DNA from: Paracoccaceae bacterium
Lineage (GTDB): Bacteria; Pseudomonadota; Alphaproteobacteria; Rhodobacterales; Rhodobacteraceae
NCBI GenBank assembly: GCA_014872815.1
Contig: WKFK01000008.1
Span: 178,534-242,533, forward strand
DNA length: 64,000 bases
Direction: 5' to 3'
Shown here one piece after another: positions 1 through 64,000 of this stretch. The notes beneath the pieces were generated by a model, which saw only the letters and a list, made by a program, of their open reading frames with translations, searched no databases and had not been told where the DNA came from. A program made the translations under genes and the position numbers. Each line of letters begins with the position of its first letter. Position 1 is the stretch's first letter.

Positions 1-657
1 AGCCCGGTGGCCGAGGAGACCGAAAACCGCGGTGTGGTGAGTGGCGCGCGTGTTGAGAAGACGGTTTATGTGGTGGAAGGCGGCGCGGCCGGCGCGCTGC
101 CTGAGGTGCGTTTGCAGTGGTTCAATCTGAAGAGCGGCAAAGTGGAAGAGGCCGTGGCTGAGGCCGTCGAGGTGCAAGCGGATGCGCCGATTTTGGCACC
201 GAGTGCAGAGCCGTTGGATGTTGAAAAGGTCGTGCGCTGGGGCGCGGCTTTGGTGGCGCTGTTACTTGCTGCATGGGCTTTTGTGCGCTGGGGGCTGCCG
301 GTTTTGCGAAGGACTTGGGGCAGAGCGCAGGAGCGGCGGTTGCAGAGTGCGGGCTATGCCTACGGATTGCTGAAACAGGCGATGCAGAAACGGGATCTGA
401 GTCTCTCCAAACAGGCCTATTTGCGTTGGGCGCGGAAGGTGCCGCTTGCCGGACAAGAGACTGAGAAAGCGATTGAAGAAGCCTTCTTGCAGATTGGCGC
501 GGCGCGGTTTGGCACTGGCCGCGTGACCGAGGAAGCGCAGGCTTGGGCGAACCTCAAAACACTCTGCCATAGAAAACACCGCGAAACCCGCTATCGTCGC
601 GACACGAAGACTCCGGATTTGCCACCGCTCAATCCGGTCTCCACGCATCAGAACTGA
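1..657 (+). CDS. BatD-like protein, C-terminal part (5' truncated by window edge)
   Basis: Frame open from base 1; single TM segment followed by a basic cytoplasmic tail, resembling the C-terminus of BatD/oxygen-tolerance proteins. Confidence 0.55.
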   Translation, partial: SPVAEETENRGVVSGARVEKTVYVVEGGAAGALPEVRLQWFNLKSGKVEEAVAEAVEVQADAPILAPSAEPLDVEKVVRWGAALVALLLAAWAFVRWGLPVLRRTWGRAQERRLQSAGYAYGLLKQAMQKRDLSLSKQAYLRWARKVPLAGQETEKAIEEAFLQIGAARFGTGRVTEEAQAWANLKTLCHRKHRETRYRRDTKTPDLPPLNPVSTHQN

Positions 658-668
658 AAGACAGCTGT

Positions 669-2606
669 ATGACATTTAAGACTTTTTTTGGCATGGCCCT
701 GGCGTGTGTGATGCTGGGTACTGCCGGAGGTGCGCAGACGCCACATGGCGCTGGCGTGCCGGACTATGTTGGCTCAGAGGCCTGTCGGGATTGTCATTCA
801 GACGCCTATGACGCGTGGAAAACCTCGCACCATGGCGAGGCCTGGCGGATGCCCGGTGAGGACAGTTTTGTTGGGGCTTTTGAAGGTGAAAGCTTTGAAC
901 ATGACGGTATGCGTGCGACCTTTGACAGAGATGGCGACGCCTATGTGGTGACGGTGCGCGAGAAGGATGGCGTGGAAGCGCGTTATGAGATGCATTCCGT
1001 GGGTGGGGTGCACCCGCTTGAACATCCTATCCTGTCGACTGGCAAGGGGCGGCTGCAGAGCTTTGATGTGGTCTGGGATGTGGAGCAGCAGAGGTGGTAT
1101 CACCTTTATCCAGATCAGGATTTGCCGCCCGAAGATGCGTTTCACTGGACCGGTGTTTACAAGAATTGGAACAGCCGCTGTGCCGAATGCCACGCCACGG
1201 GGTTTGAGAAGAATTACGACTTTCAGACAAAGCGATACGCCAGCCAGCAGGTTGAGATTGGCGTGGGCTGTGAGGCGTGTCATGGGCCGGGGGCGGCACA
1301 TTTGACCATTGTTGAGGGGGCCAAGCCGGAGGGCTTTGCGGTGGCGTTGGATGACTGGGGCTTTACGGCGACGATGTCGGAGCCTGTCGCTGCAATGGAA
1401 CAATGCGCGGGTTGCCATGCGCGGCGCGAGGGGTTTGGCAACGGCAATCCGCTGCCGGGAGCGGCTTTTGCGGACAACTACAACCTCGCGATGCTGCGGC
1501 CGGGGTTATACCATGCGGACGGGCAGATTTTGGATGAGGTTTATGTTTACGGCTCCTTCCTGCAGTCCAAGATGTCCCAAAAGGGAGTGACCTGCGCCAA
1601 TTGCCATGAGCCGCATTCGGCAGAGGTTGTGGCCGAAGGCAACGCGGTCTGTACGCAGTGTCACTCGCCAGCAGGTAACCCAGAGTTCGAAAGCCTGCGC
1701 TTGGCGGACTACGAGGATGTTGCGCACACCAACCACCCCGTGGGCACCGAGGCAGCGCAATGTGTGAGCTGTCATATGGTGGACAAGGTCTACATGGGCA
1801 CCGATCCGCGGCGTGACCACAGCTTCCGCGTGCCGCGTCCCGATCTCAGTGACGCGCTGGACAGCCCGAATGCCTGCATCACCTGTCATGACGACAAAAC
1901 GAACGAGTGGGCGGCAGGTAATGTGCGCGCGTGGTTCCCCGACGGACGTTGGCAGGAGCCGCATTACGGCGAGGTTCTTGCGAAAGGGCGCGCCGATCCG
2001 CGGGCCGCGGCGGGGGAGTTGATGGGGTTGGCGCAGGATGAGACGCAGCCGAATTTGGTACGCGCGACGGCCTTGTGGCTCCTGGGGCCGGGGGCGACAA
2101 CGCTGGATCTGGAGGAACTGGGCGCGTTTTTGCAAAATGACGACCCGCTAATCCGGGTGGGAGCGTTGAATGCACTGCGTGCCCGCGCAGTGGTCGCCAC
2201 GGCGCCGTATTTGCTGCAAGGGTTGAATGACGAGGTGCGGGCGGTGCGTCTTGCCGCAGCGCGGGCGATCATGAGCCAGCGGCCGGATCGCTTGCCGGAC
2301 AACCTGCGGGCGGAGTTGGGGCAAGCCTATCGCGAATTTGGCACGGTGATGCAGAACCAGATGGATTTTGCCGAGGCGCATTTGCAGGTTGCTGGCTATT
2401 CAATGGTATCGGGCAACATTCCGTCGGCCATCGCAGCCTTGTCAGAGGCGGTTCGGCTCAATCCGCAGACCCCACAGGCCTGGAGCAGTCTGATCCGCAT
2501 GACGGCGCAGGTCGAGGGGCGGCAGGCGGCGCAAAAGCGTATGCGGCAGGCGTTAGCCTACAATCCTGATGATCCGGAATTGCAGCAGTTGGCGGAGCAA
2601 TTCTGA
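669..2606 (+). CDS. Multihaem c-type cytochrome with HEAT-like and TPR-like C-terminal region
   Basis: Signal peptide; eight CXXCH motifs (CRDCH, CAECH, CEACH, CAGCH, CANCH, CTQCH, CVSCH, CITCH); helical repeats at C-terminus. Confidence 0.85.
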   Translation: MTFKTFFGMALACVMLGTAGGAQTPHGAGVPDYVGSEACRDCHSDAYDAWKTSHHGEAWRMPGEDSFVGAFEGESFEHDGMRATFDRDGDAYVVTVREKDGVEARYEMHSVGGVHPLEHPILSTGKGRLQSFDVVWDVEQQRWYHLYPDQDLPPEDAFHWTGVYKNWNSRCAECHATGFEKNYDFQTKRYASQQVEIGVGCEACHGPGAAHLTIVEGAKPEGFAVALDDWGFTATMSEPVAAMEQCAGCHARREGFGNGNPLPGAAFADNYNLAMLRPGLYHADGQILDEVYVYGSFLQSKMSQKGVTCANCHEPHSAEVVAEGNAVCTQCHSPAGNPEFESLRLADYEDVAHTNHPVGTEAAQCVSCHMVDKVYMGTDPRRDHSFRVPRPDLSDALDSPNACITCHDDKTNEWAAGNVRAWFPDGRWQEPHYGEVLAKGRADPRAAAGELMGLAQDETQPNLVRATALWLLGPGATTLDLEELGAFLQNDDPLIRVGALNALRARAVVATAPYLLQGLNDEVRAVRLAAARAIMSQRPDRLPDNLRAELGQAYREFGTVMQNQMDFAEAHLQVAGYSMVSGNIPSAIAALSEAVRLNPQTPQAWSSLIRMTAQVEGRQAAQKRMRQALAYNPDDPELQQLAEQF

Positions 2607-2735
2607 CCCCGCCTGCGGCATCTGCGCCCAAACAGCCCAAAACTTGGAATTTTTCTAAGGTATTTTGGGTATGCGCCGGTTGTTTTAGGGAGGGCGGATG
2701 CTTATCAGTCTGAGGCAACGAATGGGAGGGCGCCG

Positions 2736-5612
2736 ATGAACGACGGCAGTATTCTGGCAATAATTGCCATTTTACCTTTCCTTGGCGCATTGGCGCCGGG
2801 GGTTTTGATCCGAGCGGGGCGCAACGCCTGTGCCTCATTTACCGCCGTTCCGACAGTCTTAGCGTTGTTATTATTGGCCACTCAAGCCCCAGCGGTGATG
2901 CGGGGAGAGGTTGTCAGCACGAGTTTTGAGTGGCTGCCGCAGTTGGGGCTTTCGGCGAGCTTCTTCCTGGACGGTCTGGGATTGCTGTTTGCGGGTATGA
3001 TCCTTGGGGTTGGCCTGCTGATCATTCTGTATGCGCGGTTCTACCTTTCGGCTAAGGACCCGATGGGACAGTTCTACACCTATTTGCTGCTCTTCCAAGG
3101 CGCGATGCTGGGCATTGTTCTGTCTGACAACATCCTGCTTTTGCTGATCTTCTGGGAGTTGACCAGCCTGTCATCCTTCCTGTTGATTGGCTATTGGAAG
3201 CATCTGCCAGAAGGCCGTCAGGGCGCGCGTATGGCGCTGACCGTGACCGGCGCAGGTGGCTTGGCGATGATTGGTGGCATGCTGATCCTCGGCAATATCG
3301 TGGGCAGCTACAACCTGACCGACATTCTGGCACAGGGCGATGTGATCAAGGCGAGCGAATGGTATATGCCCGCGCTGATCCTGATCCTGATTGGGGCGTT
3401 TACGAAGTCCGCCCAGTTCCCGTTCCACTTCTGGCTGCCGCATGCGATGGCCGCGCCCACTCCGGTGTCAGCCTACCTGCATTCTGCGACCATGGTGAAA
3501 GCGGGGGTGTTTTTGATGGCGCGGATGTGGCCTGTTCTGGCGGGCACGGACCCTTGGTTCTACATCGTGGCGACAACTGGCCTGATCACGATGGTTTTGG
3601 GCGCGGTGATTGCGCTGTTCAAAGATGATCTGAAAGGCCTGTTGGCCTTTTCCACCGTGAGCCATTTGGGCCTGCTGACCATGTTGTTGGGCTTTGGCAC
3701 CAAGGCTGCGGTGATTGCTGCGGTGTTCCACATCATCAACCATCTGACCTTTAAAGCGGCGCTGTTTATGACCGCCGGCATTGTCGATCACGAGGCGCAT
3801 ACCCGAGACATTAAGCGGCTGGGCGGCTTGGCGAAGCTGATGCCGATCACGGCGATCATAGGTACCATCACGGCGCTGTCGATGGCGGGCACCATTCCGC
3901 TCAATGGGTTCATTTCCAAAGAGATGATGCTCGAAGAGGCGGTCCACACAGTGTGGTACAACAACCCTTGGATTGTGCCGGTCTTGGCGACCTTGGGCAG
4001 CTGTTTCTCTGTTGCCTATTCCTTCCGGTTTATTGTCCATGTGTTTGGCGGACCAGTGCGCGATGACTATCCGGCCACGCCACATGATCCGCCTTTTGGG
4101 CTTTATGCAGCGCCTGCGTTGCTGACGGTGCTTGTGGTCGCTATTGGCGCGATGCCGTTTTTGGCAGAGCCATTGGTGAAAGTGGCGGCTGATGCGGTGA
4201 CTGGCGAAGCGACAAAACCATATTTGAAACTGTGGCACGGGGTGACACTGGCGCTGTGGATGTCTGTGATTGCCTTTGTGGTCGGCGGGGTTTTGCTCGC
4301 CCTGCATGGCAAGCTGGATGCGATCTGGCTGCGCGCGCGGCGTCCAGAAGCCAAAGCGATCTTTGATGCGATCATGGAAAGCTGCGTGGCCTTGGCCAAA
4401 GCCTTTGCCCGCGGCACCCATAATGGCGTGATGAGCCGCTATCTCGCGTTGTTGGTGGTGGCCGCAGTTGGGGTGGGCGCACATGCCTATTTCATCGGTG
4501 GTATCAGCGCGCCAACGCGGGAGATTTTGCCGGTGCCACCGCTGGTCTGGATCGGCTGGATGTCGTTGATTGTTGCAACCTTGTTGGTCGTTACGCAGCA
4601 CCGCCGTCGCTTCCGCTCTTTGGTGTTTATCTCGATCATCGGTTTGATGATTTCGGGCGGGTTTGTGTACCTGTCCGCGCCCGACCTCGCGCTGACGCAG
4701 ATTTCGGTTGAGACCGTGACGATCATGCTGCTGCTTCTGGCGCTCTACTTCCTGCCAAAAGACACGCCAGCGGAAAGCAGCAATGGCAAGCGCCTGCGCG
4801 ATGCGGTTGTGGCGATCGCCGGAGGCGGCGCCGTCGCGGCTTTGGCGATGGCCTTCTTGACCCGGGATGTGGACAGCATTTCCGCCTATCACCTCGCCAA
4901 CTCCTACAAAGGCGGCGGTGGCACCAACGTGGTGAACGTGATCCTCGTGGATTTCCGGGGCTACGATACCTACGGCGAGATCATCGTTCTGGGCATTGCA
5001 GGCCTGACGATCTTTGCGCTGATGGACGCGCTGTTGCGGGGACCCGCGGCGAAGCGTTTGCGTGATCGGGCGTTCTCGCCAGATCGGTCGCGGGACCGTC
5101 ACCCGCTGATGATGGTTGTGGCGACCCGCGCCATGCTGCCGATCGCGGTGATGGTGGGGCTTTATATCTTCCTGCGCGGCCATAACCAGCCCGGTGGCGG
5201 CTTTGTCGCTGGTTTGGTGATCTCCATTGCCTTGTTGATGCAATATATGGCCTCAGGCTTTGCTTGGGCGCAGTTGCGACAGCGGATGGAATACCATTCG
5301 ATGATTGGTTGGGGCGTGATCATTGCCGGGTTGACCGGCGTAGGTGCGTGGCTTGCGGGCAAGCCGTTTTTGACCAGCGCCTTCGGGTATCTGCATTTCC
5401 CCCCCATTGAAGAATTTGAGTGGGCCACGGCAATGGCGTTTGACTTGGGCGTCTTCCTCGCGGTTTTGGGCGCGGTGATGCTGATGCTTTATAGCCTGTC
5501 GCGGATCGCCCGATTTGCCGGGGAAACCATCAACGTGACCCCAATGGATCACGATCCGTCTCAAGCACCGGAAGATGGCGCAGGCGCGCAAGACATGAAG
5601 GAGGGTCAATGA
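2736..5612 (+). CDS. mrpA: Na+/H+ antiporter subunit A fused to subunit B (MrpA/MnhA-MrpB type)
   Basis: 958 aa, NuoL-like proton-pumping domain plus C-terminal MnhB-like domain; first gene of an A-G operon. Confidence 0.92.
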   Translation: MNDGSILAIIAILPFLGALAPGVLIRAGRNACASFTAVPTVLALLLLATQAPAVMRGEVVSTSFEWLPQLGLSASFFLDGLGLLFAGMILGVGLLIILYARFYLSAKDPMGQFYTYLLLFQGAMLGIVLSDNILLLLIFWELTSLSSFLLIGYWKHLPEGRQGARMALTVTGAGGLAMIGGMLILGNIVGSYNLTDILAQGDVIKASEWYMPALILILIGAFTKSAQFPFHFWLPHAMAAPTPVSAYLHSATMVKAGVFLMARMWPVLAGTDPWFYIVATTGLITMVLGAVIALFKDDLKGLLAFSTVSHLGLLTMLLGFGTKAAVIAAVFHIINHLTFKAALFMTAGIVDHEAHTRDIKRLGGLAKLMPITAIIGTITALSMAGTIPLNGFISKEMMLEEAVHTVWYNNPWIVPVLATLGSCFSVAYSFRFIVHVFGGPVRDDYPATPHDPPFGLYAAPALLTVLVVAIGAMPFLAEPLVKVAADAVTGEATKPYLKLWHGVTLALWMSVIAFVVGGVLLALHGKLDAIWLRARRPEAKAIFDAIMESCVALAKAFARGTHNGVMSRYLALLVVAAVGVGAHAYFIGGISAPTREILPVPPLVWIGWMSLIVATLLVVTQHRRRFRSLVFISIIGLMISGGFVYLSAPDLALTQISVETVTIMLLLLALYFLPKDTPAESSNGKRLRDAVVAIAGGGAVAALAMAFLTRDVDSISAYHLANSYKGGGGTNVVNVILVDFRGYDTYGEIIVLGIAGLTIFALMDALLRGPAAKRLRDRAFSPDRSRDRHPLMMVVATRAMLPIAVMVGLYIFLRGHNQPGGGFVAGLVISIALLMQYMASGFAWAQLRQRMEYHSMIGWGVIIAGLTGVGAWLAGKPFLTSAFGYLHFPPIEEFEWATAMAFDLGVFLAVLGAVMLMLYSLSRIARFAGETINVTPMDHDPSQAPEDGAGAQDMKEGQ

Positions 5613-5613
5613 C

Positions 5614-5979
5614 ATGGAGATGATTGTTGCCAGTGCCATTGGCGTGCTGACGGCAGGGGGGATTTACCTGATCCTGCGCCTGCGGGCCTTTCCTGTGATC
5701 CTCGGGATGGCCTTGCTGTCTTATGCGGTGAACGTGTTCCTGTTTGCCACGGGGCGTTTGGCGGTGAACGCCCCACCTGTGCTGAACAAATATGCCGATG
5801 TCAGCTATTCTGATCCGTTGCCGCAGGCCTTGGTGCTGACCGCAATTGTGATCAGCTTTGGCATGACAGCCGTTTTGGTGATGATCGCGCTAGGTGCCTA
5901 TCTTGAGGCGGACAGCGATGAGATCAACCTGACCGAGGCGGACGACGACGCGAGTACCAGGGAAGGGCAGGGCGCATGA
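5614..5979 (+). CDS. mrpC: Na+/H+ antiporter subunit C
   Basis: NuoK-like 121 aa protein in Mrp operon order. Confidence 0.92.
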   Translation: MEMIVASAIGVLTAGGIYLILRLRAFPVILGMALLSYAVNVFLFATGRLAVNAPPVLNKYADVSYSDPLPQALVLTAIVISFGMTAVLVMIALGAYLEADSDEINLTEADDDASTREGQGA

Positions 5980-7508
5980 ACCACTGGATAATTGCTCCTG
6001 TTGTGTTGCCAGCGCTGCTGGCGCCGGTGATCGCCTTTGTGATGCGCCACGACATCAAGCTGGCGCGCTATGCGTCAGTGGCGGGTGCTGTGGCATTGGC
6101 TACGATTTCGTTGGGTCTTCTGGCGATTGTCGCGGATGGAGAGACCCACGTATACTATCTCGGCGACTGGCCCGCGCCTTTTGGCATTGTGCTGGTGCTG
6201 GATCGGTTGTCAGCAATGATGGTGTTATTGACGTCAGTTTTGGCGTTGATTGTGCTGTGGCACGCGATTGCGACTGAGTGGGACAATCGTGGACGACACT
6301 TCCACGCGCTGTTCCAATTCCAACTGATGGGTGTTTGCGGCGCCTTCCTGACCGGTGACGCGTTCAACTTGTTTGTGTTCTTCGAAGTGTTGCTGATTGC
6401 CTCCTACGGTTTGATGATCCACGGTGGTGGCAAGGTCCGGCTGAAGGCGGGTTTGCAATATGTGGTGATGAACCTCGCAGGCTCAACGCTGTTCCTGTTT
6501 GCGCTTGGCGCGCTGTATGCGTCGACCGGTACGCTGAACCTCGCGGATCTGGCCGTGAAAGTGCGGGAGCTTCCCGTGGAAGAAGCGGCCGTTTTGCGGG
6601 TGTCAGCTGTGTTGTTGCTGATGGTGTTTGCCATCAAGGCGGCGTTGTTCCCGGTGCAGTTCTGGCTGCCTGCGACCTATGCCAATGCACCTGCACCTGT
6701 GGCAGCGTTGTTTGCGATTATGACCAAAGTGGGCGCCTACGCGATCATCCGCTTTTACACGCTGGTGTTTGGGCCTGATGTGGCCGCCGTCGATGGGTTG
6801 ATCGGTAACTGGGTGATGCCAGCGGCGGTGATCACTTTGGCTGTGGGCGCAATCGGCGTATTGGGCGCACGGCGTCTGATGCCGATGCTGTCTTTTGCCG
6901 TGGTTGGGTCGATGGGCACGCTGTTGTTGGCTGTCGCCGCGTTTACGCCGGAGGCGATTGGCGCGGGGCTGTATTACCTGCTGCACTCGACCTTTGCGGC
7001 GGCGGCGCTGTTCCTGCTGGCGGATTTGGTGGTGGCACGGCGGGGCAGCGATGCTTTGTCAGCGCAACCGCCAATTTACCAGAACGGCCTGTTTGCGGCG
7101 TTCTTCTTTGTTGGGGCGATCGGCGTCACGGGGATGCCGCCATTGAGCGGGTTCCTTGGCAAGCTGCTGGTGCTTGATGGTGTGCGCGACATGCCGTGGA
7201 TGGCCACCGCTTGGGCGGCGATCCTGATTGGTTCCTTGGTGACCATCGTAGGCTTTGCGCGTGCTGGCAGCGTGGTGTTCTGGAAAGCCACAGCCTTGGC
7301 CGATCCTGAGGCGGAAGCGCCGTCCGACGCGGCACCTGTGGGTTTGAACGCATTGACCGGCGTGAGTTTGTCTTTGGCAGCATTGGTGTTGTTGGCGGCA
7401 TTTGCCGGGCCAGTGATGGGTTATCTGGAGCAGACATCGGCGCAGTTGTTTGATGTGTCGGCCTATGTCGACGCTGTGCTTGGGCAGAATGGGGAGGATC
7501 TGAAATGA
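5976..7508 (+). CDS. mrpD: Na+/H+ antiporter subunit D
   Basis: NuoN/NuoM-like; ATGA overlap with mrpC. Confidence 0.92.
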   Translation: MNHWIIAPVVLPALLAPVIAFVMRHDIKLARYASVAGAVALATISLGLLAIVADGETHVYYLGDWPAPFGIVLVLDRLSAMMVLLTSVLALIVLWHAIATEWDNRGRHFHALFQFQLMGVCGAFLTGDAFNLFVFFEVLLIASYGLMIHGGGKVRLKAGLQYVVMNLAGSTLFLFALGALYASTGTLNLADLAVKVRELPVEEAAVLRVSAVLLLMVFAIKAALFPVQFWLPATYANAPAPVAALFAIMTKVGAYAIIRFYTLVFGPDVAAVDGLIGNWVMPAAVITLAVGAIGVLGARRLMPMLSFAVVGSMGTLLLAVAAFTPEAIGAGLYYLLHSTFAAAALFLLADLVVARRGSDALSAQPPIYQNGLFAAFFFVGAIGVTGMPPLSGFLGKLLVLDGVRDMPWMATAWAAILIGSLVTIVGFARAGSVVFWKATALADPEAEAPSDAAPVGLNALTGVSLSLAALVLLAAFAGPVMGYLEQTSAQLFDVSAYVDAVLGQNGEDLK

Positions 7509-7993
7509 GGAAACTTCTACCACACCCTATTTTGAGCCTGACGCTTTTGGTGATTTGGCTGATGCTGGTCAACAAAGTGACGGTGGGCAACCTGCTTCTG
7601 GGGGCGATCTTTGGGGTGATTGTGCCCGTTTTGACCGCGCCCTATTGGCCGGGCCGTCCGCGCATCAAGAACTACTTCAAAGTTGTTGAATACGTGCTGG
7701 TGGTTCTTTGGGATATTGTGGTGGCCAATTTTCAGGTGGCCGCCATCATCCTGTTCAAACGGGATCGGGACATCGACTCCAAGTGGGTGACCGTGCCGTT
7801 GGAAGTCACCTCACCTGAGGCAATCACCATTCTGGCAGGGACCATCACGATGACGCCAGGCACAGTGTCCGCCATGCTATCTGCGGACGGCAGCGCCGTT
7901 TTGGTGCATTGCCTGAACTGCGAGGATCCGGAGGCTGTGCGCGACGAGATCAAGAACCGCTATGAGCGCCGGTTGAAGGAGATTTTCGCATGA
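7505..7993 (+). CDS. mrpE: Na+/H+ antiporter subunit E
   Basis: MnhE family sequence and operon position. Confidence 0.9.
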   Translation: MRKLLPHPILSLTLLVIWLMLVNKVTVGNLLLGAIFGVIVPVLTAPYWPGRPRIKNYFKVVEYVLVVLWDIVVANFQVAAIILFKRDRDIDSKWVTVPLEVTSPEAITILAGTITMTPGTVSAMLSADGSAVLVHCLNCEDPEAVRDEIKNRYERRLKEIFA

Positions 7994-8259
7994 TTGCAAT
8001 GGCTCTGAGTTTTGGTTTTGCCTGTTTTGGGCTTGGTGTGTTGCTGTGCGTCTACCGGATCGCCAAAGGTCCTACGGCTGCCGATCGCATCTTGGCGCTG
8101 GACACAATTGTGATCAACGTGATCGCGCTCTTGATCCTTTATGGCATGCACAAGGGGACGGCGATCTACTACGAAGCCTCTATGCTGGTGGCGATGGTTG
8201 GTTTTGTGTCCACGGTTGCCTACTGCCGCTTTGTGCTGCGCGGCGACATCATCGAGTAA
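7990..8259 (+). CDS. mrpF: Na+/H+ antiporter subunit F
   Basis: 89 aa, three TM segments, operon position. Confidence 0.9.
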   Translation: MIAMALSFGFACFGLGVLLCVYRIAKGPTAADRILALDTIVINVIALLILYGMHKGTAIYYEASMLVAMVGFVSTVAYCRFVLRGDIIE

Positions 8260-8270
8260 GGGAGAGACAG

Positions 8271-8639
8271 ATGTTTGTAGAAATTCTTGTGTCCTTCTTC
8301 ATCGTGCTGGCTGGGGTGTTTGGCCTTGTGGGCAGCTTTGGGATGCTCAAGCTCAAAGACACCATGCAACGGCTGCACGCCCCCACCAAGGCGACCACGC
8401 TTGGGGTTGGTGGTGTGTTGATTGCCTCGATGCTGTACTTTCTGCTGGTGAAAGGCACTTTGTCGTTTCATGAGTTGTTGATTACGATCTTCCTGTTTTT
8501 GACCGCGCCGGTGAGTGCGCATTTTGTCGCCAAGACGTATATTCAAGCGAAGATGAAGCCAGAGGAATTGCCGGGGTCTGAGGGGGAGTTTGGCTGGGCG
8601 ATCTATGATGATCCGCCAACCTACTATGACAACGACTGA
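8271..8639 (+). CDS. mrpG: Na+/H+ antiporter subunit G
   Basis: MFVEILVSFF start after an RBS (ggagag); PhaG/MnhG family. The listed ORF at 8046 is over-extended. Confidence 0.88.
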   Translation: MFVEILVSFFIVLAGVFGLVGSFGMLKLKDTMQRLHAPTKATTLGVGGVLIASMLYFLLVKGTLSFHELLITIFLFLTAPVSAHFVAKTYIQAKMKPEELPGSEGEFGWAIYDDPPTYYDND

Positions 8640-8664
8640 TCATTGCGAAGCTTTGAAGGTTCTG

Positions 8665-8693
8665 AAAAACGCGCCCCACGTCGGCGCGTTTTT
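8665..8693 (+). terminator. Rho-independent terminator after mrp operon
   Basis: AAAAACGCGCC-CCACGTC-GGCGCGTTTTT. Confidence 0.85.
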
Positions 8694-8834
8694 GCTTTTT
8701 TGCCAGATGCTTGGCATTTGTGGTTAACACGTTCTTGCCGCATGGGGCGGGCCATGTTTCTATGGCGTGAATTGTCATGCGATCACCGCCGTTTTCATTT
8801 GGCCTTGATCTGCAAGCTATTGGGATAAGACACC

Positions 8835-9971
8835 ATGAAGTTTCAGATTTTCACCCCACTTTCAGCTGCCATGCTTTCCGTCAGCTTATTGGCGACCACT
8901 GCAGTGGCGCAGGATGCGCCCGCCCCGAAAGTTGCCATTGCAGCCGCCTACACTGACGAGTTGGTGGATGAAGTGATCTTCATCGGTAAAGGCGAAGCCG
9001 TGGACAAGGTGGACCTCGTGGCCCGCGTGAGTGGCTTTGTGGAGAAGATCCACGGGCAGGACGGCGATGAGGTGGCTGAGGGCGATCTGTTGTTTGAAAT
9101 CGAGCCGGAGGTTTATCAGGCAGCGGTGGATGCGCGGCATGCGGATCTGGCACAAGCCGAAGCCAACCTGCGTCTGACCGAAGTCGAGTTGGTGCGGAAA
9201 ACCGAACTGTTTGAGCGTGATGTGGGCACAGAAGCAGACCGTGATGTGGCCGTGGCCAACAACGAAGTCGCCAAAGCGCAGGTGGAAATCGCCAAAGCTG
9301 CCATCGCCCAGGCGCAATTGGACTTGGACTACACCAAAATCCATGCTCCGTTTGACGGGCGGATCGGCCGGTCCAACGTCAGTGTGGGCGAGTTGGTTGG
9401 CCCGACCTCCACATACCTGATCAACATCGTGCGCACTGCGCCGATCTTTGTGGAGTTTTCTCTGACTGAGAAACAGCTGGTGGAGGTGATGGAACATCAT
9501 GAAGCCGAGCTTCAAGAGCTGTCTGATAAAGACAAGGCGCCAAAGGTTTATGCGATCCTGCCCAATGGCGAAGAACTGGATGAAATTGGGCAAGTGGTCT
9601 TTGTCGATAACCGGATCAACCCGGCAACCGGCACGATCACTCTTCGGGCGGAATTTGCAAATGAACGTGGCTTGTTGCTGGACGGGGCATTCCTGAATAT
9701 TCGCATTGCAAGCGCGGCGCCAAGCCAGGTTTTGATGATCCCGCAGGCTGCTGTTCAGCGTGACCAGCGCGGGGACTTTGTGCTGGTCGTTGGCCAACAG
9801 CAAAACGTGGAGCAGCGTTACGTGACGCTCGGTCGTCAGGTGGAAACCGCCGTGGTGGTTGAAGACGGTATGCGTGAAGGCGAGTCCGTGATTGTCGAAG
9901 GCCTCCAGCGTGTGCGCCCCGGTGTGACCGTTGATGCGGTGCTGGCCGGTCAGCCGACAGAGGAGCAGTAA
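8835..9971 (+). CDS. RND efflux periplasmic adaptor (membrane fusion) protein
   Basis: Signal peptide; biotinyl-lipoyl-like and coiled-coil hairpin organisation; directly upstream of an RND pump. Confidence 0.92.
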   Translation: MKFQIFTPLSAAMLSVSLLATTAVAQDAPAPKVAIAAAYTDELVDEVIFIGKGEAVDKVDLVARVSGFVEKIHGQDGDEVAEGDLLFEIEPEVYQAAVDARHADLAQAEANLRLTEVELVRKTELFERDVGTEADRDVAVANNEVAKAQVEIAKAAIAQAQLDLDYTKIHAPFDGRIGRSNVSVGELVGPTSTYLINIVRTAPIFVEFSLTEKQLVEVMEHHEAELQELSDKDKAPKVYAILPNGEELDEIGQVVFVDNRINPATGTITLRAEFANERGLLLDGAFLNIRIASAAPSQVLMIPQAAVQRDQRGDFVLVVGQQQNVEQRYVTLGRQVETAVVVEDGMREGESVIVEGLQRVRPGVTVDAVLAGQPTEEQ

Positions 9972-9974
9972 CCC

Positions 9975-12900
9975 GTGTTTTCAGCGATCTTCATCCGGCG
10001 CCCGAAAACGGCGTTCGTGATTTCTCTGGTGCTCTCCATCATGGGGTTCATCGGGTATAACGCGCTCCCCGTGGAGCAATTCCCAGACATCACGCCCCCT
10101 GTGGTGACGGTGTCGGCCAACTACACCGGAGCCAACTCTGAAACGGTGGAGAATACTGTGGCCGCGCCTATTGAGGCGCAGGTGAACGGGGTGGACGACA
10201 TGATCTATATGTCGTCTGACAGTACAGATACCGGCTCCTACAACCTGTCTGTGACTTTTGAGGTGGGCACCGACCCGGACATTGCCTCGGTAAACGTGCA
10301 AAACCGCGTGGCGCAGGCGACGTCCTCCCTGCCAACCGAGGTGACCAACAGCGGGGTGGTGACGCAGAAGTCCTCCACCAACATGCTGATGATTGTCACG
10401 TTGGTGTCGCCCAACAGCACCTATGACGAGGTGTTTCTGTCCAACTACGCTTCGATCAACCTGCGCGACGCGCTGGCGCGTGTGAAAGGCGTCGGTAAAG
10501 CGGACGTGATGACCAACTTTGAATACTCCATGCGGATGTGGATGGATCCGGACCGTATGGCAGGGTTGGGGCTCACACCGGGGGATTTGGTTGCCGCCAT
10601 TCGCGAGCAGAACCTTGAGGTCTCCGCCGGTCAGATTGGGACGCCGCCAATCCCCACTGGGCAGCAGTTCCAATATACGATCAAATCCAAAGGCCGTCTG
10701 ACCACGGTGAAGGAGTTTGAAGAGATCGTGCTGCGGACCGGTGAGGCGGGCAGCATTGTGCGGATGAAGGACGTTGCGCGGGTCGAACTTGGCGCGAACT
10801 ACTACAACGCGTCCGGTCGTGCCGATGGCAACCCTGCGACCGTTCTGGCGATCTATCAGGCGCCGGGTGAAAACGCTCTGGCGGTGGCCGAGGCTGTGAA
10901 GGCCGAGGTTGAACGCCTGTCAAGCGCCTTTCCGGATGATGTGGAATACGACATTCCTTACGATAGTACGCTGTTTGTAGAGCAGTCGCTGAGCGACGTG
11001 GTGTCTACCCTGATCCTGACGTTTATCCTCGTGATCTCGGTGGTGTTTATCTTCCTTGGCAATGTGCGTGCGACGGTCATTCCGGCGGTCGCCATTCCGG
11101 TGTCTTTGATTGGTGCCTTTGCCTTCTTGTTGTTGTTCGGCATGTCGCTGAACACAATCTCGCTGTTTGCCTTGGTACTTGCGATCGGGATCGTGGTGGA
11201 TGACGCGATTGTTGTGGTGGAAAACGTCGAGCGCATCATTGCCGAAGAGGGGTTGTCCGCGGCCGACGCTACGCGCAAGGCGATGGGGCAGATCACCGGA
11301 CCGGTGATTGCCACCACGCTTGTGTTGCTGGCGGTGTTTGTGCCGGTGACCTTTATGCCCGGCATCACCGGGAGGCTCTACACGCAGTTTGCTGTGACCA
11401 TTTCCACCGCTGTGGTGATCTCGTCGATCAACGCGCTGACGCTGTCTCCGGCGTTGTGCTCGCTGATCCTGAGGCCACGTGATCCGGGTGGTCCAAAGGG
11501 GCTGATGGCGACGTTTGAGAAAGGCGTGGATGGTGCGCGTGGTGTGTATGTGGGCGTTGTACGCCGATTTGTGCGCATTCCGATCCTCGCATTGGTGATC
11601 ATTGGCGCGATGATGGCGGGCTCTGGCACGTTGATCAAATCCATTCCGGCAGGCTTCATTCCGCTGGAAGACAACGGCACGCTCTTTGTTGACGTACAAC
11701 TGCCGGATGCGGCCTCGCTCGAGCGGACGGAAAAAGTCACCGCACGTTTGAACGAGCAGTTGATGGAAATCCCAGGCGTGGCCGGCTCCGTGCTTGTAAA
11801 CGGCTTTAGTTTGCTGAACGGGTCCGGGTCCAACGGGGCTATGATTATTCTGAACCTGGATCCTTGGGATGATCGCCAGACTGACGAGCTGAGCGCGGAT
11901 GGGATCTTGGCCAAGGTCTATGGCCTTGCCAATCAAGAGATTTCCGCAAGCGTGATCGCCTTTAACCCACCGCCGATTTCCGGCCTTGGCATGAGCGCGG
12001 GCGTGGAGATGAAGGTGCAGCAGACCGGTGGGGGCACCGCGCAGGACTTGGCGGCAGCCGTTGGCTCGCTGGTTTATGCGGCCAACCAACGGGAAGAGAT
12101 GGCGCAGAGTTACTCGACGTTCCGTGCCAACGTGCCAAAGGTTTATGTCGATCTGGATCGAGAAAAGGCGAAGTCGCTAAACGTGTCGATTGCCGACGTC
12201 TTCACCACGTTGCAGGGCTATATGGGGTCGATTTATGTGAACGACTTCAACCTGTTTGGTCGGGTCTATCGTGTGATGATCCAAGCAGACGGCGAGTTCC
12301 GCTCACAAGTTGAGGACATCAACGCGCTTTATGTGCGCTCTCAAAGCGGCGAGATGGTGCCCATGGGCACGCTTGTGACCGTGCGCAATGAGCTCGGCCC
12401 TGTGGCGCTGAACCGCTACAATATGTTCCGCTCCGCCACAGTGACCGGTGTGCCAAAAGAGGGCCTGTCGACCGGGGATGCGATCCGCGTATTGGAGGAG
12501 GAAGCCGTGAATGCACTTCCTCCGGGATATTCTTTTGAATGGACCGGGACAGCGCAGCAGCAGCAGGCCGCAGGCGGTCTAGTGGTGCTGATCCTGATTA
12601 TGGCGGTGGTCTTTGGTTATCTGTTCCTTGTGGCGCAGTATGAGAGCTGGACCATGCCGGTGGGCATTTTGCTCTCGGTCACCGTGGCGCTGTTTGGGGC
12701 GCTGGCGGCGGTGCTTGTGTCCGGCGGGGATGTGAACCTCTACACCCAGATCGGTATGATCATGCTGATTGGTCTGGCCTCCAAAAACGCCATTCTCATC
12801 GTGGAATTTGCGATGGAGCGGCGGGCTGCGGGGCTGAGCATCAAGGAGGCCGCAATCGAGGCGGCAAGCCAGCGTTTCCGCGCGGTGATGATGACGGCGC

Positions 12901-13112
12901 TGTCGTTCCTGTTGGGCGTGGTCCCGCTGCTGGTCGCCAATGGCGCCGGTGCGGCCAGCCAGAAGGCCATCGGTGTGGCTGTGTTTGGCGGCATGTTGGC
13001 GGCGACCGTGATTGGCGTGGTGATTGTGCCGATCCTCTACGTGCTGCTGCAAGGTATGCGGGAGTGGGTCAAGGGCACCAACAAGAAGGCGGAGCCTACT
13101 GAGGCTGCGTAA
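9975..13112 (+). CDS. RND multidrug efflux transporter (AcrB/MexB family permease)
   Basis: 1045 aa HAE1-type RND sequence ([15 protein letters not shown]...; [13 protein letters not shown]). Confidence 0.95.
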
Positions 13113-13131
13113 GGTGTTGAGAAAGAAAGAG

Positions 13132-13163
13132 AAGGGCTGGAGGAAACTCCGGCCCTTTTTGTT
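13132..13163 (+). terminator. Rho-independent terminator after RND operon
   Basis: AGGGCTGGAG-gaaa-CTCCGGCCCTTTTT hairpin and T-run. Confidence 0.7.
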
Positions 13164-13190
13164 TGGATGAAAGCTCGGTAGCCTTCGGGA

Positions 13191-13748
13191 ATGACACGGT
13201 TGCTTTTGGTTTTTGTGCTCGCGGTGTCCGCTCTTTCTGCGTTCGCAGAAGAGCGGCCGCGGGGGCTTATGTGGAACCGTTCCGGGTTGCCCGCGACGAT
13301 CCCGTTGCAAATCAAAACCAATGCCGGTGCGGATCACATTCTCTTACTTCATGATACATCTAGCGGAGAAGCGGTTCTGGCGGCCTATATTCGTGGCGGC
13401 GCCTTTTTCCGAGTCTTGGTTCCGCCGGGGCGATTTGAACTATCGTTTGGCTCAGGGGAAATATGGCGCGGTGAGGTCGACGTGTTCGGCCCTGAGACAC
13501 AATGGTTTGTGCTGGAGCCTGCGTTGGAGTTTCAGTCTGCAGCAGCGCGCCGGGAAGGGCATCTGGTTGATTTGCGGGATCTTACGCAGGTCGCGATCCG
13601 AGGGCTCGCTGATTGCCAAAGATGGGAACTTGATCCGGATAGTTTGCGTCTGCCGAAACTGGAGTATCCGGCGCCACATGATCGACCGCAGCGATCTGAG
13701 TCTTGGCAAGCGCCGCAATACACGGTGCGGTCGAAAATTTGTGATTGA
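13191..13748 (+). CDS. Hypothetical exported protein
   Basis: 185 aa with a signal-peptide-like N-terminus; no family recognised. Confidence 0.6.
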   Translation: MTRLLLVFVLAVSALSAFAEERPRGLMWNRSGLPATIPLQIKTNAGADHILLLHDTSSGEAVLAAYIRGGAFFRVLVPPGRFELSFGSGEIWRGEVDVFGPETQWFVLEPALEFQSAAARREGHLVDLRDLTQVAIRGLADCQRWELDPDSLRLPKLEYPAPHDRPQRSESWQAPQYTVRSKICD

Positions 13749-13814
13749 GCGCGTTGATTTCAATGGAAAAAATTCGCATGGACACGTATTGGATGATGCA
13801 GTACGCCGGGCATC

Positions 13815-14462
13815 ATGTTTAACGCTAGCGTGTCATACTTGGATAGCCCAAAGTTAGAAGAGCTTCTCGAATTAGACGAGAGAGTGCTTTGGTCAGGTGC
13901 CCCGGATTACGGACGTAAGCTTTTTGAGTTGCGGCAAAATGAAAAGATTGTGGCGATTTGTATCGCGGTTGGTGCCGTCGCAATGCTTTTGGCTCTGCCG
14001 TTCGTACCACAGGGGGGCGGAAACTTGACACGCGCCGCCTGGGTTTTTCTTACTGTCATCGCCATGCTGGTTTGCCTTTGGGTGGCCAATGCGTTGGATC
14101 GGAAGTTGTTGCTCTCCAATTTGGCGTACTTTGTGACGGATCGCAGGGCCATTATTATTCGAGCGCAGAAAGGCCTGTTCCGCAACGGTGATGTATATGT
14201 TGTCTCGTGTCGCCATTCCGTCGAATTTCCTTACTCAATCCGCAAAAATCACCCTTACGCGTCGCTTCGTGTGGGAACGCTTTTTGACAAAGATAGGAAA
14301 CGGAACGCATTGCCTGATCAAAGGTTTGATGAGCGGGCGAGGTTGCGTTCATTGGCTCCGAGTACTTGGACCACTACTCCTGTGGAGTTCGAGAATGTGC
14401 GCGAGGCTGACTATTTACATGCGCTCATCCGGTCTGCAGCACAAAAGAGAGAGGCGACTTAG
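13815..14462 (+). CDS. Membrane protein resembling PH-like (bPH) domain proteins
   Basis: Two TM segments followed by 'YFVTDRRAIIIRA...' typical of bacterial PH-like proteins. Confidence 0.55.
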   Translation: MFNASVSYLDSPKLEELLELDERVLWSGAPDYGRKLFELRQNEKIVAICIAVGAVAMLLALPFVPQGGGNLTRAAWVFLTVIAMLVCLWVANALDRKLLLSNLAYFVTDRRAIIIRAQKGLFRNGDVYVVSCRHSVEFPYSIRKNHPYASLRVGTLFDKDRKRNALPDQRFDERARLRSLAPSTWTTTPVEFENVREADYLHALIRSAAQKREAT

Positions 14463-14535
14463 GCGTGCCTCAGGTGAATGCAGGTGCCAAAAAGGCCGGA
14501 GAAAATCCCCGGCCCTCTAGCGTTTTGTCTTGTGA

Positions 14536-16497
14536 TTACAGCTGGATGCGGAAGCGGGCGAAGCCGTCTGGGCCTTCGCCTGCGGCTTCGATGGAGACGC
14601 CTTCGACGCTGTCGCTGTAGTCCGCCGCCTTGGGGCCGGTGTCAAACAGCACAGAGGTGCCTGGCAGCGGTGCGAAGGTCCAGTTGGCATCGGCGCGGGG
14701 GCTGATGGTGCCTTTTTCCACGATGTAGCGCACGATCACGTCGCGGTTGGTGTCCGGGCCTTCAAACACAATGGTGTCACCCATGGCGCCCGGGAAATTG
14801 CCGCCGCCACCCGCGCGGTAGTTGTTGGTGGCGATGATGAATTCCGCATTCATGTCCAAGGGCTTGCCGTCAAACATCAAGTTGGTGATGCGGTTGGCAT
14901 CTGCGTTGATCAGGTTGCCTTTGGGGTCAAACTTGGACGGCTGGGACAGGTCGATTTCGTAGGTCACGCCGTCCATCACGTCAAAGTTGTAAGACGGGAA
15001 TTCCGGGTTCAGCAGCACCTGATCGGCTTTGCCTGCGTCCACCTGATTGAAGATGCCTGCAGAACGTTCCAGCCAGTCTTTGACCTCCTGACCTGTCACG
15101 CGCACGGCGCGGACGGTGTTGGGGTAGAGGTATAGGTCGGAGACGTTTTTGATTGCCACGTCGCCTTTGGCCACGTCGGTGTAATACTCCGGACCACCAC
15201 GGCCACCGGCTTTGAATGGGGCGGCGGCGGAGAGGATGGGCAGGCCTTCGTGTTCGGTGCCTTTCATCATCTGTTCGATATACCAAAGCTGCGCGATGGA
15301 GACGATTTGAACGGACGGGTCATCCGCCACCAGTGCGAAGTAGCTGTGCAGTGGGGCGTCGGTTTTGCCCACGGCGCGGCGCACGTAAGCCAAAGTCTCG
15401 TCATGCTCTGTCTGAACGCTGTCCAGAACGTTCTGCTGGCTCTCCACCAATGCAGTGATCGAGCGGTCCTCGTTGCGCTTGGAGATTGGACGCGCTTCGG
15501 TGCTGTGCGAGACGATTTTCCATTCGTTTCCAGAGCGTTCCAGCATCAGGTCGATGAGACCCATGTGCGAGCCCCAGAAGCCGCCCATGGCCGCTGGCTT
15601 GCCCATGATCGTGCCGTTTGCAACGTCCACGCCTGGCATGCCGTCATAGGCGGAGGATGGGAACACACGGTGGTGGTGGCCGGTCAGAACGGCGTCGATG
15701 CCCTCAACCGCGGCGAGCGGCACGGAGGCGTTTTCCATGCCGTCTGTGTGGTCTGCCGCGCCGATACCGGAGTGGCTGAGCGCGATGATGATGTCGGCGC
15801 CTTCCTCTTTCATCTGTGGCACGAAGGCCTTGGCGGTCTCAACAATGTCGCGCGCCTGCACGTTGCCTTCGAGATGGCGGCGATCCCAGTTCATGACTTG
15901 GGGAGGGGTAAAGCCAATCACGCCAACCTTAATTTTGTGTTTCTCACCCGCACCGTCGGTGAGTTCACGCTCCAGAATGGAGTAGGGTTTGAACAGGGTT
16001 TTGTCTTCGCGCGCGGTGCCACCTTGCTCCAAAGAGATGTTGGAAAGCACGGTTTCGAAGTCTGCACCGGCCATGGATTTCATCAGGAAATCAATGCCGT
16101 AGTTGAATTCGTGGTTCCCAATTGTGGCGGCGTCGTAGCCCACCGCGTTCATCGCGGTGATGATCGGGTGCATGTCGCCTTCTTTCATGCCGCGCTCATA
16201 GGCGATGTAATCGCCCATCGGATTGCCCTGCAGGAAATCCCCGTTGTCGATCAGCATCGAGTTGGTGGCCTCGTCGCGGATGTTTTTGATCAGTGAGGCG
16301 GTGCGGGCGAGGCCTACGGTGTCGCGCGGTTTGTCGGCGTAATAGTCATAGGGGAAGACGTGCACGTGCAGGTCCGTGGTCTCCATAATCCGCAGATGTG
16401 CTTGATTTTGCGCAGCATTTGCCGAGAAGGGGTGCAGGGCGATGAAGCCTGCGGTGGAGGCCAGGAAGTGGCGGCGGGACAGGGTAAATTGGGCCAT
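14536..16497 (-). CDS. cpdB: 2',3'-cyclic-nucleotide 2'-phosphodiesterase/3'-nucleotidase
   Basis: Tat-type signal (SRRHFLAS), metallophosphoesterase LRIMETTDLHVHV, GNHEFNYG; start set at MAQFTLSRR. Confidence 0.92.
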   Translation of the reverse strand: MAQFTLSRRHFLASTAGFIALHPFSANAAQNQAHLRIMETTDLHVHVFPYDYYADKPRDTVGLARTASLIKNIRDEATNSMLIDNGDFLQGNPMGDYIAYERGMKEGDMHPIITAMNAVGYDAATIGNHEFNYGIDFLMKSMAGADFETVLSNISLEQGGTAREDKTLFKPYSILERELTDGAGEKHKIKVGVIGFTPPQVMNWDRRHLEGNVQARDIVETAKAFVPQMKEEGADIIIALSHSGIGAADHTDGMENASVPLAAVEGIDAVLTGHHHRVFPSSAYDGMPGVDVANGTIMGKPAAMGGFWGSHMGLIDLMLERSGNEWKIVSHSTEARPISKRNEDRSITALVESQQNVLDSVQTEHDETLAYVRRAVGKTDAPLHSYFALVADDPSVQIVSIAQLWYIEQMMKGTEHEGLPILSAAAPFKAGGRGGPEYYTDVAKGDVAIKNVSDLYLYPNTVRAVRVTGQEVKDWLERSAGIFNQVDAGKADQVLLNPEFPSYNFDVMDGVTYEIDLSQPSKFDPKGNLINADANRITNLMFDGKPLDMNAEFIIATNNYRAGGGGNFPGAMGDTIVFEGPDTNRDVIVRYIVEKGTISPRADANWTFAPLPGTSVLFDTGPKAADYSDSVEGVSIEAAGEGPDGFARFRIQL

Positions 16498-16660
16498 TTT
16501 GGTGCTCTCTGTTGTAATAGATATTGCCCGTATGGCTGGGGCCAAAGCGGGTTTGTTTTGGGAATAATGCAGTGAGTGTAACAGTGATTTGACCGAGTGG
16601 ACAAATTTTTGCGACGTGGGCAGATGTCGGCGCATTAACCGTCGTCCTTGGAGATCAAAA

Positions 16661-16710
16661 TCACGTCGGTATTACGTCGGTATCGCGACTGTTTTGCGGA
16701 GGTGCGTTTT
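16661..16710 (+). repeat. Dispersed 50-bp intergenic repeat, copy A
   Basis: TCACGTCGGTATTACGTCGGTATCGCGACTGTTTTGCGGAGGTGCGTTTT; 46/50 identical to copy B at 43513. Confidence 0.85.
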
Positions 16711-16756
16711 GGGGCGCTTAGGCGTTAATGCAACGGGCGTTGCGGTCCCACAAAGA

Positions 16757-16778
16757 GGCCCCGGATCAGGTCCGGGGC
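16757..16778 (-). terminator. Hairpin/terminator downstream of trpE
   Basis: GGCCCCGGA-tcagg-TCCGGGGC palindrome between trpE end and cpdB start. Confidence 0.6.
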
Positions 16779-16803
16779 GCGCGATTTACTTTTTTGGGGG
16801 CGG

Positions 16804-18315
16804 TTAGGAGTTGCCGTTGCCGGTGAACCGCGCGGCATCCGCAGCGGCGCGGCGGATGGCGTTGGATTTGTGCACGGTCTCCATGTATTCGGCCTCCGGG
16901 TCGCTGTCATAGACAACGCCGCCGCCGGCCTGAATGTAGAGCTTTTGGTCTTTCACAATCGCGGTGCGCAGCGCGATGCAGATGTCCATGTCACCGCCGG
17001 AGCTGAAGTAGCCCACGCCGCCGCCGTAGATGCCGCGTTTTTCGGGTTCCAACTCGTCGATGATTTCCATCGCGCGCACTTTGGGCGCGCCGGAAACAGT
17101 GCCTGCTGGCATACCGGCAAAGAAGGCATCGAGCGCGTCTTTGTCTTCCGCCAACTCGCCGACCACGTTGGAGACGATGTGCATCACGTGGCTGTAGCGT
17201 TCGATGATGAACTTCTCGGTTGGGCGTACGGTGCCGATCTTGGCGACACGGCCGGTATCATTCCGTCCAAGATCCAAGAGCATGAGGTGCTCGGCGAGCT
17301 CTTTCTTGTCCGCCAGCAGATCCTCTTCGAGCGCTTTGTCCTCTTCTGGCGTGGCGCCACGGGGGCGGGTGCCTGCAATCGGCCGGATGGTGACTTCGTC
17401 GCCGAAGACCCGCACGAGGATTTCCGGGCTGGCGCCGACAACCTGAAACCCGCCGAAGTTGAAGTAGAACATAAACGGTGACGGGTTGGTGCGGCGCAGA
17501 GAGCGGTAGAGCGCAAACGGGGGCTGCGGGAAGTCCTGCGTCCAGCGTTGGGCTGGCACCACCTGAAAGATGTCGCCGGCCTTGATGTACTCCTTGGCCT
17601 TCTCCACGGCGGCCATGTAGCCCTCTTTGGTGAAGTTGGAGACGGGGGGCGACACTTCGTACGCCTCACCCAGATCACGGGCGGCCTGTGGCATGGCGCG
17701 TTCGAGATCGCGCACGGCGTCCATCACGCGCTCGGCCGCCTGCGCATAGGCGGCGCGGGCGGATTGGCCATCACTGACCCACGCGGGGGAGACCACGGTG
17801 ACTTCGCCTTTCACGCCATCAAGTACGGCCACCACGGAGGGGCGCAGCATGCAGGCATCGGGCAGGCCGAGCGGGTCCGGGTTGATGTTGGGCAGATGCT
17901 CCACCAGACGGATCATGTCGTAGCCGAGATAGCCAAACAGACCGGCGGAAGCCTGTGGCAGGTCTTCGGGCAGGTCGATTTTGCTTTCGGCAATCAAAGC
18001 GCGCAGGTTGGTCAGCGGGTCGCCATCTTGCGGTGTGAAGCCGTCGGGATCAAACCGCGCGGTGCGGTTGATGCGGCTTTCCGTGCCGTGAGTTTGCCAG
18101 ATCAGATCGGGCTTCATGCCAATGATGGAATACCGTCCACGCACTTCGCCACCGGTCACAGACTCCAGCATGAAGGCGTCCTTGTGGGCGCCTGTGAGCT
18201 TGAGCATGAGCGACACCGGGGTGTCGAGGTCGGCGGCGAGCCGCGTGTACACTACCTGATTTTCACCAGCCTCATAGGCTTTGGCAAAATCTTCAAACGA
18301 GGGAGTCAGGTCCAC
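16804..18315 (-). CDS. trpE: Anthranilate synthase component I
   Basis: 503 aa chorismate-binding enzyme (AGTVSGAPKVRAMEIIDELEP; GGGVVYDSDPEAEY). Confidence 0.95.
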   Translation of the reverse strand: MDLTPSFEDFAKAYEAGENQVVYTRLAADLDTPVSLMLKLTGAHKDAFMLESVTGGEVRGRYSIIGMKPDLIWQTHGTESRINRTARFDPDGFTPQDGDPLTNLRALIAESKIDLPEDLPQASAGLFGYLGYDMIRLVEHLPNINPDPLGLPDACMLRPSVVAVLDGVKGEVTVVSPAWVSDGQSARAAYAQAAERVMDAVRDLERAMPQAARDLGEAYEVSPPVSNFTKEGYMAAVEKAKEYIKAGDIFQVVPAQRWTQDFPQPPFALYRSLRRTNPSPFMFYFNFGGFQVVGASPEILVRVFGDEVTIRPIAGTRPRGATPEEDKALEEDLLADKKELAEHLMLLDLGRNDTGRVAKIGTVRPTEKFIIERYSHVMHIVSNVVGELAEDKDALDAFFAGMPAGTVSGAPKVRAMEIIDELEPEKRGIYGGGVGYFSSGGDMDICIALRTAIVKDQKLYIQAGGGVVYDSDPEAEYMETVHKSNAIRRAAADAARFTGNGNS

Positions 18316-18330
18316 CTTGGCGGCCTTTCT

Positions 18331-20172
18331 TTACTGGAAGTTTGCGTGCACCGCGTTCAGTGCCTGCTGATTGATCTGGGTTGGGTACATGCCCTGGAGC
18401 GCCTGCGCGTAGGCGGCGAAGACGTCTTGAGAGATGCCGCTGGAGAGCTGTGCCGTGATTGCGGCCTTGAGCGCGGTGACTTCCGGGTCGTCGGTTTCCG
18501 GATCGGTGATAGCGTTCAGACGCACCACAACCAGACCGTCCGGGCTGTCCAGCGTGCGCAGCTCACCCACTTCCATCTCAAAGATTTCGGAGAGGAATTC
18601 AGCAGGCGTGCCCGGTACAAAGGCGGCGCGGTCCATGTCGACCTCTTCGTTGGCGGTGAAGCCAAAGGAGGTGAAGCTGGTGCCGTCGTTCAGGCGTGGC
18701 TTGAGCGTTTCGATCAGAGCTTTGAGGGCTTCGGTGGTGCGCTGAGCGGTGATTTGTGCCGCGGCGTCCTCTGCTACATCTGCCAGTGGGGCTGGCTGGC
18801 TTGGGGTTTCGCCTTCCAGACGCAGGGCAAAGATGCCGCCGTCTTCAAGCACTTCGATCTGTGGGAAATCTTCGGCGGTCACGGTGGAGGCCACTTCGCG
18901 GAAGCCTTCGTAGCCGGCGAGATCATCCTCAGACAGCGGGTGCCAGTTGAGGGTGCCAAGTTCCATGTCGGTTTCGGCCACCAGTTCTTCCAGTGTTGCG
19001 CCACCGGCGAGCAGGTCGTCGATGTTGCCGATTTGGGTGTCGATCAGGCGGCGGGCGCGGTCTGCGGCGAGTTCCTCGCGCAGCATGTCCTTGGCCTCTT
19101 CAAAGGTCGTGGTCTGCGCGGACAGGATGCCGTTGACGCGGAACAGAGCCGGACCGAGGTCCGATTGGGCCGGGCCTGCGATGCCATTTGCGGGTGTCAG
19201 GAACACCGCTTCACCCGCTTCGCCAAGCTCAGCTTTGGTGACGTCGCCCAGATCTACGTCGGCCAGAGAGAGGCCCCGGCCTTCGACAAGGCTGGTGAAG
19301 GTGGCGGTGCCAGCTGCGATTTGATCCATCGCGGCCTGTGCGGCAGCCTCATCAGCAAAGGCCAGACGCTCAACCAGACGGCGCTCTGGGCGGTTAAACT
19401 CGCTGTCGCGCTCTTCATAGAGGTTTTGCAAGGCAGTTTCGTCTACCTCGACCTGATCAATGATCATTTCAGGCGACAGCCAGGCGTAGGTGATCTGGCG
19501 GGTGGCGGGCAGCATGAAGCGGTCTTGGTTTTCGGTGTAGTAGGCTTCGATCTCGGCCTCGGTTGGCGCGGCGACCGGGCGGGTCAGGTTGTCCGCGGTC
19601 AGTTTGGACCAGGTGAAGTCACGCTCTTCGGCGACAAATTTGATCACGGTGTCGGCGTAGATGTCTGGCATGACCAGACCGGAGACCACCGCCCCCTGCA
19701 GAAGGGAGCGGACGGTGTCTTCTCGCACGCTGTCTTCAAACTCGGATTCGTTCATGCCCGCTTGGTCGATGGCAAAGCTGTAGGCGTCGCGATCAAAGGA
19801 CCCATCCAGACCTTGGAAGGACGGGATGTTCATCAGCTCCTGACGCAGGTTTTCATCGCCGATGGAGATGCCGAGGCGCTCGTTTTCTGCGTCCATGGAG
19901 CGGGTGGTGGAGAGGCGGGAGAGCACCATGCGGTCGATGCCGAATGCCTGTGCCTGAACAAATGGCAGCGATTGGCCTGTTTGCGCCTCAAGCGCGCGCA
20001 GTTCTTCTTGCAGGGCGCGGGCGTAGTCATCTACGGAGATGTCTTTGTCGCCTACGGTGCCCACGGTGCGCACGGTGCCGGTGAGGCTGGTCGCGCCGAA
20101 ACCGCCCAAGCCCAGAATGAGCAAGCCCATGAGAATCCAGACCGCTGTTTTAGAGGTTTTGCTCTGCGCCAT
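18331..20172 (-). CDS. Peptidylprolyl isomerase, PpiD/SurA N-terminal-domain type
   Basis: Single N-terminal TM segment, SurA-like N domain, parvulin-like core. Confidence 0.88.
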   Translation of the reverse strand: MAQSKTSKTAVWILMGLLILGLGGFGATSLTGTVRTVGTVGDKDISVDDYARALQEELRALEAQTGQSLPFVQAQAFGIDRMVLSRLSTTRSMDAENERLGISIGDENLRQELMNIPSFQGLDGSFDRDAYSFAIDQAGMNESEFEDSVREDTVRSLLQGAVVSGLVMPDIYADTVIKFVAEERDFTWSKLTADNLTRPVAAPTEAEIEAYYTENQDRFMLPATRQITYAWLSPEMIIDQVEVDETALQNLYEERDSEFNRPERRLVERLAFADEAAAQAAMDQIAAGTATFTSLVEGRGLSLADVDLGDVTKAELGEAGEAVFLTPANGIAGPAQSDLGPALFRVNGILSAQTTTFEEAKDMLREELAADRARRLIDTQIGNIDDLLAGGATLEELVAETDMELGTLNWHPLSEDDLAGYEGFREVASTVTAEDFPQIEVLEDGGIFALRLEGETPSQPAPLADVAEDAAAQITAQRTTEALKALIETLKPRLNDGTSFTSFGFTANEEVDMDRAAFVPGTPAEFLSEIFEMEVGELRTLDSPDGLVVVRLNAITDPETDDPEVTALKAAITAQLSSGISQDVFAAYAQALQGMYPTQINQQALNAVHANFQ

Positions 20173-20279
20173 GTCCGATGTCCGCCCTGTAATCGTTCAA
20201 GTTTCTTCTGCGAAGGTCTACGCGGTTGGGGCAGGGGGGGCAAGCATGATTGGCCTGTCCCGCCTGTGTTGTGGTTGCG

Positions 20280-21455
20280 TCAGGCTTTGACCGTGGCGAG
20301 ACGGGCAAAAAGGTCACCAATTCCAGTGCGGTCAACGTTGGCAAAGGCGACGCGCAGGGTGTCTTTGCCCGCCTGATCGCCCTCAGGTGTGAACATAGTG
20401 CCGGGCAGGGTGAGAATGCCGTGGCTTTGCACAAGTTGTTGTGCCAGTTGGTCAGACGCTAGCGCGAAGGGATGCTTCATATAAGCGAAGTAAGCGCCTG
20501 CGCCCTGCAGCTCCCAGCCCTGGTTGGTGAGTTGCGGCAGGTTGTCGGCGATCGCGGCGCGCCGGTCGAGGATTTCGGCGCGTTCACCTGCGAGCCATTG
20601 GCTGAGGTTTTGCATGCCCCAAAGCGCGGCGTGCTGGCCGAGCTGGTTGGGGCAGATGGTGACGGTGTCGAGGAATTTTTCTGCTTCGGCCAGCAATTCC
20701 ACGCTGCCAACCATGGCGCCGACACGGTGGCCGGTGAGACGGTAGGCTTTGGAGAAGGAATAGAGCTGCACCAATGTGTCCTGCCAGTCCGGATCGCCAA
20801 AGAGGTCATGTGGCGCGCCGGTGCGGCTGTCAAAATCGCGGTAGGTTTCATCCACGATCAGGCGGATGCCGCGGGATTTGGCAAGTTCATACATAGCGCG
20901 CACCAGTTCTGCCGGATACTCGACGCCGCCGGGGTTGTTGGGGGTGACCAGCACAATGGCGCGGGTGCGCTCGGTGATCAGGGCGGCGGCGTGCTCCGGA
21001 TCGGGCAATAGCTGCGCGTCGGTGGGCAGCGGCACGGCGGTGACGCCCTGCATGTCGAGCCACATTTTGTGATTGAAATACCACGGCGTTGGCAGGATGA
21101 CCTCGTCCCCTTCGCCCGCGATGGCGGTGAGGGTGGCGCAGAAGGCTTGGTTGCAGCCGGAGGTGATGGCGACCTGCGCGGGGGCGATCTCTCCTGCGTA
21201 GGCGGCGGACCATTGCGCGGCCACCTCGGCGCGCAGCTCGGGCAGGCCCAGCACGGGGCCATAGAGGTGGGCCTCTGGTTTGTTGAGCGCGGTGTCTGCG
21301 ATGTGTTGCAGCAAGGGTTCCGGTGGGGCGGCGACAGGGGCGGCTTGGCTGACGTTGATCAGCGGACGTTCCGGTGGAAAGGTCACACCTTCGAGCCAGC
21401 GGCGGGCTTCCATCACGGGCGGGGCAAAGGTGGCGGCGGTGCGGGTGAGGGTCAT
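20280..21455 (-). CDS. PLP-dependent class I/II aminotransferase
   Basis: TSGCNQAF, VTPNNPGG and YSFSKAYRLTGHRVG (PLP lysine) motifs. Confidence 0.9.
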   Translation of the reverse strand: MTLTRTAATFAPPVMEARRWLEGVTFPPERPLINVSQAAPVAAPPEPLLQHIADTALNKPEAHLYGPVLGLPELRAEVAAQWSAAYAGEIAPAQVAITSGCNQAFCATLTAIAGEGDEVILPTPWYFNHKMWLDMQGVTAVPLPTDAQLLPDPEHAAALITERTRAIVLVTPNNPGGVEYPAELVRAMYELAKSRGIRLIVDETYRDFDSRTGAPHDLFGDPDWQDTLVQLYSFSKAYRLTGHRVGAMVGSVELLAEAEKFLDTVTICPNQLGQHAALWGMQNLSQWLAGERAEILDRRAAIADNLPQLTNQGWELQGAGAYFAYMKHPFALASDQLAQQLVQSHGILTLPGTMFTPEGDQAGKDTLRVAFANVDRTGIGDLFARLATVKA

Positions 21456-21491
21456 CAGGTCACTCTCTCAGGCAAGGGCAGGCAAAAGAAA

Positions 21492-21515
21492 ACCGCAGCG
21501 AGGGGCCTCGCTGCG
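21492..21515 (-). terminator. Terminator downstream of gpt
   Basis: CCGCAGCGAGG/CCTCGCTGCGG followed on the minus strand by TTTTCTTTT. Confidence 0.75.
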
Positions 21516-21564
21516 GTCCGAATTGGGCGGTTTGTGATGTGGGCAGGCCCACCAACCGGTGCGA

Positions 21565-22083
21565 TCAATCGGTGCCGCGGTAAGGCTCGACGTATTGCAA
21601 CGCCATGTCCCATGGGAAGAAAATCCAGGTGTCTTGGCTCACACCGGTGATGAAAGTGTCGACCATCGGCTCGCCTGCTGGCTTGGCATAAACGGTTGCG
21701 AAGTGGGCCTTTGGGTACATCTGGCGCACCAGTTCGAGGGTTTTGCCGGAATCCACCAGATCGTCGATGATCAGGATGCCTTCGCCGTCGCCCATCAGCT
21801 CCGCATCCGGGCTTTTGAGAACTTGCGCCTCGCGCTGTTTGTCTTGTTTGCCGCCGCCGGAGTAGTAGGATTTCACGGAGATGGTATCGACGGTGCGGAT
21901 GTCGAGTTCGCGGCTGACGATCATGGCAGGCGCCATGCCGCCACGGGTGATGGCCACGACAGCTTTCCATGCGCCATCATCCGGGCCTTTGCCGTCCAGA
22001 CGCCATGCCAGCGCGCGGCTGTCGCGGTGGATTTGATCCCAGCTGATGTGGAAGCCTTTTTCGTGTGGCAAACGCTCGCTCAT
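21565..22083 (-). CDS. gpt: Xanthine phosphoribosyltransferase
   Basis: PRTase motif [15 protein letters not shown]. Confidence 0.9.
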
Positions 22084-22156
22084 ATGGACTCACCCCTTTG
22101 TCGCAGATTTGGGCTGTTCTAGCAGACGGAGAGAGCGGCGCAAACTGTTTGCGTAC

Positions 22157-22915
22157 CTACCAAGCGGTGACCAGGTATGTGTCACCGTCCACGGCAATCA
22201 GAGGCGGACGGCCGGTGGCCGCAAAGGCGTGATAGGCGGGGGCAAGTTGCTGCCAGAAGTCGTGCCATTGGTGGTCGGATGCCGCCGCCATACGCTCCGG
22301 CGTGGGGCGGAACGGGAAGGCGTGTACAGGCACAGAGGATTGGCCGCCATTCAGGGCGGCTTCGACGGCGACGTAGATCTCTTCAATCGCGGGGTCAGTC
22401 ATGGCGTAGCAGCCCACAGAGACGCAGTCGCCGTGCACCATCAGGAAGCTGCCGGTGCGGTTGTGGCTGCGGTCAAATTGATTGGGAAAGCCCAGATTGA
22501 AAGACAGGTGGTAGCTGCTGTTTGGGTTCAGGGCGGATTTGGCGACCGTATAGAAACCCTCAGGCGATTGGCGGTCGCCCTCTTTGAGCTTGGGGCCGAG
22601 GGCGCCGGAGTGGTTGCAGATCGGATAGGTTTTGAAGAGGGCGTAGGTGTCATTGGGTGTTTGCACCCAGAGTTCCAGTTCGCGTTCTTCTTTGAAAATT
22701 CGGATGTAGACCGGCGTGCCGAGGGCGGTGTTGTGGCTGGAAAAGCCCGCGTTCAACACAGGTGTTTGTCGGGCGCGCACGACGGCGATGTCATCCCGCG
22801 GCCAGAGGGCGTCTTTGATGGGAGGCGGAATGTATTGGGGGCGGGAGAGTGCGAAGATGCCCAAGGCGCTCACAATGCAGAGCAAAAACAGGAATGCCTT
22901 GAGGAGTTTGCGCAT
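22157..22915 (-). CDS. L,D-transpeptidase (YafK-like)
   Basis: N-terminal TM; MVHGDCVSVGCYAMTD catalytic motif. Confidence 0.85.
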   Translation of the reverse strand: MRKLLKAFLFLLCIVSALGIFALSRPQYIPPPIKDALWPRDDIAVVRARQTPVLNAGFSSHNTALGTPVYIRIFKEERELELWVQTPNDTYALFKTYPICNHSGALGPKLKEGDRQSPEGFYTVAKSALNPNSSYHLSFNLGFPNQFDRSHNRTGSFLMVHGDCVSVGCYAMTDPAIEEIYVAVEAALNGGQSSVPVHAFPFRPTPERMAAASDHQWHDFWQQLAPAYHAFAATGRPPLIAVDGDTYLVTAW

Positions 22916-22929
22916 GAGCAGAGCGCGGC

Positions 22930-23544
22930 CTAGGTGGCCGCGATCTTGACACCCAGAGCCGCCAGAAGGCCGCCAAAGACGCGGTCGATCAGGTGCTTCA
23001 GGCCGATGTAGATTTTGCGGGTGCGGTCCAGAGAGAACAGCCGTGCCACGGAGGTGTTCCAGAGGAACTCCCCGAGGAAGATGCAGACCAACAGCAGTGC
23101 CAGCGCTAGCGGAGTGGCGTCGGTGGGTACGGTGCCGACAAAGACCGCGCCAAAGAAGACGGCGGGCTTGGGGTTGGCGAGCTGTGTCCAGATGCCGAGG
23201 CGCAGAGCGGCCAGAGGCGTCATGGCCGCGACGTCGGCGCCGGTGTCTTCCAATGGTTCATCCGCCGCGCGCCACATCTTGAAGGCGGTCCAGATGAGGA
23301 AGGCCGCGCCGCCGATTTTCAGGGCTGTCAGCAGGAAAGGTGCGTATTCGAATAAAAGCGCGAGGCCAAAGAGGGCAGAAGCGGCCCAGAAGACCGCGCC
23401 AAGGCCGATGCCGACCGATAAGGCTGCACCGGTCTTGAGACCTTGTTGCAACCCCACACGCGCGGCCATGAGTACGGCGGGGCCGGGGCTGACGGCGGCC
23501 ATCAGACAGAGAGAGACAGCGGCGATAAAGGCAGCGAGGCTCAT
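22930..23544 (-). CDS. LysE family translocator
   Basis: 204 aa LysE/RhtB-type sequence (SPGPAVLMAARVGLQQGLKTG). Confidence 0.9.
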   Translation of the reverse strand: MSLAAFIAAVSLCLMAAVSPGPAVLMAARVGLQQGLKTGAALSVGIGLGAVFWAASALFGLALLFEYAPFLLTALKIGGAAFLIWTAFKMWRAADEPLEDTGADVAAMTPLAALRLGIWTQLANPKPAVFFGAVFVGTVPTDATPLALALLLVCIFLGEFLWNTSVARLFSLDRTRKIYIGLKHLIDRVFGGLLAALGVKIAAT

Positions 23545-24359
23545 TTTCGACCCACCACCGCGTCGATGTCCGGTGCGTCCACGGCTTTCATGCCAACGAT
23601 GTGGTAGCCCGCGTCGACGTGCAGGTTTTCACCGGTCACACCGCTGCCCAGATCAGACAGCAGATAGAGCGCGGAGTTGCCCACGTCCTCGATGCTGACA
23701 TTGCGGCGCAGGGGAGAGTTCAACTCGTTCCACTTCATGATGTAGCGGAAATCGCCGATGCCGGAGGCTGCCAGCGTTTTGATGGGGCCTGCAGAGATCG
23801 CGTTGACGCGGATGCCGTCTTTGCCGAGGTCTTCAGCGAGGTATTTGACGGAGGCTTCCAGCGCAGCTTTGGCAACGCCCATCACGTTGTAGTGTGGCAT
23901 GACCTGTTCCGCACCGTAATAGGTGAGGGTCAGGGCAGAGCCGCCGTCTTTCATCAGTTTCTCCGCGCGCTGCATCACGGCGGTGAAAGAGTAGACGGAG
24001 ATGTCCATGGTCATCAGGAAGTTGTCTTTAGAAGTGTCGACATATCGGCCGCGCAGCTCGTTTTTATCCGAAAAGCCAATGGCGTGCACGATGAAGTCGA
24101 TTTTGCCCCATTTCTTTTCGATCTCAGCAAAAGCTGCGTCGATGGAGGCGGCATCAGAGACATCGCAATCAATCAGCGTGTCAACGTTAAGTTGCTCTGC
24201 CAGCGGGACCACGCGTTTCTTGAAAGCGTCGCCCATATAAGAGAAGGCCAGCTCAGCACCGGCGTCGGCACAGGCCTTGGCGATGCCCCAGGCAATAGAC
24301 TTGTCGTTGGCAAGTCCCATAATCAGGCCACGTTTGCCTGCCATGAGTTGATTTGACAT
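23541..24359 (-). CDS. fabI: Enoyl-[acyl-carrier-protein] reductase (NADH)
   Basis: SDR-type FabI: GKRGLIMGLANDKSIAWGIAKA; HYNVMGVAKAALEASVKYLA; start at MSNQLMAGKRG. Confidence 0.93.
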   Translation of the reverse strand: MSNQLMAGKRGLIMGLANDKSIAWGIAKACADAGAELAFSYMGDAFKKRVVPLAEQLNVDTLIDCDVSDAASIDAAFAEIEKKWGKIDFIVHAIGFSDKNELRGRYVDTSKDNFLMTMDISVYSFTAVMQRAEKLMKDGGSALTLTYYGAEQVMPHYNVMGVAKAALEASVKYLAEDLGKDGIRVNAISAGPIKTLAASGIGDFRYIMKWNELNSPLRRNVSIEDVGNSALYLLSDLGSGVTGENLHVDAGYHIVGMKAVDAPDIDAVVGRK

Positions 24360-24483
24360 CCGGTGCACTCCGTCCCACTTGGTTATGCGTGACGTTTAGG
24401 CGATTGACCCTGTCGCATCAAGGTCTTCGCCAGCGTGGAATATGTCTAGCCTGAGAGGCTGGATGATGCATTTGGAGGCAGTG

Positions 24484-25089
24484 ATGAGCGAGAGAACTGG
24501 GATTTTTGCGGGGGACGACCCGTTTGAAATTGCGCGGGCGTGGTTGGCGGAGGCCGAGAAGAGTGAGCCCAATGACCCCAATGCCATAGCACTGTCTACG
24601 GTGGATGCGGATGGCATGCCGAATTCGCGCATGGTGCTGCTCAAAGACATCGAGGATGCGGCGTTTGTGTTCTACACAAATTACGGCAGTGCCAAGGCGC
24701 AGGAATTGGATGGCGCGGGCAAGGCGTCCTTTGTGCTGCACTCCAAAACGTTGCGCCGCCAAATTCGGGTCAGAGGACACGTTAAACGCGAGGACGGCCC
24801 GCAGGCGGATGCATATTTTGAGTCGCGCAGTTTGAAGAGCAAGCTGGGCGCATGGGCCTCAGAACAGTCTCAGCCGCTCAATTCGCGGACAGATTTGATG
24901 GCAAAAGTGGCAAAAATGACAGCCACGCATGGCACCCACCCAAAACGCCCGCCTTTTTGGGGCGGATATCGGCTTATTCCCACGGAAATCGAATTTTGGG
25001 CGGATGGGGCGTTTCGGTTACATGACCGTTTCCGCTGGACCAGAGAAGCCCCTGAAAAACAGTGGGAAATTCAGCGTCTTAACCCTTAA
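24484..25089 (+). CDS. pdxH: Pyridoxamine 5'-phosphate oxidase
   Basis: [23 protein letters not shown]...; C-terminal [19 protein letters not shown]. Confidence 0.93.
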
Positions 25090-25107
25090 TTAGTTAAAAA
25101 CTTTAGG

Positions 25108-25145
25108 GGCAAGCGCATGAAAAGCATGGAAATTTTGCGCTTGCC
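25108..25145. repeat. Perfect 10-bp inverted repeat in leader of the cold-shock gene
   Basis: GGCAAGCGCA (25108-25117) ... TGCGCTTGCC (25136-25145). Confidence 0.7.
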
Positions 25146-25179
25146 GAAGTCGTCTTGATGCAGCACAGTCACGCAGATC

Positions 25180-25743
25180 ATGGGGATGATACAAACTAAG
25201 GTTGAGGCATTGAGTACTCTAGAGAATGACGTCACGCAGGTGATGGGCGTGGTGAAATGGTTCGATCCGGTCAAAGGATTCGGATTTATTGTGTCTGACG
25301 ACGGCGGGCCGGATATTTTGTTGCATGCAAATGTGCTGCGCAATTTTGGTCAAAGCTCTGTTGCAGACGGGTCTGTGATTGATGTGGCTGTGCAAGTGAC
25401 GCAGCGCGGGGCGCAGGCCGTTGAAGTGTTCAAAATTGAAGCACCAGAAACCGAAGCACCGGTGGCGCTGTCTGATTTTGAAGGCATGGACCTCGAAGAC
25501 ATTCGCGCGACGCCGCTGGAGCCGGCGCGGGTGAAGTGGTTTGACAAGGGCAAGGGCTTTGGGTTTGCCAATGTGTTTGGCAATTCGGAAGACATTTTCC
25601 TGCACATCGAAGTGCTGCGCCGGTCTGGTCTGTCAGACCTGCAGCCCGGCGAGGCCTTGGCGCTGCGTGTGATCGACGGTAAACGTGGTCGCATGGCAAC
25701 TGAGGTATTGGCGTGGGAAAACGCGGTTTTGGAAAACGACTAA
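25180..25743 (+). CDS. Cold-shock protein with two CSDs
   Basis: Two CSD signatures: GVVKWFDPVKGFGFI and ARVKWFDKGKGFGFA; exact start uncertain. Confidence 0.9.
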   Translation: MGMIQTKVEALSTLENDVTQVMGVVKWFDPVKGFGFIVSDDGGPDILLHANVLRNFGQSSVADGSVIDVAVQVTQRGAQAVEVFKIEAPETEAPVALSDFEGMDLEDIRATPLEPARVKWFDKGKGFGFANVFGNSEDIFLHIEVLRRSGLSDLQPGEALALRVIDGKRGRMATEVLAWENAVLEND

Positions 25744-26237
25744 CACTGTCTGGCGCAGGTCGCGCGATCTGCGCCGGATTTATGGGATTTGTGGCGGGGA
25801 GCATGATGTCCCTGCCTGCCCAGGCAGAAGACGCCTGCAGAGAAGACAGCGTTTTGATACGCGGTGACTTTGGACAGGCGCGATTCTCCGTAGAAGTGGC
25901 CGATACAGAAGCCGAACGGGCGGTGGGGCTGATGAATCGCCCTCACATGCCCAGCAGCGCCGGCATGCTCTTTATATATGAGACAACACGGCCTGCGTCT
26001 TTCTGGATGCGGGACACGCTGATTCCCCTCGATATGCTGTTTGCCGATGAGCATGGCGTCATCCAACATGTCCATAGCAACGCAATTCCACTGGATGAAA
26101 CGCCGATTTTTGGCGGCGATGCAGTGCGCTATGTGCTTGAAATAAATGGTGGTTTGGCAGAGGCTATGGGGATTTCCGTGGGCAGCGAAATGCGCCACAA
26201 AAATTTTTTACAAGAAATTGCAAACTGGCGTTGTTAG
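25713..26237 (+). CDS. DUF192 family exported protein
   Basis: Signal peptide; [18 protein letters not shown]...[16 protein letters not shown]; overlaps the preceding gene by 31 nt. Confidence 0.88.
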
Positions 26238-26283
26238 GGGGTTTTCATTCCCGAACAGTGGGGGTAAACCCTGCCTCACAAGT

Positions 26284-26360
26284 CGGGGCGTAGCGCAGTC
26301 TGGTAGCGCACCTGTTTTGGGTACAGGGGGTCGCAAGTTCGAATCTTGCCGTCCCGACCA
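26284..26360 (+). tRNA. tRNA-Pro (anticodon TGG)
   Basis: CGGGGCG/CGTCCCG acceptor stem, CCTGT-TTTGGGT-ACAGG anticodon arm, GTTCGAATC T-loop, encoded CCA. Confidence 0.95.
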
Positions 26361-26380
26361 TGTTTCCTCCTAGAGGAAAG

Positions 26381-26413
26381 AAAAAAGACGCAGTCGCAAG
26401 ACTGCGTCTTTTT
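26381..26413 (+). terminator. Terminator after tRNA-Pro
   Basis: AAAAAAGACGCAGTC-GCAA-GACTGCGTCTTTTT. Confidence 0.9.
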
Positions 26414-26521
26414 CTTTGTCACGAGCTCTCAAACCCCTTCAATGACAGGCCTTCAAAAAAACCATTGCCTGCTGTCCTGTTCTGGTTGACGGTCTTTGCA
26501 GTAGAACGCTGGGAGGACATT

Positions 26522-27451
26522 GTGGCTTTGCAAATTTTGACTGCGCCGCTGGTTGAAGACATTGGAAGCATGAATGCTAACTTCGACGAGATGCCGGAGT
26601 ATATTGCCAATTTGTGGGATGTGGATTTTCAGAACGCGCGTCACATCGCACCTTATCTGGATAAAACAGACACGACCCTAACGGTGCCACGCGGTCTGAA
26701 CCGGCTTCCGGTGGGGCAGACCCGTTTGCGGGTCAGCCGGCTGGTCTTTGAGGAAGGTGGGGCGCTGGTGATTCCGCCGGTATCCACGTCGTTTAACAAA
26801 TTTGTCTTGCAGGCTGATGAGACCGAGATCCGAGGACCAAGCGCGGTTTATTCCTGGGGTATGCAAGGTGACAAAGGCGCGACAGGAAGCGCAGGTGGTC
26901 GCGGGCGAGGTGGACGTGAGGACGGCGAAAGAGGTCAAGCGGGTGCTGTCGGTGGGCAGGGGTCGCAGGCCGCGGAGCTAGACCTCGACTTTGGGCTGGT
27001 GACCTACACTGGGGCACCGCCTAGTCAGCCTTTGCCAATTGATCCCGCAGACGCAGTATTTACGGTCAGCACCAGCGCTGGCCCTGGCGGGCCTGGGGGG
27101 GATGGCGGGCGTGGAGGTCCGGGGGAGGATGCCAGCTGTGTTGGCAGTGGGGCAGGAAATGGCGGGCGCGGCGGCGACGGCGGGCGTGGCGGGCCGTCCA
27201 CTGATGGCAACATTGTGCGTGTCCGAATGCGGTTTTCAGAGCCTGTAGAGCTCGGATACTACCTTTTCCGGAGTCTTGGATCACGTATCGCACCAGGAGG
27301 CTTTTGGGGAAGAGGCGGACGTGGTGGTGCCGGTCGAGATTGCGGCATCTGGCGTCGTGGCCCCGGTCGTCAAGGGCCAGACGGGAGCTGGGGTCCTTCT
27401 GGAGAGAAAGGTCAGGATGGTCCAGTGTTCTTGGACATAACCGGCGCATAG
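26522..27451 (+). CDS. Collagen-like glycine-rich (Gly-X-Y) protein
   Basis: GDKGATGSAGGRGRGGREDGERGQAGAVGGQG and GPGGPGGDGGRGGPGED...GNGGRGGDGGRGGPSTDG tracts; GTG start proposed (alternative ATG at 26570). Confidence 0.75.
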   Translation: MALQILTAPLVEDIGSMNANFDEMPEYIANLWDVDFQNARHIAPYLDKTDTTLTVPRGLNRLPVGQTRLRVSRLVFEEGGALVIPPVSTSFNKFVLQADETEIRGPSAVYSWGMQGDKGATGSAGGRGRGGREDGERGQAGAVGGQGSQAAELDLDFGLVTYTGAPPSQPLPIDPADAVFTVSTSAGPGGPGGDGGRGGPGEDASCVGSGAGNGGRGGDGGRGGPSTDGNIVRVRMRFSEPVELGYYLFRSLGSRIAPGGFWGRGGRGGAGRDCGIWRRGPGRQGPDGSWGPSGEKGQDGPVFLDITGA

Positions 27452-27502
27452 CGGTGAGGTGAGTTGGGCATAAAGAGGGGTGTGGAGCCTTATCAACCCA
27501 AC

Positions 27503-27528
27503 AAAAAAGGCGCCCATGGGGCGCCTTT
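27503..27528. terminator. Bidirectional terminator between convergent genes
   Basis: AAAAAAGGCGCC-CATG-GGGCGCCTTT. Confidence 0.8.
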
Positions 27529-27551
27529 CTCATCTCGGAACTGTCGCTCGC

Positions 27552-27758
27552 TTAAAGCAGGGCCAGATCTACGGCGCTTTCGCGGCCGTCACGGCCAGCT
27601 TGCAGCTCGTAGCTGACTTTCTGGTTGTCTGCGAGACCGGTCAGGCCGGAACGCTCTACTGCAGAAATGTGTACAAATACGTCTTTGCCGCCTTCATCAG
27701 GTGCAATGAAGCCGAAGCCTTTGGTGGTGTTGAACCATTTGACGGTGCCAGTTGCCAT
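27552..27758 (-). CDS. cspA: Cold-shock protein, CspA family
   Basis: MATGTVKWFNTTKGFGFIAPDEGGKDVFVHISAVERSGL. Confidence 0.95.
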   Translation of the reverse strand: MATGTVKWFNTTKGFGFIAPDEGGKDVFVHISAVERSGLTGLADNQKVSYELQAGRDGRESAVDLALL

Positions 27759-28085
27759 CGTCGTTTCTCCATGTGTTGTGTCGTCCGCGTCATGCGACAA
27801 CCCGGCGGGTATCTTGATCGAAAGCTGAGCCGGTTAGGAGCAGGGGGGTCGAAAATAGAAACTGCGCACCCCCCATGTGATGGCTGTCGAGTGAGAAAAC
27901 AAGGGTAAAATACGAAAAGACCGACTAAGGTGCGAAGGTTTCGCAAAAATTTCATATATTTGGCGCGCCCTGGAATGGTTGGGAGGGGGGCTGCCTGCGC
28001 CTGAAAGTATGGGAGAACTTTGCACGGTGATGAAGGATTGGGCGGTGTGCACGATCAGAAGCGTATGGCGGCAAGGATCGTGTTT

Positions 28086-28121
28086 TTGACCAAGTGGAAA
28101 AATTTTTTATTGATTGGTCAA
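28086..28121. promoter_or_regulatory. Putative RutR-type operator pair upstream of preT
   Basis: TTGACCAAGTGGAAAA (28086-28101) and TTTATTGATTGGTCAA (28106-28121), each resembling TTGACCANNTGGTCAA. Confidence 0.5.
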
Positions 28122-28173
28122 AAAACCTGTGCAAGCCTGAGCGGGTAGCCAACAAGGTGTATGGGGAGGTCCT

Positions 28174-29496
28174 ATGTCCAACACACCGTTCAGCGACGGC
28201 ATCCAAGCGGGGCGTTTAGACTCTGCGGAATTGGCCGAGAATTTTGGGGATTTGCACCCTCGTTTTGACGATCACGAAGCCCTGGTGGCGGCGGATCGTT
28301 GCTATTTCTGTCACGATGCGCCGTGTATGACGGCTTGTCCGACGGAGATTGATATTCCTCTGTTCATTCGTCAGATCGCGACTGGCACGCCGGAAGCCGC
28401 GGCCAAGACGATCTTTGATCAGAACATTCTGGGCGGGATGTGCGCCCGGGTGTGCCCAACCGAAACCCTCTGTGAGCAGGTTTGTGTGCGCGAAACCGCC
28501 GAAGGCAACCCGGTCGAGATTGGCCGGTTGCAGCGCTATGCCACCGACAAGCTGGTGGATGCGGGTCTGCACCCTTTTGGCCGAGCCGACAGCACCGGCA
28601 AGAAAGTTGCGGTGGTGGGCGCCGGTCCAGCGGGTCTGTCCGCGGCGCACCGTCTGGCGATGCATGGGCATGATGTCACTGTTTACGATGCGCGGGCGAA
28701 AGCGGGCGGTCTGAACGAGTTTGGCATTGCGGCCTATAAATCGGTTGAGAGCTTTGCTGAGCGCGAGGTTGAGTGGCTGCTGAAAATCGGTGGCATCACG
28801 GTTGAGACCGGTAAGAAGCTGGGCGACGGGCTGTCATTGGACGGTCTGAAGGCGGAGTTTGACGCGGTGTTCCTTGGCATCGGTCTGGGTGGCGTGAACG
28901 CGCTGGGCGTGGACGGAGAGGGCAAGGATGGCGTGGATGATGCGGTGGACTTCATCGCAGAGTTGCGTCAGGCGGATGACCTGAGCAAAATGGCGATTGG
29001 CCGGGATGTTGTGGTGATTGGCGGCGGCATGACCGCTGTGGATGCCGCTGTGCAAGCGAAGCTCTTGGGCGCGCTGAACGTCAGCCTTGTGTATCGCCGC
29101 GGCAAAGACCGGATGAACGCGTCGGAGTTTGAACAGGATCTGGCGGCGTCCAAAGGCGTGCGGATCATCACCAATGCGTCACCCAAGGCGGTGATCGGCA
29201 ATGGTGCGGTGCGTGAGATCGAGTTCGAATACACCGACAATGATCTGAAACCGACCGGACAGACCATTCGTCTGGCGGCGGATCAGGTCTTCAAAGCTAT
29301 CGGCCAGACATTGGAAGGCGAGGGCCTGCCAGCGCTGGAGTGGGGCAAGATCAAAGTGGATGACAACGGGCGCACGTCCGTGGAGGGCATCTGGGCCGGT
29401 GGCGACTGTGCCACGGGCGGCGATGATCTGACCGTGACTGCGGTGGCTGAGGGTCGTGACGCGGCCGAAGACATTCACGCCAAACTGTCGGCGTAA
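28174..29496 (+). CDS. preT: NAD(P)-dependent dihydropyrimidine dehydrogenase, PreT subunit
   Basis: GltD-like: N-terminal Cys clusters (CYFCHDAPCMTACP) and FAD/NAD GxGxxG motifs; followed by preA. Confidence 0.9.
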   Translation: MSNTPFSDGIQAGRLDSAELAENFGDLHPRFDDHEALVAADRCYFCHDAPCMTACPTEIDIPLFIRQIATGTPEAAAKTIFDQNILGGMCARVCPTETLCEQVCVRETAEGNPVEIGRLQRYATDKLVDAGLHPFGRADSTGKKVAVVGAGPAGLSAAHRLAMHGHDVTVYDARAKAGGLNEFGIAAYKSVESFAEREVEWLLKIGGITVETGKKLGDGLSLDGLKAEFDAVFLGIGLGGVNALGVDGEGKDGVDDAVDFIAELRQADDLSKMAIGRDVVVIGGGMTAVDAAVQAKLLGALNVSLVYRRGKDRMNASEFEQDLAASKGVRIITNASPKAVIGNGAVREIEFEYTDNDLKPTGQTIRLAADQVFKAIGQTLEGEGLPALEWGKIKVDDNGRTSVEGIWAGGDCATGGDDLTVTAVAEGRDAAEDIHAKLSA

Positions 29497-29510
29497 GGGG
29501 AGATAAGCAT

Positions 29511-30815
29511 ATGGCCAATCTCGAAAGTGAATTTGTAGGGATCAAATCCCCCAACCCGTTCTGGCTCGCCTCGGCACCGCCAACGGATAAGGAATACAAC
29601 GTGCGCCGCGCCTTTGAAGCGGGCTGGGGCGGCGTTGTGTGGAAAACCCTGGGTGCGGAAGGTCCTCCCGTCGTCAATGTGAACGGCCCGCGCTACGGGG
29701 CGATCCACGGCGCGGATCGGCGGTTGCTTGGCTTGAACAACATCGAGCTGATCACCGATCGTCCGCTTGAGGTAAACCTTGAGGAAATGACACGGGTGAA
29801 GCGGGATTATCCGGATCACGCGCTCATTGCCTCGGTGATGGTGCCGTGTGAGGAGGATGAGTGGAAGCGCATCCTGCCGATGATCGCAGAGACCGGCTGT
29901 GACGGGTTTGAGCTGAACTTTGGCTGTCCGCATGGTATGGCCGAGCGCGGCATGGGTTCCGCAGTGGGGCAGGTGCCGGACTACATCGAAATGGTCTCGC
30001 GCTGGTGTAAGGAAGCCACCGACCTGCCGGTGATTGTGAAGTTGACGCCCAACATCACCAACATTCTGTATCCTGCTGAGGCTGCGCTGCGCGGTGGGGC
30101 GGATGCTGTGAGCCTGATCAACACCATCAACTCGATCACTTCGGTGAACCTCGATGTGATGAGCCCGGAGCCGATGATTGATGGCAAAGGCACCCATGGC
30201 GGCTATTGCGGCCCGGCGGTAAAGCCGATTGCGCTCAACATGGTCGCAGAGATTGCGCGCAACCCTGAGACGGCGAAGCTGCCGATTTCCGGTATCGGTG
30301 GCGTGACCACATGGCGCGATGCGGCGGAGTTCATGGCGCTGGGCGCTGGCAACGTACAGGTTTGTACCGCGGCGATGACCTATGGCTTCAAAATTGTGCA
30401 GGAGATGATCTCGGGTCTGTCCCAGTGGATGGACGAGAAAGGCTACACCTCCACCGCCGATTTTGTCGGTATGGCGACGCCAAACGTCACCGACTGGCAG
30501 TATCTGAACCTGAACCACGTCACCAAAGCGGTGATCAATCAGGATGATTGTATCAAATGTGGCCGGTGTTATGCGGCGTGTGAGGATACCTCTCACCAAG
30601 CGATTGAGATGTCTGAGGACCGTGTGTTCACCGTGAAAGACGATGAATGCGTGGCCTGTAACCTCTGCGTCAACGTGTGTCCGGTGGAGAACTGTATCAC
30701 CATGCGCACGCTGGAGCCCGGCGAGATGGATGAGCGGACCAACACACCAGTGGAGGCCGAGTACGGCAACTGGACCGCGCATCCAAACAACCCGATGTCC
30801 ACGGCAGCGGAGTAA
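29511..30815 (+). CDS. preA: NAD-dependent dihydropyrimidine dehydrogenase, PreA subunit
   Basis: DHOD-like domain plus C-terminal 2[4Fe-4S] (CIKCGRCYAACED...CVACNLCVNVCPVENC). Confidence 0.93.
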   Translation: MANLESEFVGIKSPNPFWLASAPPTDKEYNVRRAFEAGWGGVVWKTLGAEGPPVVNVNGPRYGAIHGADRRLLGLNNIELITDRPLEVNLEEMTRVKRDYPDHALIASVMVPCEEDEWKRILPMIAETGCDGFELNFGCPHGMAERGMGSAVGQVPDYIEMVSRWCKEATDLPVIVKLTPNITNILYPAEAALRGGADAVSLINTINSITSVNLDVMSPEPMIDGKGTHGGYCGPAVKPIALNMVAEIARNPETAKLPISGIGGVTTWRDAAEFMALGAGNVQVCTAAMTYGFKIVQEMISGLSQWMDEKGYTSTADFVGMATPNVTDWQYLNLNHVTKAVINQDDCIKCGRCYAACEDTSHQAIEMSEDRVFTVKDDECVACNLCVNVCPVENCITMRTLEPGEMDERTNTPVEAEYGNWTAHPNNPMSTAAE

Positions 30816-30868
30816 GTTTCACACAGGGCCATCTGGCCCAACATCAGGGATCTTCCGACCTGAAACTG

Positions 30869-30899
30869 ACCGTCGCGGTGTCCCCCGCGACGGTTTTTT
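30869..30899 (+). terminator. Terminator after preTA
   Basis: ACCGTCGCGG-tgtcc-CCCGCGACGGTTTTTT. Confidence 0.85.
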
Positions 30900-30970
30900 G
30901 TTTGTGTGAGCCAAATGCGCGAATTTTGTGTATAAGTGAGAGATTACAAAGTGATTTTTGAGAGTTGATT

Positions 30971-31405
30971 ATGAATGAAATGATTCCGCTTATGAGAGCT
31001 GTTGAAAACCAAGTCGATTTGTTGATGTCCATGGCGACATTTGGTTTTGGCGGCGTACTGTTTGTTTTTCTGAGAACTGGGGGGCTTGTTGATGATACCG
31101 GCGCAATCGCCAAGTTTAAATTGTTGGGGTTCCTGTCAACGCCAATCATATTGTTTTTCCTTTCTCTATTTGCAGGATTGATGGCCGTCTCCCAAATCCA
31201 GGGGTTCTTTCAAGAGGTGGCATTGAATGGCGAGGCATTCCGAAAATTTGGGTCATCCCCGCAAGCGCTTTATGATGCACAGTACAAAGTAATGCTTGGC
31301 GCAACGATGGTGGTGCAAATGGGGTTGGCAGTTATTGGCTATGCCGCTTTTTTGATTTGGTTCTTTGTGAATATGTACAATCACAATAAGCAACAGAAAG
31401 GTTGA
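30971..31405 (+). CDS. Hypothetical membrane protein
   Basis: About 144 aa with three predicted TM stretches; start may be 30965 or 30971. Confidence 0.6.
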   Translation: MNEMIPLMRAVENQVDLLMSMATFGFGGVLFVFLRTGGLVDDTGAIAKFKLLGFLSTPIILFFLSLFAGLMAVSQIQGFFQEVALNGEAFRKFGSSPQALYDAQYKVMLGATMVVQMGLAVIGYAAFLIWFFVNMYNHNKQQKG

Positions 31406-31409
31406 GTTT

Positions 31410-32015
31410 ATGCGGTATTCTATTTGGTTTTCTCTTTTGTCTTGTTGCTTGATGGGCGGCGCGGTGCATGCCGATCCTGATCAGCGCGTTGAAGACATAT
31501 ATGCCCAGCCTTTTTGGGTAGAGGCCGGCACGCTTAAGTGGTTTTCGGAGCACGCCAGCGAAGCGACGGAAGTCGATGACCAAAACCTCATGCGGGTCAT
31601 GAAGGACGTTGGACGTTTGGATGAAAAGCGTGTTTTGATTGTGCCTCGTGTGGTTCTAGATGAACAAAGCTATAAGGACATCTGGGACAAGAACGGTGCA
31701 GGAAAAGACGATCTTGTCATGTTCCTGAGCAACGAAGAGCGAGAAGGCAGTTGGAATTTTGCGTTTGGCCAATCGGGCGCTTACGATTTTGACGCGTTGA
31801 GTCAGGCCATGATGGCGCAAGATGGTAGCGCGATGGAGTACGATAGTGTTGAGGCAGCGCGTGCCGGATTGGGATACTCTGGGTTTGTTGCTGCTGGGTT
31901 GTTGTCAATGCAGCCGGACGGGCCTGAAATCGTAAATGGCATAGAGGGTTTAGGGGGTATCATTGTGGACGGGACCGACCAATGGTGCATGCCACCTTGG
32001 ATAAAGTGTAAGTAA
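31410..32015 (+). CDS. Hypothetical exported protein (weak TPM-domain-like appearance)
   Basis: Signal peptide (WFSLLSCCLMGGAVHA); 4 nt downstream of the preceding gene. Confidence 0.6.
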   Translation: MRYSIWFSLLSCCLMGGAVHADPDQRVEDIYAQPFWVEAGTLKWFSEHASEATEVDDQNLMRVMKDVGRLDEKRVLIVPRVVLDEQSYKDIWDKNGAGKDDLVMFLSNEEREGSWNFAFGQSGAYDFDALSQAMMAQDGSAMEYDSVEAARAGLGYSGFVAAGLLSMQPDGPEIVNGIEGLGGIIVDGTDQWCMPPWIKCK

Positions 32016-32028
32016 AGCACGGCGCGGA

Positions 32029-32646
32029 TTAAGGCGTCAGCAGTTTGCGATACATCTGATCAAGGAAAGTGTCGGCACCGTCGAGCACGTTGGTGTCGCC
32101 GTCCGTCAGAACCTGCACTTGGGCGTCAAAGTCGGCGTAGTGCTGGGTGGTGGCCCAGATCGAAAACATCAGATGGCGCGGGTCCACATCGGCCAGTTTG
32201 CCTTGGGCGATCCATGTGCGAATGAGCGCGGTCTTCTTGTCGACCAGCGGCTTGAGGTCGCTTTCCAGATGGGGCTCCATCCGCGGCGCGCCTTGCAGGA
32301 TTTCATTGGCAAAGAGCCGGCTTTCGCGCGGGAATTCACGGCTCATTTCCAATTTGCGGTGTACGTATCCGAGGATTTCTTCCAGCGGTTCGCCGTCCGG
32401 GTCCATATGATCCAGCGGGTCGAGCCAGGTTTCCATCAGTTGGTTGAGCAGGGTGACATGGATGTCTTCTTTGCCGCCAAAATAGTAGAGGATATTGGGC
32501 TTGGAGAGACCAGCCTCTTCGGCGATCAGGTCGAGCGTGGCGCCGCGATAGCCGTGGCGGGAAAACACTTCGAGAGCGGCGTCCAGAATGCGCTTGCGGT
32601 TGCGTTGCTGAATGCGGCTGGGTTTGCGCGTCGATGCCTCGGCCAT
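32029..32646 (-). CDS. TetR-family regulator, RutR-like
   Basis: TetR HTH; C-terminal 'PRHLMFSIWATTQHYADF' typical of RutR-type proteins. Confidence 0.85.
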   Translation of the reverse strand: MAEASTRKPSRIQQRNRKRILDAALEVFSRHGYRGATLDLIAEEAGLSKPNILYYFGGKEDIHVTLLNQLMETWLDPLDHMDPDGEPLEEILGYVHRKLEMSREFPRESRLFANEILQGAPRMEPHLESDLKPLVDKKTALIRTWIAQGKLADVDPRHLMFSIWATTQHYADFDAQVQVLTDGDTNVLDGADTFLDQMYRKLLTP

Positions 32647-32727
32647 AGGTAACGTTCCGTATTTCTTTGTCTTTTAGGCTAATGCAGCCAAAGGCGTGGG
32701 TCTACAGGGATTTCGGATAGGAATGCC

Positions 32728-33378
32728 TTACTTTATGGCGCCAATCCCGCGCAGGATGATGGATTTGATGTTGGACTTGGCCGCTTCCCATTGTTTGTCA
32801 TCCAGCGGGGTGCCGCCGTTGAGCGTGTCGATCTGGTGGCCGAAGTCGGCATAGTGCTGTGTGGTGGCCCAGAGCATGTAGAGCAAGTGACGCGGATCAA
32901 TCGGGGCCATGCGTCCTTCGGCGATCCAGCGCTCGATGACCTCGATTCGTCCGTTGGTCCACTCGGTGAGGGTGGTCTCCAGATAATCCTGTATAACCGG
33001 CGCACCATGCATGACCTCGCTTGCCCAGACTTTGGAGCCATCCGCATGGCGGCGGGAGATCTCCATTTTGGCGTCAATGTAGGCGCCGATGCCTTCCTCT
33101 GGCCCTTCGGCCTGATCAAAAATATCCGCCGCCTGAAGCCAGATTTGGAAGATGTTTTGCACCACCTGCCGATAGAGCAACTCCTTGGTAGGAAAGTAAT
33201 AATGCAGGTTCGCCTTAGGCAGCCCGGCGACGTCGGCAATGAGCTGCATGGTGGCGCCGCCAAAGCCAGCCTCAGCGAAGACTTTTTCTGCTGCTGACAA
33301 AATGAGCGCCTCGGCCTCTTGGCGGCGCATTTTTTTGCTGGTCGCTTTGGGGGATGCCGCTGTGGTCTCTGCCATCAA
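32728..33378 (-). CDS. TetR-family regulator, RutR-like (second paralogue)
   Basis: TetR HTH; 'PRHLLYMLWATTQHYADF' shared with the neighbouring paralogue. Confidence 0.85.
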   Translation of the reverse strand: MMAETTAASPKATSKKMRRQEAEALILSAAEKVFAEAGFGGATMQLIADVAGLPKANLHYYFPTKELLYRQVVQNIFQIWLQAADIFDQAEGPEEGIGAYIDAKMEISRRHADGSKVWASEVMHGAPVIQDYLETTLTEWTNGRIEVIERWIAEGRMAPIDPRHLLYMLWATTQHYADFGHQIDTLNGGTPLDDKQWEAAKSNIKSIILRGIGAIK

Positions 33379-33398
33379 AAATGCCCTGATAAAAAATC

Positions 33399-33447
33399 TT
33401 GACCGGTTGGTCAGGGTGTGCTCGTCTGAATTTGACCATACGGTCAG
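33399..33447. promoter_or_regulatory. Two putative RutR-type operators in the divergent promoter region
   Basis: TTGACCGGTTGGTCAG (33399-33414) and TTGACCATACGGTCAG (33432-33447), 33 bp apart. Confidence 0.6.
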
Positions 33448-33530
33448 GATGGCCGTGAGATCAAGAGCCCCACCAGCAAGGGCAGCCCAATTGGGCGCAA
33501 GCCCGGGCCAGATAATAGGGAGTAGATGCT

Positions 33531-34781
33531 ATGGGTGCACCGGGTGAGAACCTTAAGGTGAACGCGGATCGGCTGTGGGACAGCCTGATGGAGATGGCCA
33601 AGATTGGCCCCGGTATCGCCGGTGGCAACAATCGCCAGACATTGACCGATGAAGATGCGGAAGGCCGCGCGCTGTTCCAATCGTGGTGTGAGGACGCGGG
33701 CATGACCATGGGTGTGGACACGATGGGCAATATGTTTGCCACCCGTCCGGGCGAGGACCCAGACGCACTGCCCGTCTATATGGGTAGCCATTTGGACACG
33801 CAGCCAACCGGCGGCAAGTATGACGGCGTGCTGGGAGTGCTTGGCGGGCTGGAAGTTGTGCGCTCGATGAATGATCTGGGCATCAAGACCAAACACCCGA
33901 TTGTGGTCACCAACTGGACCAATGAAGAGGGCACGCGCTATGCGCCGGCGATGCTGGCTTCCGGTGTGTTCACCGGGCGGCATACGCAGGACTGGGCCTA
34001 TGACCGCGTCGATGCGGAAGGCAAAAAGTTTGGCGATGAGCTGAAGCGGATTGGCTGGGTTGGCGACGAAGAGGTTGGCGCGCGCAAGATGCATGCGATG
34101 TTTGAGTTGCACATCGAGCAGGGGCCTATTCTGGAGGCAGAAGGCAAAGACATCGGGGTTGTGACCCACGGTCAGGGCCTGCGCTGGATTGAATGTACGG
34201 TGACCGGCAAGGAGAGCCACACCGGCTCCACACCGATGCGGATGCGCAAGAACGCGGGGCGTGGCTTGGCGCGGATCACCGAGCTGGTGCATGAGATTGC
34301 GATGAAACATCAACCCAACGCCGTGGGCGCGATTGGCCATGTGGATGTCTATCCCAACTCGCGCAACATCATTCCGGGCAAGGTGGTCTTTACCATCGAT
34401 TTCCGCAGCCACCTGCAAGAAGTGATTGACGCGATGCTGGCGGAGTTTGCCGAAAAGGCACCGAAGCTCTGTGAAGAGATCGAAGTTGGGCTGGACTGGG
34501 AGATTGTCGGTCAGTTTGATCCGCCCGCTTTTGATGAGGCTTGTGTGGGCGCGGTGCGCGAAGCGGCGGAGCGGCTGGGCTATAGCCACATGGATATTGT
34601 CTCTGGCGCCGGGCATGATGCCTGCTGGATCAACGATGTGGCGCCGACGGCGATGATCATGTGTCCTTGTGTGGACGGGCTGTCACACAATGAGGCGGAA
34701 GAGATTTCCAAAGAGTGGGCCTCGGCAGGCACGGATGTGATGCTGCACGCGGTGCTCGAGACGGCGGAAGTTGTGGAATAA
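33531..34781 (+). CDS. Zn-dependent M20-type amidohydrolase (beta-ureidopropionase/N-carbamoyl-amino-acid hydrolase type)
   Basis: GSHLDTQPTGGKYDGVLGVL; TNEEGTRYAPAMLASGVF; adjacent to dihydropyrimidinase. Confidence 0.9.
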   Translation: MGAPGENLKVNADRLWDSLMEMAKIGPGIAGGNNRQTLTDEDAEGRALFQSWCEDAGMTMGVDTMGNMFATRPGEDPDALPVYMGSHLDTQPTGGKYDGVLGVLGGLEVVRSMNDLGIKTKHPIVVTNWTNEEGTRYAPAMLASGVFTGRHTQDWAYDRVDAEGKKFGDELKRIGWVGDEEVGARKMHAMFELHIEQGPILEAEGKDIGVVTHGQGLRWIECTVTGKESHTGSTPMRMRKNAGRGLARITELVHEIAMKHQPNAVGAIGHVDVYPNSRNIIPGKVVFTIDFRSHLQEVIDAMLAEFAEKAPKLCEEIEVGLDWEIVGQFDPPAFDEACVGAVREAAERLGYSHMDIVSGAGHDACWINDVAPTAMIMCPCVDGLSHNEAEEISKEWASAGTDVMLHAVLETAEVVE

Positions 34782-34790
34782 TTGGCAAGG

Positions 34791-34868
34791 CCGGGGGCAC
34801 TGTCCCCCGGACACAGACATAGGTGGGGGCAGCCCCCACACCCCCGGGATAGATTGGGCCAAATGAAG
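34791..34868. repeat. Intergenic multi-hairpin element with CCCCGGGATA core
   Basis: CCGGGGGCACTGTCCCCCGG, GTGGGGGCAGCCCCCAC, then CCCCCGGGATAGATTGGGCCAAATGAAG. Confidence 0.65.
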
Positions 34869-34920
34869 CCGAGGTCGGGGCAACCTGCGCAAAAGTGCAG
34901 AGACATCAGGGAGCGAAGAT

Positions 34921-36378
34921 ATGGCGACAAAAGTCATTAAGAACGGCACCGTTGTGACCGCAGATCTGTCTTATGAGGCGGATGTGCTGATTGAGAACGG
35001 GCAGATCATTGAGATTGGCAAAGGCCTCAAAGGCGACGAGACGCTGGATGCGACCGGCTGTTACGTGATGCCGGGCGGGATTGACCCGCATGTGCACCTC
35101 GAAATGCCGTTTATGGGCACCTATTCCAGCGATGATTTTGAGAGCGGCACGCGGGCCGGGCTGGCGGGTGGCACCACGATGGTGGTGGATTTCTGTCTGC
35201 CGAACCAAGGTGAGAGCCTGCTGGACGCGATCAAGCGATGGGACAACAAATCGACCCGCGCGAACTGTGACTACTCCTTCCACATGGCGGTGACCTGGTG
35301 GGGCGAGCAGGTTTTCAACGACATGAAGACGGTCATTGAGCAGCGCGGGATCAACACGTTTAAGCACTTCCTCGCCTATAAAGGCGCGTTGATGGTGAAT
35401 GACGATGAGCTGTTTGCCTCGTTCAACCGTCTGGCGGAGCTGGGCGGGATTGCCATGGTGCATGCCGAAAACGGTGATGTGGTCGCAGAAATGACCGCGA
35501 AGCTGCTGGCCGAGGGCAACACCGGGCCGGAGGCGCATGCATACTCGCGGCCCAGCCAGGTTGAGGGGGAAGCCACCAACCGTGCGATCATGATTGCCGA
35601 CATGGCGGGTGTGCCGCTTTACGTGGTGCACACCTCTTGTGAAGAGGCGCATGAAGCCATTCGTCGCGCCCGTATGCAGGGCAAACGCGTGTGGGGTGAA
35701 CCGCTGATCCAGCACCTGACGCTGGATGAGAGCGAGTATTTCAACCCGGATTGGGACCATGCTGCGCGACGTGTGATGTCGCCTCCGTTCCGCAACCAGA
35801 AACATCAGGATAGCCTGTGGGCTGGTCTGCAGTCTGGTTCCTTGAGCGTGGTGGCAACCGATCACTGTGCCTTCACCACCGAGCAGAAACGCTTTGGCCT
35901 CAAGGACTTCAGCCAAATTCCTAATGGAACTGGCGGGCTTGAGGATCGGATGCCGATGCTGTGGACCCATGGTGTGAACACCGGGCGGTTGACGATGAAT
36001 GAGTTTGTCGCCGTGACCTCCACCAACATCGCGAAAATCCTGAATTGCTACCCGAAGAAGGGTGCGGTTCTGGTGGGCGCGGATGCGGACCTTGTGGTCT
36101 GGGATCCGGAGAAATCCAAGACGATTTCGGCCAGCAGCCAGCAGTCGGCGATCGACTACAATGTGTTTGAAGGCCATGAGGTCAAAGGCTTGCCACGCTT
36201 TACGCTGACGCGCGGTCAAGTGGCAGTGCATGACGGTGAGATCCGCACGCAGGAAGGCCATGGCAAGTTTGTGGAGCGCGAAGCCAACACCACGGTGAAC
36301 AAGGCGCTGTCCACGTGGAAAGAGCTGACCTCGCCGCAGCCTGTGCGGCGCTCCGGCATTCCGGCGACGGGTGTGTAA
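34921..36378 (+). CDS. hydA: Dihydropyrimidinase
   Basis: GGIDPHVHLEMPFMGTYSSDDFESGTRAGLAGGTTMVVDF; catabolic gene context. Confidence 0.93.
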   Translation: MATKVIKNGTVVTADLSYEADVLIENGQIIEIGKGLKGDETLDATGCYVMPGGIDPHVHLEMPFMGTYSSDDFESGTRAGLAGGTTMVVDFCLPNQGESLLDAIKRWDNKSTRANCDYSFHMAVTWWGEQVFNDMKTVIEQRGINTFKHFLAYKGALMVNDDELFASFNRLAELGGIAMVHAENGDVVAEMTAKLLAEGNTGPEAHAYSRPSQVEGEATNRAIMIADMAGVPLYVVHTSCEEAHEAIRRARMQGKRVWGEPLIQHLTLDESEYFNPDWDHAARRVMSPPFRNQKHQDSLWAGLQSGSLSVVATDHCAFTTEQKRFGLKDFSQIPNGTGGLEDRMPMLWTHGVNTGRLTMNEFVAVTSTNIAKILNCYPKKGAVLVGADADLVVWDPEKSKTISASSQQSAIDYNVFEGHEVKGLPRFTLTRGQVAVHDGEIRTQEGHGKFVEREANTTVNKALSTWKELTSPQPVRRSGIPATGV

Positions 36379-36381
36379 GCC

Positions 36382-36555
36382 GTGCAGTGTGAGTGCGGGT
36401 GCGGTGGACAGACCAAGGGCGGGGATTTCCTGCCCGGTCACGACCAAAAGCTTCGTGCTGAAATTGAGCGAGTTGCTGGCGGGCTGCTGAAGGTCAAAAG
36501 CTTGGTCGAAGAAGCGCGGCAAGTAAAAATCAAGTGTGAAAGCTCCGATACTTGA
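36382..36555 (+). CDS. Small Cys-rich protein (57 aa), absent from the supplied ORF track
   Basis: GTG-initiated: (M)QCECGCGGQTKGGDFLPGHDQKLRAEIERVAGGLLKVKSLVEEARQVKIKCESSDT*. Confidence 0.6.
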   Translation: MQCECGCGGQTKGGDFLPGHDQKLRAEIERVAGGLLKVKSLVEEARQVKIKCESSDT

Positions 36556-36683
36556 AATGGTATGAAACATATCACCGAGTTGGACCGGCCTGTGGCCGGG
36601 CCGCCCCCGACCGCCCCCCATGGGCGGGGGCTTTCGCCCCCCCCCGCGGACGGGGGCTGAGCGCGGACGGTGAGCGTGGCGCG

Positions 36684-37097
36684 TCAGTCTGGCACCAAAT
36701 CCTCAAGCTCGGGCAGGAGGCGCACGCTTTCTTGTTCGTGCGGGTCGGTGCGGGCGATGACGGCAACGGCCTCGACCTCGCCTGTGTTGATCGGCAAGTG
36801 CGGCACGCCGGCGGGGATGTAGACCAGATCGCCTGGATCGGTGGACATAAAATGCTCAAGTTGCTCGCCCCAATACATCACCGCATTGCCTTCCATCACA
36901 TAGATCGCCGTTTCATGGCTTTCGTGCAGATGAGCTTTGGCGCGGCCGCCGGGCGGGATGCGCAGGAGGTGCATGCAGATGCCCTGCGATCCGGTGGTTT
37001 CGCGGGCAATGCCTTGGAAATAACTAAACCCTTGTTTGCCTTCGTACGTCTCGTCAAGGCGCAGCTTTTGGCATTTGGTGGGCATGGAGGCGGACAT
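36684..37097 (-). CDS. Cupin-domain protein
   Basis: HLHESHETAIYVMEGNAVMYWGEQL...PGDLVYIPAGVPHLPINTG. Confidence 0.85.
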   Translation of the reverse strand: MSASMPTKCQKLRLDETYEGKQGFSYFQGIARETTGSQGICMHLLRIPPGGRAKAHLHESHETAIYVMEGNAVMYWGEQLEHFMSTDPGDLVYIPAGVPHLPINTGEVEAVAVIARTDPHEQESVRLLPELEDLVPD

Positions 37098-37114
37098 GGG
37101 AGCTCCTTCAAGCA

Positions 37115-37933
37115 ATGGGCACAAACAATAAGACTATCAGAGAAGTGGAGAGCGGTGTGTCAAGCGTGATCAGCGCCAAGAACCTGAGCCTGACGTTTCA
37201 GACCAACGATGGGCCGGTGCATGCGCTCAAGGATGTGAACCTTGAGATCAACAAGGGAGACTTTGTTTCCTTCATCGGGCCGTCAGGCTGTGGCAAGACT
37301 ACATTCCTGCGCTGTATGGCCGATTTGGAACAGCCCACGGCGGGGGAGATCACCGTCAATGGCGTCAGCCCGGCGGAGGCGCGCAAGGCCCGCGCCTATG
37401 GCTACGTGTTCCAGCACGCGGGGCTGTACCCGTGGCGCACAATTGGCGGCAATATTCGCCTGCCGTTGGAGATCATGGGCGTTGATAAGGCGGAGCAGGA
37501 CAAATCCGTGAAAGAGGTGCTGGAGCTGGTGCATCTGGAAGGGTTTGAGAAGAAATACCCCTGGCAGCTGTCGGGCGGGATGCAACAGCGGGCCAGTATT
37601 GCCCGAGCGCTGGCGTTTCATGCCGATATTCTGTTGATGGATGAGCCGTTTGGCGCGTTGGATGAGATCGTGCGCGATCACCTCAATGAGCAGCTTTTGG
37701 AGCTCTGGGCGCGGACCAACAAGACCATTGGCTTTGTGACGCACTCTATTCCGGAAGCGGTGTATCTGAGCACAAAGATTGTGGTGATGAGCCCGCGTCC
37801 GGGGCGGATTCATGATGTGATTGAAAGCACATTGCCCAAAGAGCGGCCCCTGGACATTCGCGACAGTCCAGAATTCATCGAGATTTCGCATCGCGTGCGG
37901 GATGGTCTGCGGGCGGGGCATGAAAATGACTGA
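37115..37933 (+). CDS. ABC transporter ATP-binding protein (nitrate/taurine/pyrimidine type)
   Basis: Walker A GPSGCGKTT, LSGGMQQR, LLMDEPFGALDE. Confidence 0.93.
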   Translation: MGTNNKTIREVESGVSSVISAKNLSLTFQTNDGPVHALKDVNLEINKGDFVSFIGPSGCGKTTFLRCMADLEQPTAGEITVNGVSPAEARKARAYGYVFQHAGLYPWRTIGGNIRLPLEIMGVDKAEQDKSVKEVLELVHLEGFEKKYPWQLSGGMQQRASIARALAFHADILLMDEPFGALDEIVRDHLNEQLLELWARTNKTIGFVTHSIPEAVYLSTKIVVMSPRPGRIHDVIESTLPKERPLDIRDSPEFIEISHRVRDGLRAGHEND

Positions 37934-38357
37934 GCGGGCCGTGAGACGGGCGGTGGAGGCGGATGTGCCAGCGATGGCGCGGATCGTCTGTGACTGGGAG
38001 GCGGCCACCGAGTGGATGGACTCGCCTTATGGTCCCGAAGAGATTGCCGGGTTTATCCGCGAGGCGATGCCGGAGCGGGAGATTTGGGTCGCTGGGGAGC
38101 CAATTGAAGGCTACCTGTCGTTTGATCCAAGCGTGTCACGAGTGGGCGGGCTGTATTGCCGCACAACCGGCGCTGGCGTGGGTAAGGCGTTGATGGATCG
38201 TGCCAAAGCTGGACGGGACTACGTTTGGCTGACAACGCATGAGCCAAATGAGCGGGCGCAGAAGTTCTACAAACGCGAAGGGTTTGAAGAGGTTAGTCGG
38301 CATGAGGCAGAGCCGCCAAATACGGTGCGCGAAGTGCGGATGGAGTGGCGGGCATGA
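37926..38357 (+). CDS. GNAT-family N-acetyltransferase
   Basis: RAVEADVPAMARIV...GVGKALMDRAK...NERAQKFYKREGFEEV; overlaps the upstream ATPase gene. Confidence 0.88.
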   Translation: MTERAVRRAVEADVPAMARIVCDWEAATEWMDSPYGPEEIAGFIREAMPEREIWVAGEPIEGYLSFDPSVSRVGGLYCRTTGAGVGKALMDRAKAGRDYVWLTTHEPNERAQKFYKREGFEEVSRHEAEPPNTVREVRMEWRA

Positions 38358-39286
38358 GAAACCTTGTTCCAATTCTGACCGTGCTGGCCGCGATCGTGGC
38401 GATCTGGTGGCTGGCGGTTGCGCCAATGAACATTCGCCCGGCGCTGGATATCGCAGAGCGCGGCGGCGCAGTGGTGGTGCCGGAAGGCTCAGTAGAGCGT
38501 CGGGACGTTTCTGTGTGGAAGCTGATGCTGGATAACCGCGAACATGTGGCCGTGGGATATGACCTTAAGCGGCCGCGCTTGCCCACGCCAACGCAGGTAG
38601 GCGAGGAGTTCTGGAAAACCACTGGTGCTATGGTGGCGAAGGGACGGGCCTGGTCCAAACGGTCGTTGATTTATCATGCCTGGGTGACGTTGCAGTCCAC
38701 GCTCTGGGGGTTCTTGCTGGGAACCACGGTGGGCATCGTCGGCGCGGTTGCGATTGTTTACAGTCGCGTGATGGATCGCAGCGTGATGCCCTGGGCGATC
38801 ATCAGTCAGACCGTGCCGATTGTGGCGCTGGCGCCGATGATCATTGTGGTGTCCAACCAAGTTGGCATTGAGGGGCGCGGGGTGCCCAAGGCGATCATCT
38901 CTGCCTACCTCTGTTTCTTCCCGGTTCTGGTGTCGATGGTGAAAGGGCTGCGGTCTCCGACGGAGCAGCAGCTTGATCTGCTAAAGACCTATAGTGCCAG
39001 TGGTTTGCAGAGTTTCCTTAAGCTGCGTTTGCCAGCGAGTGTGCCGTATTTGTTCACCGCACTGAAGATCGGGATCGCGGCGGCCTTGGTGGGCACGATT
39101 GTTGGCGAGTTGCCGACCGGTGCCATCAGCGGGCTGGGCGCACGTATCCTGATTGGGGACCAGTTTGGCACGCCTTTGGCAATTTGGTCAGCCTTGATCT
39201 GTGCCGCCATTCTTGCGGGCATATTGGTCACGGTCATTGATATCATGCAGCGCGTCACCTTGCGCAAAATGGGGTTCGTCTCATGA
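38354..39286 (+). CDS. ABC transporter permease
   Basis: BPD-type inner-membrane permease; ATGA coupled to the GNAT gene. Confidence 0.92.
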   Translation: MRNLVPILTVLAAIVAIWWLAVAPMNIRPALDIAERGGAVVVPEGSVERRDVSVWKLMLDNREHVAVGYDLKRPRLPTPTQVGEEFWKTTGAMVAKGRAWSKRSLIYHAWVTLQSTLWGFLLGTTVGIVGAVAIVYSRVMDRSVMPWAIISQTVPIVALAPMIIVVSNQVGIEGRGVPKAIISAYLCFFPVLVSMVKGLRSPTEQQLDLLKTYSASGLQSFLKLRLPASVPYLFTALKIGIAAALVGTIVGELPTGAISGLGARILIGDQFGTPLAIWSALICAAILAGILVTVIDIMQRVTLRKMGFVS

Positions 39287-40134
39287 GTTGGATCATCGGA
39301 ATATTGGTGTTTTGGGCGCTGGCGTGGGCCGCAAATGTGCGGCTGGTGCATTCGGCTTACGCGGACACGACCGCCGTGCGCATTGCAGTCCCTGTGCTGT
39401 TTGGGATCACCATTTTGGTGCTGTGGGAAGGCTTGGTGCGTGGATTTGGCGTGAGCCAAGTTATCCTGCCGCCGCCCAGCCAGGTCCTGGTTGTCTTTGC
39501 ACAGTCGACCGATCTGCTTTGGGTGGACTTTGTGCAGACCGTGCTCAAGGGTGCGCTGCGGGGCTTCTTGATTGGGGCCTGTGCGGCTTTTGTGGTGGCC
39601 TTGCTGATTGACCGCAGTGCGTTTCTTACGCGGGGTTTGCTGCCGATTGGCAATTTTGTCGCCGCTTTGCCGATTGTGGGGGTGGCCCCCATTCTGGTGA
39701 ACTGGTTTGGGTTTGACTGGCAATCCAAGGCCGCGGTGGTTGTGGTCATGGTGTTCTTCCCCATTCTGGTGAACACGGTGCAAGGGTTGCGTGAAACCGA
39801 TGCGATGCAGCGGGATTTGATGCGCACCTATGCGGCCGGATATCTCCAGACCTTGTTGAAATTGCGCATTCCTGCGGCGATGCCGTTCATTTTCAACGGT
39901 CTGAAAATTGCCACCACCTTGGCACTGATCGGGGCGATTGTAGCGGAGTACTTCGGCTCACCAACGCGGGGCATGGGGTTCCGGATTTCCACCGGTGTGG
40001 GCAGCCTGTCCATTGATCTGGTGTGGGCCGAGATTTTTGTCTCAGCGCTCGTGGGCAGCGCCTTTTACGGGGTGGTGGCCTGGATTGAGAAACGGGTGAC
40101 CTTCTGGCACCCATCCCAGAGAAAATCGCGATGA
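39283..40134 (+). CDS. ABC transporter permease
   Basis: Second BPD-type permease; ATGA overlap. Confidence 0.92.
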   Translation: MSWIIGILVFWALAWAANVRLVHSAYADTTAVRIAVPVLFGITILVLWEGLVRGFGVSQVILPPPSQVLVVFAQSTDLLWVDFVQTVLKGALRGFLIGACAAFVVALLIDRSAFLTRGLLPIGNFVAALPIVGVAPILVNWFGFDWQSKAAVVVVMVFFPILVNTVQGLRETDAMQRDLMRTYAAGYLQTLLKLRIPAAMPFIFNGLKIATTLALIGAIVAEYFGSPTRGMGFRISTGVGSLSIDLVWAEIFVSALVGSAFYGVVAWIEKRVTFWHPSQRKSR

Positions 40135-40321
40135 GGAGGAGGTAACTTCCTTTTCCATCTCGTCAGAGGATGTGCCATCCTGTGCGCGATTGATGGAAAG
40201 TTAGGCAAAGGCCAATTTGAATGAATTCATAGCGATCCCAAAGGGTTCTGCTTTGTGACAGGCACCACGGAGATGGTGCATCAATAAACAAAAGCCAAAT
40301 ACCAACAAGGAGAAAGCCAAA

Positions 40322-41311
40322 ATGAAAACAATGATGAAAGCTCTGACTGTTGCGGCGCTGGGCGTGTCCGCCAGCATTGCACAGGCTGCGGATGAGGTGA
40401 CGCTTCAACTGAAGTGGGTCACGCAGGCGCAGTTTGCGGGCTACTATGTGGCGCTGGAAAACGGGTTTTACACGGAAGAAGACCTGGACGTGACCATCAA
40501 GCCGGGTGGCCCGGATATTGCGCCGACGCAGGTCTTGGCCGGTGGCGGTGCAGATGTGACGGTTGAGTGGATGCCAGCGGCGCTTGCGGCCCGCGAAAAA
40601 GGCCTGCCGATGGTCAATATTGCGCAGCCGTTCAAGTCCTCCGGCATGATGCTGACCTGCCGTAAGGACGCCGGTGTGACCTCCACCGACGACTTTGCTG
40701 GCAAAACGCTGGGCGTTTGGTTCTTCGGCAACGAATTCCCCTTCCTGAGCTGGATGTCGCAGTTGAAGCTGGGTACCGACGGTGGCGATGCGGGTGTTGA
40801 AGTGCTCAAGCAGGGCTTCAACGTAGATCCGATCCTGAACGGTCAGGCGGCCTGTGTGTCGACCATGACCTACAACGAGTACTGGCAGGTGATTGACGCT
40901 GGCTTGACGCCAGATGATCTCACAACCTTCAAGTACGAAGATCAGGGTGTGGCGACGCTGGAAGACGGTCTCTACGTGCTGGAAGAAAAGCTGGCGGACC
41001 CTGCCTTTGAAGACAAAATGGTGCGCTTTGTGCGCGCGTCCATGAAAGGCTGGAAGTGGGCTGAAGAGAACCCAGAAGAAGCGGCGATGATTGTGCTGGA
41101 GTATGACGAAACCGGTGCACAGACCGAAGAGCATCAGGTGCGCATGATGGGCGAGATTGCCAAGCTCACCGCAGGTTCCAATGGCGCTTTGCTGGAAGCC
41201 GACTATCAGCGTACCGTGGACAGCCTGATGTCTGGTGGATCTGATCCAGTGATCACCAAGATGCCAGAGGGCGCCTGGACACACGCGATCACCGACAAAG
41301 CGCTGAACTAA
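40322..41311 (+). CDS. ABC transporter substrate-binding protein, NMT1/THI5-like
   Basis: Signal peptide; VTLQLKWVTQAQFAGYYVALENGFYTEEDLDVTI. Confidence 0.92.
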   Translation: MKTMMKALTVAALGVSASIAQAADEVTLQLKWVTQAQFAGYYVALENGFYTEEDLDVTIKPGGPDIAPTQVLAGGGADVTVEWMPAALAAREKGLPMVNIAQPFKSSGMMLTCRKDAGVTSTDDFAGKTLGVWFFGNEFPFLSWMSQLKLGTDGGDAGVEVLKQGFNVDPILNGQAACVSTMTYNEYWQVIDAGLTPDDLTTFKYEDQGVATLEDGLYVLEEKLADPAFEDKMVRFVRASMKGWKWAEENPEEAAMIVLEYDETGAQTEEHQVRMMGEIAKLTAGSNGALLEADYQRTVDSLMSGGSDPVITKMPEGAWTHAITDKALN

Positions 41312-41328
41312 GTTCGGTTTTGAGTGGC

Positions 41329-41359
41329 TAAAAAGGCCGGGTTTTGCCCGGCCTTTTTT
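41329..41359 (+). terminator. Terminator after ABC operon
   Basis: AAAAAGGCCGGG-ttttg-CCCGGCCTTTTTT. Confidence 0.9.
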
Positions 41360-41431
41360 CTGTGGCATAGGGTTTCAATTTCACGGTCCTTCACATATAT
41401 AGATTGCGGAATGTGAAGGCGGAGAAGTCTC

Positions 41432-41863
41432 ATGAGCGGCAAAAAACTGACCTGTTTTGACTGTGGCCAAGTGAACCGCGTACCCTATGACAAGCTGGGC
41501 GAGGGGCCGAAGTGCGGCACCTGCGGCGCAGGCTTGATGACTGGTAAGGTGGCAGAGGCTGATCTGGCGACGTTTGAAAAAGCTGTGCGCACGGATGATG
41601 TGCCGCTTGTGGTGGATTTCTGGGCGCCGTGGTGTGGTCCGTGTCGGCAGATGGCACCGCAGTTTCAGGCGGCAGCGCAAGAATTTAAGGGGGCGGTGCG
41701 GCTGGTGAAGCTCAATACGGAGGCTCATCCAAATGCCGGTCGCAAATACCGTATTGCCGGAATCCCGACCATGGCGGCTTACACCAACGGCAAAGAGCGG
41801 GCGCGGCAGTCCGGCGCGATGCCAAAGTCGGCGATTGTGAACTGGGTCAAGGCGTCCGTCTAA
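41432..41863 (+). CDS. trxC: Thioredoxin 2 (TrxC type, N-terminal Zn ribbon)
   Basis: CxxC...CGTC ribbon and WAPWCGPCRQMAP active site. Confidence 0.92.
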   Translation: MSGKKLTCFDCGQVNRVPYDKLGEGPKCGTCGAGLMTGKVAEADLATFEKAVRTDDVPLVVDFWAPWCGPCRQMAPQFQAAAQEFKGAVRLVKLNTEAHPNAGRKYRIAGIPTMAAYTNGKERARQSGAMPKSAIVNWVKASV

Positions 41864-43004
41864 GCCCGTTCAGTAGGTAGCGCGGGAGTTGGGCAAGCAC
41901 GTTGCGGGCTAGTTCCGGATACTCCACCTCACCGGCGAGCAGACGCATGTACATCGTGCGTACCGTGCCTGAGCGACGGAAAGATCCGATCAGGGATTTG
42001 TGCCAGCGTGGCGCAAAAATGATGCGGCGCAAGATGCGGGCGATGCGCAGGTTGCGGTGTATCTCTTTGAGATGGGTTTTATACAGATCCAGAGCGGTGT
42101 GGGGCGCGGCAGCTTTGATGGCTTCGCAGGCAGCCTGTGCCGCGAGCTGGCCGCTCTTCATCGCAAAGGCAATGCCTTCTCCGGTGATCGGATCAACAAG
42201 CCCGGCGGCATCTCCTGCGAGCAAGATATGGGCGCGGCCCGGGGTTGGGCGGAAATCGCCAAAGGGGAGGTGATGGCCTTTGATTTTGGCAACCTCAGAC
42301 GGCAGCCCGAGCGCGCGCATGTAGCGCTGCATCTGTTGCTTCATATCCGGATTGGGGTCCCGCAATCCCCCCACGCCAATGGTGGTGGAGCTGTGTTTGG
42401 GAAAGGACCAGCCATAGCCCCATTTGGCGGCGGCGAAATCAATGCGCAGCGGCTGTTTGTCCGGGTCTTGGATTGATACCGGCGCTTCGATTTCTAGGCC
42501 AAACCCGATGGTTTTGGTGTCAAAAGACTTGCCAAAGAGGTGCTTGGCGACCAGGGAATTCACCCCGTCGGCACCGATGATCACTGCGGCCGTTAAGGTC
42601 GTCCCGTCGCGTAATTTTACCGCTGTATCAGTGAGTTCTGCGATCGCCTGTCCTGTAAAGTCCTCCACCCCGGCATCAAGCGCGTGGGTGTACATGGCGG
42701 CGTCCAGATCCAGCCGCATTGTCAAATGCAGGGGCGGGATGTCCTTGAGCACTGCCAGCTCGCGCCCGTCATGCCAGAACGCCATTTCGTCGCGGGTTAC
42801 GGCGTGGCTCAAGTCGACGTCTTGGCCAAAAATTTCGTGGTAGTAGGTCCGGCTGCGCTCGGTGAAAAGGCCACCGCAGAGTTTTGAACGCGGGAAGGTG
42901 GCTTTGTCGATCAGCGCCACGGAGCAGCCCTGCTTCGCCGCCCAGGTCGCGGCCGCGCTGCCGGCGGGGCCGGCGCCAATTACAATGATGTCAAACTGGG
43001 TCAT
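41847..43004 (-). CDS. Geranylgeranyl reductase family FAD-dependent oxidoreductase
   Basis: MTQFDIIVIGAGPAGSAAATWAAKQG; LLAGDAAGLVDPITGEGIAFAM. Confidence 0.9.
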   Translation of the reverse strand: MTQFDIIVIGAGPAGSAAATWAAKQGCSVALIDKATFPRSKLCGGLFTERSRTYYHEIFGQDVDLSHAVTRDEMAFWHDGRELAVLKDIPPLHLTMRLDLDAAMYTHALDAGVEDFTGQAIAELTDTAVKLRDGTTLTAAVIIGADGVNSLVAKHLFGKSFDTKTIGFGLEIEAPVSIQDPDKQPLRIDFAAAKWGYGWSFPKHSSTTIGVGGLRDPNPDMKQQMQRYMRALGLPSEVAKIKGHHLPFGDFRPTPGRAHILLAGDAAGLVDPITGEGIAFAMKSGQLAAQAACEAIKAAAPHTALDLYKTHLKEIHRNLRIARILRRIIFAPRWHKSLIGSFRRSGTVRTMYMRLLAGEVEYPELARNVLAQLPRYLLNGLRRTP

Positions 43005-43091
43005 CTGCGCGTCCTTCTGGGGCGGGTTTCTACCAGCTTTTCGCGGCGGCGCCAGAGCGTTAGGGTGAGGAAAGCCAAGAAAGGACGCGCC

Positions 43092-43499
43092 ATGAGTGAC
43101 GAGAAACAACCAGACGGAGAAGCAACCCTGCGGGTGCTGGCGATGCCGTCAGATGTGAACATCAATGGCGACATTTTTGGCGGCTGGGTGTTGAGCCAGA
43201 TGGATATTGCCAGCGGCATCGTCGCCGCCCAACGCGCCAAGGGGCGGGTGACCACGGTGGCGGTGGATGCGATGCAGTTTATTCGGCCGGTGCAGGTGGG
43301 TGACGTGCTCTGTGTCTGGGCCTGGGTAGAGCGCGTGGGGCGCAGTTCGATGGGGGTCAAGATTGAGGCCTGGGCGGTGCGGCACCGGCGGGGTGTTTCC
43401 GAGAAAGTGACCGAGGCGGTGTTCACCTATGTGGCAATTGATGAGGATGGCAAGCCGCGGCCGGTGCCAGCGGAAGACGCGGCCTGGCCGCCGCGCTGA
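43092..43499 (+). CDS. Acyl-CoA thioesterase (YciA-like hot-dog)
   Basis: MPSDVNINGDIFGGWVLSQMDIASG. Confidence 0.9.
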   Translation: MSDEKQPDGEATLRVLAMPSDVNINGDIFGGWVLSQMDIASGIVAAQRAKGRVTTVAVDAMQFIRPVQVGDVLCVWAWVERVGRSSMGVKIEAWAVRHRRGVSEKVTEAVFTYVAIDEDGKPRPVPAEDAAWPPR

Positions 43500-43512
43500 A
43501 CCGAGCCGAATA

Positions 43513-43562
43513 TCACGTCGGTATTGCGTCGGTATCACGTCTGTATTGCGGAGGTGCGTTTT
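43513..43562 (+). repeat. Dispersed 50-bp intergenic repeat, copy B
   Basis: TCACGTCGGTATTGCGTCGGTATCACGTCTGTATTGCGGAGGTGCGTTTT; 46/50 identical to copy A. Confidence 0.85.
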
Positions 43563-43644
43563 AAGCATCGCGCAACGGCGGCGGGCGGTGGCGTTTGATG
43601 AGGCTAACCTTTGAAGGGCAGGCTGTGTCCTGAGGAGGCGCAGG

Positions 43645-44010
43645 ATGTCTAAGGAGCAGAAAGAGAGCGTGCCGCTGGTGCTTGAGGCACGCAAAGGCAG
43701 CAAGGCACAGCGCATGGCGCGCGAGGCGTTGGCGCGCAACCTGTTGGTGTTGACGTCCGAAACCTGGGTGACGGAAGCGCTCAAAGAAGCGGTGCCGGAG
43801 GCGTGGCACACGCTCGAGCAGGATCTGGATGTAGCGGAGCCGAAGGAGAAGGTGACGCTGTATCTCGAGCGTTCGGTGGCGAAGTTTTACCGCGCCATGG
43901 GGCAGGGCTATCAGGCGCGCATCAATCGCTTGCTGGCGACCTGGGCGCAGATGAAGATTGCGGAAGAGGTGCAACTGGACGCGCATTTGGCGGCACGGTT
44001 ACGGGATTAG
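43645..44010 (+). CDS. BrnA-antitoxin-like protein
   Basis: C-terminal KVTLYLERSVAKFYRAMGQGYQARINRLLATWA resembles the BrnA ribbon-helix-helix region. Confidence 0.65.
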   Translation: MSKEQKESVPLVLEARKGSKAQRMAREALARNLLVLTSETWVTEALKEAVPEAWHTLEQDLDVAEPKEKVTLYLERSVAKFYRAMGQGYQARINRLLATWAQMKIAEEVQLDAHLAARLRD

Positions 44011-44068
44011 GGGCGCTGCCCCGTCACAGCAGGCTGTGACTCCCCGGGATATTTAAAGAATGAGAAGG
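44008..44068. repeat. Intergenic multi-hairpin element with CCCCGGGATA core (second occurrence)
   Basis: GGGGCGCTGCCCC, GTCACAGCAGGCTGTGAC, then TCCCCGGGATATTTAAAGAATGAGAAG. Confidence 0.6.
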
Positions 44069-44070
44069 CG

Positions 44071-44286
44071 TTAGGCCTTGTAGAGGCCAAACGCGTCCTG
44101 TTCTGCAAAGCGGCCGCGCAGAGCGGTGAGCGTCAGGCTGATGAGGCCGGTGCAGAGCGGGAAGCCCAGAGAGAAGCTCAGGTAGGTGGAGAGCGCGGTC
44201 CAGGCCGTGGCGTCTTGGAACATCATCTGAATGCCGCCAAGCAGGATGCCTGCGATGCTGCCAGCAAAGATGAGGATGAGGGCCAT
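44071..44286 (-). CDS. Small hypothetical membrane protein
   Basis: 71 aa, two TM segments. Confidence 0.5.
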   Translation of the reverse strand: MALILIFAGSIAGILLGGIQMMFQDATAWTALSTYLSFSLGFPLCTGLISLTLTALRGRFAEQDAFGLYKA

Positions 44287-44418
44287 GTCTGCGTCTCCGG
44301 TTGATGTCGTTAACCATTACTAGGGTGAAATGGGGCGCAAATGTGGCACGGGTGGGGCTTTGCTGTGCGGAATGTGTAAACTTGGCTTTGGACAGGGTCT
44401 AGGGCGCACTAAGGCACG

Positions 44419-44448
44419 AAAAATGCCGCCCAAAGCAGGCGGCATTTT
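44419..44448. terminator. Terminator-like hairpin
   Basis: AAAAATGCCGCC-caaagca-GGCGGCATTTT. Confidence 0.75.
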
Positions 44449-44468
44449 GGTGTGCCGGGGGCGTCTGT

Positions 44469-44849
44469 TTAGGCGGCGGAGCCTGCTGGCGCTTCTTCGC
44501 CCGTCAGCGGATCGGGGCCATAGCGGTTTTCGCCCTGGGTGCCCGGTACAACCATCAAAGCGATGTAAAAGATAAGGCCAGCATAGGGGATGAGGCCAAG
44601 CAAGACGGCCCAGCCGGTCCAGCCAAAGTCACGGCAGCGCTGGCTCGCCACGGCCCATGAGGAGATCATGAGGGGCAGGACCAGGACAAAGAGGACAATC
44701 CCAAGCCCACCGGTGGCCGCGGAGAGGGCCACGATGATCGCGCTGACCACCAGCATCAGGATAAAGATAGTAAGGGTATAAATGATGTAGCTTTTGCGGT
44801 TCCGGCGGCCGGAAAAAGTGAAGATATCTTCAAAGGCGGGTTTGGACAT
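44469..44849 (-). CDS. DUF805 family membrane protein
   Basis: FTFSGRRNRKSYIIYTL...QRCRDFGWTGWAVLLGLIPYAG. Confidence 0.85.
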   Translation of the reverse strand: MSKPAFEDIFTFSGRRNRKSYIIYTLTIFILMLVVSAIIVALSAATGGLGIVLFVLVLPLMISSWAVASQRCRDFGWTGWAVLLGLIPYAGLIFYIALMVVPGTQGENRYGPDPLTGEEAPAGSAA

Positions 44850-44953
44850 AATCGCTCCTAAAATTGTGTGTTGCGACTATAAGGCGAGTTTTGTTCTGGT
44901 CAAAACATCCATGAGATGGCGAGGGTTTGACGCGATCTGGTGTTGAAAAGGAG

Positions 44954-45367
44954 TCACAGGGGCGTGTTTGGGCTGTTGGATTGGCGGTGGCGGTTGGTGA
45001 CGTAGTTTATGAGGGCAGTGAGCAAGGCGGTGAGGGTGGCCCCTGTGGCGATCCAGCCGAAGTACCAGAGCTTTCCGGCGAATTGATCCTCGGCATAGGA
45101 GGCGGCGAATTGGGTTTGGCCGTATTTGGCGGTGGCGAAGGCCAGCGCAGTTGCGATGGCTAAGGTGATGGTGAGTGGGATCGGGCGCAGTTTGAGGCCC
45201 GCGAGGGTGGCGAGGATCAGGCCGATGGGGGCGCCGATCAGGAGGGTCCTTTGGCTCCACCATGGGTGCGCGCCGAGGGGGCGGGCGATGTCCTGTGCGA
45301 TGATCACGGCCATGACGAGCGCGGCGATGAGGGCCGGGAGGATCAGGGCGGGGAGCAGGTGGCGCAT
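44954..45367 (-). CDS. Hypothetical membrane protein
   Basis: 137 aa with four hydrophobic segments. Confidence 0.5.
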   Translation of the reverse strand: MRHLLPALILPALIAALVMAVIIAQDIARPLGAHPWWSQRTLLIGAPIGLILATLAGLKLRPIPLTITLAIATALAFATAKYGQTQFAASYAEDQFAGKLWYFGWIATGATLTALLTALINYVTNRHRQSNSPNTPL

Positions 45368-45520
45368 GGGGTGGTCCTCGTGAGTGGTGGTTTAGCGAGG
45401 ATGGGGGCGTGGGGTGGGGATTTGAAGAGGTGTTACAGAGGGATGGCGGGGGTGTGATGTTTGTTACTGGTGGGGGTGGCAGTTAGCGAATTGTTAACCA
45501 TGCTAGAACAGAGTGGAGGT

Positions 45521-46000
45521 ATGTCCCGATACATTCGTCCCAAGGTGCCCGGCGCGACGGTGTTTTTCACCGTCAATTTGGCTGAACGCGGTGGTGATTT
45601 GTTGGTGCGGCGCATTCATGCGCTTCGAGAGGCTGTATTCAAGACACATGCGGAGCGGCGATTTTACATTGATGCTTGGGTGGTGATGCCCGACCACATG
45701 CATGCGGTTTGGACGTTGCCGCCGGGCGACAGCGATTATTCTAGGCGATGGCAGGTGATCAAGGCGCGGTTTTCACGATCCGTCCCGAAGGGCGTTCAGC
45801 GGGGTAGCCATGTGGCACGACGGGAGCGTGCGGTGTGGCAGCGGCGGTTTTGGGAGCACCACATCCGGGATGCGGACAGCTATGCAGCGGCGATACGCTA
45901 TTGCCATTTGAACCCGGTGAAACATGGGTATGTTCAGCGCGCCGAGGCATGGCCGTATTCGTCGGTGCATCGCGACATTGCGGCTAGACGATGGCCGTAG
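45521..46000 (+). mobile_element. REP-associated tyrosine transposase (RayT / TnpA-REP family)
   Basis: HUH motif PDHMHAVWTLP; AIRYCHLNPVKHGYV with catalytic Tyr; start at MSRYIRPKVPGATVFFTVNL. Confidence 0.9.
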
Positions 46001-46072
46001 GGTGCGCATTTATTGCGCACCGTTGGGGCGCTTGTTTCAGGGGAAATGGTGCGCAGCGAATGCGCACCCTAC
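45997..46072. repeat. REP/BIME-like inverted pair of hairpins flanked by GTAG
   Basis: GTAG-GGTGCGCA-tttat-TGCGCACC (45997-46021) and GGTGCGCA-gcgaa-TGCGCACC-CTAC (46048-46072). Confidence 0.88.
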
Positions 46073-46083
46073 GAAGGGGTGGG

Positions 46084-46518
46084 TTAATTCAAAACAGCGC
46101 TTAGCCTTTGTTCGTCTAGGTATTTGGCAAACCCTAGAACTCGTTCATTAACCTTCGGATTGTTCATCAACTCAAGCGCTGCGACTTCTCCCAAAACAGA
46201 AAATGCTGCCTCGAGAGCGATGTCTCCATCGGTTGCCACTGCTTCTCGAGTTTGTACAAGGCATCGGTTTGTTAACAATTGTTCTACCAACGCTGCGACT
46301 TTTTTATCTGAAGGAACCTGAGTCTCTTGGTGCGGTGTAACAACGTAATTCACATCTGGATGTTGAGCGTATGCTAATACGATCCATTGCAATAGGTCGA
46401 TACGGTCTTGGCCGGTCGTTTGCTTGACTAAGCAATCAGACAGTTTGTCTGTAGCTGAACCTGCAAAAGAAACTGTTGCTGAGGTCAAAAGCAGAGCAAC
46501 GACGAGAAGGAAGCGCAT
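46084..46518 (-). CDS. Hypothetical exported protein
   Basis: Signal peptide MRFLLVVALLLTSATVSFAG; no family recognised. Confidence 0.6.
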   Translation of the reverse strand: MRFLLVVALLLTSATVSFAGSATDKLSDCLVKQTTGQDRIDLLQWIVLAYAQHPDVNYVVTPHQETQVPSDKKVAALVEQLLTNRCLVQTREAVATDGDIALEAAFSVLGEVAALELMNNPKVNERVLGFAKYLDEQRLSAVLN

Positions 46519-46682
46519 TGTAAATTCCAGTTTCATTGGGGGCGATGGAAATACGCTTACATGCGATTGGTCGGATTGCAATCTTGACAAGTGCTTCGTC
46601 GGCCTTGGTGGAAAGATTGCAGGGCAGGACGCGTAAACCCGTTTTGCGGGCTTTGGTTGCCAAAGTTAGAGTTGGTCAAAAG

Positions 46683-46711
46683 AAAACACCCACGCCGAGC
46701 GCGGGTGTTTT
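46683..46711. terminator. Terminator-like hairpin
   Basis: AAAACACCC...GGGTGTTTTTTG. Confidence 0.65.
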
Positions 46712-46819
46712 TTGTTTTGGTCACTCAGCGTTTGTGTGCCGTCTCACCGGGGCGCGTAGGGGTTATTGGCTGCGCCAAAACCCTGCCACGCGCTGTAAGT
46801 GTTTGACGGGGTCAAGCAC

Positions 46820-48475
46820 TTACCGTGTAAACTTCTTATGCTTCAGACGCTTGGGCTCCAAGGCATCAGGCCCAAGGCGACGTTTCTTGTCTTCTTCGTA
46901 GTCCTCAAAGTTGCCTTCGAACCATTCCACATGGGCGTCGCCTTCGAAGGCGAGGATGTGGGTACAGATGCGGTCGAGGAAGAAGCGGTCGTGGGAGATG
47001 ACCACGGCGCAGCCTGCGAAATCAACCAAGGCGTCTTCGAGCGCGCGGAGGGTTTCCACGTCCAGGTCGTTGGTGGGTTCGTCGAGCAGCAGGACGTTGC
47101 CGCCTTCTTTCAAGAGGCGCGCCATGTGCACGCGGTTGCGTTCCCCACCGGAGAGCAGGTTCAGCGGTTTCTGTTGATCGCCGCCTTTGAAGTTGAAGGA
47201 CGAGCAATAGGCGCGGGAGTTCACTTGGGCATCACCCAGTTCGATGATTTCCGCGCCGCCGGAGATGGCTTCCCAGACGGTGTCTTTGTCGTTCAGGTCA
47301 TCGCGGGACTGATCCACATAGGACAGCTTCACGGTGTCGCCGTATTCGACGGTGCCCTCATCAGGCTGTTCCTGACCGGTGAGCATTTTGAAAAGCGTGG
47401 ATTTACCGGCGCCGTTGGGGCCGATCACGCCGACAATGCCGCCCGGGGGCAGGGAGAACTCGAGGTTTTCGATCAGCTGCTTGTCGCCAAAGTGCTTGGA
47501 CAGGCCGTTGACCTCGATCACCTTGGAGCCCAGGCGCGGACCGTTAGGAATGACGATCTGCGCGCGGGTGATTTTCTCGCGCTCGGACTGGTTGGCCAGC
47601 TCGTTATAGGCGGCGATACGGGCTTTGGACTTGGCCTGACGGGCTTTTTGACCCTGACGCATCCATTCGAGTTCGCGCTCCAGCGTTTTCTGTTTGGATT
47701 TGTCCTCGCGGGCTTCCTGTTCCAGACGTTTGGCTTTCTGCTCCAGCCATGCGGAGTAGTTGCCCTCGTATGGGATGCCGCGGCCACGGTCGAGTTCGAG
47801 AATCCAGCCGGTGATGTCATCGAGGAAGTAGCGGTCGTGGGTGACGCAGAGGATGGTGCCTTTGTAGTCGATCAGGTGCTGTTGCAGCCAGGCGATGGTT
47901 TCCGCGTCGAGGTGGTTGGTGGGTTCGTCGAGCAGCAGCATGTCAGGCGCTTCGAGCAGCAGCTTGCAGAGCGCGACGCGGCGTTTCTCACCCCCGGAGA
48001 GATCGGCGATGTTGGCGTCATCCGGTGGGCAACGCAGGGCCTCCATGGAGATGTCGACCTGGCTGTCCAGATCCCAGAGGTTCTGGGCGTCGATGTCATC
48101 CTGCAGCTTGGCCATTTCCTCGGCGGTTTCGTCGCTGTAGTTCATTGCCAGTTCGTTGTAGCGGTCCAGAATGGCCTTTTTCTCGGCCACGCCCAGCATG
48201 ACGTTTTCACGCACAGTGAGGCTTTCATCGAGCTGAGGCTCCTGCGGCAGGTAGCCCACTTTGGCGCCTTCTGCGGCCCAGGCCTCGCCGGTGAAGTCCT
48301 TGTCCAGACCGGCCATGATTTTCATCAGGGTCGATTTACCGGCGCCGTTGACGCCGACGACGCCGATTTTCACGCCCGGAAGGAAGGACAGGTGGATGTT
48401 TTCAAAGCACTTTTTGCCGCCGGGGTAGGTCTTGGAGACACCCTGCATGTGGTAGACGTACTGATATGAGGCCAT
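46820..48475 (-). CDS. ettA: Energy-dependent translational throttle protein (ABC-F)
   Basis: Duplicated ABC domains without [39 protein letters not shown] / [11 protein letters not shown]. Confidence 0.95.
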
Positions 48476-48630
48476 TGGGACGACTCCGTTCGCCAGAATT
48501 CACTTTGAGAGGTGTGATAGCGGAGGGCGAAGGCGGGGGCAATGGAGGTTGGTTGAAGTCGTTACATTGTAGAAAATCAACCTATGCGGTATTCTTTGAT
48601 TGCCTTCTAATTTCTGGTGGAATTCAAAAA

Positions 48631-49134
48631 ATGGCAACCTGTACCGAATGCGGTAAGCAAATCAATGAAATCAATAACTACAAAGGACGCTGTGGCAGGT
48701 GCCATGCTGCAGTGCTGGACAAGGGTCTCCCAAACCATCTAAAGCCAAAAAAGCAAGCGCCGGTTTCACCTCCCGGCCTTTCTCACCAATTGAACCGCAA
48801 AAGCAAAGTGCTGGTAACGACCGAAAGTCAAATTGACCTAAAGGTTGAGGATCGTCTTGGAATTGTTAGCGCGGAAGTGGTGGTTGGAATGAACATTTTC
48901 AAAGACTTCTTAACCGGCGTAAGGAACGTGGTTGGAGGTCGAACGGGCAATGTCCAGAACGCTTTGCGAGATATTCGTCGCCAGGCGATTGAAGAACTCA
49001 AAGACGAGGCCGCGGAACTGGGCGCTGATGCAGTTGTTGCTGTCGACTTAAGCTACAACGAAATAGGTGCGACAGGCAGTACCATGCTGATGTTAGTTGC
49101 CAGTGGCACCGCAGTTAAGCTGAGAGCCGAGTAG
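48631..49134 (+). CDS. Zinc-ribbon plus YbjQ-like domain protein
   Basis: N-terminal CTECGKQ...CGRCHA; C-terminal AIEELKDEAAELGADAVVAVDLSYNEIG, typical of YbjQ/UPF0145. Confidence 0.8.
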   Translation: MATCTECGKQINEINNYKGRCGRCHAAVLDKGLPNHLKPKKQAPVSPPGLSHQLNRKSKVLVTTESQIDLKVEDRLGIVSAEVVVGMNIFKDFLTGVRNVVGGRTGNVQNALRDIRRQAIEELKDEAAELGADAVVAVDLSYNEIGATGSTMLMLVASGTAVKLRAE

Positions 49135-49278
49135 CTAAAATTTTCGGTATTGCGCACGAACCGAGGGGCTAGGAAGCGAAGCGCCCGCCCCGTGGGGGCG
49201 GTTCGGGCGCTGCCAAAGCTTTGCTTTGGCTAGGGGAGTTACCTTGACAATCTGTTTGCCAAAAGCTCTGTAGCTGCC

Positions 49279-49884
49279 GTGCCTTACGGATTGCCATATG
49301 TTGCAAGGGGTCAAAGAATTGGCCTGCTGGGGGGATCGTTTGATCCACCTCACGAAGGACATGTGCATATCACCAAAGAGGCGCTGAAACGGTTTGGACT
49401 GGATCAGGTCTGGTGGCTGGTGAGCCCGGGCAATCCGCTCAAGGATCGCGGGCCGGCCAAGCTGGCGCGGCGCATGACGGCGGCGCGGGCGATCATGGAC
49501 CATCCGCGCGTGCACATCTGTGACTTTGAGAGCCATGTCGGCACACGCTACACGGCAGAGACTTTGGCTGTGTTGCAGGACAAATGCCCGCAAGCGCGGT
49601 TTGTCTGGCTAATGGGGGCGGATAATCTGGCGCAGTTTCACCGCTGGAAAGACTGGCAGGTGATCATGGCGCGGGTGCCCGTGGGCGTGTTGGCGCGCCC
49701 CGGTGATCGGATCGCGGCGCGCACGGCCAAAGCGGCGCAGGTGTTTCGCCACGCGCGACTCCACCCCAGACAGAATCGCCTCCTCGGTCAGACACCGGCG
49801 CCAGCCTGGGCATTTGTGAACATGCCCATGCGCTCTATCAGCTCGTCTCAGATTCGAGAAAATGGTTCTTGGTCAAAGGGTTAA
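49279..49884 (+). CDS. nadD: Nicotinate-nucleotide adenylyltransferase
   Basis: [26 protein letters not shown]. Confidence 0.93.
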
Positions 49885-49966
49885 AGTGTTTCACCCATGT
49901 CGGTGAAATTCGCTTTGCGCCATGTAAGTCTCTATTAACTCGGCAGGACTAGTTTGAGCTCGGAAC

Positions 49967-49989
49967 TAAAGGCGTCTGTGCGCCTTTTG
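49967..49989 (+). terminator. Terminator-like hairpin after nadD
   Basis: AAAGGCG-tctgtg-CGCCTTTT. Confidence 0.6.
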
Positions 49990-50198
49990 AGGCGGGCAGA
50001 TCCCCTGTTTCACCGCAAAGGTCACAGAAGCACACAGTAAACGATTTCTTTTCCGGCATGGGGTGTCGGGGAGGGCGTGAGGCTTCGCATGGGTCGCAAC
50101 AGACTTGCCAGAAGCGCGTATTTGAATGGAAACTGCGTCAGATTCTGGCGCCTAAGCAGGCTTTGCCGTGACATGCGGAGAGCTGGCCGGAGCGAATA

Positions 50199-51929
50199 AT
50201 GACTGGTGACAAGAAACGGTCTTTTGGGGTGTCGATCATGGGGCGGCTGTTGCTGCCGATTGTCGCCTGTATTTTGGTGTCCTTCATTGCGACCACCGTA
50301 TTTTGGGTGAGTAAGCAGAGCAACACGTTGATCAAGGCGTTCGAGAGTGAACTTGCCCTGTCGCAGACCTTTGTCGCGCCGCCAGTGGCCGCGGCCGTGT
50401 GGGACTTCAACACCGATGGTGCCGAAGGGGCGATCGCGGGTGTGACGCAGATGGAGAACGCGCTGTTTGCTAAGGTTTTTGTGGATGGTGAGCAGTTCGC
50501 GGAAGTGGCTGTGGAAGGCGCAGATCAAACCGGATGGGAAGAAGGCATCGCCGAGATCCTGGCGATGGAAGAGGCCGAAGCGCGGTTTGAAGCCAACCAT
50601 GTGGCTTATGTGAAGTTCCCAATCCATCACTCCGACGGCTCGGTGGTCGCGGTGATGGTTATGGGCTTCTATGACGGCGTCATTGCAGCGGTGGTGAACG
50701 AGCTTTACATGCAATCTTTGATTGCTGTGGCGGCGATTTGCCTGATTATGTCGGGTATCGTGTATTATGCCGCGGCGGGTGTGACCCGTCCGTTGGCAGC
50801 GATTGTGGCGCGGATTTCGGCATTGCGTGAAGGTGACACAGCAAGCGAGGTGCCGTCGACTGATCGTAAGGACGAATTGGGTCGATTGGCACGCGCGGTT
50901 CTGGAATTTGTGGAAACCATCAAGGCCAACAAGGCGATGGAAGACCAAGCGCAAGAGACTGCGCGCGAGCAATCTGAGGTGGTGAACGAATTGGCGGATG
51001 GTTTGAACCATCTGGCGCAGGGGCAATTGAGCCACCGTATCACCACGGAATTCAGCAGTGACTATGAGATGCTGCGGGCCGACTTCAACAAGACAGCCGA
51101 GGCGCTGGACGATGTGATTGGCCGTGTGTTGGGCACAATTTCGCAGATCGAAGACGAAACCGGCGAAATGGCGGAGGGCACCCAGAACCTTGCCAAGCGG
51201 ACCGAAGCGCAGGCGGCGACTCTGGAAGAGACTGCTGCGGCCATTGGCTCCATCACGGACAGTGTGCAGGCCGCGTCTAATCAGACCAAGTCTGTAGAAA
51301 ACACCGTGGATGCGACCAAATCCGAGGCGTTGCGCGGCGGAGAGATTGTGAAGTCCGCAATGGAAGCGATGCATGATATCAAAGAAAGCTCCGGCAAAAT
51401 CAGCGAGATCAACCGGGTGATCGAAGATATTTCCTTCCAAACCAACCTATTGGCGCTTAACGCCGGGGTTGAGGCGGCGCGGGCCGGGGACAGCGGGCGC
51501 GGGTTTGCTGTGGTGGCTTCTGAAGTGCGCTCTTTGGCATTGCGCTCTGCCACCAGCGCCCATGAGATCAAAGAGCTGATTGATACCTCTTCCGAACAGG
51601 TGGAAGTGGGCGCGGAGCTTGTGGATCAGGCCGGAAAGGCAATCGAAGAGATCATCACCAAGATCCAAGACGTGAGTAAACTGGCGGTGCAAATCGCAGA
51701 TAGCTCGCGTGATCAGGCCACAGCTATCACGGAGATCAACTCCGGTGTTATGGACCTAGACCGAGTCACCCAACAGAACGCGAGCCTTGTAGATAGATCC
51801 AGCGAGCAGGGACGTGCGTTGCAGAAAGCGGCAAGCGAGCTGGCTGAGCTTGTTGCAAGCTTCCGTCCCTCTTCCGTAGGTGGCGCGCCGGCCGTGGACT
51901 ATGAAGAGGAATACCGTCACTCTGCCTGA
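50199..51929 (+). CDS. Methyl-accepting chemotaxis protein
   Basis: Two TM segments, HAMP-like region, MCP signalling hairpin EINRVIEDISFQTNLLALNAGVEAARAGDSGRGFAVVASEVRSLA. Confidence 0.93.
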   Translation: MTGDKKRSFGVSIMGRLLLPIVACILVSFIATTVFWVSKQSNTLIKAFESELALSQTFVAPPVAAAVWDFNTDGAEGAIAGVTQMENALFAKVFVDGEQFAEVAVEGADQTGWEEGIAEILAMEEAEARFEANHVAYVKFPIHHSDGSVVAVMVMGFYDGVIAAVVNELYMQSLIAVAAICLIMSGIVYYAAAGVTRPLAAIVARISALREGDTASEVPSTDRKDELGRLARAVLEFVETIKANKAMEDQAQETAREQSEVVNELADGLNHLAQGQLSHRITTEFSSDYEMLRADFNKTAEALDDVIGRVLGTISQIEDETGEMAEGTQNLAKRTEAQAATLEETAAAIGSITDSVQAASNQTKSVENTVDATKSEALRGGEIVKSAMEAMHDIKESSGKISEINRVIEDISFQTNLLALNAGVEAARAGDSGRGFAVVASEVRSLALRSATSAHEIKELIDTSSEQVEVGAELVDQAGKAIEEIITKIQDVSKLAVQIADSSRDQATAITEINSGVMDLDRVTQQNASLVDRSSEQGRALQKAASELAELVASFRPSSVGGAPAVDYEEEYRHSA

Positions 51930-51956
51930 GGCGGGTGCCCAAGACATGCAAAACCT

Positions 51957-51990
51957 GGCCGGAACGCAGCAATGTGTTTCGGCCTTTTCT
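51957..51990 (+). terminator. Terminator after MCP gene
   Basis: GGCCGGAAC...GTTTCGGCCTTTTCTTTTT. Confidence 0.7.
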
Positions 51991-52093
51991 TTTTGCAAGC
52001 AGACCCAAGGTCGGCGTGGTGTTTAAGCGGTTTTTACCAAATCGGCGCAGAATGAACGGGGGTATGGCGTGGGAGCTTGAGAAAGGACTTGTT

Positions 52094-52207
52094 ATGCATA
52101 AACGTGTTCTGATGTTTGCGACCCTGACCCTTTTGGCGGTGTCGACCATGGCGGCCACTGGTTCTGCGCACAGGGGTTTCTCGGTGTCAGATCACTTCGA
52201 TTTCTGA
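52094..52207 (+). CDS. Small (37 aa) signal-peptide-like ORF
   Basis: MHKRVLMFATLTLLAVSTMAATGSAHRGFSVSDHFDF with upstream AAAGGA. Confidence 0.4.
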   Translation: MHKRVLMFATLTLLAVSTMAATGSAHRGFSVSDHFDF

Positions 52208-52245
52208 GGCTGGCCCCGCGGAAGAGCTGGCGCTTAAGGCGTTGA

Positions 52246-53010
52246 CTACTCCGGGTCCAGGCCTGCTGAAAGCGTTTGCAGCGGTGTGAAACTCATGTGA
52301 CCAACGTAGGCTGTGGCTGAGGCGCCATCCGGTGCCAGACCCGCCCAATTCTGCACGCTTTTATCGGCGGCCCAGAGGTTTGCGAACAAATAGCCGGGCT
52401 CTTTGGGGAGCGTGGTCTCGTCTTCGGTGATCTCAAACACGAGCTTCCCGTCGGCATACCAGCGCAGTCGATCCGGGTGCCAGTCAAAAGCGTAGGCGCG
52501 AGGACGGTCCGCCGCGTCAAACCCCAAGGGGATCTGGCGGCTCTGCAGCACGCCATCCACAAACCAGGCCACCTGCATGCGGGTTGTGTCCTGGCCCAGA
52601 AATTCGATGTCTATTTCGTCATGCTGCGTGCCATAGTGCGGACCGGTATAGGTGAAGAACCCGGTGATAATCCCGGGGCCCTTGGCAGGGTGGAGCAAGG
52701 CTTCGTAGCGGCCATAATGGCTCTGGGTGTCGCGGCGCACAGAGGCGCCGACAAAGCGGTTCTCGGCACCGGTTTGCGGGGTAAGAGAGAGGTGCAGCCC
52801 TTGCTCAAATTTGAGGTTGGCGCGGCTCCAATCCGTATCGAACGCCGGATGGCTGAAGCGATAGTTGGCAATGTGCCACCCTTGGTCGGGGGCGGTTAGG
52901 AATTGCTCCGAATATCCGTGAATTTGGTTAGACATCACCGGTGCGGCTGTGAACATCGCCAGAGCGAGTCCCAAACGCCAAACGCGATTGGGTAAGTGTA
53001 AACGTCCCAT
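52246..53010 (-). CDS. Glycoside hydrolase family 16 (beta-glucanase/ExoK-like)
   Basis: Signal peptide; catalytic HDEIDIEFLGQDTTRMQ (ExDxxE). Confidence 0.92.
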   Translation of the reverse strand: MGRLHLPNRVWRLGLALAMFTAAPVMSNQIHGYSEQFLTAPDQGWHIANYRFSHPAFDTDWSRANLKFEQGLHLSLTPQTGAENRFVGASVRRDTQSHYGRYEALLHPAKGPGIITGFFTYTGPHYGTQHDEIDIEFLGQDTTRMQVAWFVDGVLQSRQIPLGFDAADRPRAYAFDWHPDRLRWYADGKLVFEITEDETTLPKEPGYLFANLWAADKSVQNWAGLAPDGASATAYVGHMSFTPLQTLSAGLDPE

Positions 53011-53152
53011 CAGGCCCCCACCCGATTAAGGTTAATGGCGGTCTGCCATACCTCTGTGAACTACCAATGAGGGTAGGAGAGCAAGACTAATTTGGGAAGT
53101 TGGTTAATGCGGTGACTTGGTTAATAAGTGCGCGACCGCAGGTGCACACATC

Positions 53153-53686
53153 CTAGGGTGGACAGGTCTTTGCCTGAATTTCCACACGTCGGTTCAGTGG
53201 CGAGGTGCTGGGAATACCTTGTAGAGGGGCGGCTTCGCCCTCTGACAGCACGTCGCGCAGCCGTGTTGGGTCCTTTAACCCGCTGCGCAGGGCGTTGGCT
53301 ACGGTGTCAGCCCGTTCGCGGGCCAGGGCTTTGTTGGCGGCGTCCCCGCCGCTGCTGTCGGAGTGACCGATCAGCCGCAAGCAGGCGTTTTGCATGACGG
53401 TGGTGTCCAAAACCGTCAGGAGCACTGCAATTTGCACTTGTGCGTCATCATTAAGGTCCGCCCCGCCTTGAGGAAAGAAGATATGGCTTTCGAGCATTTC
53501 CTCAGACAGGCCTGTGGTGGTCTTTGGCGGGGGGGCGGAGGGCATGACGCAGCGCTCTGGGGTCACGCCGTAGACCTCCTGTGCCCGGGCACAGAGCGCT
53601 GTGTCATCCAACGCCATAGCACCGGAAGGGGGCGACAGGATCAGACCGAGGATCAGAAGGGGGAAAGACCGGTTCACAACACTCAT
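53153..53686 (-). CDS. OmpA-family (OmpA C-terminal-like) protein
   Basis: LRLIGHSDSSGGDAANKALARERADTVANAL...NRRVEI. Confidence 0.85.
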   Translation of the reverse strand: MSVVNRSFPLLILGLILSPPSGAMALDDTALCARAQEVYGVTPERCVMPSAPPPKTTTGLSEEMLESHIFFPQGGADLNDDAQVQIAVLLTVLDTTVMQNACLRLIGHSDSSGGDAANKALARERADTVANALRSGLKDPTRLRDVLSEGEAAPLQGIPSTSPLNRRVEIQAKTCPP

Positions 53687-53774
53687 AACAACACTCCTTA
53701 CTGGGACAGGTTACCGCCAAATCTTTGCCAAGTGATGAATAAAAGGGGAACAAAGTAAAAACAAAGAGACAATT

Positions 53775-53789
53775 GTTCATTATTTGTTC
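53775..53789 (+). promoter_or_regulatory. Candidate alphaproteobacterial LexA box GTTC-N7-GTTC
   Basis: GTTC ATTATTT GTTC in the divergent ompA/acyltransferase promoter region. Confidence 0.35.
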
Positions 53790-53828
53790 ATGTTCGGGTG
53801 CGACGCTAGAGGCACTGAGTGTTTGGTA

Positions 53829-54980
53829 ATGGTGAACTGCATGGTTGCAGATGGTCCAGAAGCGGGGCGACATGCCTGGATTGACGCGTTGCGGTTGTGC
53901 GCAGGCGTTTCCATGGTTGGATTGCATGTGACAGCGGATGCCCATGGGCAACCGTTTCCCGACGCGGACCCGGCGGCGCGCTTGGCGCCAATGTTGCTGC
54001 GCGCGCTGCTGTATACGGCCCGTACGGAACTGTTCCTGATGATCTCAGTGATGTTGCTGCTGATTGCGTTGGCGCGGCGGCCGCGGGGCTACGGCACAGT
54101 GATGGCGCAACAAGCGCGGCGGCTTTTGATCCCGTTTGTGTTTTGGACGCTGTTTTATGCGCTGTTTAACCTGCTAAAGTCCGCGGCTTTTGGCTACCAA
54201 GCGCATGTTTGGGCTGCGCTGGGGCAGCCGGGCACCTGGGCAGGGTATCTCCTGCTGGGCGATGTGAAATACCACATGCATTTTATTCCGACCCTGTTTG
54301 CGTTGCTGCTGTTTTTTCCTTTGTTCCAAGTGGCAGAGCGGCATCCGGTGTTAGGAGGCGCGGTGCTTGTTGGGTTGATTGCTAAACAATGGCTGGACCC
54401 GATGGTTTATGCCGCATTCTGGGGAACGGAGGCGCTTGGCTACGTTGTGCGCGGCGTCAAAGTTCTTAGCTATTTAGGCTATGGGTTGGCCGCAGGATCC
54501 GTGGTGGGGATTTGGCGCCAGACCACCTCTGCACAGCGTGCGAGGTGGTTTGGCCCAATTGGGGTCGCTGTTTGCGTGTTGTTTGCGCTGAAACTGAAGG
54601 TGACTGGCCAAGTTGTGGCGCAAGGCCAATGGATTTTTGATGATCCCCTTGGCTATTGGGCAGATTATCTGATGCCGCTCTCGCTTTTGCTTTTGGCCCT
54701 GTGTCTGGCGCAAAAAGCCTGGCCAAGCTGGGTTTCAGATGCCGCCAAATACGCCTTCGGCCTGTATCTCTGTCATCCCATCTTTCTCGATATTGCAGAG
54801 ATGTTTTTGGCAGAGCGTGCTTTGACGCCAAGCCAGTCTGTGGTTGCCGAGCTGGGCTGGACCTTACCCACAACGGTCCTGTTTGTCTGGGGGCTAAGCC
54901 GCAGCAGTTTGACAGCGTGGATGGTCGGGTTGGGCCCGCTGCCACGCGCTGGATGGCAGCGCCATCCTCAAAACATATGA
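53829..54980 (+). CDS. Acyltransferase 3 family membrane protein
   Basis: RHAWIDALRLCAGVSMVGLHV start and multiple TM segments; start codon uncertain (53784/53829/53841). Confidence 0.85.
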   Translation: MVNCMVADGPEAGRHAWIDALRLCAGVSMVGLHVTADAHGQPFPDADPAARLAPMLLRALLYTARTELFLMISVMLLLIALARRPRGYGTVMAQQARRLLIPFVFWTLFYALFNLLKSAAFGYQAHVWAALGQPGTWAGYLLLGDVKYHMHFIPTLFALLLFFPLFQVAERHPVLGGAVLVGLIAKQWLDPMVYAAFWGTEALGYVVRGVKVLSYLGYGLAAGSVVGIWRQTTSAQRARWFGPIGVAVCVLFALKLKVTGQVVAQGQWIFDDPLGYWADYLMPLSLLLLALCLAQKAWPSWVSDAAKYAFGLYLCHPIFLDIAEMFLAERALTPSQSVVAELGWTLPTTVLFVWGLSRSSLTAWMVGLGPLPRAGWQRHPQNI

Positions 54981-56515
54981 GTCCGTTTCAGTTCAAGGAG
55001 ACCACGATGCTTACGCAGTCCGAAGATGTTGGTATGATTTCCATTCTTAAGATCGCAACTGCTTGTCTGACGTCGGCGGATTACGCAGATTTGCAGGCGG
55101 CGCAAGCCCGATGCCTTGAGCGCGGACGATCCGCAATGCTCGTGGATTTGAGCGCTGTGCGTCGTATGTCGCGCTCTGGCTTGGCGGCTTTGGTAGAGTT
55201 CCAAAGTGAGGCACCCGCAGAGATGGCTGTCGGTTTTTGGGGGGCATCGGAGCGGGTCAAACACCATATCGCGCAGTGCCCTTTGGCCGGATTGCTTACG
55301 CTCTTTGCGACCCGCGAGGCCGCGCTTGCGGCCCCCAGGTTTCGGCAACGTCAGCTGGCAGGAGTCAAGGCGGTGCTGTTGGTGGCAGGCACGGGGTCTC
55401 GGATGGGGCCACTGAGTCAGGATACGCCCAAACCATTGCTTGATTTCCTGGGGCGACCGGTGATTGACCACGTCATGCGCCATTTGAGTGGGTTTGGCAT
55501 TCGCGACTTTATTCTAAACCCCGGGCATCTTGCGCCGCAGTTTCACGCCCAAATTCAAACTTCGGCCCTGCGCAGTGTGCAGTTTTCAAACGAAGGCCAC
55601 TGGCTAGGGGGGCAGTGGATTGCGCAACCGATAGGGTCAGCGTCCACGTTGCGGCAGCTGCAGATCGGTGGCAGTGCCTTTGATCAGGACTTTCTGGTGC
55701 TCTGTGGGGATGCGGTGACCAATATTGATGTGGCGGACCTTTTGGCGCGGCATCAAGCACGCGGGGCAGATGTGACCATCGCGGCGCAGAAGGTCCCACG
55801 CGATCAGGTGCAAAAATATGGGATAATTGATGCTGATCGTACCGGTCGAGTGCGACGGTTTGTGGAAAAACCGGCTCCAGACGCGGCCCCGTCCCGGTTG
55901 GCAAGTACTGGAATCTATGCGATTTCTCCCCGCGCATTGGATTACATCCCTGTCGCACCAGATCAGGACATTGCCGTACATTTGCTGCCCGCTCTGTTGC
56001 GCGCCGGACGGTCTCTACACGTCTATGAAAGGCCATTTAGTTGGGTCGACATTGGATGCGGGCGCGACTATTTCGCTGGCCTGTCAAAGGGATTGCGGGG
56101 GCTTATTCCTGCGTTGGTGCCGCAGGCGCGTGAAATCCGCCGCCATGTTTGGGCTGCTGATGGGGCTCAAGTCTCCCCGCGTGCGGTGATCGTTGGACCG
56201 GCTTTTATTGGTCCGGAAGCCATCATTGAGGCGGGCGCAAAATTGGACGGACCGGTTGTGGTGGGCGCGCGTGCGCGCATTTGCACACGCAGTCTTGTGC
56301 GGCGCTCAGTGATTTGTCCCGAGACACGGGTCGCGTCGGGCACGTGGGTGGACGATATGATTGTGGCACCAGACTGGGCGTTTGATCATCGATTGGCGAT
56401 CGCAGCGCCGCAGTCAACATGCCCCATGGAAGGGGTCGATCGGGCACCTCTGCGTCCAGAGGCGTCGCTGTTATGTGAACGCGCGCCAAAGCCAGTGCAG
56501 TGGGGGCGCGCGTGA
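54977..56515 (+). CDS. STAS-domain / nucleotidyltransferase / left-handed-beta-helix fusion protein
   Basis: N-terminal STAS-like region (LVDLSAVRRMSRSGLAALVEF); then VKAVLLVAGTGSRMGPLSQDTPKPLLDFLGRPVIDH; C-terminal hexapeptide-like repeats. Confidence 0.8.
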   Translation: MSPFQFKETTMLTQSEDVGMISILKIATACLTSADYADLQAAQARCLERGRSAMLVDLSAVRRMSRSGLAALVEFQSEAPAEMAVGFWGASERVKHHIAQCPLAGLLTLFATREAALAAPRFRQRQLAGVKAVLLVAGTGSRMGPLSQDTPKPLLDFLGRPVIDHVMRHLSGFGIRDFILNPGHLAPQFHAQIQTSALRSVQFSNEGHWLGGQWIAQPIGSASTLRQLQIGGSAFDQDFLVLCGDAVTNIDVADLLARHQARGADVTIAAQKVPRDQVQKYGIIDADRTGRVRRFVEKPAPDAAPSRLASTGIYAISPRALDYIPVAPDQDIAVHLLPALLRAGRSLHVYERPFSWVDIGCGRDYFAGLSKGLRGLIPALVPQAREIRRHVWAADGAQVSPRAVIVGPAFIGPEAIIEAGAKLDGPVVVGARARICTRSLVRRSVICPETRVASGTWVDDMIVAPDWAFDHRLAIAAPQSTCPMEGVDRAPLRPEASLLCERAPKPVQWGRA

Positions 56516-57360
56516 TGGTGTATCCGGTATGGGGACCGTGGACCACAAGGTTTGCTGTGGGGCTGCGCACCGGAATTAGGGTGCTGACCCTATGGGGAGC
56601 CACAGTGTTTGCTGTATCGCTCCCTGCATTGGGGCAGGCAAATACAACGGGCTCAATGGTGCCAGCGCAAGATCGCTTTTGGATTCTGTGGGAAAAGGTA
56701 AGTTTTGTTGGGCACCATTGCCCAGGTGGCCCGCAGTGTCAGGAAAAACGCCAATATGCCAGTCGACCTTTGGACACAGACAACACAGGATTTATCTACC
56801 GCCTGTTTGGTCTGCGAGATGGTGCGCAACGCGGAGCCCCTTGGCCACAGGACCATCCCGACGCTCCGGTGATTTGTCAAAGAAACCAAGCTGCGCTCAG
56901 CCTGGGCTTTGATCCAGCTGCCTTGCCGCGGTCAGAAAAGGGCGAGGTTCTCAGAGGGATCGACAAGCTGTACCTTGATCTTACAACGCTCAAAGCGCCA
57001 CCTGGATTTTCTGACACGTTTGGCGCGGGCCTGCAGGCTGAATTTGTTTCCCGACTGAAGGCGGCCGGAATACAGGTGGTGCCCAAAGAGGCTTTGCATT
57101 TGGTGGCCGGGCAGCCGACACTGAACGTGTATTTCTCTTTTACCGACCCGGATGAACTGTGCACCTACAGCTATTCTGTATTTGCCAGCCTGTCTCAGGA
57201 AGTTTTGCTGTCACGTGACCTGCGTATCAAGGTCGTCGCCGGGGTGTGGTCTTACTCAACAGGGTCGACGGCAAAGGATCATGTCGGGGATGAAACTCAA
57301 GCAATTTTGCGCGTTGTGGACGCCTTTGTGCGCGATCATCAGTATGTGAATGCGCGCTAA
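56515..57360 (+). CDS. Hypothetical exported protein in EPS-type operon
   Basis: TGATG coupling to the upstream gene; hydrophobic N-terminus; no family recognised. Confidence 0.65.
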   Translation: MVYPVWGPWTTRFAVGLRTGIRVLTLWGATVFAVSLPALGQANTTGSMVPAQDRFWILWEKVSFVGHHCPGGPQCQEKRQYASRPLDTDNTGFIYRLFGLRDGAQRGAPWPQDHPDAPVICQRNQAALSLGFDPAALPRSEKGEVLRGIDKLYLDLTTLKAPPGFSDTFGAGLQAEFVSRLKAAGIQVVPKEALHLVAGQPTLNVYFSFTDPDELCTYSYSVFASLSQEVLLSRDLRIKVVAGVWSYSTGSTAKDHVGDETQAILRVVDAFVRDHQYVNAR

Positions 57361-57389
57361 GTTACAGATTTTGTGGAGTTATCCTGCCG

Positions 57390-59252
57390 ATGACAAAGCC
57401 GTATTTTGAGGCATTTACAGATCGAAAGCCGCCTTTTTTTGCACCGCTCAGCCCTGGCCGCCGCATGGCCTGGCATTTTTTGGCCGGAAGCAGCGTCGCC
57501 GCCGCGACATCGTATTTGTACTGGCGCTGGACGCAGGCCCTAAATCCCGAAGCCTGGATGTTTTCTGTGGTTGTCGCCTTAGCGGAAACTCTGTTTTTTC
57601 TGGGCAGTCTGCTGTTTTATTTTGACATTTGGGACGAAGGAGACACGCAGCCCGGAACTGTGTCCGATGTGACCGACACCTTGGCGGTATCGGGGGATCA
57701 CGTGACGGTGGACGTATTGATCACCACCTGTGATGAACCCTTGGACGTTGTCAGGCCGTCTTTGGAGGCGGCTGCCGCAGTAGATGTGCCCCAAAATGTC
57801 CGGTTGAGACTTTATCTATTGGATGATGGCAACCGGCCAGACATGGCAAAAGAGGCCGCGCAACGCGGCATCGGGTATTTCGCGCGCCAGGATAACGCTG
57901 GCTTTAAGGCGGGAAATCTTCGGCATGCGTTGTTGCGGACCTCTGGCGACTTTTTTGTCATTTGCGATGCGGATACGCGGCTTTTGCCAACGTTTTTAGA
58001 GCACACGTTGGGATATTTTGCCGATCCGAAAGTGGCTTGGGTGCAAACACCGCATTGGTTTTATGATCTGCCAGAAGGGGAAACATGGGCGCAGTGGCTG
58101 CGGCGAAAGCTCGGGTGGCTTTTGGGGGGGAGTGTTTCGAAAAGCTCCAGAGGGTTGAAACTGGGCGCTCAGATGTTGTCTTGGATCAGTGGCAGGTCGC
58201 ATGTCGGGCACGACCCATTTAAGAGCGACCCCAGCATTTTCTTTGATGTGATTCAGCGACGACGCAATCGGCATAACGCGTCTTTTTGCTGTGGGGCGGC
58301 CTCTATTCATCGGCGCGAAGCTGTGTTTGCGGCCGCGATTGCCAAGAAAGCCAAGGACGTGGACAAACTCGCGGCGCAGAGCGGCCTGTCTGCGGCGCAG
58401 TGCGCGGCCACGCTCCCGCTTCAACCTTACCGGTTTCATGTGTCTGAGGACTTGTATACGTCCATTTTGATGCATGAGGATGGCTCTGCCGGGTGGCGGT
58501 CCGTGTATCACCCTCAGGTTGAGGCCAAAATGCTGTCGCCGTGGAGTTTGTCTGCCTGGGCCGCGCAAAGGCTGAAGTATGCCGGGGGCACGTTTGACAT
58601 TGCGGTTTGGGACAATCCCCTTTGGCGATCCGGTCTCAGCTGGCGGCAAAAGCTGCATTATGGGGCCACATTCTGGTCCTATCTCAGCGGGCTTTGGGCG
58701 CCGGTGTTGCTGTTGGCTCCGGTGGTGTCGTTGGTGACGGGCTTGGCCCCGGTTGCGGCATACTCCGGTGAGTTTTTTCAGAGATTTTTGCCGGCGGTTG
58801 TGCTGAGTGAGTTGGCTGTCATGGTGGCTTGCAAGGGGTATGGCGTTTCGGCGGGGCGCATCCTGGCGGTGTTGGGATTGCCGATACAGATGCGGGCGCT
58901 CTATTGCGTGTTGCGTCGGCGCAAGCCGCACTTTGCCCCAACCCCCAAACTGCCCGGACAGCAGCAAGAAAGTGCGCTACGCTATATTTTGCCTCATGTT
59001 GTGATGATGTCTGCCATGACAGGCGCTGCCGGTTTTGGGATTTGGCACACGGCCATTGGGACGCCGGGATTTAGCGCGGCGTTGCTTTGGGTCAATCTGT
59101 TTTGGCTGTTTGTAAATATGACGATTTTGATGCGTGCGGTTCAGATGGCACGATGGAGCCCGCCCGCGCAACCGGCGGATTTGGCGCCGCAAAACACTGT
59201 TTCTTATTCACCCTTGGAGGTCGGGCATGTTTCAAAGAACCAACCAGTCTGA
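57390..59252 (+). CDS. Glycosyltransferase family 2, cellulose-synthase-like
   Basis: YLLDDGNRPD, CDADTRLLPTFLEHTLGYF, FHVSEDLYTSILMHEDG, AAQRLKYAGG; C-terminal TM block. Confidence 0.92.
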   Translation: MTKPYFEAFTDRKPPFFAPLSPGRRMAWHFLAGSSVAAATSYLYWRWTQALNPEAWMFSVVVALAETLFFLGSLLFYFDIWDEGDTQPGTVSDVTDTLAVSGDHVTVDVLITTCDEPLDVVRPSLEAAAAVDVPQNVRLRLYLLDDGNRPDMAKEAAQRGIGYFARQDNAGFKAGNLRHALLRTSGDFFVICDADTRLLPTFLEHTLGYFADPKVAWVQTPHWFYDLPEGETWAQWLRRKLGWLLGGSVSKSSRGLKLGAQMLSWISGRSHVGHDPFKSDPSIFFDVIQRRRNRHNASFCCGAASIHRREAVFAAAIAKKAKDVDKLAAQSGLSAAQCAATLPLQPYRFHVSEDLYTSILMHEDGSAGWRSVYHPQVEAKMLSPWSLSAWAAQRLKYAGGTFDIAVWDNPLWRSGLSWRQKLHYGATFWSYLSGLWAPVLLLAPVVSLVTGLAPVAAYSGEFFQRFLPAVVLSELAVMVACKGYGVSAGRILAVLGLPIQMRALYCVLRRRKPHFAPTPKLPGQQQESALRYILPHVVMMSAMTGAAGFGIWHTAIGTPGFSAALLWVNLFWLFVNMTILMRAVQMARWSPPAQPADLAPQNTVSYSPLEVGHVSKNQPV

Positions 59253-60549
59253 GCGGTTTGGCGGATCCAATCGCGGCAGTTTTGCGTTTCTGGCGGGGCT
59301 GGTGGTGACCGCCTCGATTGCGGTCTCCCAGGACGATTGGGGGCGGTTCATGCAGGACACGAGTCTGGCAAAGCTGCCCCAGAATGCCGCGCGCACGCCT
59401 GTGACGGCGCGCGATCTGTCCGCAAAAGAATGGGAAGCGGCGGCCACGGCTTGGGCCTATTTTGATGCTCATTTTCGCGCAGGCACAGGGTTTGTGGACG
59501 CGATACACGACCACCCAAATGCAACGCTGTGGGATCAGGGGAGCTACGTCTTGGCTTTGGTGGCGGCCCATGGATTGGGTGTGATTGATGACGCCACTCT
59601 GGCGTATCGCAGTGAAGCGTTCTTGCAAGGGTTGGAGCGCCTGCCGTTGTTTGAAGATACCTTGCCGAACAAAGCCTATGATACGCGGGATCTGCGTATG
59701 GTGGATTATGCCAATGTGCCGGCGCCGGACGGGATAGGGTGGTCCGCGTTGGACGTGGCCAGGTTGTTGATGGCGCTTCGGGTTTTGGAAGTGCAGCACC
59801 CGCAATATGGCGCGCAGATCCGAAGCATTATCGCCAGGTGGGACCTGTCGGCCATGGCGGTGGAGGGGCGTCTTTGGGGAACGAGCCGTGCGAACGGACA
59901 CACGCGCTATCATCAGGAAGGGCGCATCGGTTATGAGCAGTACGGGGCGCGGGCTGCGGCCCTTTGGGGATTGGACGTGCTTGCTGCGAGCACTGCGCAG
60001 CCGATTATGGAGTGGCAGCGCATTTCCGGTGTCGAGGTGGCCGTGGATCGCCGGCGTGCCAAGGATTTTGGCGCGATCACACCAGTGGTCAGTGAACCGT
60101 ATCTTTTGCAAGCCTTTGAAATGGGGTTGAATGCCGAGGGGCGTCTGTTGGCGGATCGACTGTACCAAGCGCAGGAGGCGCGGGCCCGCGACAGTGGCGT
60201 GGCCACAATTGTCAGCGAGGATCACATCGATCAAGCGCCGCATTTTTTGTACAACGCAGTCTTTGGCAATGGCGTGGATTGGGCGGTTGTCTCAGAAGAT
60301 GGTGATTTGCATCCTGAGCTGCGCACGGTCAGTTTGAAAGCGTCATTTGGTTGGGATGCGCTTTATGATACGGATTATACCGATGAGGTGTTGGAAGGGT
60401 TGCAAGACGCGGCGAGTCCTCATGGGTGGTACGCTGGACGATATGAGGTCGATGGACGCATCAACGCCGCACTGACGCTCAATACAAACGCGGTTGTTTT
60501 GGAGGCCCTCTACTACAAGTCAAAGGGGCCTTTGCTTCAAATTTGGTGA
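59227..60549 (+). CDS. DUF3131-domain protein (putative glycoside-hydrolase-like)
   Basis: WAYFDAHFRAGTGFVDAIHDHPNATLWDQGSYVLALVAAHGLGVID; start overlaps the GT2 3' end. Confidence 0.85.
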   Translation: MFQRTNQSERFGGSNRGSFAFLAGLVVTASIAVSQDDWGRFMQDTSLAKLPQNAARTPVTARDLSAKEWEAAATAWAYFDAHFRAGTGFVDAIHDHPNATLWDQGSYVLALVAAHGLGVIDDATLAYRSEAFLQGLERLPLFEDTLPNKAYDTRDLRMVDYANVPAPDGIGWSALDVARLLMALRVLEVQHPQYGAQIRSIIARWDLSAMAVEGRLWGTSRANGHTRYHQEGRIGYEQYGARAAALWGLDVLAASTAQPIMEWQRISGVEVAVDRRRAKDFGAITPVVSEPYLLQAFEMGLNAEGRLLADRLYQAQEARARDSGVATIVSEDHIDQAPHFLYNAVFGNGVDWAVVSEDGDLHPELRTVSLKASFGWDALYDTDYTDEVLEGLQDAASPHGWYAGRYEVDGRINAALTLNTNAVVLEALYYKSKGPLLQIW

Positions 60550-60590
60550 CCCCGCGCGCATCCGCCGCGCGCCCAGATCAGACAAGCCAA

Positions 60591-60626
60591 ACGCGGCCCC
60601 AGCGTTCTGCGGGGCCGCGTTTTTTG
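60591..60626. terminator. Bidirectional terminator between convergent EPS genes
   Basis: ACGCGGCCCC-agcgttctgc-GGGGCCGCGTTTTTT. Confidence 0.9.
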
Positions 60627-60663
60627 GTTTGTTGTCTTTTGACAGGGCCCTCAATGCGCCAGA

Positions 60664-61842
60664 TCAAAATGATTGCATCAAATGCCTGCTGGCCCCGTGT
60701 AAGAGATCGGTCAGTTTCTGCGGCGACATCGTAACCTGCATGGTCGAACGGGTGCCATTGGGCATGGAATGGAGGGCGGCCATGACCTTAGGGGGTGGGG
60801 TGAGGCGCACCGTCACTTTCGTTTGGGGGGCGGATGTGTCACCTGCCGACTGGATCGCTTGAATATGTGCATCAATACGATTGTTGGGATAGGGCAATCC
60901 TGTCAGGACAACCTGCAGCGTTTCCCCCCTCTGCAAATGCACAGCGTCCAGAGAAGACACAAGAAATTCGGCTTGGAAGGTCTTCTGTTGGTCCGTTTGG
61001 ATTTGCGCAATTGTGACCGGCATGCCGCGCGCCATGTTTTGAGGGGCTTGGCGTAATCGGGCCAGCTGTCCCTTGACAGGGGCTTCAAGCCAGGGGCGCA
61101 CTGTCCGGTCTTCAAGCGCTGTTTTCTGGTTCTCCAGAGCGGCGATCTCATCCTTTAGGCGCGTTGTGTGTTGCAAGTGCCCTTCTCTATGCGTGGTCAT
61201 GAGCTGTGCCAGTTCAAACTCTACCTCCCGAACGACGCTGTTTAAGGTCTCTCTTTCCAGCGCGGCGCGTAAAAGCAGGATGCGTCGAACGGCGTGTGGC
61301 GTGTTTTCGGCCCGCGACACGAGTTCGTGCACCGCCAAGGCTGTCTCTCGCTTCAGACTGGTCCGCCGCATCATCAACTGTTCTTGTGCCAGACGCTCCT
61401 GCTGTTTTGTCAACTGGCAGGTTTGTACTTGAGACGGCACCGGAGGGGCAGTGGCCGCGTTCACTAAGACATCGGCATCGGTTTTGGACCAGCACTCCAA
61501 CGCACTTTCTCGCGCGGAGATTTCCGAGCGGATGTGTTGAAGGTGGCGGTGGAGGGCAACTTGATCAAAGAGGATCACCCTTTGACCTTTCTCTACCGTG
61601 TCGCCATCCTCAACCAAAATTTCAGACACCTTGAGGCCCGAGGGGACAACCAAGTCCACAGTTGGAGTTTGCGCTTCAAAGCTTCCGGTGACGGTGCGTT
61701 CTGGCAGAACAGCGATCTGGCCGGCCAGTCCCAAGGCGCTGATGACAAGTAGGCTGCTGGCGAAAATCGCCCAAAGCAACCAGATCCCTTGCGGCGCAAT
61801 GCGTTGGCGTGTTGGCGGTAAATCAAGTCTTGGACGGTGCAT
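60664..61842 (-). CDS. HlyD-like membrane fusion / biotinyl-lipoyl domain protein
   Basis: One TM segment; VPSGLKVSEILVEDGDTVEKGQRVILFD; long coiled coil; APVKGQLARLR. Confidence 0.85.
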   Translation of the reverse strand: MHRPRLDLPPTRQRIAPQGIWLLWAIFASSLLVISALGLAGQIAVLPERTVTGSFEAQTPTVDLVVPSGLKVSEILVEDGDTVEKGQRVILFDQVALHRHLQHIRSEISARESALECWSKTDADVLVNAATAPPVPSQVQTCQLTKQQERLAQEQLMMRRTSLKRETALAVHELVSRAENTPHAVRRILLLRAALERETLNSVVREVEFELAQLMTTHREGHLQHTTRLKDEIAALENQKTALEDRTVRPWLEAPVKGQLARLRQAPQNMARGMPVTIAQIQTDQQKTFQAEFLVSSLDAVHLQRGETLQVVLTGLPYPNNRIDAHIQAIQSAGDTSAPQTKVTVRLTPPPKVMAALHSMPNGTRSTMQVTMSPQKLTDLLHGASRHLMQSF

Positions 61843-63796
61843 CGGCGGGTCCTTTGCGGGTCTCAAGCAGGCGTGGATCGTAGGTTTTTACGCAGATTTG
61901 CAAATAGCCAAGGTTGTCTTCTTGGCCCGTGTTCACCGACAGGCAGTCTCGCATAAGTTTCGCCAGTGGCGACAGGCGTTCGCCTTCGACAGAGGTGTCC
62001 GCCGCGACTCTTGCTTTCTGCATGGCGCCACTAGACAAGGCGAGCTGAGGATCAATGAGGCGGAGGTGACATTCGCCAACGAAGTGTTTGAACTCAAAGG
62101 AGAGATTATCCGTAACTGCGTTCTCGCCGAGGGCTGCCTGGCAGGCGACCGCAAGAAGCTCATTGGCCGCCATACAGACAGCACGCCGGTTGCCTTCGTC
62201 GCCTTCTCTGCGAAACTGGCTACAGATCCACGCATCCAGAGCCTCTTCGTTGTCCAGGTCCCGAGTGGTGACAAAGCGGCTCCAGCCGGATGAAAGCCGT
62301 GCGCGGATTTCTGCGGTGGGTGCGTATTCTATCACACGCCCATTCTGCATCATCAAAAGCCGATCACAGCGTTCCAACAAAGCCCGATTTTCGGTGACCA
62401 AAAGGGTCGTATGCCCAAGGCGCGTTTCTGCGCGCAACTGATCGCTAAGGGCCGCCAAAAGGCTCTCGCTGGCCCCATCTTCGGGCCGGTCGATCAGCAA
62501 CAGACTGGGGCGCAGAGCCAGAGCTCGCGCAAACGAGAGCGCCTTTTGCTCTGTTCTTGAAAGCGTACGCACATCCGTACAAGTCAGGATACGGGACACG
62601 GTATCGGCCGTGAACACCAAGGATTGTAGGACCTTGCGTGCGCGTTGCAGCTGCTCTGGTCCAGAGAAGCAGCACAGGTTTTCTGGTCCGCCGCCGGGCA
62701 CGGTTATTGGGTGAGACGGAACAAGCACGCTGCGCATTGCTTGTTCCTCAGCAGACCGTCCCCAAAGCGGGTCACCCCGCAGAGAGACATAGCCCTCAAC
62801 GCGTAAGTCGGTCAGGTCATGGGGCGCCTGTATGGCGCGCAACAACAAGGATTTCCCGGCAAAGCTGTCGCCGGTCACGCCGATGATTTCGCCAGCCTCC
62901 GCCCGGAAAGAAAGATTGGACACAAGAGGCTGGCCGTCGGAGGTGTGAATGGAGAGGTGAGACACAACTAAGGCCGTGTCATCGCTCTCAGGATCCAGGG
63001 AGAGCACCGGTGGAAGGGGGGTCACCGCCTCAGCCAGAGCGCTTTGTTCCGGATCCAGTTTGGTTGTCTGTCTGAAATAGCAGAAAAAAGCATCAACAGA
63101 CCAATAGGTGATCAAGGCAATGGTGGCGATTGCAGCGACGTTTAAAACATCCTGAGCGACAAGCCAGCTTGCCGCGGCAACCGCGGCGATCAACCCGCCC
63201 AAAGAGAGGATTTTGTGCATGGCGTCCAGCAGGGCGCTGTCGCCGCGCGCTGCATTGGCCAGCGTCACAGCCCGTTGATCTCTTCCGGACAGAAAGCTGG
63301 CCGCTTCCTTGGGGAGGAAATCCCACATAGGTTCTTTGCGGGTCCAGCGCGCAGCAAGTTGGCAACAGACCCAGCTCAGGACCGCCCCTAGCACAAATGG
63401 CACCGACAAAAGCGGGTGCAAGACACCAAATACGCCCCCCGCCAAAACCGCGACAAGGGCCTGTCCCCCTGCGGCATTGCGTATACGTATGTAACGATAT
63501 CCAGCGAGGGCGCGGGCGTGGCCAACCTCAAAAATCAGCATGCCAAGCAGCGGCACCAATGCGCCCAAAGCCAGAAGAGGCGCCAGGATCAGTTGGCGTT
63601 CCTGCGCAACCATTTCATACATGAAGGTCACAAAAACTGCGACAGCCAAAAGGCAAATACCGCCGCCGAGCGAAAAAAGAAACGAGAGACCGCGCGTCCA
63701 CGTTGGCACTGTGCGATCTTGAAATATCAGTGGCCCAGTGTGAGCCGGTGCCAAGGATGGAACGGACAGATCGGGCAACGAGCGATTGTCGGACAT
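61823..63796 (-). CDS. ABC-type transporter protein with degenerate NBD and extra C-terminal domain
   Basis: N-terminal TM block; Walker A GDSFAGKS; LSRTEQ instead of LSGGQ; LLLIDRPEDG Walker B with Glu replaced; overlaps the HlyD gene by 20 nt. Confidence 0.8.
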   Translation of the reverse strand: MSDNRSLPDLSVPSLAPAHTGPLIFQDRTVPTWTRGLSFLFSLGGGICLLAVAVFVTFMYEMVAQERQLILAPLLALGALVPLLGMLIFEVGHARALAGYRYIRIRNAAGGQALVAVLAGGVFGVLHPLLSVPFVLGAVLSWVCCQLAARWTRKEPMWDFLPKEAASFLSGRDQRAVTLANAARGDSALLDAMHKILSLGGLIAAVAAASWLVAQDVLNVAAIATIALITYWSVDAFFCYFRQTTKLDPEQSALAEAVTPLPPVLSLDPESDDTALVVSHLSIHTSDGQPLVSNLSFRAEAGEIIGVTGDSFAGKSLLLRAIQAPHDLTDLRVEGYVSLRGDPLWGRSAEEQAMRSVLVPSHPITVPGGGPENLCCFSGPEQLQRARKVLQSLVFTADTVSRILTCTDVRTLSRTEQKALSFARALALRPSLLLIDRPEDGASESLLAALSDQLRAETRLGHTTLLVTENRALLERCDRLLMMQNGRVIEYAPTAEIRARLSSGWSRFVTTRDLDNEEALDAWICSQFRREGDEGNRRAVCMAANELLAVACQAALGENAVTDNLSFEFKHFVGECHLRLIDPQLALSSGAMQKARVAADTSVEGERLSPLAKLMRDCLSVNTGQEDNLGYLQICVKTYDPRLLETRKGPADAPSKT

Positions 63797-63976
63797 AAAA
63801 CCAGAACCTAATTACCTACAACGCCACCATCTTAGGTGATGGAAGTTAATGATAAGTGTTCTTCAATTTTTCGTTCTTATTTTGTTTTTTCTGGTCTTTT
63901 TGTGATTTTCCGTTTTGGTCGCCAATTTTTAACGGTTTTCGGTTTTCATTGAATCATTCCGTCTGGAGTGTGTTGT

Positions 63977-64000
63977 ATGAAGAGTGCTGTTGGTTTCGCA
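63977..64000 (+). CDS. Possible start of a divergent gene (truncated by window edge)
   Basis: ATGAAGAGTGCTGTTGGTTTCGCA after an AT-rich intergenic region. Confidence 0.3.

Follow-up and report, generated by a model that had tools for sequence, protein, structure and literature searches.

The DNA analysed here, a window of 64,000 nucleotides from a marine Paracoccaceae bacterium (Shimia), carries a gene cluster that we judge likely to be the Rhodobacterales variant of a synthase-dependent polysaccharide system that is widespread and uncharacterised: a core of a QxxKY-type GT2 synthase and membrane-anchored DUF3131 protein, with a fused regulator predicted to be non-phosphorylatable. The cluster is conserved, yet unstudied, and its probable role is to synthesise and trim a sugar polymer of the cell surface. 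A preliminary description of this DNA listed ten open reading frames, and all were found in place with the domains claimed for them (ORF list; Pfam). The overlapping starts that it reported were genuine, with ATG at 54977, 56515, 59227 and 61842. The cluster extends approximately 3.3 kb beyond the window through ORFs for a second DUF3131 protein and a 529-aa protein, after which come modABC-like genes.

Features of the cluster, with positions numbered from the first nucleotide of the window
Feature	Position	Strand or placement	Evidence and remarks
GH16 glucanase, exported, BglS/ExoK-like	52246..53010	-	Pfam Glyco_hydro_16 2e-31; catalytic motif EIDIE intact
OmpA-like envelope protein	53153..53686	-	Pfam OmpA 3e-8; divergent from synthase operon
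Acyltransferase-3 membrane protein	53784..54980	+	Pfam Acyl_transf_3 2e-29; synthase operon gene 1
STAS-nucleotidyltransferase-LbH fusion	54977..56515	+	Pfam STAS 1.4e-6, NTP_transferase 2e-34, weak LbH repeats
Exported protein, family unassigned	56500..57360	+	Start GTG 56500 or ATG 56515
GT2 processive synthase, QxxKY subfamily, without PilZ	57390..59252	+	Pfam/NCBIfam CelA-like
DUF3131 protein, one N-terminal TM helix and predicted periplasmic (alpha/alpha)6 barrel	59227..60549	+	Pfam DUF3131 2e-125
HlyD-like membrane-fusion protein, overlaps ABC gene	60664..61866	-	Pfam HlyD_3 1.1e-5
PrtD-like ABC protein, predicted inactive ATPase site, putative C-terminal RsbW-like pseudokinase domain	61823..63796	-	Pfam ABC_tran; Foldseek
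Second DUF3131 gene, 565 aa	63968..65665 (window edge 64000)	+	ORF; Pfam DUF3131 4e-119
529-aa gene without assigned family	65665-67254, outside window	directly after second DUF3131	ORF

Among 60 genomes, the GT2 gene was present in 13. DUF3131 was found in the same 13 plus two as remnants, and the ABC fusion and the STAS-nucleotidyltransferase fusion were each found in 12 of the 13 GT2-positive genomes, so that presence and absence were near-identical for four separate queries. The exception, genome G031, has the GT2 without the ABC and STAS-nucleotidyltransferase proteins and carries a SpoIIE/STAS/ATPase cassette in their place. The gene grouping recurs in many Rhodobacterales genera and is not an oddity of Shimia. 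Because of this recurrence and the matching presence and absence in the 60 genomes, the grouping is far beyond chance. The preliminary description had suggested a distinct synthase-dependent polysaccharide locus with regulatory domains. The locus is indeed distinct and co-conserved across Rhodobacterales, but its regulatory domains lack the phospho-site and the N-box Asn. Clusters that combine GT2 with DUF3131 are present in both alpha- and gammaproteobacteria, with records from K. pneumoniae, Salmonella and Pantoea among them.

The second DUF3131 gene adjoins the ABC gene in most loci, and in genome G016 this ABC/second-DUF3131 module lies approximately 710 kb away from the GT2 operon, with both retained. 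HlyD homologues were found in 20 loci. The HlyD gene pairs with the degenerate ABC gene on the strand opposite to the GT2 and is not near many related GT2 genes. Since many Rhodobacterales GT2 loci lacked ABC or HlyD within the 10 kb searched, the pair may be a separate module.

The motifs DxD, SED and Q-x-x-K-Y were present in 58/58 GT2 sequences. QxxKY replaces QxxRW, which with D, DxD and (T)ED forms the cellulose synthase signature (PMC6821405). The predicted catalytic residues of a processive synthase are kept in this GT2, and its acceptor-site motif is changed. The GT2 clade was separate from the BcsA (cellulose) and BgsA (mixed-linkage glucan) synthases with 100/100 support. Similarity to OpgH was limited to 22% over 143 aa (E 0.007), and the GT2 is not of the OpgH type.

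The AF2 model of DUF3131 had a pLDDT of 92.9. Its best Foldseek match was the GH144-type structure 4qt9 (E 3e-10, TM 0.61/0.64), with further matches to 8wy1, a CGS cyclization domain, and to 8rf0. The DUF3131 sequence profile also matched 8wy1 (E 3.8e-6), and hhalign gave 94% over 83 columns against a CGS domain. Model and profiles together indicate that DUF3131, anchored in the inner membrane, forms a periplasmic (alpha/alpha)6 barrel akin to those of GH189 and GH144, enzymes of beta-1,2-glucan, and belongs to the superfamily of GH144, GH162 and GH189. This kinship had not been foreseen in the preliminary description. Like GH189/CGS-type enzymes (clan GH-S, PMC12102758), DUF3131 has an (alpha/alpha)6 barrel, and its first third resembles theirs in sequence; unlike them, it is stand-alone, anchored by a single TM helix and paired with a separate GT2, without fused glycosyltransferase or phosphorylase parts, and its catalytic residues are only candidates. 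These candidates are the near-invariant E231, E237 (GYEQY) and E331 (VSEDH), and the GH189 alignment spans the N-terminal part only; the reference general acids are E1356 in TiCGS and E211 in CpSGL. The fold kinship does not fix the polymer linkage. GH16, present in the cluster, and GH10, present in Microvirga, are families that act on beta-1,3/1,4 polymers, not beta-1,2.

In the family table, GH16 was present at 19 Rhodobacterales loci, and 18 of the 19 homologues had EIDIE; its NCBIfam BglS match scored 178 bits, under the cut-off of 300. The OmpA-like gene occupies the same divergent spot beside the acyltransferase in most Rhodobacterales loci, and an acyltransferase adjoins the GT2 in Paracoccus and SC52, too. 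Homologues of the exported protein, which had no Pfam or NCBIfam family match, were found in 17 Rhodobacterales loci.

The preliminary description had called the ABC protein degenerate, and its homologues bear this out. Walker A Lys and Walker B Asp were present in 26/26; the catalytic Glu position was Arg, Gln or Met and the H-loop His was absent in all 26, and LSGGQ was broken. The ABC protein has probably kept ATP binding and lost hydrolysis. Pfam called no ATPase-like domain in its C-terminus, and the sequence profile of this domain (residues ~500-640) had no PDB match. Against a profile of cassette ATPases, hhalign gave 60.7% over 124 columns with a score of 32.8, while 49 decoy families reached no more than 19.1 and 60 shuffles no more than 17.6; single cassette ATPases aligned poorly. 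The predicted order of elements was b-a-a-b-b-a-a-b-b. The N-box Glu was present in 25/26 domains, and the Asn position was L, V, F, I or Y in 26/26. By profile-profile comparison and predicted topology, the C-terminus looks like a degenerate RsbW (HATPase_c_2-like) domain.

The fused STAS has lost its phospho-Ser: at this site, Ser was found in 0/37 and Thr in 1/37 homologues, and the preceding Asp in 1/37, whereas cassette STAS proteins had D-S-S-G in 7/7. The fused-STAS profile scored 45.6-68.3 bits with 8/8 tested cassette STAS proteins, and at most 44.2 with other STAS proteins of the relatives. Ordinary phospho-switching is unlikely because the STAS has no phospho-site and the ATPase-like domain has no N-box Asn.

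A free cassette of SpoIIE phosphatase, STAS and RsbW-type kinase accompanies the GT2 in Microvirga, Nitrospirillum, Paracoccus, SC52, Pantoea and G031. The clusters of Paracoccus seriniphilus p420573, Rhodobacteraceae SC52, Pantoea stewartii pDSJ10 and Nitrospirillum include DUF3131; Microvirga has cassette and GT2 without nearby DUF3131. Shared with our locus are the QxxKY GT2, one to three DUF3131, often an acyltransferase, and a STAS/anti-sigma-type module. The cassette clusters have a free phosphorylatable STAS, RsbW kinase and SpoIIE, whereas our locus has the fused STAS without phospho-site and the degenerate ABC/HlyD pair; a phosphorylatable STAS, an E-x3-N kinase and SpoIIE are all missing from it. 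The host genome has one SpoIIE, on another contig, and none was found in any STAS-nucleotidyltransferase locus. The free cassette never shared a locus with the STAS-nucleotidyltransferase fusion or the PrtD-like ABC, a mutual exclusion that is confounded with phylogeny, as one switch explains the pattern. K. pneumoniae 'block 3b', likened here by published gene content, holds a cellulose synthase, three DUF3131, OpgC and an anti-sigma factor with its antagonist (PMC12974863). The earlier lead on partner switching was thus worth following: relatives of the locus carry the cassette, and a report for S. meliloti mixed-linkage glucan exists (Baena et al. 2019, cited as ref. 32 in PMC8546604).

How far known glucan systems account for the locus was weighed against these results. 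A BgsAB-type mixed-linkage (1,3;1,4) beta-glucan system would take the GT2 as BgsA, the HlyD-like protein as BgsB and the GH16 as lichenase; the GT2 fold and CelA-like profile, the BglS/ExoK-like GH16 with intact motif, the HlyD-like protein in the cluster and the partner-switch regulation reported for S. meliloti mixed-linkage glucan (ref. 32 in PMC8546604) are consistent with it. The GT2, however, shared 27% identity with BgsA, the same level as with BcsA, and falls in a separate clade with QxxKY instead of QxxRW; its orthology to BgsA is not supported. Nor was a BgsB-type operon partner found: the best BLAST E value of HlyD against BgsB was 1.9, and HlyD lies with the ABC gene on the opposite strand, outside the GT2 operon. 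No DUF3131, ABC or STAS gene is annotated beside S. meliloti bgsBA. The BgsA/BgsB parallel of the preliminary description therefore fails, and we regard such a system as quite unlikely. A cellulose- or curdlan-like exopolysaccharide, with DUF3131 in the BcsZ role and ABC/HlyD as an unrelated neighbour, is unlikely too. Among solved structures BcsA comes closest to the GT2, Bcs operons likewise pair a GT2 with a periplasmic (alpha/alpha)6-barrel glycosidase, and BcsZ (GH8) appeared weakly in the DUF3131 fold search (7f81, E 1e-3), but DUF3131 was much nearer GH144/GH189 than GH8. As first described, BcsB and PilZ were not recognised: BcsB was absent genome-wide (PF03170 search) and PilZ from the GT2 (Pfam), and QxxRW was lost in 58/58. 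The unlinked ABC of G016 and its absence near the GT2 in many loci fit an unrelated neighbour; its retention even where unlinked argues against one.

The STAS-nucleotidyltransferase could instead be an ordinary GDP-/UDP-sugar pyrophosphorylase with a decorative STAS, and ABC/HlyD a type I secretion system for GH16 or an adhesin. The nucleotidyltransferase signature was intact in the window protein and 23 other homologues, its best NCBIfam profile was mannose-1-phosphate guanylyltransferase, and the ABC fold was nearest PrtD (5l22, E 5e-17), with an HlyD_3 gene adjoining. The signature was lost, however, in 14/38 homologues that still keep the gene, and an exporter fold whose catalytic Glu, H-loop His and signature are gone is unlike a working exporter with a competent ATPase site, making this explanation quite unlikely. 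OpgGHC is similar in theme, with a GT2, an acyltransferase and a periplasmic enzyme active on beta-1,2-glucan, but the GT2 is barely similar to OpgH, BLAST did not relate the acyltransferase to E. coli OpgC, and no OpgG-type Pfam match was found in the cluster.

In the Rhodobacterales variant that we favour, the GT2 would polymerise and extrude a beta-glucan-type chain, which the DUF3131 proteins may cut or transglycosylate on the periplasmic side; the acyltransferase would decorate the polymer and GH16 trim it. The free switch would have been replaced by a fused version, with STAS on a sugar-nucleotidyltransferase and the RsbW-like pseudokinase on a PrtD-type ABC with HlyD. The most likely mode would be a protein-protein lock: by docking either to the synthase or to the pseudokinase/ABC-HlyD scaffold, the STAS fusion would gate synthesis in response to nucleotide binding or the state of the envelope, not through serine phosphorylation. 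More tentatively, and with rather low confidence, such a dead partner switch (non-phosphorylatable STAS-nucleotidyltransferase; pseudokinase on a non-hydrolysing ABC/HlyD) may control the QxxKY GT2 and DUF3131 transglycosylases or glucanases, the product being a glucan with beta-1,2 linkages that may be cyclic or branched.

DUF3131 is rarely mentioned in the literature searched, though GT2-DUF3131 clusters span two proteobacterial classes, and its kinship to the beta-1,2-glucanase/cyclic-glucan-synthase superfamily offers a direct biochemical test for this uncharacterised family. In the QxxKY subfamily, the motif by which processive beta-glucan synthases are usually defined has a naturally occurring variant. 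If the dead-switch reading with a beta-1,2-glucan product is true, the locus would make such glucans by a different route from that of CGS or OpgGH. The exchange of a phospho-switch for fused, inactive relatives would make it possible to trace how a signalling module became an apparent structural lock.

Open reading frame calling and Pfam searches recovered all ten genes of the preliminary description, with the domains it had claimed. The nearest NCBIfam models were CelA for the GT2 protein, BglS/ExoK for the GH16 protein and mannose-1-phosphate guanylyltransferase for the nucleotidyltransferase (NTase), each scoring under its curated cut-off. The source genome is 3.96 Mb, has Shimia as its closest relatives and carries the window on contig C9. 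The cluster continues past the window edge with a second DUF3131 gene and a 529-aa gene without a family, followed by modABC-like genes; the 529-aa protein matched only family f17, one of the protein families clustered from the loci. No relation was found between the exported protein and the CsgG-like family f10, and a PADLOC run returned nothing beyond one weak ABC-related match.

A scan of GTDB genomes yielded 58 loci, whose neighbourhoods were viewed within ~10 kb. By tblastn and ORF clustering, Rhodobacterales loci retained OmpA, acyltransferase, STAS-NTase, sometimes the exported protein, GT2 and DUF3131; GH16, ABC, HlyD, a second DUF3131 and the 529-aa protein were found near this core in varying order and orientation. 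Among 60 relatives' genomes GT2 was present in 13, and DUF3131 in the same 13 at two copies each, plus two remnants. The ABC protein was found in 12 of these 13, and STAS-NTase in the same 12; one genome retained ABC and the second DUF3131 despite a distance of ~710 kb from GT2. Within the genus the cluster was patchy (11/25 genomes, own counted), suggesting that it was gained or lost as one unit. The DUF3131 fragment of genome G008 is likely a remnant of cluster loss. Related GT2 genes with three DUF3131 places were also seen on the gammaproteobacterial plasmids CP074295.1, CP053577.1 (Salmonella enterica) and pDSJ10 (Pantoea stewartii).

Coordinates of features at and beyond the locus (G, genomes; C, contigs; L, loci; f, protein families)
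Feature	Sequence	Positions	Remarks
Second DUF3131 gene	Source contig (window numbering)	start 63968	Runs past the window edge
DUF3131 fragment	G008:C19	49176-49490	Internal TGA; Shimia-group genome without GT2
STAS + RsbW-type ATPase pair	G000:C14	159366-160108	Source genome, unlinked to the locus
Lipoprotein with peptidoglycan-binding domain (f10)	L024	14986-16212	Adjoins cluster here and in 15 other Rhodobacterales loci; CsgG-like by Pfam in L040; absent from the window's own locus
Caspase-fold Peptidase_C14 protein (f16)	L062	12670-13431	Here and in 9 other loci (ten Rhodobacterales loci), near second OmpA/GH16
Divergent TPR/PgaA-BcsC-like outer-membrane protein, SpoIIE phosphatase and GH10 protein	L081; L072	L081 6591-9788, 14492-16486; L072 17704-18363	Microvirga GT2 loci

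The GT2 protein was assigned to a subfamily of its own. DxD and SED were retained in the 58 aligned proteins, and all 58 carried Q-x-x-K-Y at the QxxRW site. QxxRW has been termed fully conserved in bacterial beta-glucan synthases (PMC6821405), and it was present in the cellulose synthase BcsA and the mixed-linkage beta-glucan synthase BgsA that we fetched. Because the Trp of QxxRW stacks on the acceptor glucose in cellulose synthase (PMC6821405), we infer that the change may alter acceptor geometry. The PMSF tree split the subfamily from BcsA/BgsA at 100/100 and placed GT2 proteins of STAS-NTase-bearing loci in a single group (100/98). At the column of D115, the first Asp of TTxDE, 11 sequences had Ser, the same count as with the Microvirga-type ATYSED motif, and 6 had Asn; the next Glu was invariant.

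Membership of known systems was also assessed. Comparisons of the bgsBA region, of HlyD with BgsB and of GT2 with BgsA, together with the tree, led us to reject a BgsAB system; of the parallel that had been drawn with Sinorhizobium meliloti, the idea of partner switching held, but homology of the parts did not. A Bcs system was rejected on the QxxKY motif and a whole-genome search that found no BcsB, and OpgH and OpgC were dropped for lack of useful similarity. At Microvirga GT2 loci tblastn found no DUF3131 nearby. The TPR/PgaA-BcsC-like protein there would provide an outer-membrane exit route; none was recognised in the Shimia locus.

The AlphaFold2 model of DUF3131 (pLDDT 92.9, pTM 0.88) showed an (alpha/alpha)6-type barrel and one N-terminal helix, read from the model as a membrane anchor. 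A single-sequence search of the PDB gave no match; a profile search, independent of the model, matched by sequence the cyclization domain of a cyclic-glucan synthase, 8wy1 (E 3.8e-6), and NdvB (0.003). Against another cyclic-glucan synthase, hhalign gave 94% across 83 columns, and in genome G039 Pfam matches to DUF3131 and PF10091 adjoin inside one 2991-residue open frame. GH189 catalytic residues (PMC10834661, PMC12102758) did not map onto DUF3131 at the sequence level; E237 (GYEQY) and E331 (VSEDH) are candidate catalytic residues only. The product is most likely an extracellular or periplasmic glucan that the locus both synthesises and processes; its linkages may be beta-1,2, as the DUF3131 fold would suggest, or beta-1,3/1,4, as GH16 would.

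Foldseek of the full ABC model indicated a PrtD-like fold, the matches listed being ABC exporters only. Across 26 homologues the Walker A Lys and Walker B Asp were invariant, Arg, Gln or Met stood in place of the catalytic Glu, the signature was broken and no H-loop His remained; the protein therefore probably binds nucleotide without hydrolysing it. Its C-terminal 140 residues had the predicted secondary structure b-a-a-b-b-a-a-b-b, which we take to be the element order of SpoIIAB/RsbW. Profile-profile comparison with ATPases from partner-switch cassettes aligned 124 columns with a score of 32.8, while no control (shuffled, reversed or any of 49 families) exceeded 19.1; the hhalign value rose from a weak 10.6% with a narrow Microvirga set to 60.7% with a more diverse one. 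The N-box Asn was gone. Since neither Pfam on all homologues nor a profile search of the PDB found such a domain, its sequence-based assignment as RsbW-like is moderate rather than firm.

GT2 genes beside such a cassette (SpoIIE, free STAS and RsbW-type ATPase) occurred in Paracoccus, SC52, Pantoea, Microvirga, Nitrospirillum and genome G031, on plasmids and chromosomes; a similar gene set is listed for K. pneumoniae (PMC12974863). Cassette loci had no STAS-NTase fusion and no such ABC protein, weak matches tracing to the cassette's own free STAS or to ordinary ABC ATPases, and none of the STAS-NTase loci had the cassette. This mutual exclusion of the cassette and the STAS-NTase/ABC version is one evolutionary event. 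The STAS/ATPase pair elsewhere in the source genome is possibly a general partner switch.

Among all STAS tested, drawn from 21 genomes, those of the cassettes were nearest to the fused STAS, but the phosphorylated serine was missing in 37/37 fused STAS. The nucleotidyltransferase signature was gone in 14 of 38 homologues, so catalysis is not the conserved function in every lineage. The regulator is best read as a partner switch, formerly phosphorylatable, whose components became fused to other proteins and would now serve as a non-phosphorylated lock or scaffold. That the change went this way is drawn from the loss of the phosphorylation site and active residues, as the tree alone gives no root.
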